From positions 1 through 22,145 of IMG/VR virus record IMGVR_UViG_3300031758_000642: a stretch of DNA of 22,145 nucleotides, one strand, 5' to 3'. The notes below the pieces were generated by a model. The model had not been told where the DNA came from, made no database searches, and saw only the letters and a list, made by a program, of their open reading frames with translations. The stretch comes from a virus. Position 1 is the stretch's first letter. Each line of letters starts with the position of its first letter. Made by a program: the position numbers and the translations under genes. This document shows positions 1 to 22,145 of the stretch, in pieces.

Positions 1-2
1 AA

Positions 3-74
3 CAATCAGCACTAAACAAACTTAAAGCATTAGGTTTGAATGATGCTGAGATTAAAGCGATCATAGGAAATTAA
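3..74 (+). CDS. 3' end of a small tail-region protein (partial, paralogue of the 731-1006 gene)
   Basis: The window opens inside a gene. The frame starting at base 3 reads QSALNKLKALGLNDAEIKAIIGN and stops at 72-74. This tail closely matches the C-terminus of the 91-residue protein encoded at 731-1006 (QSALNKLSALGLTADEIKAIIG), so the phage carries at least two diverged copies, each next to a fibre gene. Such an Ala/Leu/Gly-Leu helical C-terminus ending in IIG or LLG is common in small proteins encoded next to phage tail fibres (known pattern). A role in fibre assembly is inferred. Only 23 residues are visible. Confidence 0.75.
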   Translation, partial: QSALNKLKALGLNDAEIKAIIGN

Positions 75-147
75 ACATGCTATCTTTAGATTTCATAGTT
101 AAATTTTTTGTGATACTAAATAACAACCAAGTTAAAAAAATTTAAGT

Positions 148-729
148 ATGCCACTAACAAGAATAAAATCACTAGGAATAACTGATGGTACAATCGTCAA
201 TGCTGATATTAATGCTAGTGCTGCTATAGATTCTACTAAGTTATCTGGCGTTCAAGGTAAATTTGAATCTCAATTACTTCATGTAAGAGATGAAAAGGCT
301 AGTGGAACTGCAGGTGGAACTTTTGATTCTGGAGCTTGGAGAACAAGAACATTAAATACATCTTTGACAAATGAAATTAGTGGAGCATCTTTATCTTCAA
401 ATCAAATAACTTTACCAAGTGGAACATATTTTATACAAGCAACAGCACCTTGTTTTTTTGTTAATTCTAATCAATTAAAATTAAGAAATATAACAGATAG
501 TACAGATACATTAATTGGACAATCTGGATTTTCAGATAATAATGCTCCGTCTGGTGGATATGGTGATGCTATAAGTTATGTAATAGGAAGATTCACAATA
601 TCAGCACAAAAAGTTTTTGAATTACAACACAGATCTTCTGCTTCAGCTGCAACAAATGGTTTTGGTTTATCTTCAGGTTTTTCAGTAACAGAAGTTTATG
701 CAAATGTATTAATATGGAAGGTAGCATAA
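148..729 (+). CDS. Tail-fibre protein with C1q/TNF-like C-terminal fold
   Basis: 193 residues. The N-terminus (about 1-45) has the motif ITDGTIVNADINASAAIDSTKL, which resembles the linker repeats (DGTI..A.I...AAI..SKL) that connect fibre shafts in marine phages. From about residue 43 (LLHVRDEKASGTAGG) to the end it matches in pattern a C1q-like jelly-roll tip domain seen in many marine phage tail proteins: alternating strands, a GTY(F/Y)I..AP segment around residues 90-103, and a final (V)YANVLIWK strand. It probably forms a trimeric receptor-binding or decoration fibre. It is short, so it probably attaches to another tail protein. No strong ribosome binding site is visible; the ATG at 148 lies in an A-rich leader. 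The small gene at 731 follows with one base between. Confidence 0.75.
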   Translation: MPLTRIKSLGITDGTIVNADINASAAIDSTKLSGVQGKFESQLLHVRDEKASGTAGGTFDSGAWRTRTLNTSLTNEISGASLSSNQITLPSGTYFIQATAPCFFVNSNQLKLRNITDSTDTLIGQSGFSDNNAPSGGYGDAISYVIGRFTISAQKVFELQHRSSASAATNGFGLSSGFSVTEVYANVLIWKVA

Positions 730-730
730 T

Positions 731-1006
731 ATGAAATACGCATTAATTAAAAATAACAAAATAGAATTAATATCATACGAACCTATTGAAGGATATATTG
801 AAGTAGATGATAATGTATTTGCTGATATGATTAAAAAACCAGATGGTTCTTTTAATTATTCAGATGAATTTTTAGCAGAACAAGAACAAAATAGAATTGC
901 AGAACAAAATAGAATTGAACAAAAAAAATTAAACAAACAATCTGCTTTAAATAAATTATCTGCTTTAGGTTTAACTGCAGATGAGATAAAAGCTATTATA
1001 GGATAA
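731..1006 (+). CDS. Small tail-fibre-associated protein, probable assembly chaperone
   Basis: 91 residues. The N-terminal 45 residues form a small beta-rich part (KYALIKNNKIELISYEPIEG), similar in style to small proteins encoded next to phage fibre genes. The middle is a charged helix containing a perfect 6-residue repeat (EQNRIA, EQNRIE), and the C-terminus is the helical ALNKLSALGLTADEIKAIIG tail. The ATG at 731 directly follows the upstream fibre stop, so the two are probably co-expressed. The left edge of the window carries the C-terminus of a second copy. Function as a fibre chaperone or connector is inferred from position. The downstream endonuclease ATG lies one base after the stop codon. 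Confidence 0.65.
   Translation: MKYALIKNNKIELISYEPIEGYIEVDDNVFADMIKKPDGSFNYSDEFLAEQEQNRIAEQNRIEQKKLNKQSALNKLSALGLTADEIKAIIG
883..917 (+). repeat. 17-nt tandem repeat, period 18
   Basis: AGAACAAAATAGAATTG occurs at 883-899 and again at 901-917, separated by one base. It encodes the six-residue repeat EQNRIA/EQNRIE inside the helical part of the 731-1006 protein. It is probably a recent in-frame duplication that lengthened a coiled coil. Confidence 0.9.
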
Positions 1007-1007
1007 C

Positions 1008-1676
1008 ATGGCATATATCGGCAAACAAAAAATATTTATAAATAACAAATATAAAGTTTGGCATGATAAGATAATTGCCAGAGCTAACAACAGAACATTA
1101 GAAGGATATAAAGAAGTTCACCATATCATTCCTAAAAGCTGTGGTGGTTCAAATGATAAAAATAACCTTGTAGCTTTAACAGCTAGAGAGCATTACATTA
1201 TTCACATGCTATTGCCATTCTGTGTAACTAAAAAATATAGATTTAAAATGATTAAAGGTTTTCTTTATATGAATGTAAAACCAAAAAGCACACAAAGATT
1301 TTATAAAATTAATTCAAGAATGTATCAAAAGTTTAGAATTGAATATGGTATTTTACATACAGGATTTAAACATACTGAAGAAACAAAAATGAAAATGAGA
1401 GGAAGAATACTTTCAAATGAAACTAAAGCAAAGATTAAATATGCTAGACAGTTTCAGGTTTGCTCAGATAAACAAAGAAAAAATTATAGTAAAATATATT
1501 CTAATTTAATTTGGATTAATAAAGATAACAAATCTAAAAGAATAAAAAAAGAATTAAAACAAGAATATTTGAATAATGGATATAAACTTGGTAGAGATAT
1601 GTCTTACATGACTAAAGAATTAAAAAATATATATTCACAAAAAACAAAAGCATATTGGGAAAGGAGAGTAGCATAG
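1008..1676 (+). CDS. HNH homing endonuclease (free-standing)
   Basis: 222 residues. The HNH nuclease core lies at residues 34-66: EVHHIIPKSCGG (H38, H39), NDKNNLVAL (N52/N53) and EHYIIH (H62, H66), the usual metal and catalytic positions. Two NUMOD3-like DNA-binding segments follow (TGFKHTEETKMKMRG and LSNETKAKIKYA, about 117-146). A C-terminal motif with W-INKDNKSKRIKKELKQEYL..GYKLGR (about 169-195) resembles the DNA-recognition tail of phage GIY-YIG and HNH homing enzymes. The gene sits exactly between a small tail gene and a fibre gene. Its first residues, MAYIG, copy the start of the following fibre (MSYIG), which suggests that it inserted at the fibre start. It probably cleaves fibre-gene alleles lacking it. 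The nuclease call is secure; the target is inferred. Confidence 0.9.
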   Translation: MAYIGKQKIFINNKYKVWHDKIIARANNRTLEGYKEVHHIIPKSCGGSNDKNNLVALTAREHYIIHMLLPFCVTKKYRFKMIKGFLYMNVKPKSTQRFYKINSRMYQKFRIEYGILHTGFKHTEETKMKMRGRILSNETKAKIKYARQFQVCSDKQRKNYSKIYSNLIWINKDNKSKRIKKELKQEYLNNGYKLGRDMSYMTKELKNIYSQKTKAYWERRVA

Positions 1677-3155
1677 TTGTCATATATTGGACGTACTCCC
1701 ATTGTAGGAAACTTCGTTAAGCTAGATGCAATTACTACATCTGCTACAGCTACATACAATTTAACTAATGGTGGAGTTGCTTACTATCCACAATCTGCAA
1801 ACAACTGCATCGTATCTTTAAATGGAGTTATTCAATCGCCAACTTCAGCTTATACAATATCAGGTTCAACAATAGTATTCTCAGATGCTTTAACTTCATC
1901 TGACACAATAGATTTTATTTTAGTATTAGGTGATGTTCTTTCAATAGGTACTCCTAGCGATGGTACAATAACTTCTGCTAAACTTGCTTCTGGTGTATCT
2001 GGATTAATTTCTTGGCAATCAGTTCAAACATCTGGTTTTACTGCTGTTGCTGGTAGAGGTTATCCTTGCAACACAACTTCATCTGCATTCACAGTAACAT
2101 TACCTGCATCACCTTCTGCTGGAGATACAATTATATTATTAGATTATGCAGGAACTTGGGATACAAATAATTTAACAATTAATCCTAATAGTAATAAAAT
2201 TTTGGGACAAACTTCTAATGTTGTAGCTTCTAAAGATAGAGAAGCATTAACATTAACATATATAGATTCAACACAAGGTTGGTTACCAAATTCTGGTTAT
2301 CAAGAAAGTACAAGTGGTATAGGTATTCCTTATTCAATAGATTTTTTAGTCATAGCTGGTGGAGGTTCTGGTGGTTCGATAGCGGCTGGAGGAGGAGGTG
2401 CTGGAGGATATAGAACTTCTACTCAAACAGTATCACCAGGAACAGTAATTACAGTAACAGTAGGTGATGGTGGTGCTAGTGTTTCTGGACCATCAAATAG
2501 TGGAAATTCAGGATCAAATTCTTCAATTTCAGGTTCAGGATTAACAACAATAACATCAGCTGGTGGTGGTTTAGGTGGATTTTATGATGCAGTTGGTGGT
2601 AATGGAGGTTCAGGTGGTGGTGGAGGTGGAGGTTTTTCTTCTAAAGCTGGAGGTTCTGGAAACACTCCAAGCACATCTCCAAGTCAAGGTAATAATGGTG
2701 GAACTGGATTTTATGATAATGCTACTGAGCGTGCAGCAGGCGGCGGAGGTGGTGCTAGTGCGGTTGGAGTTAATGGAGTATCCTCAGCTTCAGCAGTAGC
2801 AGGTAATGGTGGAGCTGGTACAGCTTCTTCAATAACTGGTTCTTCTGTAACTAGAGCAGGTGGTGGTGGTGGAAGTTGTAATGCACCAGGAATGACAGGT
2901 GGTTCAGGAGGAGCTGGAGGCGGTGGAGCTGGTACATCTGGTGCAAATCCAGGAACAGCAGGAACAGCAAATACTGGAGGTGGAGGGGGTGCGGCAGGTA
3001 ATGGACAATCATCTGGTGCTGGTGGTAAAGGAGTTGTTATTTTAAGTGTACCAACTGCTAGTTATTCATCAACTACAACAGGTTCTCCAACAGTTACAAC
3101 ATCAGGCAGTAATACAATTTTACAATTTAATGGTTCAGGGAGTTACACAGCATAA
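1677..3155 (+). CDS. Glycine-rich tail-fibre protein
   Basis: 492 residues, starting at TTG 1677 immediately after the endonuclease stop. The start is supported by the MSYIGRTP beginning typical of marine phage fibres and by the AAAGGAG about 15 nt upstream. Domain order: N-terminal beta domain (1-85) with LNGVIQSPTSAYTISGSTI; linker GTPSDGTITSAKLASGV (about 91-107); beta domain with TVTLPASPSAGDTIILLD (about 135-155); an SIDFLVIAGGG entry strand at about 220; then a long polyglycine lattice (about 227-450); and a C-terminal strand-rich cap. This architecture is known from cyanophage and T4-like adhesins whose glycine-rich domains bind receptors. It is probably the main receptor-binding fibre. 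The non-ATG start may reflect displacement of the original ATG by the inserted endonuclease gene. Confidence 0.8.
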   Translation: MSYIGRTPIVGNFVKLDAITTSATATYNLTNGGVAYYPQSANNCIVSLNGVIQSPTSAYTISGSTIVFSDALTSSDTIDFILVLGDVLSIGTPSDGTITSAKLASGVSGLISWQSVQTSGFTAVAGRGYPCNTTSSAFTVTLPASPSAGDTIILLDYAGTWDTNNLTINPNSNKILGQTSNVVASKDREALTLTYIDSTQGWLPNSGYQESTSGIGIPYSIDFLVIAGGGSGGSIAAGGGGAGGYRTSTQTVSPGTVITVTVGDGGASVSGPSNSGNSGSNSSISGSGLTTITSAGGGLGGFYDAVGGNGGSGGGGGGGFSSKAGGSGNTPSTSPSQGNNGGTGFYDNATERAAGGGGGASAVGVNGVSSASAVAGNGGAGTASSITGSSVTRAGGGGGSCNAPGMTGGSGGAGGGGAGTSGANPGTAGTANTGGGGGAAGNGQSSGAGGKGVVILSVPTASYSSTTTGSPTVTTSGSNTILQFNGSGSYTA

Positions 3156-3556
3156 TGGCATCATTTGCAAAAATAGGATTGAATAATAAAGTAATAGAAG
3201 TTCTTTCTGTTAATAATGAAGTATTAAAAGATTCTAATGGAATTGAAAGAGAAGATATTGGTATAGATTTCTTAACAAAATTAACTGGTTATCCAGTATG
3301 GAAACAAACATCTTATAATACTCATGGTGGAGTTCATAATAATAATGGAACACCTTTAAGAAAAAATCATGCTGGAATAGGTTATATTTATGATGAAGAA
3401 AGAGATGCTTTTATTCCTAAAAAACCATATAATAGTTGGATATTAAATGAGCAAACTTGTTTATGGGAATCTCTAATACCTTATCCACAGGATAACAATC
3501 AATATAAGTGGAACGAACAAAATCAATCTTGGGATTTAATAGAAGATAATATATAA
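3155..3556 (+). CDS. Conserved tail-region protein (MASFAKIGLN family)
   Basis: 133 residues, starting in a TAATG overlap with the fibre stop, so probably translationally coupled. The features MASFAKIGLNNKVIEV, the GIDFLTKLTG segment near residue 36, the KQTSYNTHGG stretch and the RKNHAGIGYIYDEERDAFIPKKPYNSW core are very similar to a small protein found repeatedly among cyanophage and pelagiphage structural genes (recognised pattern, name unknown). The C-terminus is rich in Trp and Asn (YKWNEQNQSWD), a WDE-type surface motif. It is probably a minor tail or fibre-associated component; the biochemical role is unknown. A perfect DnaA-box 9-mer happens to lie inside the gene at 3481-3489. Confidence 0.7.
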   Translation: MASFAKIGLNNKVIEVLSVNNEVLKDSNGIEREDIGIDFLTKLTGYPVWKQTSYNTHGGVHNNNGTPLRKNHAGIGYIYDEERDAFIPKKPYNSWILNEQTCLWESLIPYPQDNNQYKWNEQNQSWDLIEDNI

Positions 3557-3568
3557 TTTAATCAAACA

Positions 3569-4183
3569 ATGATTGAATCTAATATTAATGGGATATTCCC
3601 AACACCTATTTATATATCTAAATTAAATAGAAATCTTACAAATAAAGAATTATCATTTATTGATAAGACTAAATTAAATATTTATAAAAACGAAGGCAAC
3701 ACAACTTCTAATGATAATTACATTTTAAATCATAAATCATTTAAGGATTTAAAAACAGATTTAGATTTAAGAGTTAAAGATTATTTTAAAAAGGTTATAT
3801 CTCCAACAAATGCAATTACACCTTATATTACTCAGTCTTGGTTAAATTATACTGAAACAAATCAATATCATCATAAACACGAACATCCTAATTCATTAGT
3901 ATCAGGAGTATTCTATATTAATTGTGATGATAAATTTGATAAGATTAAATTTTTTAATGATAATTATAAAACAATTAAACCAGAAGTAAAAGATTGGAAT
4001 ATTTGGAACTCAGAATCTTGGTGGTTTCCTGTTAAGACTGGAGATGTAATACTATTTCCTTCATCTTTAACTCATATGGTAGAAACTAAACAAGGAGATA
4101 ATACTAGAATTAGTTTAGCTTTTAATGTTTTTATAAAAGGAACAGTTGGTAATAATAAAAACTTAACAGAACTTATATTATGA
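3569..4183 (+). CDS. Putative 2-oxoglutarate/Fe(II)-dependent oxygenase
   Basis: 204 residues, matching the layout of the phage 2OG-Fe(II) oxygenase group (TIGR02466-like). The N-terminus has IFPTPIYISKLN. The iron-binding cluster is HHKHEHPNS (101-109), followed by a SGVFYI strand. The distal histidine is in GDVILFPSSLTHMVE (H169), and the 2OG-contacting arginine is in RISLAFN (R180). These enzymes hydroxylate proteins or small molecules using 2-oxoglutarate and oxygen. The gene lies among fibre genes and two genes before a glycosyltransferase, so modification of fibre residues or of a host surface glycan is plausible but inferred. No clear ribosome binding site precedes the ATG. The stop overlaps the next start by ATGA. 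Confidence 0.8.
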   Translation: MIESNINGIFPTPIYISKLNRNLTNKELSFIDKTKLNIYKNEGNTTSNDNYILNHKSFKDLKTDLDLRVKDYFKKVISPTNAITPYITQSWLNYTETNQYHHKHEHPNSLVSGVFYINCDDKFDKIKFFNDNYKTIKPEVKDWNIWNSESWWFPVKTGDVILFPSSLTHMVETKQGDNTRISLAFNVFIKGTVGNNKNLTELIL

Positions 4184-4434
4184 CAGTAAGAAAATTATCT
4201 GTTGAAGCAACTATAAAACGATACACAAACGAAAATGGTTTTGCTTGGGGTATTAATACAGTAATGAAATCTTTAGTTCCTGAAGCTAGTTATGATTTAA
4301 CTTCTGCTGGTGAATTTATTATAGATAGATGGGATAGCATATATCCTCAACCTACATCACAAGAAATTAGAGATGAGTATATAAGACAGCAAACTATAGC
4401 TGAATGTATTGAATATTTTAATAATAAAAAATGA
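4180..4434 (+). CDS. Small conserved tail-region protein, XkdW-like in style
   Basis: 84 residues. The N-terminal half has KLSVEATIKRYTNENGFAWG; the C-terminal half has WDSIYPQPTSQEIRDEYIRQQ and ends in a charged helix. The YPQPTS(Q)EI..E motif is typical of small proteins encoded beside phage tail fibres. The gene overlaps its neighbours on both sides by 4 nt (ATGA), so it is embedded in a translationally coupled set with the oxygenase and the glycosyltransferase. Function is unknown. A chaperone or connector role for the fibre, or a partner for the modifying enzymes, would fit the position. Confidence 0.6.
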   Translation: MTVRKLSVEATIKRYTNENGFAWGINTVMKSLVPEASYDLTSAGEFIIDRWDSIYPQPTSQEIRDEYIRQQTIAECIEYFNNKK

Positions 4435-5213
4435 ATATATTAATAGCGATACCTTGCTATGGTGGAAATGTTTCTAACTTAACATTCCATTCCATATTAA
4501 ATACATTACGTTGGTTAAACGATCAGGGACATAATATTAGAGTTGAAACACTTCCAACCGAATCCTTAATCAATCGTGCTAGAAATAAGTTTGTAACTAA
4601 GTTCCTGGATAATAAAGAATTTAATGGTACGCATTTATTATTCATTGATGCTGACATAGGTTTCACTATTGAGAATCTAAAAAGAATAATAGACTTTAAT
4701 AAAGAAGTTGTAACCTGCACTTATCCTGTAAAAGGTTTCTATTGGCAGCAATTACTAGATCGTATCAAGAAGAATACAAACATAGATGAGAAGCAGAGAG
4801 GTGTTGAAATAGACGAACAGCTAATGCGTGATTATTTGCTTCAGTTTAATGTTAATCTATATCCTAACACAGAATTTAGAGATGGCTTTGCAAGAGTAAA
4901 AGAAAGTGCCACAGGTTTCATGATGATTAAACGTGAAGTATTTACTACAATTATGGATAAGAATCCTCAGCTTAAATACAAACCAGATCTAAGAACAGGA
5001 ATAGAAAACTCTCAGAACGCATACGATTTCTTCCCTGTTGGTATCTATAAAGAAAAAGATGGTGTTAATAGATTTTTATCTGAAGATTATTACTTTTGTA
5101 GATTAGCTGAAGAGTGTGGCTTTGAAATCTGGACTGACTTATCTACTCCTATAAATCATTTAGGATCTACAGAATACTACGGCAAATTCATAGATCAAAT
5201 AAACAGACGTTAA
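4431..5213 (+). CDS. GT-A fold glycosyltransferase
   Basis: 260 residues. It begins with a Rossmann-like strand, ILIAIPCYGG, followed by a helix with LRWLND. The nucleotide-sugar/metal motif is FIDADIGF (DAD at 73-75) after an NRARNKFV segment, the usual arrangement of phage GT-A glycosyltransferases. Further features are CTYPVKGFYW (around 97-106), ATGFMMIKREV (acceptor-side loop) and LSEDYYFCRLAEECG, a late acidic motif typical of inverting GT-A enzymes. The protein has full length with no visible truncation. It starts in an ATGA overlap with the previous gene. It may glycosylate a fibre, DNA or host surface polymer; position favours a tail or receptor role, but the substrate is unknown. 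Confidence 0.8.
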   Translation: MNILIAIPCYGGNVSNLTFHSILNTLRWLNDQGHNIRVETLPTESLINRARNKFVTKFLDNKEFNGTHLLFIDADIGFTIENLKRIIDFNKEVVTCTYPVKGFYWQQLLDRIKKNTNIDEKQRGVEIDEQLMRDYLLQFNVNLYPNTEFRDGFARVKESATGFMMIKREVFTTIMDKNPQLKYKPDLRTGIENSQNAYDFFPVGIYKEKDGVNRFLSEDYYFCRLAEECGFEIWTDLSTPINHLGSTEYYGKFIDQINRR

Positions 5214-5216
5214 GTC

Positions 5217-5244
5217 TTGTAAATATAATATCATATATTATATA
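5217..5244 (+). promoter_or_regulatory. Possible sigma-70-like promoter before the 5288 gene
   Basis: TTGTAA at 5217-5222, a 16-base spacer and TATATA at 5239-5244 lie just after the glycosyltransferase stop and about 45 bases before the next start. The stretch is very A/T-rich, so the match could be accidental. Confidence 0.35.
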
Positions 5245-5287
5245 GCTGTCATGATACCTTATAACGAACATGAACTGGAGTTTTTAA

Positions 5288-5413
5288 ATGCTTGATTACA
5301 AATCAATCAAAGAATACTGGACTAAGTTTTACGCAGATGCTTTTGAAGATGCTAAGAAGTTTTGGAAAGACTATGCTAAAGCAGTTGAAGAATTCTATAA
5401 TAAAAATAAATAA
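5288..5413 (+). CDS. 41-residue amphipathic helical protein, phasin-like in composition
   Basis: Reads MLDYKSIKEYWTKFYADAFE, then DAKKFWKDYAKAVEEFYNKNK. It is almost entirely one amphipathic helix with regularly spaced aromatic residues (Tyr, Trp, Phe) and Lys/Glu. Its composition resembles the repeat of phasin proteins, but it is much shorter than any phasin. CTGGAG about 10 bases before the ATG serves as ribosome binding site. It is probably a soluble surface-active or oligomerising peptide of unknown function, placed at the border between the tail and lysis modules and read from its own possible promoter. Confidence 0.55.
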   Translation: MLDYKSIKEYWTKFYADAFEDAKKFWKDYAKAVEEFYNKNK

Positions 5414-5429
5414 ATAATAGTTACAAAAC

Positions 5430-5463
5430 AATAAGTTATAAAAAATAATTTTATTTACTTATT
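5430..5463 (+). other. Long A/T-only imperfect hairpin between two small genes
   Basis: AATAAGT (5430-5436) pairs with ACTTATT (5457-5463), and inside it ATAAAA (5438-5443) pairs with TTTTAT (5449-5454) around a five-base loop. The 13 pairs are nearly all A/T, so it is weak as a transcription terminator. It could be an easily melted or cruciform element, or a weak mRNA-stabilising 3' end. Confidence 0.45.
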
Positions 5464-5512
5464 ATTCAATTAACCTTATCTCGCACCTGCCAAACCAACT
5501 ATAGGAGTTAGC

Positions 5513-5668
5513 ATGGCAAAGAAACAAAAATCAGCAGAAGATATAATCTATCAGATTAAAGATCTGCTTGACGATCTAGAACTTAAGATCAACCCAGAAG
5601 ATAATTGGGATGATGAAGATGAGAACGAAGATCTTGATATAGATACTGACGAAGACGAAGAAGAGTAA
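5513..5668 (+). CDS. 51-residue highly acidic protein
   Basis: MAKKQKSAEDIIYQ starts a short helix (IIYQIKDLLDDLELKI, residues 11-26). From residue 29 the protein is almost only Asp and Glu (PEDNWDDEDENEDLDIDTDE and a final EEE). Ribosome binding site AGGAG lies 8 bases before the ATG at 5513. The acid tail could mimic DNA or bind a basic partner; the micro-gene array downstream encodes several strongly basic proteins, so pairing is imaginable but not shown. It ends 10 bases before a clear terminator. No family recognised. Confidence 0.6.
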   Translation: MAKKQKSAEDIIYQIKDLLDDLELKINPEDNWDDEDENEDLDIDTDEDEEE

Positions 5669-5678
5669 TCTATAGGAT

Positions 5679-5706
5679 AAGGGTGGTAGAAATACCACCT
5701 TTATTT
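5679..5706 (+). terminator. Rho-independent terminator with GAAA tetraloop
   Basis: GGTGGTA (5682-5688), loop GAAA (5689-5692), TACCACC (5693-5699), with the stem extended by G-T and A-T pairs, then TTTATTT. The position directly after the acidic-protein gene fits the end of the tail/fibre transcript. Confidence 0.85.
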
Positions 5707-5729
5707 AAATATCCCCATACAATTCACAA

Positions 5730-5757
5730 TTGACTTTTTATCCACAACCACTATAGG
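5730..5757 (+). promoter_or_regulatory. Promoter-like site with a perfect DnaA box between -35 and -10
   Basis: TTGACT (5730-5735) and TATAGG (5752-5757, spacer 16) form a promoter-like pair in front of the gene at 5764. The 9-mer TTATCCACA at 5738-5746 matches the bacterial DnaA-box consensus exactly and sits in the spacer. Transcription would begin at or next to the ATG, so leaderless expression, or a start slightly upstream, would need testing. Confidence 0.4.
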
Positions 5758-5763
5758 TGGTGT

Positions 5764-5991
5764 ATGAAAAGAAAGAAAACAGCTATATCTGCTACAGCTA
5801 TAAGATTATCTTCTTATGAGAAGTATTCAAAAGAAAGAATGGATACAATCATTAAGAGATTAGATGATCTCACAGTTGAAGTTAAAGATTTAAGAACTGA
5901 TGTGAGCATGGGTAAAGGTGTCATAGCATTTCTAGTAGTCATTGGTAGCATAGCAGGTTCAGTAATAGGTTTCTTTCAATTCAAAAACTAA
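5764..5991 (+). CDS. Small coiled-coil/single-membrane-helix protein, XhlA-like
   Basis: 75 residues. The N-terminus is basic. Residues 20-50 form a heptad coiled coil (KERMDTIIKRLDDLTVEVKD), and one membrane helix follows at about 53-71 (GVIAFLVVIGSIAGSVIGFF) with a short KN end. This coil-then-membrane order matches XhlA-type holin-associated proteins and similar proteins of marine podoviruses. The gene is the first of the lysis-area genes, after a terminator. It is probably an accessory holin or inner-membrane anchor; a role in lysis is inferred from topology and neighbours. AGGTGG before the ATG may act as ribosome binding site. Confidence 0.65.
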   Translation: MKRKKTAISATAIRLSSYEKYSKERMDTIIKRLDDLTVEVKDLRTDVSMGKGVIAFLVVIGSIAGSVIGFFQFKN

Positions 5992-6013
5992 AACAACACA
6001 GGGTTACATTGTA

Positions 6014-6319
6014 GTGAATTTAAAACATCGTAAGGGTATTACATCACAACTAATAGCACAGTCTTATTTTAGCACACAACCTAATGTGTTAGTCTTCACA
6101 CCTACAGGTGGTGTTGGTCCAATAGATCTTGTTGTATTTAATACTAAGACAAATGAATATACTAACTACGATGTTAAGACTGTATCTTATAGAAAGTCAG
6201 ATACTAAATATGCACACAAAAAGAATGATCGTATAAATAGATCTCCATCTAAAATACAAAAAAATTTAAATGTTAAGATTGTTTATGTATATGAAGATGG
6301 TAAGGTACTTATAAAATAA
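6014..6319 (+). CDS. Small PD-(D/E)XK-like endonuclease
   Basis: 101 residues, starting at GTG 6014 with AGGG about 9 bases upstream. The first helix has KHRKGITSQLIAQSYF; then come VLVFTPTGGVGPIDLVVF and YTNYDVKTVSYR. The spacing GPIDLVV...YDVKT gives Asp-(x)n-Asp-x-Lys, the catalytic arrangement of PD-(D/E)XK nucleases, here with D before V-K. The early Ser/Gln helix resembles that of Holliday-junction resolvases and very small phage nucleases. It may resolve branched DNA before packaging or degrade host DNA. Placement between a membrane protein and lysozyme is unusual for a nuclease. Confidence 0.6.
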   Translation: MNLKHRKGITSQLIAQSYFSTQPNVLVFTPTGGVGPIDLVVFNTKTNEYTNYDVKTVSYRKSDTKYAHKKNDRINRSPSKIQKNLNVKIVYVYEDGKVLIK

Positions 6320-6367
6320 ATAAATTTATTTTAAGGTAGTAGTTAAATAAAACAACAGGGAGTTACA

Positions 6368-6796
6368 ATGTACGAAGATCTTAAATCAAGAATAAAGAAG
6401 CACGAAGGATTCTTAGCTAAGGTTTACCTTGACTCATTAGGTAAAGCTACCATTGGCTATGGTCATTTACTTACAGAAGAAGATGACTTTGTTGAAGGAG
6501 TTATCTATGACAAAGATATATTAGAAGCATTATTTGAAAAGGATTTTAATAAAGCTGTGCAAGGTGCTGAAGAGTTATTAAAAGGATATGAGATAGCTCT
6601 TGTAGCTAAAGAAGTAATTATTGAAATGGTATTTCAATTAGGAAAGACTGGAATATCTAAGTTTAAAAAAATGTTTGATGCTTTAAAGAATAATGAATAT
6701 AGTAAAGCTGCTGATGAAATGTTGAATTCAGCATGGTACAGACAGACACCATCTAGATGTGAAGAGCTGTCTAACTTAATGAGAAGTTGTTATTAA
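6368..6796 (+). CDS. T4-type lysozyme (GH24 endolysin)
   Basis: 142 residues. The catalytic triad of T4-type lysozymes is in place: Glu13 (KKHEGF), Asp22 (YLDSLG) and Thr28 (ATIGYGH), with the same spacing as E11/D20/T26 of T4 lysozyme. The C-terminus contains WYRQTPSRCEELSNLM, the typical (N)RA/R..E....R end. The enzyme cleaves MurNAc-GlcNAc bonds in peptidoglycan. No signal peptide is visible, so release depends on the holin encoded next. Ribosome binding site GGGAG lies 8 bases before the ATG. One base separates it from the holin gene. The family call is secure. Confidence 0.93.
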   Translation: MYEDLKSRIKKHEGFLAKVYLDSLGKATIGYGHLLTEEDDFVEGVIYDKDILEALFEKDFNKAVQGAEELLKGYEIALVAKEVIIEMVFQLGKTGISKFKKMFDALKNNEYSKAADEMLNSAWYRQTPSRCEELSNLMRSCY

Positions 6797-6797
6797 T

Positions 6798-7175
6798 ATG
6801 TGGTGGAACATTATACCTACAGTAGTTAAAACTGGTGCTGAGATCTATAAAAATCATAAGCAATCAGAACTATTAGAATCAGAAGCTGAACGCAGATACT
6901 ATGAGCGTATGGCTAAAGGTGAGATTGAATATCAAAGAGATGTTTACGACCAACAAGACAAATCATGGAAAGATGAATTTGTTTTAATAATAGTATGTAT
7001 TCCAATTATTGTATTATCTTATGCAATCATTAGTGATGATGTTAATATCAAATCTAAATTAGATTTATTCTTTGATTACTTTGGTAAGTTTCCTACTTGG
7101 TATCAATGGTTAATCGTTGGTATATTTTCCGCAATTTACGGATTAAAGCCGACACTAGATATATTTAAAAAATAA
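6798..7175 (+). CDS. Holin, GTA 3TM type
   Basis: 125 residues. MWWNIIPTVVKTGAEIYKNHKQ opens the protein; a helix with ERRYYERMAKGEIEYQ and then SWKDEFVLIIV follow. Membrane helices lie near residues 56-72 (FVLIIVCIPIIVLSYAI) and 101-117 (WYQWLIVGIFSAIYG), with LDLFFDYFGKFPTWYQ between. This is the layout of the GTA holin 3TM family (PF11351-like) found in gene-transfer agents and marine phages. It permeabilises the inner membrane so that lysozyme reaches the wall. The gene directly follows lysozyme, a classic lysis cassette. Its stop overlaps the start of the next micro-gene by one base (TAATG). Confidence 0.85.
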   Translation: MWWNIIPTVVKTGAEIYKNHKQSELLESEAERRYYERMAKGEIEYQRDVYDQQDKSWKDEFVLIIVCIPIIVLSYAIISDDVNIKSKLDLFFDYFGKFPTWYQWLIVGIFSAIYGLKPTLDIFKK

Positions 7176-7303
7176 TGTCTGATCAAATCATGACATCATC
7201 TGGTCAAATGTATAGCAAGAAAGTATCTTTGTTATCACAGCAAGGTTCTAATGTTAAAGTAAAGGTAAAGAAAAAGAATGGCAAAAAAGCACTTAGAAAA
7301 TAA
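7175..7303 (+). CDS. 42-residue basic micro-protein
   Basis: Starts MSDQIMTSSGQMYSKKVSLL and ends in a lysine-rich tail (VKVKVKKKNGKKALRK). The ATG overlaps the holin stop (TAATG), so translation is probably coupled. First of a series of very small overlapping genes. No family recognised; the strong positive charge suggests nucleic-acid or membrane-surface binding (inference). Confidence 0.6.
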   Translation: MSDQIMTSSGQMYSKKVSLLSQQGSNVKVKVKKKNGKKALRK

Positions 7304-7403
7304 ACATATAAGAAAGCCACCAAAGAAGCGAAGAGGCAGACACACTAAGCGTGTAAATAAACACAAGACATATAAACCATACGTTGGTCAAGGAAGGGTA
7401 TGA
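7278..7403 (+). CDS. 41-residue very basic micro-protein (RRGRHTKR type)
   Basis: Begins MAKKHLENKHIRKPPKKRRG and continues with RHTKRVNKHKTYKPYVGQGRV. About 40% Lys/Arg. Overlaps the previous gene out of frame by 26 nt. Similar short proteins with an RRGRHxKR...YKPYxGQGR pattern occur in marine podoviruses (recognised pattern, no named function). A DNA- or RNA-binding role is likely from charge alone. Confidence 0.65.
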   Translation: MAKKHLENKHIRKPPKKRRGRHTKRVNKHKTYKPYVGQGRV

Positions 7404-7516
7404 TACAATTATTATTAATCAAGTTAAGCAACTGGTTAATTGGTGAACCTGTTAAAAAGAAAAGACATATAGTAAAATTTAAAAAGGTTATAAAAAAAGG
7501 AAAGAAGTTTATATGA
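7400..7516 (+). CDS. 38-residue micro-protein, amphipathic N-terminus plus lysine tail
   Basis: Reads MIQLLLIKLSNWLIGEPVKK, then KRHIVKFKKVIKKGKKFI. The first 15 residues are hydrophobic and could sit on a membrane; the rest is strongly basic. Starts in an ATGA overlap with the previous gene and ends in an ATGA overlap with the next, which argues for a real coupled gene. Function unknown. Confidence 0.5.
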   Translation: MIQLLLIKLSNWLIGEPVKKKRHIVKFKKVIKKGKKFI

Positions 7517-7638
7517 TTAAAGTTAAAATTAGCAAATGTATTTTTTGGTTATCAAGAGGATTCTGTTCTTTACTCAAACAATGTAGATGTGATAGAGTAA
7601 ATGAGGATCACTTTAATCCTTTTAAGGAGAAATTATAA
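7513..7638 (+). CDS. 41-residue Cys-containing micro-protein
   Basis: Begins MIKVKISKCIFWLSRGFCSL and has four cysteines (C9, C18, C24, C26), the last two as CRC. They could bind a metal or form disulphides. ATGA overlap with the preceding gene and TAATG overlap with the following one; its own 3' end carries the ribosome binding site AAGGAG for the next gene. Function unknown. Confidence 0.5.
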   Translation: MIKVKISKCIFWLSRGFCSLLKQCRCDRVNEDHFNPFKEKL

Positions 7639-7910
7639 TGGTTAAAAAAATGTATCAAAATCCAAGTGGTGGATTAAACGAAGCAGGTAGAAAATATTAT
7701 AATCGTACTGAAGGATCTAATCTTAAAGCTCCAGTAAAATCAGGGACCAATCCAAGACGAGTTTCTTTTGCTGCACGCTTTGGTGGCATGAAAGGATCTT
7801 TATTATCTAAGTCAGGTAAACCAACAAGATTAAAGCTAGCACTCAAAGCCTGGGGATTTAGTTCTAAGGAAGCTGCTAGAAATTTCGCTGCAAGACATAA
7901 GAAAAAATAA
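7638..7910 (+). CDS. DUF6321-like basic phage protein
   Basis: 90 residues. The layout GGLNEAGRKYYNR, EGSNLKAPVKSG, PRRVSFAARFGGMKGSL, then GKPTRLKLALKAWGF matches the recognised DUF6321 pattern (GGL...GR.YY...GSNLK.PV......R..SFCARM.GM) widespread in phages, including T4-like cyanophages. It is strongly basic and probably nucleic-acid binding. The function of the family is unknown. Ribosome binding site AAGGAG about 10 bases upstream; start shared with the previous stop (TAATG). Confidence 0.75.
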   Translation: MVKKMYQNPSGGLNEAGRKYYNRTEGSNLKAPVKSGTNPRRVSFAARFGGMKGSLLSKSGKPTRLKLALKAWGFSSKEAARNFAARHKKK

Positions 7911-7912
7911 CA

Positions 7913-8185
7913 ATGGCTAAACGAAAGGTAATACTTAAATCATGTGGCTTCTGTCATATGTGTGGCAAAGAACACATGAGTAATGAAGGTGGATGGGTTA
8001 TTAATGCAGAGAAACTTAATTTTTGCCATAGTTTAGAGCATAGTTGCTATGAGATTTACTTTAATAATGTAAGAGCAAAAGAGAAACAGTCATCTGTTAT
8101 TAACAATAATAATGACAAACGTATGGAAATGTATATAGAATATTTAAAGAAACAAAAGTGTAAACATAAATACCAAGGAGAATAA
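7913..8185 (+). CDS. Small putative zinc-binding protein
   Basis: 90 residues. CGFCHMCGKEH (C11, C14, C17) and a later CHSLEHSC pair could form a treble-clef-like zinc site. The C-terminal half is a charged helix that ends with CKHKYQGE. Two bases separate it from the DUF6321-like gene. No named family recognised. Metal binding is inferred from cysteine spacing; the protein could act as a regulator or nucleic-acid binder. Confidence 0.6.
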   Translation: MAKRKVILKSCGFCHMCGKEHMSNEGGWVINAEKLNFCHSLEHSCYEIYFNNVRAKEKQSSVINNNNDKRMEMYIEYLKKQKCKHKYQGE

Positions 8186-8186
8186 T

Positions 8187-8336
8187 ATGCCACTTAATGT
8201 TAAAGGTAAAAAGATTTTAGCAGCTATGCAAAAAGAATACGGAAAAGAAAAAGGTAAAGCTGTATTCTATGCTTCAGAGAATAAAGGAACTATTAAAGGT
8301 GTTAAGAAAAAAGGCAAATCATTAATGGCTAAATAA
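8187..8336 (+). CDS. 49-residue basic phage protein (KKILAAM..EYG type)
   Basis: Begins MPLNVKGKKILAAMQKEYGK and contains GKAVFYASENKGTIKGV. The pattern K.IL.AM...YG..KG..VFYAS.NKGTIKG is a familiar small phage protein found near structural or lysis genes in many podoviruses; no function is established. AAGGAG lies 9 bases before the ATG, so expression is credible. Confidence 0.7.
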   Translation: MPLNVKGKKILAAMQKEYGKEKGKAVFYASENKGTIKGVKKKGKSLMAK

Positions 8337-8337
8337 T

Positions 8338-8502
8338 ATGGATAAATCTAAATTTCATAAAACTAAAGAAGGTAAGATGGCTCGTAAGGGTTTATACTAT
8401 AATATAAATCAGCGTAAGAAAGCTGGTACATCTAGAAGTAAATCTGAATCTACTATATCTAAGAAGTCTTACAAAAGTTTATTAGCTGGTTTCAAAGATT
8501 AA
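8338..8502 (+). CDS. 54-residue basic phage protein (ARKGLYYNI type)
   Basis: Contains KMARKGLYYNINQRKKAGTS followed by a Ser/Lys stretch. This resembles the small ARKGLW.NIN.KRKAGTSR proteins common in marine and enteric podoviruses, which often come directly after the previous protein type, as here. It is the last gene of the plus-strand late block and overlaps the end of the convergent minus-strand gene by 4 nt, sharing a TTAA. Function unknown. Confidence 0.7.
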   Translation: MDKSKFHKTKEGKMARKGLYYNINQRKKAGTSRSKSESTISKKSYKSLLAGFKD

Positions 8503-9005
8503 GTCTTTACATTATCCATCACATACTTATATCTATTCCAAATAACATTCTCTGGTTTCCAGAAATGCTCTTTGTTAAATTTCATTTTAACATGATGGAT
8601 CATTGTAGTATGATCTCTATTACCTAAGATAACTCCAATCTTAGTGAATGGCATATCATACTTATCTCTTAAAACATTTATAAGTATTGATCTTGCAATT
8701 ACTGCCTGCTGTATTCTAGTCTTAGCAATAATATCATTTACATTAACACCAAGTTGATTGGCTACGATTGTTAAGATCTCTTTAACATTCTCAGGTACAA
8801 CTACATCATTAATAGTTACATACTTAACTACTTCTTTAATAACAGTTTGTTTATGTCTGATGTTTGTTTTAAAAAATTCTTTGGCAAGTTTATATCCACT
8901 CTTAAATCCTAAACGATAAAACTTTCTATCTCTATCAGATACATTCTCATACACATTGGCTGTGTATCTTAATTTGATTTGTTGTCTAAACTCTTTTAAC
9001 GTCAT
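8499..9005 (-). CDS. DnaA domain-IV-like DNA-binding protein lacking the AAA+ domain
   Basis: 168 residues. Residues 71-140 follow the DnaA C-terminal pattern: VPENVKEILTIVANQLGVNVNDI, then KTRIQQAVIARSILI (helix with conserved R and AR), FTKIGVILG, and the signature GNRDHTTMIHHV (128-139) that reads DnaA boxes in bacterial DnaA. The ATPase domain is missing; the N-terminal 60 residues are a basic helical region (RRKFYRLGFKSGYKLA-like). It probably binds DnaA boxes without loading helicase and could either compete with host DnaA or mark a phage origin. It is the last gene of the minus early block. Leader CAACTGAAAGGG lies 7 bases upstream of the ATG. Confidence 0.85.
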   Translation of the reverse strand: MTLKEFRQQIKLRYTANVYENVSDRDRKFYRLGFKSGYKLAKEFFKTNIRHKQTVIKEVVKYVTINDVVVPENVKEILTIVANQLGVNVNDIIAKTRIQQAVIARSILINVLRDKYDMPFTKIGVILGNRDHTTMIHHVKMKFNKEHFWKPENVIWNRYKYVMDNVKT

Positions 9006-9066
9006 GACTTTCCCTTTCAGTTGTAAACAACTTTACGTTGTCTTTCGTTGTTATGTTAATAATGAC

Positions 9067-9225
9067 TTATGCCATTATCTTTTCTTTTGTCTGCTCAATT
9101 TTAAATATCAATCTCTTAGAATCATTTAGATTCTTTTGATATTTATGAAAGAACTCAAGAGCTTTGCGATGTCGCATCTCTTGTAGATCTCTCATCTTTT
9201 GCAGACGAATCTTTAGTTTTTCCAC
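9067..9225 (-). CDS. 52-residue coiled-coil protein, overlapping the upstream gene
   Basis: Starts at GTG 9225 and begins MEKLKIRLQKMRDLQEMRHR; it continues as an uninterrupted charged helix ending in KEKIMA. Alternative ATG starts are at 9195 and 9177. It overlaps the 3' end of the preceding gene by up to 71 nt in another frame, and AGGA lies about 12 bases before the GTG. The clean heptad-like helix supports a true gene. Function unknown; probably an oligomeric accessory protein of the early block. Confidence 0.5.
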   Translation of the reverse strand: MEKLKIRLQKMRDLQEMRHRKALEFFHKYQKNLNDSKRLIFKIEQTKEKIMA

Positions 9226-9397
9226 AAACTAAATCATCCTTCTGTTTAATAGTTGTAAAAACTGTTTTGATACTGCTAATCTTAACATCAATCACTACAC
9301 CTTTGGCAGCTGGATCTGATGCAATTTCTGCACTATCAAATTCTTCTGTATAAACAAAAGAACATTCACAGTTCTTATTACGAAGGAACTTTACCAC
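9155..9397 (-). CDS. Small early protein of unknown function
   Basis: 80 residues. A beta-rich N-terminal half (VKFLRNKNCECSFVYTEEF, then GVVIDVKISSIKTVFTTIKQ) is followed by a disordered Ser/Asp/Lys tail whose DNA also encodes the start of the next gene in another frame. The start codon overlaps the stop of the DUF6378-like gene by one base. No family recognised. Confidence 0.5.
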   Translation of the reverse strand: MVKFLRNKNCECSFVYTEEFDSAEIASDPAAKGVVIDVKISSIKTVFTTIKQKDDLVCGKTKDSSAKDERSTRDATSQSS

Positions 9398-9720
9398 TAT
9401 TTATCCTTTTTGGCAATACTGTTTTTATTCCTTAGATTCTTAGTCATCTTACAGTAAATGGCTAGATCATCGTAGCTATCAGCTTTATATTTCTTAGTGC
9501 AACGATATAGTTTAAGTGCCATCATTAAATGACCAACATCTTCAGGTGTTAATGCCAATCTTATTTTATCAAATAATACTATGGAGAATAGCTCTGCAAG
9601 TAATGCAAAGTTTTCTTCATAATCACCATAATCTTCTTGGCGATCTTTAATTATTTTCTTTTGTATCTTTTCTTCAATGTCAATAAAGTCTTCTTTGTTA
9701 ATCATGTATATCCTTTTCAT
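9397..9720 (-). CDS. DUF6378-like protein
   Basis: 107 residues. After a short N-terminal extension, residues 27-90 match the DUF6378 pattern: RQEDYGDYEENFALLAELFS, then a helix, LTPEDVGHLMMALKLYRC, and a final SYDDLAIYCKM segment. This all-helical family is widespread in phages and has the general look of MazG-like all-alpha folds, although no catalytic EExxE/ExxD set is visible here; function is unknown. Its messenger has a 93-nt leader with a strong three-stem fold that includes the purine-rich segment in front of the ATG, so translation is probably regulated. Confidence 0.7.
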   Translation of the reverse strand: MKRIYMINKEDFIDIEEKIQKKIIKDRQEDYGDYEENFALLAELFSIVLFDKIRLALTPEDVGHLMMALKLYRCTKKYKADSYDDLAIYCKMTKNLRNKNSIAKKDK

Positions 9721-9728
9721 TTGTTTAC

Positions 9729-9789
9729 TCTACCCTCGGGGACAACGAAAGGGTGGCTGAGAACAGCCGATGAAAACCCCAAGGGTAGA
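9729..9789 (-). promoter_or_regulatory. Structured RNA leader (riboswitch-like) of the DUF6378-like gene
   Basis: Read on the minus strand: outer stem TCTACCCT/AGGGTAGA (9789-9782 with 9736-9729, 8 perfect pairs); an A/C mismatch; stem GGGG/CCCC (9780-9777 with 9741-9738); an asymmetric internal loop (UUUUCAUC against about 13 bases); and a terminal stem GGCTG-UUCU-CAGCC (9768-9755). The 3' strand of the outer stem holds GAGGGUAGAG, the only purine-rich stretch before the ATG at 9720. A second ACCCU in the internal loop (9754-9750) could pair with the same AGGGU, giving two exclusive states. No known class was recognised. Confidence 0.75.
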
Positions 9790-9792
9790 ATG

Positions 9793-9815
9793 AATAACAA
9801 TTATTAGTTGTTATT
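9793..9815 (-). other. 8-bp inverted repeat at a stop codon
   Basis: AATAACAA (9793-9800) and TTGTTATT (9808-9815) flank a seven-base loop and cover the stop codon of the 9814-10155 gene. It is A/T-rich and has no U-run after it on the minus strand, so a full terminator is unlikely. It may stabilise the 3' end or space the folded leader that follows. Confidence 0.5.
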
Positions 9816-10155
9816 AGTATTGTCTATTACCGAAAGACTTATTGCTTGTAAATGGTTTCTTTTGAAATCCACCAGCTTTAAATCCAGGTTGTTTATTTGC
9901 TCCTGTTGTTACTTGTGCTTCTTTCTTAGTTAAGATCACAGTGTATCCACCTGTTGGATTACCTTCTATGTCTGTTCCATCAAACGCACAATAGTCGTAC
10001 CACTCACCATTAATATTCACATTCATCTTCCAGTTTTTTCCCTCTGGAGCTTTTGGTGAATTAGGTGCAACCATCACTGGTTGATTGTCGCCTGCTTTTT
10101 TATTTAAGTTAGGAACAAGATTTAAATATATCTTGTTCTTTGGTTGGTCGTTCAT
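9814..10155 (-). CDS. Early protein beside the annealing-like gene; candidate single-strand-DNA-binding partner
   Basis: 113 residues. The N-terminal part has KNKIYLNLVPNLNKK; the core has PEGKNWKMNVNINGEWYDYCAF and GGYTVILTKK, a short beta-rich block; the C-terminus is a Gly/Phe/Lys/Asn-rich disordered tail (GFKAGGFQKKPF) ending in RQY. A compact beta core with a flexible tail, right after an annealing-like protein, is the usual place and shape of a phage single-strand-binding protein, but no OB-fold signature is certain. The start is one base after the stop of the previous gene. It ends in front of the structured leader. Confidence 0.45.
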   Translation of the reverse strand: MNDQPKNKIYLNLVPNLNKKAGDNQPVMVAPNSPKAPEGKNWKMNVNINGEWYDYCAFDGTDIEGNPTGGYTVILTKKEAQVTTGANKQPGFKAGGFQKKPFTSNKSFGNRQY

Positions 10156-10761
10156 CTATACCTCATTTTGAGTTGTGATCTCATCACGCTTACTATTAAA
10201 TTTATTTAAAATAGAATTGTAAGTTGCAAGATCTTTTATTTTTATCTGATTAAGAAGATCTTTGTTTGCTCTCCAAAGGAAATCTAGTTTCGCAGTGTGA
10301 GGAGCAAATGCTATCTTCTTTGTCAGTTCATTAACTATACTATCATCATAATTTATATTGTTTGATGTAGTATCTTTTTCATTCATTGGCTGTACTGGAA
10401 TATCTAATTCCTCATACTCTTCCTTTGAAGTTATATCTTCAAGAAGAATACCCATGAATGATAAAGCTCGTGTGATTGCAAATGTTTCAGCAATCTCTAA
10501 GTAGCCTGGTTTATCTCTGTATTGTTTAGAGTAACCTGTTGCTACAATATGTTCAGGATCTGATTTAGTTATAATACATTTCATTATAACATAACGATCA
10601 GAGTGTTCTTGTATTACACAATTGATTCCATACTCAGTACCAAACACTTCTCTAAAGTATTTAATCTTACTCCAAGCTGATACTGTTTTCTTTCTATGTT
10701 GATTTAAGTATGAGCCATGAGCTGCACACAAATCATTAACTTGTTTTAGTTTGTCTTTCAT
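10156..10761 (-). CDS. Putative single-strand annealing recombinase (ERF/Rad52-type pattern)
   Basis: 201 residues. The central segment IVATGYSKQYRDK and GYLEIAETFAITRALSFMGIL (about residues 73-107) matches the (A)xGYA....Sx(E/N)xAET.AIGRAL...G pattern shared by ERF-type and related phage annealing proteins. N-terminal strands with CVIQEHSDRYVIMKCIITK precede it. The gene lies with a RecB-like nuclease in one operon, the classic exonuclease plus annealing pair that pairs single strands during phage replication. The C-terminal 80 residues are helical and variable. The family call is by motif only and needs a profile search. Confidence 0.55.
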   Translation of the reverse strand: MKDKLKQVNDLCAAHGSYLNQHRKKTVSAWSKIKYFREVFGTEYGINCVIQEHSDRYVIMKCIITKSDPEHIVATGYSKQYRDKPGYLEIAETFAITRALSFMGILLEDITSKEEYEELDIPVQPMNEKDTTSNNINYDDSIVNELTKKIAFAPHTAKLDFLWRANKDLLNQIKIKDLATYNSILNKFNSKRDEITTQNEV

Positions 10762-11014
10762 TCGTTGTTTCCTTTTTGTTGTTTAAACCCAATCTATTTT
10801 TTAATCTATAGACTAAGTCATGTCGTTCATGAATGCAAGAGTAAGCAAATACTTCTTTACCATTATAGTATAATCTACTCCTGTTATTAACCACTTGATG
10901 TTTAGTTAATCTTTTAAAAAACTTATCACAATTATAAGGATCATATCTCACATCATTCATTTCAAATGTATGAACATAACCATTCATAAGTATAATAGTT
11001 AATATTAATTTCAT
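10736..11014 (-). CDS. Small early protein with hydrophobic N-terminus
   Basis: 92 residues. MKLILTIILMNGYVHTFEMN starts it, which could be a short signal or anchor helix but is not a clear signal peptide. Then come CDKFFKRLTKHQ and RSRLYYNGKEVFAYSCIHER, with conserved-looking Cys pairs (C29, C60). A similar NGYVHT(Y/F)E.. protein recurs in marine phages. Its 3' end overlaps the annealing-like gene by 26 nt. Function unknown; exported or membrane-associated is possible. Confidence 0.5.
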   Translation of the reverse strand: MKLILTIILMNGYVHTFEMNDVRYDPYNCDKFFKRLTKHQVVNNRSRLYYNGKEVFAYSCIHERHDLVYRLKNRLGLNNKKETTNERQTKTS

Positions 11015-11184
11015 TTAGCAATCAATGTTAGTAGCAATATTGCTATAACAATAATCAATAATAGTTTTGTAAACAAACTTCTAAACTCCTTATCTTCTTT
11101 TTCTTTTAGTTTACGCATTATAATATCATGACGAAACTGTTGTTTAATTTTGTCATGTTGCTTTTGATAATAATTTATATCCAT
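11011..11184 (-). CDS. Small protein with charged helix and C-terminal membrane anchor
   Basis: 57 residues from ATG 11184 (a longer form from ATG 11196 adds MCRN). The 11184 start is preferred because TAGGA, overlapping the stop of the nuclease gene, lies directly before it. The first 40 residues are a basic/acidic helix (KIKQQFRHDI, KLKEKEDKEF), then a hydrophobic tail anchor LLLIIVIAILLLTLIA. It overlaps the start of the next gene by 4 nt. It is probably tail-anchored in the inner membrane. Function unknown. Confidence 0.6.
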   Translation of the reverse strand: MDINYYQKQHDKIKQQFRHDIIMRKLKEKEDKEFRSLFTKLLLIIVIAILLLTLIAK

Positions 11185-11188
11185 ATTC

Positions 11189-12142
11189 CTACACATTGTC
11201 CCACAAGCTCGCCGCTTTTTTTATCAGATCCATTTGCACGTCTTTCCACATATAACTTGAGAAGTCTGGAGGAGGAATTAATCTAGCCATATCCTGAACC
11301 GAGCCACGACATAAGTACACAAGGTTCTGACGAATTTTATCAACAATTAAATCTTGTTGAATTAAAAATTCCATATACTCAGGCGTAAGTAATTCACAGG
11401 TGTCAGGTGTAAAGACATTAAAGTTATCTTGATTAACATAAAGTAAATGAGGAACTTTTTTTGTAGCGTGCCAGTAGAATGCACATTGGCGTACATGATT
11501 TATGTCTGGTTGTTTTGGTAAGTATGCTTTGATCCAACTAAAACCAGCTTTGGTATCTGATTTTCTTTTTGATCTATGCTTTGTCTTTAATTCTACAAGT
11601 TTAGTTCCATTCATTTGCTCGTAATCTATTCTGCCTATCTTATCTAAAACTAATTCTTTAAATTTATAAGTACAATATCTTTCGCTTGCTACTTCTTCTC
11701 CTAGTTTAAGATCATCTAATGCTTTGCAAGTAATCTTAATCATATCAACAAGATAATTTTTTGTATCTTCGTGTTGCTCTTTATCTAATTCATTATGAGG
11801 TTTATATTTATCGTACTCAGTAAGCTCTTCCTTAATAATTGTATCTATATTTTTTTTCTCAATAAGCATTCTCTTCTCTGCTTCATACATATATTTAGAA
11901 ACATATTTTTGTGATGCTCTACCAATAGATACTCCAGCGTTCATTCGGAACGATATGTTTTTATTACGCCTATCAGTTTGATCAAACAAACAATAGTTAA
12001 CTAACCAATCTGCATTCGTTTGTGCAGTTTGACTTGGTGATCCATGATCAAGTTTAAGTTTTTCATAATACTTAATACAAATATCAGGATCAAAATTATT
12101 TATTGCCGATATAGAATTGTTCTTTGTTAAATCAATAACCAT
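11189..12142 (-). CDS. RecB-like PD-(D/E)XK exonuclease
   Basis: 317 residues. Catalytic motif: LDKIGRIDYEQ (Asp near residue 175) followed by KLVELKTKHR (E-L-K, near 187-190), the D...ExK of PD-(D/E)XK enzymes. Further on, HVRQCAFYWHAT supplies the QxxxY-type motif typical of RecB/Cas4-like nucleases. The N-terminal GVSIGRASQKY helix matches the early motif of the same group. It probably degrades double-stranded DNA ends to make single strands for the annealing-like protein in the same operon. It is the first gene of the minus early block, behind a divergent promoter region. Confidence 0.8.
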   Translation of the reverse strand: MVIDLTKNNSISAINNFDPDICIKYYEKLKLDHGSPSQTAQTNADWLVNYCLFDQTDRRNKNISFRMNAGVSIGRASQKYVSKYMYEAEKRMLIEKKNIDTIIKEELTEYDKYKPHNELDKEQHEDTKNYLVDMIKITCKALDDLKLGEEVASERYCTYKFKELVLDKIGRIDYEQMNGTKLVELKTKHRSKRKSDTKAGFSWIKAYLPKQPDINHVRQCAFYWHATKKVPHLLYVNQDNFNVFTPDTCELLTPEYMEFLIQQDLIVDKIRQNLVYLCRGSVQDMARLIPPPDFSSYMWKDVQMDLIKKAASLWDNV

Positions 12143-12170
12143 TTTTTACCTCTTTCATTGTTGTAAATAC

Positions 12171-12199
12171 TGTTTACCTTTATTGGTTATTATAGTCAA
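12171..12199 (-). promoter_or_regulatory. Possible promoter for the minus early operon
   Basis: On the minus strand TTGACT (12199-12194), 17 bases, then TAAACA (12176-12171), about 29 bases upstream of the nuclease ATG at 12142. The -35 is good and the -10 is weak. The divergent plus-strand promoter at 12222-12250 is only 23 bases away. Confidence 0.4.
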
Positions 12200-12221
12200 T
12201 ACATATTTTTAAATTATTTAT

Positions 12222-12250
12222 TTGACATATAATCATTATGGTTATATAGG
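12222..12250 (+). promoter_or_regulatory. Sigma-70-type promoter for the plus early block
   Basis: Perfect TTGACA at 12222-12227 with a 17-base spacer to TATAGG at 12245-12250 (or TATATA at 12243-12248 with 15). It lies just before the leader AACGAAAGG and the ATG at 12274. This is the best promoter match in the window and fits recognition by host RNA polymerase. Confidence 0.6.
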
Positions 12251-12273
12251 GATTTTTAACGAAAGGAATAATA

Positions 12274-12360
12274 ATGAAACTTAAAAACCAACTAAAAAAA
12301 CTACTTAAAAAGTATCACAAAACATTTGATTGTTTTGGCAACAGAAGGAAAAATAAATGA
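12274..12360 (+). CDS. 28-residue basic leader-type micro-protein
   Basis: Reads MKLKNQLKKLLKKYHKTFDC followed by FGNRRKNK. It is an amphipathic, strongly basic peptide. GAAAGG 8 bases before the ATG and an ATGA overlap with the HTH gene support translation, and coupling would raise expression of the regulator. It is the first gene after the plus-strand promoter. Function unknown. Confidence 0.55.
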   Translation: MKLKNQLKKLLKKYHKTFDCFGNRRKNK

Positions 12361-12572
12361 CACTAAACGAGTACAAAGAAAAGCACAAACTTAGCAATAA
12401 AGATCTTGCAAAGTTAATAGGATTAACAGGCAAGAATCCTATCGTATCTGTGATTAGGTATTTAAAGTCAGAGAGAATACCTCATCCTAGATTTATGAAA
12501 GTGATAACAGAAAAGACAGGTGTTCAACCTAATAGCTTTTACGAGGAGTGGTATGACAAGTATAAAATATGA
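12357..12572 (+). CDS. Small helix-turn-helix protein, Cro/regulator-like
   Basis: 71 residues. LNEYKEKHKLSNKDLAKLIG looks like helices 1-2 of a Cro/CI-type fold, and NPIVSVIRYLKSERIPHP supplies the recognition helix and wing. KVITEKTGVQPNSFY then resembles the usual ...I...TGV...DF end of this family. It is probably a DNA-binding transcriptional regulator. The gene sits in the divergent early region, so repression of the promoters at 12171-12250 is a reasonable guess. Confidence 0.65.
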   Translation: MTLNEYKEKHKLSNKDLAKLIGLTGKNPIVSVIRYLKSERIPHPRFMKVITEKTGVQPNSFYEEWYDKYKI

Positions 12573-12816
12573 AAAGGCAATCGTAATTTGGGAAGATATT
12601 AACAGTTGCGATAGTGCATGGAACAGTCAATCAGATTTAGAAAATCTTAAACCTGCTATGTGTAATACAATAGGTTATCTTTATGAAGACAATCCTAACT
12701 TTATTAAAATGTTTGCAACATACAGCATAGATCCAAACACTGATGAACTAGACGTTGGAGATGCAATTGTTATTCCAAAAGGTTGTGTTGTTTCAATTAA
12801 AAAATTGGAGAACTAA
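12553..12816 (+). CDS. Small early protein of unknown function
   Basis: 87 residues from ATG 12553, chosen over an in-frame start at 12520 because GAGGAG lies 5-10 bases before it. Begins MTSIKYEKAIVIWEDINSCD, then has a CNTIGYLYEDNPNFIKMFAT segment and ends DVGDAIVIPKGCVVSIKKL. The pattern IGYL....D....... (V)GD.(I)VIPKGCV.SI is seen in phage proteins of no known role. Overlaps the HTH gene by 20 nt. Confidence 0.6.
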   Translation: MTSIKYEKAIVIWEDINSCDSAWNSQSDLENLKPAMCNTIGYLYEDNPNFIKMFATYSIDPNTDELDVGDAIVIPKGCVVSIKKLEN

Positions 12817-12981
12817 ATGATTGATCAAGAGCTGCATGTTGAGGATGTAATAGAAATGTACAACGAAAAGATTTTAATTCTTCAAAAAGAAATAGATAGA
12901 TTAAACGAAGAGATACAAGTTCTTAACATTGAACTAATGAAAGAAAGATCTAAGAACTATGGCAAGAGAGATATACTTTAG
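12817..12981 (+). CDS. 54-residue coiled-coil protein
   Basis: Starts MIDQELHVEDVIEMYNEKIL immediately after the previous stop, then has a regular heptad helix (KEIDRLNEEIQVLNIELMKE). It probably forms dimers or oligomers. TTGGAG lies about 7 bases before the ATG. Its last 23 nt overlap the next gene. No family recognised. Confidence 0.6.
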   Translation: MIDQELHVEDVIEMYNEKILILQKEIDRLNEEIQVLNIELMKERSKNYGKRDIL

Positions 12982-13390
12982 TAAAGCAAGAGTTAATTGG
13001 TACAATGAATGGCATCGCCAGATACAGAATGATCATTGGCGTATGATTGATATAGACTCTTACGAGTATTGTAATGAATGTAGAAATGGCATAGCCATTA
13101 TTGAAACTACCTACGATGTAGGTAAATATAATAAGGTTGCATATTTAACAGCAGATATTGGTACTAAACTAGGCATACCTGCGTATATAGTTTATTATAA
13201 CATTGAGGGTGCTGACTATCCAACGTTTAAGATCGCAAAAATTAATACCATTTTGGAGGAAATAGACCCCATTTCTGAGGGTTCTTTGATTGAATTAAAT
13301 GAGCAGGAATATATAGGTTATTTGAATTGGTTAAGACAACAGCATGTTTGCAAAGCTAAACATGAAGTAAAACAGCATAAATGCAGGTAA
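12959..13390 (+). CDS. Putative PD-(D/E)XK-fold protein with Cys pair
   Basis: 143 residues. The sequence MIDIDSYEYCNECRNGIAIIETTYDVGKYNKVAYLTADIGTKL is a core with Asp (IDIDS), CNEC (C38, C41), IIE and a later K, followed by GIPAYIVYYN. Such an (I)DIDS.E.C..C..PLA.IE...D.G...K....(L)A...GIPA..V.Y pattern recurs in phage proteins and looks like a small restriction-enzyme-type fold with a metal-binding knuckle. The nuclease role is inferred. The start overlaps the coiled-coil gene. The C-terminal 20 residues are Lys/His-rich. Confidence 0.45.
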   Translation: MAREIYFSKARVNWYNEWHRQIQNDHWRMIDIDSYEYCNECRNGIAIIETTYDVGKYNKVAYLTADIGTKLGIPAYIVYYNIEGADYPTFKIAKINTILEEIDPISEGSLIELNEQEYIGYLNWLRQQHVCKAKHEVKQHKCR

Positions 13391-13393
13391 ATC

Positions 13394-14152
13394 ATGGGTA
13401 AATACGCAAGCCATATAAGAGTTCCTGTAAGTTTATTTAAGAACGATATATTCTTAGGCTTGGCAGGTAGGAATAAAGCCGATTGTTTAGCGATACTTGT
13501 TGTGCTTTTGAGATACTCAAATCAGAAGACAGGCGAATGCTACCCACGTCTTGCTCATATGCACAGCCTACTTGGACTATCTAAGGCTACAATTTATAGA
13601 CGTATTAAGTTAATGGTGTCTATTGGTTTGCTTAAAAAGAAGCGGCTTTCCTCTACTAATTTGTATAAACTTAACCCTATTTTAATGGTAGGGAGCAGTC
13701 AGGGTGACGTGAGTGATACGTCAGGGGGACTGATCAGTGCAGTCAGGCTGACTGGTATTAATAAAGATAACTTTAATATATATCTTAATAGAAATAATTC
13801 TAATAATAAAATGGATAATGATAATAGAATAGATGATATTATAAATAGGTATAAGAATGATAAAGATGTATTGATTAGTACATTGTCTAAATTCTTACAG
13901 ACTACCCCACTTGCCGAACATAACAAGCTATTAAACAACCCAACTTATAAATGGTATATGAAGCTAGTGTTGGAATATAGACAGCAAGAGCTACGCCAAA
14001 AAAAACTACTGCCTGAAACTATTGCAAAGCAAAAGATAACAGAGGCTTTACAAGCCAATGGCAAGAAGCGAAGCGAGAGATATGTTGCTCGTGTTAAGTA
14101 CAATAAGGCAAATGGAATTAAGCCTTGGGAGAGTAAGAAAAACAAATTCTAA
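13394..14152 (+). CDS. Helix-turn-helix replication-type protein
   Basis: 252 residues. The N-terminal half is a winged-helix domain of the HTH_36/replication-protein type: RVPVSLFKNDIFLGLAGRNK (1-27), a CLAILVVLLRYSNQKTGECYP helix and turn, then SLLGLSKATIYRRIKLMVSIGLLKKKR with the recognition helix near 67-80. The middle is Asn/Asp-rich linker. The C-terminal half is helical and basic, ending RVKYNKANGIKPWESK. Phage proteins of this design often initiate replication or recruit host helicase. It is probably the phage replication initiator or a loader; this is inferred from fold and neighbours. Confidence 0.65.
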   Translation: MGKYASHIRVPVSLFKNDIFLGLAGRNKADCLAILVVLLRYSNQKTGECYPRLAHMHSLLGLSKATIYRRIKLMVSIGLLKKKRLSSTNLYKLNPILMVGSSQGDVSDTSGGLISAVRLTGINKDNFNIYLNRNNSNNKMDNDNRIDDIINRYKNDKDVLISTLSKFLQTTPLAEHNKLLNNPTYKWYMKLVLEYRQQELRQKKLLPETIAKQKITEALQANGKKRSERYVARVKYNKANGIKPWESKKNKF

Positions 14153-14620
14153 ATGGCAGGATTTAAAAGTAAAAAGATATTTTGTATGGGTAAGTCTAGG
14201 CTATCAGGAAAAGCCTGTCAAGCTAAAGGATTTCCTACAAATAGCTTTACCAAAGAAGGAGTTCAGAAATATCTATGTCGTTTTCATGGTGGTCAGAATT
14301 CTGATTACTTTGGATTTAGGGACAGAGCTGGAAAAGGTGGATTTAAAAAAGATAATTATTCACATGCGTCTAGGCTCAGACAACTATGTACTTTGAAACA
14401 ATTTAAAGATAAACCAATTGAATATGTCAGAGATTACTACGAAAGAAACATCAAAGAACGAATTGACAATCAGCAATTCAGATCTGAATACAGTAGAAGA
14501 GCTTCTCGTAAGTGGGAAAACACTTACAGAAATTTTTTCAGATCAAAAAGTGTTGCCGATCAGCTTACACAAATTTCACTTTTGGTTAAGAAAACCAGAG
14601 AACAAGGAAGCAAAGATTAG
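14153..14620 (+). CDS. Cys-rich HGG-type protein, overlapping terminase small subunit
   Basis: 155 residues. The N-terminal third has CMGKSRLSGKACQAKGF followed by KYLCRFHGGQNSDYFG, which matches the C.....TG..C......G..CR.HGG design of HGGxTG-type phage proteins (possible zinc ligands C11, C22, C42 and a His). The C-terminal half is helical and basic; its last 66 codons also encode the N-terminus of the terminase small subunit in another frame. Starts directly after the previous stop with no clear ribosome binding site. Its place next to the terminase suggests a DNA-handling partner; unproven. Confidence 0.6.
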   Translation: MAGFKSKKIFCMGKSRLSGKACQAKGFPTNSFTKEGVQKYLCRFHGGQNSDYFGFRDRAGKGGFKKDNYSHASRLRQLCTLKQFKDKPIEYVRDYYERNIKERIDNQQFRSEYSRRASRKWENTYRNFFRSKSVADQLTQISLLVKKTREQGSKD

Positions 14621-14939
14621 AATATTAGAAGCTCAAAAGTTAGGAGTTCAGACTTTAGTTGATAAACTTTTAGAGATCTATATGCAGGATATATCTGGTA
14701 AACAACTAGATCCTAATGTTATTGCTTGGACTAGGGAGAAGACAAAATTTATACAATTCCTGGCTACTAAAATTACAGATCTATACTCAGACAATAAACC
14801 ACAAGAAAGCAACGTCAAACAAACTATAACTGTGTCTTGGCTTGACAGTCCAGAACTTCAAAAACAATATTTAGATCTAGAAGCAGAAGAACTGAAAGAA
14901 ATTAATACAAAGGAAATTCCAAACAAGCCAAACAATTAG
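14424..14939 (+). CDS. terS: Terminase small subunit (Sf6-like)
   Basis: 171 residues from ATG 14424; a TTG at 14418 is an alternative. The N-terminal domain has VEELLVSGKTLTEIF, then HKFHFWLRKPENKEAK, an HTH matching (I)(A/C)..I..G.(S/T)L..IC......(P)....(V)..WL....(E)F of phage small terminases, and EAQKLGVQTLVDKLLEI as the linker helix. The middle DPNVIAWTREKTKFIQFLATKITDLYSD corresponds to the (V).R.KL....(K)W...KL.P..Y.DK oligomerisation region. It recognises packaging DNA for the large subunit. About 197 nt overlap the preceding gene in another frame. The large subunit lies 2.5 kb away, after a minus-strand block. Confidence 0.75.
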   Translation: MSEITTKETSKNELTISNSDLNTVEELLVSGKTLTEIFSDQKVLPISLHKFHFWLRKPENKEAKIRILEAQKLGVQTLVDKLLEIYMQDISGKQLDPNVIAWTREKTKFIQFLATKITDLYSDNKPQESNVKQTITVSWLDSPELQKQYLDLEAEELKEINTKEIPNKPNN

Positions 14940-15220
14940 ATACTATCATCAAATTTATAGTCAATTGCTCTATGCTCGTTCTCTCTAAATAGTATTTGTT
15001 TAACTTCAAGATTATCTTTAAACATATCCTCTACGTTGTAATTATTTTCTTTAATGTGCTTATCTATTAGGTTGTTGATCAACTTAGATATTGTTAAGTC
15101 TTCATGTACAGCACAGGAAATTACTTTCTTCCATACGCTTAGTTTAAGGCTTAAAGTTTTTCTATTAGATACAACGTCAGCAACATTTAATATTATCTTT
15201 TTTTTATTGTGCGTATTCAT
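14936..15220 (-). CDS. Ribbon-helix-helix-like regulator
   Basis: 94 residues. After a basic arm, KTLSLKLSVWKKVISCAVHEDLTISKLINNLIDKHI (about 21-56) has the ribbon-helix-helix layout: a beta strand with alternating Leu/Ser/Lys, a first helix, a (D)LT(I)S turn, and a second helix. The C-terminal 40 residues are acidic. It is probably a dimeric DNA-binding repressor. It ends in a 4-nt convergent overlap with the terminase small subunit gene, and its start overlaps the upstream gene by 17 nt. Confidence 0.6.
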   Translation of the reverse strand: MNTHNKKKIILNVADVVSNRKTLSLKLSVWKKVISCAVHEDLTISKLINNLIDKHIKENNYNVEDMFKDNLEVKQILFRENEHRAIDYKFDDSI

Positions 15221-15410
15221 ACTCGTAGTTATCCTCCATTATTTTATGATCTAACAATCTTCTAGAATATAATTCATATTCTATGATCTGTTGGTATATT
15301 ATTTCTCTAATACCTTTTGAATGAACGGATCTATATAAATCAAATTCATTTAAAAGTTTTTCATCATCAAACGTGCTAATGTATTCTTTCATAGTTTGAA
15401 TTGAGTTCAT
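15204..15410 (-). CDS. Small protein of unknown function
   Basis: 68 residues, helical, charged: MNSIQTMKEYISTFDDEKLL, then IIEYELYSRRLLDHKIM, ending in a Tyr/Glu tail. GAAAGG lies 7-12 bases before the ATG at 15410 within the repeated AACTAACTAACTAACGAAAGG leader. No family recognised. Confidence 0.5.
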   Translation of the reverse strand: MNSIQTMKEYISTFDDEKLLNEFDLYRSVHSKGIREIIYQQIIEYELYSRRLLDHKIMEDNYEYEYAQ

Positions 15411-15428
15411 GTTTATACCTTTCGTTAG

Positions 15429-15590
15429 TTAGTTAGTTAATCGCATAGCATATTTAATAACTTGCTTTGCTTGTTGTTTATTATCAACAAATATAAATCT
15501 ATTCTTGTCGTAAGAATAATTTAAAAAGTTGGATAATTCTTTTTTATTAAATTTAGCTACAGTTTTACTTTTGTAGTCTATGATATACAT
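15429..15590 (-). CDS. 53-residue small protein
   Basis: Begins MYIIDYKSKTVAKFNKKELS and contains RFIFVDNKQQAKQVIKYAM. It has the look of a beta-beta-alpha-type small domain (strand, charged helix, strand, helix). GAAAGG lies 9 bases before the ATG. The last three residues are encoded in the TTAG-repeat leader of the next gene, so the leader and the stop overlap. Function unknown. Confidence 0.55.
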   Translation of the reverse strand: MYIIDYKSKTVAKFNKKELSNFLNYSYDKNRFIFVDNKQQAKQVIKYAMRLTN

Positions 15591-15603
15591 AGTTATCCTT
15601 TCG

Positions 15604-15723
15604 TTAGTAGTTAGTTAGTTTAAAGTATTCATCTAGGTAAACCAATAAATGAATTGCAGCATAACCTAGTAGAATTATTATAGCTGTAGCAATTAATGCT
15701 TTTAGATCTGATCTATTAAACAT
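15604..15723 (-). CDS. 39-residue membrane micro-protein
   Basis: MFNRSDLKALIATAIIILLG, followed by a short amphipathic helix with YAAIHLLVYLDEYFKLTNY. One membrane segment lies at residues 9-28. The ATG overlaps the stop of the preceding gene by one base (TAATG), indicating coupling. Small membrane proteins like this can act in early takeover or superinfection exclusion, but nothing in the sequence says which. Confidence 0.55.
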   Translation of the reverse strand: MFNRSDLKALIATAIIILLGYAAIHLLVYLDEYFKLTNY

Positions 15724-15908
15724 TATGCTACCTCCTGTTGTTTAAACTCTTCTATTTCTGTATCCATATAATTTTCAAAGTAATCATCTTCTAATGCTTC
15801 AACTATTTTATCTTCAATAAAATTATTGTAAGCATCTTCTTTATTCTTACCTTCAACTATATATTTTCTAATTAAGCCAGGATATTCTGTTATTACATAT
15901 TTTTTCAT
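15723..15908 (-). CDS. Small acidic protein behind the repeated leader
   Basis: 61 residues: MKKYVITEYPGLIRKYIVEG, a helix with KNKEDAYNNFIEDKIV, then an acidic end (EALEDDYFENYMDTEIEEF). The layout resembles small (K)Y.V....G..(R)KY.VEA.N.EEA...F phage proteins of unknown function. Its 23-nt leader (15911-15933) is identical to that of the 15932-16342 gene, so both probably share the same translation signals. GAAAGGG is the ribosome binding site. Confidence 0.55.
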   Translation of the reverse strand: MKKYVITEYPGLIRKYIVEGKNKEDAYNNFIEDKIVEALEDDYFENYMDTEIEEFKQQEVA

Positions 15909-15910
15909 TT

Positions 15911-15933
15911 TATAACCCTTTCAGTTGTTATTT
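15911..15933 (-). repeat. Conserved 23-nt gene leader, copy 1
   Basis: Identical on the same strand to 16345-16367; contains GAAAGGG and AACAACTG on the minus strand. It precedes the 15908 ATG by two bases and carries the ribosome binding site. Confidence 0.85.
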
Positions 15934-16342
15934 AATTAGATCTATAAACGTAATAAGTATTACCATTTACATTTACTTCATTTTCTTCATGATCGTATGA
16001 AGCAATAAAATGTCCACGACCATCAGAACAAACAGCATCACTAACAAAATGATCGAAGTCTTTTATTAATGATTTAATTGCTTCGTTGCTATCTTCATGA
16101 AGCTCTTGAAGTTTTTTAATAACTTCTTCATCTACTTCAGTATGAGCTGCAATAAAATCAGATCTAAAAAAGCAAACGCTTTCTTCAATGTAATTATATA
16201 CAGCTTCATCAGCTTCATCATCAGTATAGACTAAGTAATCATCCATGCTATTAACTGCTTCATCAATAGAGCAATCAAGATGTTTAGCTAACGCTTCAAT
16301 TTTTTCTTGTTCTGTTTTATCTACTGTTTTTACTTGTGTCAT
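15932..16342 (-). CDS. Acidic conserved phage protein (SDGRGHFIASYD motif)
   Basis: 136 residues, strongly acidic. IEALAKHLDCSIDEAV, MDDYLVYTDDEADEAVYNYI, FFRSDFIAAHTEVDEEVI, then DHFVSDAVCSDGRGHFIASYDHEENE and a final YYVYR. The (L)(V)(L)TD.EAD......YI..S...(F)......HT.....(E)...(I)..........DGRGHF..SYDG.E pattern is frequent in phages; no biochemical role is established. The charge allows DNA mimicry, but that is inference. Its leader is identical to that of the preceding downstream gene. A TTGACA lies 53-58 bases upstream of the ATG. Confidence 0.6.
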   Translation of the reverse strand: MTQVKTVDKTEQEKIEALAKHLDCSIDEAVNSMDDYLVYTDDEADEAVYNYIEESVCFFRSDFIAAHTEVDEEVIKKLQELHEDSNEAIKSLIKDFDHFVSDAVCSDGRGHFIASYDHEENEVNVNGNTYYVYRSN

Positions 16343-16344
16343 AT

Positions 16345-16367
16345 TATAACCCTTTCAGTTGTTATTT
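16345..16367 (-). repeat. Conserved 23-nt gene leader, copy 2
   Basis: Second exact copy, before the ATG at 16342. A shorter form (CAACTGAAAGGG) precedes the DnaA-like gene at 9012-9023, and CAACTGAAAGG precedes the plus-strand gene at 20884. Confidence 0.85.
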
Positions 16368-16371
16368 TTAT

Positions 16372-16400
16372 ATTTAATATTATTATAACCAATTTGTCAA
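16372..16400 (-). promoter_or_regulatory. Possible promoter for the 16342 minus operon
   Basis: TTGACA on the minus strand (16400-16395) is perfect; 17 bases further is TTAAAT (16377-16372), a weak -10. The spacer contains ATTGGTTATAATA, a motif also found in the divergent early promoter region at 12182-12194 (one mismatch). Confidence 0.4.
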
Positions 16401-16411
16401 TAGTTAATTAA

Positions 16412-16555
16412 TTAATAACCAAGCCAAATTTTTACATACTTAGTTCTATAGCAACTCTTATTACCAAAAGTTTTTAAGAAGTGCTTAAGCTCAAGTAATC
16501 TCATTCCATGTGCTTTAAGTAGTTTAATTGTTTTCTCTCTTGTCATTACAGGCAT
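16412..16555 (-). CDS. 47-residue basic helical protein
   Basis: MPVMTREKTIKLLKAHGMRL then LELKHFLKTFGNKSCYRTKY and VKIWLGY. Two short helices and a Tyr/Lys-rich end; the pattern (R)E..IKLLK.HGM.LLELK.FL resembles a compact DNA-binding HTH-like unit but is too short to be sure. AAGGAG is 7 bases before the ATG, an excellent ribosome binding site. It is the first gene of the minus block that diverges from the late promoter at 16574. Confidence 0.6.
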   Translation of the reverse strand: MPVMTREKTIKLLKAHGMRLLELKHFLKTFGNKSCYRTKYVKIWLGY

Positions 16556-16573
16556 TTTATTTCTCCTTTGTTG

Positions 16574-16601
16574 TTTACTTAATAACCTTTTAGGGTATAA
16601 T
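16574..16601 (+). promoter_or_regulatory. Promoter for the rightward late block
   Basis: TTTACT (16574-16579), spacer 16, perfect TATAAT (16596-16601). It lies in the divergent gap between the 16555 minus gene and the 16624 plus gene and could drive packaging and head genes. Confidence 0.5.
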
Positions 16602-16623
16602 ATAATTAATGTAAATAGATAAA

Positions 16624-16758
16624 ATGAATAAAAATATTAAGCTATTGAATTTATTATGTTTTATTTTTAGAGTGTTATTTTATGCGACAAAAGAAAGGGA
16701 AGACAAAAAGAAAAGATATATAGAAAAGAAATGCCAAACGAAATTATCAACAGCTTAA
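16624..16758 (+). CDS. 44-residue possible membrane/basic micro-protein
   Basis: MNKNIKLLNLLCFIFRVLFY is followed by a charged helix (ATKEREDKKKRYIEKK) and CQTKLSTA. A hydrophobic stretch at 6-20 could insert in a membrane. No good ribosome binding site is visible before the ATG, so the gene is doubtful; the promoter 16574-16601 would start its transcript about 16 bases before the ATG. Confidence 0.35.
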   Translation: MNKNIKLLNLLCFIFRVLFYATKEREDKKKRYIEKKCQTKLSTA

Positions 16759-17269
16759 CTTGTAGATTGTATTTATAAAACAAAACTAGATCATCAATAA
16801 AACAATAGAAGAAACAAAACCTTTAATTGTGTGAGTAAGTTTTAAACGTAATGTGTTGCATTTATATCACAATCATATTGGTATAAAGTTGGATTTAGAT
16901 AATACATTCAGTTGTATTTAAAACGTGTGTATATCTTCGGAAAGTTTACAGTGATAATAAAAAGTTATCGGAATAAACTATTTAATTTATATCCGTCTAA
17001 ATATGCTTTTAAAAATATCATAATATTTATTGAGGTTTTTGTACAAATTACAAGTTGCATAGGGGGGTATCCCCAAAAATGCCGCCGCACTTCAGATATT
17101 GATATACATGGGACTTGTTAGGATACCTTTAGCCATGTAGTCAGTTTGCCGTAAATTTCACAACACACAAAATCGCTAACTCATAATGGGTATATCCCTA
17201 AAACAACCCACACCTTTTTCCTTTGCCTGACCAACCTTAATATAATATTAAAACACTACCTATTGTAGT
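16759..17269 (+). other. 511-bp gene-poor region with palindromic G/C-rich island
   Basis: No convincing gene. The first 300 bases are plain A/T-rich DNA. At 17062-17074 lies GGGGGGTATCCCC, followed by GCCGCCGCAC at 17081-17090, an unusually G/C-rich patch for this genome. At 17105-17111 and 17133-17139 TACATGG pairs with CCATGTA, enclosing AGG-ATA-CCT. A second GGGTATATCCC is at 17188-17198. A -10-like TATAAT at 17241-17246 and the inverted repeat ACTAC/GTAGT (17255-17259, 17265-17269) lie directly before the next ATG. The position, 300-400 bases before the large terminase, suggests a packaging signal or regulatory region. Confidence 0.5.
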
Positions 17270-17479
17270 ATGTTTGAAAATATGCACCAAGATGATGATG
17301 ACTTTTACAATTCCAATGTAAAAGCAGTTGTATTTATAGAAAAGGATAATTCCATAACTGTTAAGTTCACAGGATTTGAAAGCAAAGAACATTCAGCAAT
17401 ATTTAGTTCTTGGTTAATGATGTTATTGAATATTGAGAATGCAATCATAAATGATGCAAAGTCTAAATCCATACACTAA
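17270..17479 (+). CDS. Small protein coupled to terminase large subunit
   Basis: 69 residues. An acidic start (QDDDDFYN) is followed by VKAVVFIEKDNSITVKFTGF (two strands) and a helix IFSSWLMMLLNIENAII. The pattern (I).F..DG.I.V.F.GF........(A)..W..(M)(L) resembles small proteins encoded before terminases in marine podoviruses. Its stop overlaps the terminase ATG by one base (TAATG), so it may couple translation. Function unknown. It has no visible ribosome binding site; the start codon directly follows a five-pair inverted repeat. Confidence 0.6.
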   Translation: MFENMHQDDDDFYNSNVKAVVFIEKDNSITVKFTGFESKEHSAIFSSWLMMLLNIENAIINDAKSKSIH

Positions 17480-18792
17480 TGCTAACACCAATTACAGAAA
17501 CAATTATTAAATCAAATAACTCAGAATATAAAATTCCATATTTACCAAGAAGAGAACAAACAAGACTTCATTTTAAACTAATGAAAAAAAGATGGTCTGT
17601 GTTAGTCTGCCATAGAAGGTTTGGCAAAACAGTGTGTATGATTAATCATCTGTTAATGTCAGCATTAAGATCAACCAATAGCAATCCTAGGTTTGCTTAT
17701 ATAGCACCCACCTTTAAACAAGCTAAATCAATTGCATGGGATTATATGAAACAATACACATCATTAATACCTGGCGTTAAATTTAATGAAACAGAATTAC
17801 GTTGTGATCTACCTAATGGATCTAGAATAACATTATTAGGATCAGAGAACTCAGATGGATTACGAGGTATCTATTTAGATGGTTGTGTTATTGATGAGTA
17901 TGCAAACATACAAGGTAAGTTATTTACAGAAATTATTAGACCAGCATTATCAGATAGAAAAGGATGGTGCGTATTTATTGGAACTCCACAAGGAACTAAT
18001 AATAACTTCTATGAATTATTCCAACATGCACAAGGCGATAAAGAATGGTTTCATTATAAAGCCAAAGCATCTGAAACTAAAATAGTAGATGATGCCGAAT
18101 TAATTGCTGCAAAAAAAGTAATGGGTGAAAAGAAATACCAACAAGAGTTTGAATGCGATTGGATTGCAAATATAGAAGGTGCTGTTTATGGAGATGTAGT
18201 TACTAAGATGGAAGATGCTAGGCAGTTAACAAGAGTGCCTTATGATCCATCACTACCTGTGTCAACTGCGTGGGATCTAGGTGTGTCAGATCATTCAGCA
18301 GTTATATTCTTTCAACAAATGGGTAGAGCTATAAACATTATTGATTACTACGAAGAACGTGGTCAAGGATTACCGCATTATATTCAAATGCTACAAAGCA
18401 AAGATTATGTTTATAAAGATCATTTTGCACCCCATGATATTGAGGTTACTGATTTTAGTAATGGTAAAACAAGACGTGAGGTTGCTTATCAATTAGGTGT
18501 TAATTTTAAAGTAGTTCCTAAGATTCCTTTTGAAGATGGAATCCATGCTACTACAATGTTATTACCTAGATGTTGGATTGATACAGACAGTTGCAAAAAA
18601 CTAATAGATGCGTTAAGACACTACCATAGGAAGTTTATAGATAAAAACAGAATGTTTAGATCTAAGCCTGTACATGATTGGAGTTCACACGCTTGTGATG
18701 CTATGCGTTACCTTGCAGTTGGAATCCAAGAAATAAATACTAGACAATCTGCACCGCAAAGTGTAGCAGATAGTGATTATAGGATTATATAA
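17479..18792 (+). CDS. terL: Terminase large subunit
   Basis: 437 residues. ATPase domain: Walker A CHRRFGKT (44-51), Walker B VIDEYA (D139, catalytic E140), coupling motif IGTPQG (167-172). Nuclease domain: STAWDLGVSDHSA with Asp266, and WSSHACDAMRYL with Asp407, the metal-binding acids of the RNase H-like headful/cos nuclease. The YIAPTFKQAKSIAW segment (74-87) is typical of the family. It pumps DNA into proheads with ATP and cuts the concatemer. It starts in a TAATG overlap with the small upstream gene. Full length; no anomaly. Confidence 0.95.
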   Translation: MLTPITETIIKSNNSEYKIPYLPRREQTRLHFKLMKKRWSVLVCHRRFGKTVCMINHLLMSALRSTNSNPRFAYIAPTFKQAKSIAWDYMKQYTSLIPGVKFNETELRCDLPNGSRITLLGSENSDGLRGIYLDGCVIDEYANIQGKLFTEIIRPALSDRKGWCVFIGTPQGTNNNFYELFQHAQGDKEWFHYKAKASETKIVDDAELIAAKKVMGEKKYQQEFECDWIANIEGAVYGDVVTKMEDARQLTRVPYDPSLPVSTAWDLGVSDHSAVIFFQQMGRAINIIDYYEERGQGLPHYIQMLQSKDYVYKDHFAPHDIEVTDFSNGKTRREVAYQLGVNFKVVPKIPFEDGIHATTMLLPRCWIDTDSCKKLIDALRHYHRKFIDKNRMFRSKPVHDWSSHACDAMRYLAVGIQEINTRQSAPQSVADSDYRII

Positions 18793-18794
18793 AT

Positions 18795-19007
18795 ATGGGA
18801 TTCTTATCGCCGAAAATGCCATCGTTGCCACCAGTGCAACCATTGCCAGAACCACCTTCTACTAAATTGTCAGAAGAAGAACAGGCAAGAATTAAATCTG
18901 AACAAGACGCAATTGAAAGAAGACGTAAAGGTAGAGCAAGTACAATATTAACATCTCCATTAGTTGAAGAAGCAACGACAGAGAAAAAAACTTTATTAGG
19001 AATGTAA
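18795..19007 (+). CDS. Small proline-rich protein, TILT/TLLG family, copy 1
   Basis: 70 residues. A proline-rich start (MGFLSPKMPSLPPVQPLPEP), a charged helix (SEEEQARIKSEQDAIERRRK) and the C-terminal signature GRASTILTSPL...KKTLLGM. The same signature ends the next gene's product, so the two are tandem paralogues. Proteins with P-rich arm, RRR.GR..TILT and TLLG end sit between terminase and portal in many podoviruses; their role is not established. A portal- or head-associated part is inferred from location. Confidence 0.7.
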   Translation: MGFLSPKMPSLPPVQPLPEPPSTKLSEEEQARIKSEQDAIERRRKGRASTILTSPLVEEATTEKKTLLGM

Positions 19008-19008
19008 T

Positions 19009-19233
19009 ATGGGTGGTCCAATTCCAAATCCTTTTAAATCTCCATCTGCTCCTGCACCTCAACCTGCACCAGTAGTTTCTCCAACAACTGCAGAAGTATC
19101 TCAAGCTACAACAAGTGATATGGATGAAAAAGGAATTAGAAGAAGAAGACGTGGTAGATCTCCAACGATACTTACAGGATCAGCTGGTCTTTCAGAAGGT
19201 GCAACTTTAGGCACACCAACTTTATTAGGATAA
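19009..19233 (+). CDS. Small proline-rich protein, TILT/TLLG family, copy 2
   Basis: 74 residues. MGGPIPNPFKSPSAPAPQPA is a disordered proline/alanine arm; the C-terminal part has KGIRRRRRGRSPTILTGSAG and ends PTLLG. Paralogue of the preceding gene, with a conserved basic GR(S/A).TILT core and TLLG tail but a different linker. One base separates the two genes and three bases separate it from the portal gene. Confidence 0.7.
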   Translation: MGGPIPNPFKSPSAPAPQPAPVVSPTTAEVSQATTSDMDEKGIRRRRRGRSPTILTGSAGLSEGATLGTPTLLG

Positions 19234-19236
19234 ACA

Positions 19237-20865
19237 ATGGGTGAAACGGATTTAGTAAAAGATCTCTTAAAGAGATTTGGAAAATTAGTAACACAAAGAC
19301 AAACTTGGGAATCGCATTGGCAAGAAGTTTCAGATTACATGATGCCAAGAAAAGCAGATGTAACTAAAAGAAGATCACCAGGAGATAAAAGATCTGAATT
19401 AATATTTGATTCATCACCATTACATGCAGTGGAATTATTATCTGCATCTCTACATGGTATGTTAACTAATCCATCTACACCCTGGTTCTCATTAAAATTT
19501 AAAAATATAGATTTAGTAGATGAAGATGCAGCTAAAGAATGGTTAGAAGATTCAACTGAGAAAATGTATGAAGCATTTAACAGATCTAATTTTCAACAAG
19601 AAATATTTGAACTGTATCACGATCTAATTACTTTCGGTACAGCAGCAATGTACATTGAAGAAGATGAAGAAGACATAGTAAGATTTTCTACAAGACACAT
19701 TGGTGAAGTTTACATTTCAGAAAACAATAAAGGAAAAGTAGATACAGTATTTAGAAAATTTAAATTAACAGCTCGTGCTGCAATTATGCAATTTGGCGAA
19801 AATAATGTTTCTAAAACAACTAGAGGCATTGCATTAAAAGATCCTTATGAAGAAATTACAATTCTTCACGTTGTATATCCAAGAGAGAATTACGATCCTA
19901 GAAAAAAAGATAACAAGAATATGCCATTTGCTTCTTGCTATATTGAACCAGAAAACAAACACGAAATATCTCAATCAGGATTTAATGAATTCCCATACGT
20001 TGTACCACGTTATTTAAAAGCATCATTTGAAATATATGGAAGATCTCCAGCAATGACTGCTTTACCAGATGTTAAGATGTTAAATGAAATGTCTAAGACA
20101 ACAATTAAAGCTGCACAAAAACAAGTTGATCCTCCACTATTAGTTCCTGATGATGGATTTATATTACCAGTAAGAACAGTACCAGGTGGATTAAATTTTT
20201 ATAGAGCAGGTACTAGAGATAGAATTGAACCATTAAATATTGGTGCAAATAATCCATTAGGTTTAAACATGGAAGAGCAAAGAAGAAATGCAATTAGAGA
20301 TACGTTTTATGTAAATCAATTAATGATGCAAAATGGTCCACAAATGACTGCAACAGAAGTTGTACAACGTAACGAAGAGAAGATGAGATTACTTGGTCCA
20401 GTTCTTGGAAGACTACAATCTGAATTACTAAGACCAATGATTGATAGAACATTTGCTATTCTACTTAGAAAAAAATTATTTAAACCAGCACCAGAATTTT
20501 TAGCTGGTCAAGATATTCAAATTGAATATGTATCACCTTTAGCTAAAGCACAAAGAGCTTCAGAACTTCAATCTATTATGAGAGCGATTGAAATATTTGG
20601 ATCACTTGCAAATGTATCTCCAGTATTTGATCATATTAATATTGATAATCTAGTTACACACTTAGCTGAGATTGTTGGAGTTCCTGCTAAAGTATTAAAT
20701 TCTAAATCAGAAGTTAATGCGATTAGACAACAGAAACAACAACAAGCAGATCAACAAATGCAAATGCAACAGTTACAACAAGTTGCACAAGCTGGTGGTC
20801 AAATAGCTCCACTTGCAAAAGCATTACCTGAGGAGGCAAGAGCTTTAGTAAACCCACAAGAATAA
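19237..20865 (+). CDS. Portal (head-to-tail connector) protein
   Basis: 542 residues, the usual size of podovirus head-to-tail connector proteins (PF12236-like). The N-terminus has LLKRFGKLVTQRQTWESHWQ and VSDYMMPRKADV; then FDSSPLHAVELLSASLHGML and PSTPWFSLKF (about 63-92), the best-conserved block of the family; FEIYGRSPAMTALPDVKMLNE is the stem region; MTATEVVQRNEEKMRLLGPV is the late motif; the C-terminus is Gln-rich (about 490-520). It forms the dodecameric ring through which DNA passes and where the tail attaches. The family call is secure. Confidence 0.93.
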   Translation: MGETDLVKDLLKRFGKLVTQRQTWESHWQEVSDYMMPRKADVTKRRSPGDKRSELIFDSSPLHAVELLSASLHGMLTNPSTPWFSLKFKNIDLVDEDAAKEWLEDSTEKMYEAFNRSNFQQEIFELYHDLITFGTAAMYIEEDEEDIVRFSTRHIGEVYISENNKGKVDTVFRKFKLTARAAIMQFGENNVSKTTRGIALKDPYEEITILHVVYPRENYDPRKKDNKNMPFASCYIEPENKHEISQSGFNEFPYVVPRYLKASFEIYGRSPAMTALPDVKMLNEMSKTTIKAAQKQVDPPLLVPDDGFILPVRTVPGGLNFYRAGTRDRIEPLNIGANNPLGLNMEEQRRNAIRDTFYVNQLMMQNGPQMTATEVVQRNEEKMRLLGPVLGRLQSELLRPMIDRTFAILLRKKLFKPAPEFLAGQDIQIEYVSPLAKAQRASELQSIMRAIEIFGSLANVSPVFDHINIDNLVTHLAEIVGVPAKVLNSKSEVNAIRQQKQQQADQQMQMQQLQQVAQAGGQIAPLAKALPEEARALVNPQE

Positions 20866-20883
20866 CAACTGAAAGGAAAATAA

Positions 20884-21102
20884 ATGGAAGACCAAGTAAA
20901 TAAATTAAAAGAAATATATAAAATAGTTTTTGAATCTGATGATGGTAAACAAATCATGCAAGATTTAGAAAAGAGATGCCACTATAATACTACCACTAAC
21001 GTAAGAGGGGATAGTCATGAAAGTGCATATATGGAGGGACAACGCAGCGTTCTTCTATTTATTAAAAACATGCTGCTTAATGATAAACTAAAAGGAAAAT
21101 AA
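20884..21102 (+). CDS. Bbp19-like small structural protein
   Basis: 72 residues: KLKEIYKIVFESDDGKQIMQ, then DLEKRCHYNTTTNVRGDSHE, YMEGQRSVLLFIKNML. The pattern F....G..(V)L.DL...C....T.....D...(T/S)A...EG.R.(V)...I...L matches the Bbp19-type protein of podoviruses. A structural or portal-region role is known only by position. The leader CAACTGAAAGG at 20867-20877 is related to those of minus-strand genes. Scaffold follows without a gap. Confidence 0.75.
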   Translation: MEDQVNKLKEIYKIVFESDDGKQIMQDLEKRCHYNTTTNVRGDSHESAYMEGQRSVLLFIKNMLLNDKLKGK

Positions 21103-21969
21103 ATGTCAGAACAAATACAGACAACTGAGGTAACTCAGCCTGTTGCAACTGAACAAACAACCGCAACAGCAACACCAATACTAAGCTCAACACAACAACA
21201 AACTCAACCACTTTCTGGTAAGACTTGGAAAGAAGCAATCTCACAAGAGTACAGATCAAATCCAAATATAGAAAAGTTTACTGAACTTGATGCACTAGCT
21301 AAAAGCTACATCAATGCAGTATCTATGATTGGAACTGATAAGATTCCTCTTCCAGGAAAGTCTGCAACAGATGAACAGTGGAATGAAGTATATAATAAAT
21401 TAGGCAGACCAGAATCTCCTGATAAATATACTTTAGAACTTAAAACTGATGTTGCTCCTGTTGATGAAAATATAATCAAAGGATTCGCACAGAATGCTCA
21501 CAAGCTAGGTTTAAATAATAAACAAGCTCAAGGTATTCTAGAGTTTTATAAATCAACATTAGAAGGCTCAGCAAAAGAAATGTCAGTAAATATGGAAGCT
21601 GCACAAGCTGAAGCTACTAATGCTTTAAGAGCTGAATGGGGAAGAGCATACGATGACAACTTAAGAAAAGCTGCTAATGTTGCTCAAACTTATTTAGAAC
21701 CAGAACTTCTTGATACTCAATTAAGAGATGGTACTAGATTAGGTGATAATCCAAAGATCATTAAAGCATTTGCTAATATTGCTAATCTATTATCTGAAGA
21801 TAAAATTATCGGTACAGAAGCTGATAATGTTCTTCAAGGTAGAGATATTGAAAGAGAAATAGATGAATTAACATCTGATAAACAAGGTGCTTATTGGAAT
21901 AAAATGCACCCTAACCATAACAAAGTAGTAAATCAGGTGCTTGCATTAAGAGAATTATTGACTCAATAA
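21103..21969 (+). CDS. Capsid scaffolding protein
   Basis: 288 residues. The N-terminal 45 residues are Thr/Gln-rich and disordered (TQPVATEQTTATATPI). SGKTWKEAISQEYRSNPNIE starts the folded part, then LDALAKSYINAVSMIG, IPLPGKSATDEQWNEVYNKL and PESPDKYTLEL, a block familiar from marine podovirus scaffold proteins. The middle is helical (GFAQNAHKLGLNNKQAQGIL) and the C-terminus is charged (REIDELTSDKQGAYWNKMHP). It guides assembly of the major capsid protein, whose gene is expected next but is outside the window. Confidence 0.85.
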   Translation: MSEQIQTTEVTQPVATEQTTATATPILSSTQQQTQPLSGKTWKEAISQEYRSNPNIEKFTELDALAKSYINAVSMIGTDKIPLPGKSATDEQWNEVYNKLGRPESPDKYTLELKTDVAPVDENIIKGFAQNAHKLGLNNKQAQGILEFYKSTLEGSAKEMSVNMEAAQAEATNALRAEWGRAYDDNLRKAANVAQTYLEPELLDTQLRDGTRLGDNPKIIKAFANIANLLSEDKIIGTEADNVLQGRDIEREIDELTSDKQGAYWNKMHPNHNKVVNQVLALRELLTQ

Positions 21970-22145
21970 TTTTATTGCAATCAAATCAAAAATACTATAT
22001 TGCGATTTCTAGGGTGATTTTTAATTAAGTTACCTTAGAAATTGTAAGACAATTCTATTAGAACCTTACATGCCTGTTGGAAAGACAACCGACTAACAGT
22101 CGTTAAATGCAAGATAGCCTATCTTTTGGTGGGGAACTTTCTGAA
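21970..22145 (+). promoter_or_regulatory. Leader of the expected capsid gene with three hairpins
   Basis: No gene of useful length. TTGCAA (21975-21980) or TTGCGA (22000-22005) with A/T-rich -10-like stretches could start a capsid transcript, but the matches are weak. Three hairpins follow: GTAAG/CTTAC (22044-22048, 22065-22069) with inner TTCT/AGAA; CGACT-AAC-AGTCG (22090-22102); and AAGATA-GCC-TATCTT (22111-22125). The last has a TTTT end but no full U-run. A regulated 5' leader for the most strongly expressed late gene would fit. Confidence 0.4.

Follow-up and report, generated by a model that had tools for sequence, protein, structure and literature searches.

A structured RNA in the genomes of pelagiphages

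The minus strand of the window (the whole stretch of viral DNA analyzed here, 22,145 nt) contains a real structured RNA element that is widespread and new to Rfam. Its hairpin is kept in at least four pelagiphage lineages at the same operon position, with an early gene on either side, and is built from unrelated stem sequences. The preliminary description had placed a structured RNA just upstream of a start codon, and its conservation is now strongly supported by the fold and by compensatory changes in relatives. The element must be under strong selection, because the RNA is kept from freshwater to marine phages despite full replacement of its stems and at least six different downstream genes. 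SAR11, the host of the pelagiphages, is among the most abundant bacteria of sea and lakes. No description of a regulatory RNA in pelagiphages was found in the literature searched.

The window was searched against Rfam 15 together with further relatives, among them five isolate phages, and no family scored above its gathering threshold. The best sub-threshold matches were plant-type miRNA models, on both strands.

Fold of the element

The features of the element and its surroundings are collected in Table 1. The 86-nt stretch folds on the minus strand with a minimum free energy (MFE) of −33.7 kcal/mol (z = −5.45), and none of 200 shuffled sequences was equally stable. Its fold ranks first among 4412 segments of 86 nt from both strands of the 22-kb window. 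The long outer stem of the preliminary description is real, but the division into stems of eight and four pairs was wrong; P1 is one continuous helix of 15 pairs. The asymmetric internal loop and the capped five-pair hairpin (P2) reported with it are both present in the MFE fold of this strand. A further hairpin, P0, had been overlooked. It adjoins P1, was seen once a longer context was folded, is present in the MFE structure of that context, and overlaps the UAA stop codon (9816–9814) of the upstream gene. The conserved loop is exposed in the window fold, with unpaired probabilities of 0.59–0.99.

Table 1. Coordinates of the RNA element, its flanking genes and possible pairing partners of the loop.
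Feature	Position	Strand	Remarks
Upstream gene, constant neighbor of the element	9814–10155	−	without family match
P0	9793–9815	−	8-pair AU-rich hairpin; arms 9815–9808 and 9800–9793
P1, 5′ arm	9777–9791	−	15 pairs with 9741–9727; covariation
Internal loop, 5′ side	9769–9776	−	UUUUCAUC; U4–7 in all lineages (alignments)
P2	9755–9768	−	5-pair capped hairpin GGCUG-UUCU-CAGCC; 9768–9764 with 9759–9755
Exposed conserved loop	9742–9754	−	ACCCUUUCGUUGU; core CCCUUUC in all four lineages, rare variants
P1, 3′ arm	9727–9741	−	holds AGGGUAGAG, called hidden in the preliminary description; the conserved start uses a different SD
SD of DUF6378 gene, AAAAGGA	9711–9717	−	outside P1; conserved in relatives
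Conserved start codon of DUF6378 gene	9703–9705	−	from relatives; 9720 is a local in-frame ATG
Downstream gene, DUF6378 (PF19905)	9397–9705	−	Pfam score 63 bits, for the form starting at 9720
Possible partner, GAAAGGG SD of DnaA_C-like gene (start 9005)	9012–9018	−	
Possible partner, ACAACtGAAAGGGT leader of ORF 15723–15908	15916–15922	−	
Possible partner, ACAACtGAAAGGGT leader of ORF 15932–16342	16350–16356	−	

No intrinsic terminator (a G/C stem with a U run behind it) was detected on either strand, nor any promoter-like or terminator-like site that would mark a separate small RNA at the element, and these candidates were dropped. Elsewhere in the window, the most stable 86-nt fold apart from the element (−32.2 kcal/mol) lies at 13671–13756 on the plus strand inside the ORF 13394–14152, with a z of just −1.7 in longer context.

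Compensatory changes and the folded strand

Covariation in homologous leaders, the check proposed in the preliminary description, is clear. The freshwater alignment contains 39 distinct sequences; its cells pair to 97.1%, and sliding the partner by one column reduces this to 41.7–48.5%. Fourteen pairs have changes on both sides, giving 135 double-changed cells, a number reached in 0 of 500 shuffles. Compensatory changes are present in P0, P1 and P2. All five pairs of P2 have changes on both sides in the freshwater alignment, as do four of the eight pairs of P0, where 96.8% of cells are paired. Such changes hold P0 together as AAUAACAA/UUGUUAUU, AAUAAUAG/CUAUUAUU, AUAUAAGU/ACUUAUAU and UAUACUUUUUA/UAAAAAGUAUA, and it persists in marine relatives with other sequences and loop lengths.

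The marine type has 67 double-changed cells (0 of 500 shuffles). The cells of the HTVC010P/034P group pair to 87.8% overall, in an alignment that misplaces P2 for part of the group, and to 96.7% within P1. All 384 P1 cells of the HTVC203P group are paired, 50 of them as G-U. Taking the three alignments together, P1 contains 75 + 81 + 50 = 206 G-U cells and 0 A-C cells. Selection on the opposite strand would leave A-C cells. The folded molecule is therefore indicated to be the operon-sense (DUF6378-sense) RNA, single-stranded DNA of the same strand being formally possible, and the same counts rule out an antisense RNA from the plus strand.

Occurrence and neighboring genes

At least 80 loci in IMG/VR have close relatives of the DUF6378 gene, and in nearly all of these the element lies between that gene and the same upstream gene. 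The structure is also found at the equivalent place in the isolates Skadi, HTVC203P, HTVC010P, HTVC034P and Lederberg. The stem sequences are unrelated, the P1 arms being CUACCCUUGGGG/CCCCGAGGGUAG in a freshwater example, GGUGUGUCGAAG/CUUUGGCACACC in HTVC034P, UCUUGGGGGAG/CUUCCCCAAGA in HTVC203P and GGUGGGGUGAGG/CCUCAUCCCGCC in Lederberg. P1 ranges from 11 to 15 pairs across the family. P2 is missing in the Lederberg type, where the element is a plain hairpin with a loop of 21–27 nt, and is different in the other marine types. A model of the HTVC010P/034P group run on whole phage genomes found the Lederberg element with E = 2e-5 and that of HTVC203P with E = 0.002.

There is one credible copy of the element per genome. 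Second copies in HTVC010P and the relative G009 were weak model matches without a hairpin of this kind (that of HTVC010P lying antisense within an annotated gene) and were taken as chance. The element also occurs on a contig (PBPJ01000001.1) of a metagenome-assembled genome named as a Woesearchaeota archaeon; this contig carries a Lederberg-type pelagiphage, and was probably misbinned.

The upstream gene is identical in kind at every element locus inspected. No family matches its protein, for which the structure model was too poor to be of use. The structure model of the DUF6378 protein gave no PDB match at E < 1. The preliminary description took the leader as a regulator of the DUF6378 gene. 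In at least 14 loci, however, a different gene comes after the element, and at least six unrelated genes can take that place. These include a 32-aa ORF (beginning MTLGFG, MTFEFG, MTAQFG or MTTEFA), MNKAAY (180 aa), MSKADD/MSNADK (198 aa), MKPVNI (156 aa) and MKYINK, with MKKSSA (185 aa) as the case from a freshwater phage. With a constant upstream gene and varying downstream genes the element has no fixed link to DUF6378, and regulation specific to that gene is rejected.

The gap between P1 and the next ATG is 9–19 nt in HTVC010P/034P, 11–14 nt in HTVC203P and 14 nt in Lederberg; in freshwater phages it is mostly 19–24 nt and includes an SD. This tight spacing may in part reflect how compact phage genomes are. 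Two further observations concern the genes themselves. The DUF6378 gene of HTVC010P (27652–28196) is annotated as overlapping fragments, which suggests a frameshift or sequencing error. Among the structural genes of the window, the ORF 1008–1676 on the plus strand has a stretch that by eye resembles an HNH endonuclease (EVHHIIPKSCGG...NNLVALTAREHYIIH).

The Shine-Dalgarno sequence lies outside the stem

Relatives do not have the ATG at 9720, and their protein starts at the residue equal to the ATG at 9705 in the window. The stem holds the only purine-rich stretch ahead of ATG 9720, as had been stated, but the conserved start has its own SD (AAAAGGA, or ACAACAAAGGA in many relatives) outside the stem, with a predicted unpaired probability of 0.64–0.98. 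SDs of the freshwater and Lederberg types likewise lie outside P1, and none is recognizable between P1 and the start in the HTVC010P, HTVC034P and HTVC203P types. Because both the SD and the conserved start sit outside P1, the proposal that the outer stem locks the ribosome binding site fails. A different closure is plausible for some members of the family, those of freshwater and Lederberg type: there the loop CCUUU(C)GUUGU may pair with AAACAACAAAGG, the leader that contains the SD, and so control it in cis.

A conserved pyrimidine loop and its match to SD leaders

Two features are kept in every lineage while stems and flanks vary, namely the run of 4–7 U following the 5′ arm of P1 and the core CCCUUUC. 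The few variants of the core include ACCUUUC and UCUUUUC. It is open in the folds of the window, HTVC010P, Lederberg and the relative L219. In the HTVC203P group around 33 nt of the pyrimidine-rich loop hardly vary. The 16S rRNA tail of alpha-proteobacteria generally reads ...CCUCCUUUCU, so that the loop comes close to an anti-SD sequence.

The loop matches, as a complement, SD leaders of the very phages that carry it: AAAGGGA in the marine ones, ACAAC..GAAAGGGU in the freshwater ones, and sometimes the SD of the next gene. GAAAGGG occurs four further times in the window, and three of these are SDs. Two ORFs of the window have ACAACtGAAAGGGTtata(a/t)aATG in common, which differs by one inserted base from the reverse complement of the loop ACCCUUUCGUUGU, and ACAACtGAAAGGGA ahead of the start at 9005 is also complementary to it. 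The loop complement GAAAGGGAA(A/C) or AAAGGGAAA is found at SDs in HTVC010P, HTVC203P, Skadi, HTVC034P and Lederberg, mostly those of small early genes; examples of loop-complementary leaders are AGAAAGGGAAA at 33780 in HTVC010P and GAAAGGGAAC at 938 in HTVC203P. Pairing with the DnaA leader was dropped as a conserved rule, the freshwater and marine leaders being too variable. In marine relatives the sequence before the ATG of the DnaA_C-like gene is a strongly kept GUAGGGGAU(C/U)U, which does not resemble an ordinary SD. Several freshwater phages have almost the same leader, ATAACAACTGAAAGGGTTATAA(A/T)ATG, in front of small early genes that differ from one another (15900–15925 and 16342–16360 on the minus strand of the window; G001 15764, G002 25991 and G005 490), and these shared sequences look as if they were recombined or co-regulated.

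We counted SD variants in 21 phage genomes. In marine pelagiphages AAAGGGA is the AAAGG variant most associated with SDs (30 of 53 occurrences), above the canonical AAAGGA (109 of 289) and AAAGGT (48 of 448). The base after GGG in SDs is A in 30 cases and T in one in marine phages, where the loop has UCCC, and A in 10 and T in 12 in freshwater phages, where the loop mostly has ACCC. This shift may be a single evolutionary step. With CCCUUUC kept, the freshwater loop flanks fit freshwater leaders more closely than shuffled flanks (−0.83 vs −0.21 ± 0.20, 2 of 60 shuffles being as extreme). HTVC203P flanks prefer marine leaders (4 of 60 shuffles as extreme), and the other two loops tested are neutral. 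When exact runs were scored with CCTTT kept, the fit was reached by 2.5–10% of flank shuffles in five genomes and by 18–89% in the other seven. Taken together, these comparisons speak for a match of loop and SDs beyond chance, at modest significance. One gene has orthologues with different SDs, GAAAGGGT in the window, where the loop is ACCCUUUC, and GAAAGGT in the relative G003, where the loop is ACCUUUC; the G003 SD is short of one G and matches a loop short of one C. Orthologues of the putative early targets were detected in just three relatives.

In cis, loop and SD form predicted duplexes of 10–12 bp in freshwater leaders of the AAACAACAAAGG type, with z of about −2 to −3.4, and one of 9 bp with the Lederberg leader. 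Pairing is no better than shuffles for AAAACAGAAAAGG leaders, and z is near 0 for freshwater leaders of the AAAACAG type.

Possible functions of the element

We tentatively favor an intercistronic structured RNA whose open, anti-SD-like loop would act by pairing with SDs. The element appears to sit between cistrons of the phage recombination/replication operon, where P0 and P1, with P2 where present, would serve as a scaffold, insulating the following gene from the one upstream and keeping the pyrimidine loop open. Base pairing of that loop with SDs would lower translation. The partner may be the SD of the next gene, which in the freshwater and Lederberg types would give a pseudoknot, or the SDs of other phage transcripts such as those of small early genes and the DnaA-like gene, the RNA possibly being cut out of the operon before it acts on them. 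We take the loop to be the functional heart of the element and, tentatively, SD pairing to be the explanation that covers most features. Such pairing is supported by a loop core that is unchanged while the sequence of P1 is fully replaced. Against it, any CCUUU loop fits an SD, and the near-invariant loop of the HTVC203P group exceeds what a seed requires; the three marine types without a downstream SD weigh against pairing in cis. If the loop does pair with SDs, it provides a handle on the timing of early vs replication genes in these small phages.

The strong conservation of that long HTVC203P loop would also fit a protein that reads it. An RNA-binding protein of phage or host (for example one that binds pyrimidines, ribosomal protein S1 or the product of the upstream gene) might recognize both the U-run and the CCCUUUC loop carried by P1, and so set downstream translation or stability. 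The marine arrangement, with a start codon 9–19 nt after P1, no SD and any downstream gene, is consistent with this, as is the constant upstream gene. Yet no candidate binder was found, the upstream protein being as uninformative as described above, and the match of loop flanks to lineage-specific SD leaders is left unexplained. We regard protein binding as a serious alternative, if a less likely one.

A role in RNA processing or stability, akin to the RNase III sites of T7, is likewise a serious alternative, though it too seems rather unlikely. P0 would protect the upstream message and P1/P2 would be cut, thereby separating two units of expression. This accounts for a big structured gap that comes after several overlapping genes in an operon with no other gaps, for the maintenance of the stop-codon hairpin by compensatory change and for a position fixed to the upstream gene. 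However, a P1 of 11–15 pairs is short for RNase III, an invariant CCCUUUC is unnecessary for cutting, and in the Lederberg type there is just a plain hairpin.

A stronger form of SD pairing is more doubtful still. The element might be a trans-acting anti-SD RNA that silences small early genes of the phage itself, or host genes that share their leaders, via GAAAGGG-type SDs, with loop and leaders co-evolving between lineages.

It is improbable that the element is a ligand-binding translational riboswitch of the SAM-II/SAM-V sort, an H-type pseudoknot in which the loop would pair with the SD and the U-run would lie in the major groove. The order P1, U4–7, CCUUUC(GUUGU), P1′, A-rich linker and AAACAACAAAGG makes the topology possible in the freshwater and Lederberg types, but three marine types have no SD partner, the downstream gene varies and Rfam gives no match. 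The two-state switch of the preliminary description, in which P1 flips to pairing of its AGGGU with a second ACCCU, is scarcely credible: that second copy is indeed present in the window (9754–9750), but the alternative pairing is 11.8 kcal/mol worse with an ensemble probability of 0, marine relatives keep CCCUUUC without AGGGU in the arms of P1, and P1 does not cover the SD or conserved start.

Comparison with known systems

The likeness to a hammerhead ribozyme is confined to the letters CUGAUGA and CGAAA on the plus strand of some relatives. This is not the selected strand, GAUGA becomes GAGGU in other relatives, the core letters (CUGANGA...GAAA) vary, and there is one hairpin instead of a three-way junction.

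SAM-II/SAM-V and preQ1-II are H-type pseudoknot riboswitches. The freshwater type resembles them in the possible loop-SD pairing beside a U-rich first loop and in its A-rich linker, but P1 is much longer, the marine types have no conserved SD partner and there is no Rfam match. The early RNase III sites of T7 are irregular hairpins between early genes, with an internal loop and an upper stem. The pelagiphage element shares this form and location; unlike the T7 sites, its loop sequence is conserved and its stem is not, and the upper stem is missing in some lineages.

The alpha-proteobacterial anti-SD small RNAs of the NfeR1/alpha-r14 type have CCUCCUCCC loops and are described as free-standing bacterial sRNAs (PMC10746234). 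Compared with them, the pelagiphage element lies within a phage operon, has a single core CCCUUUC and has no promoter-like or terminator-like site that we could find. The two are alike in having a hairpin loop that is nearly a copy of the 16S anti-SD and is complementary to SDs, which is a likeness of features.
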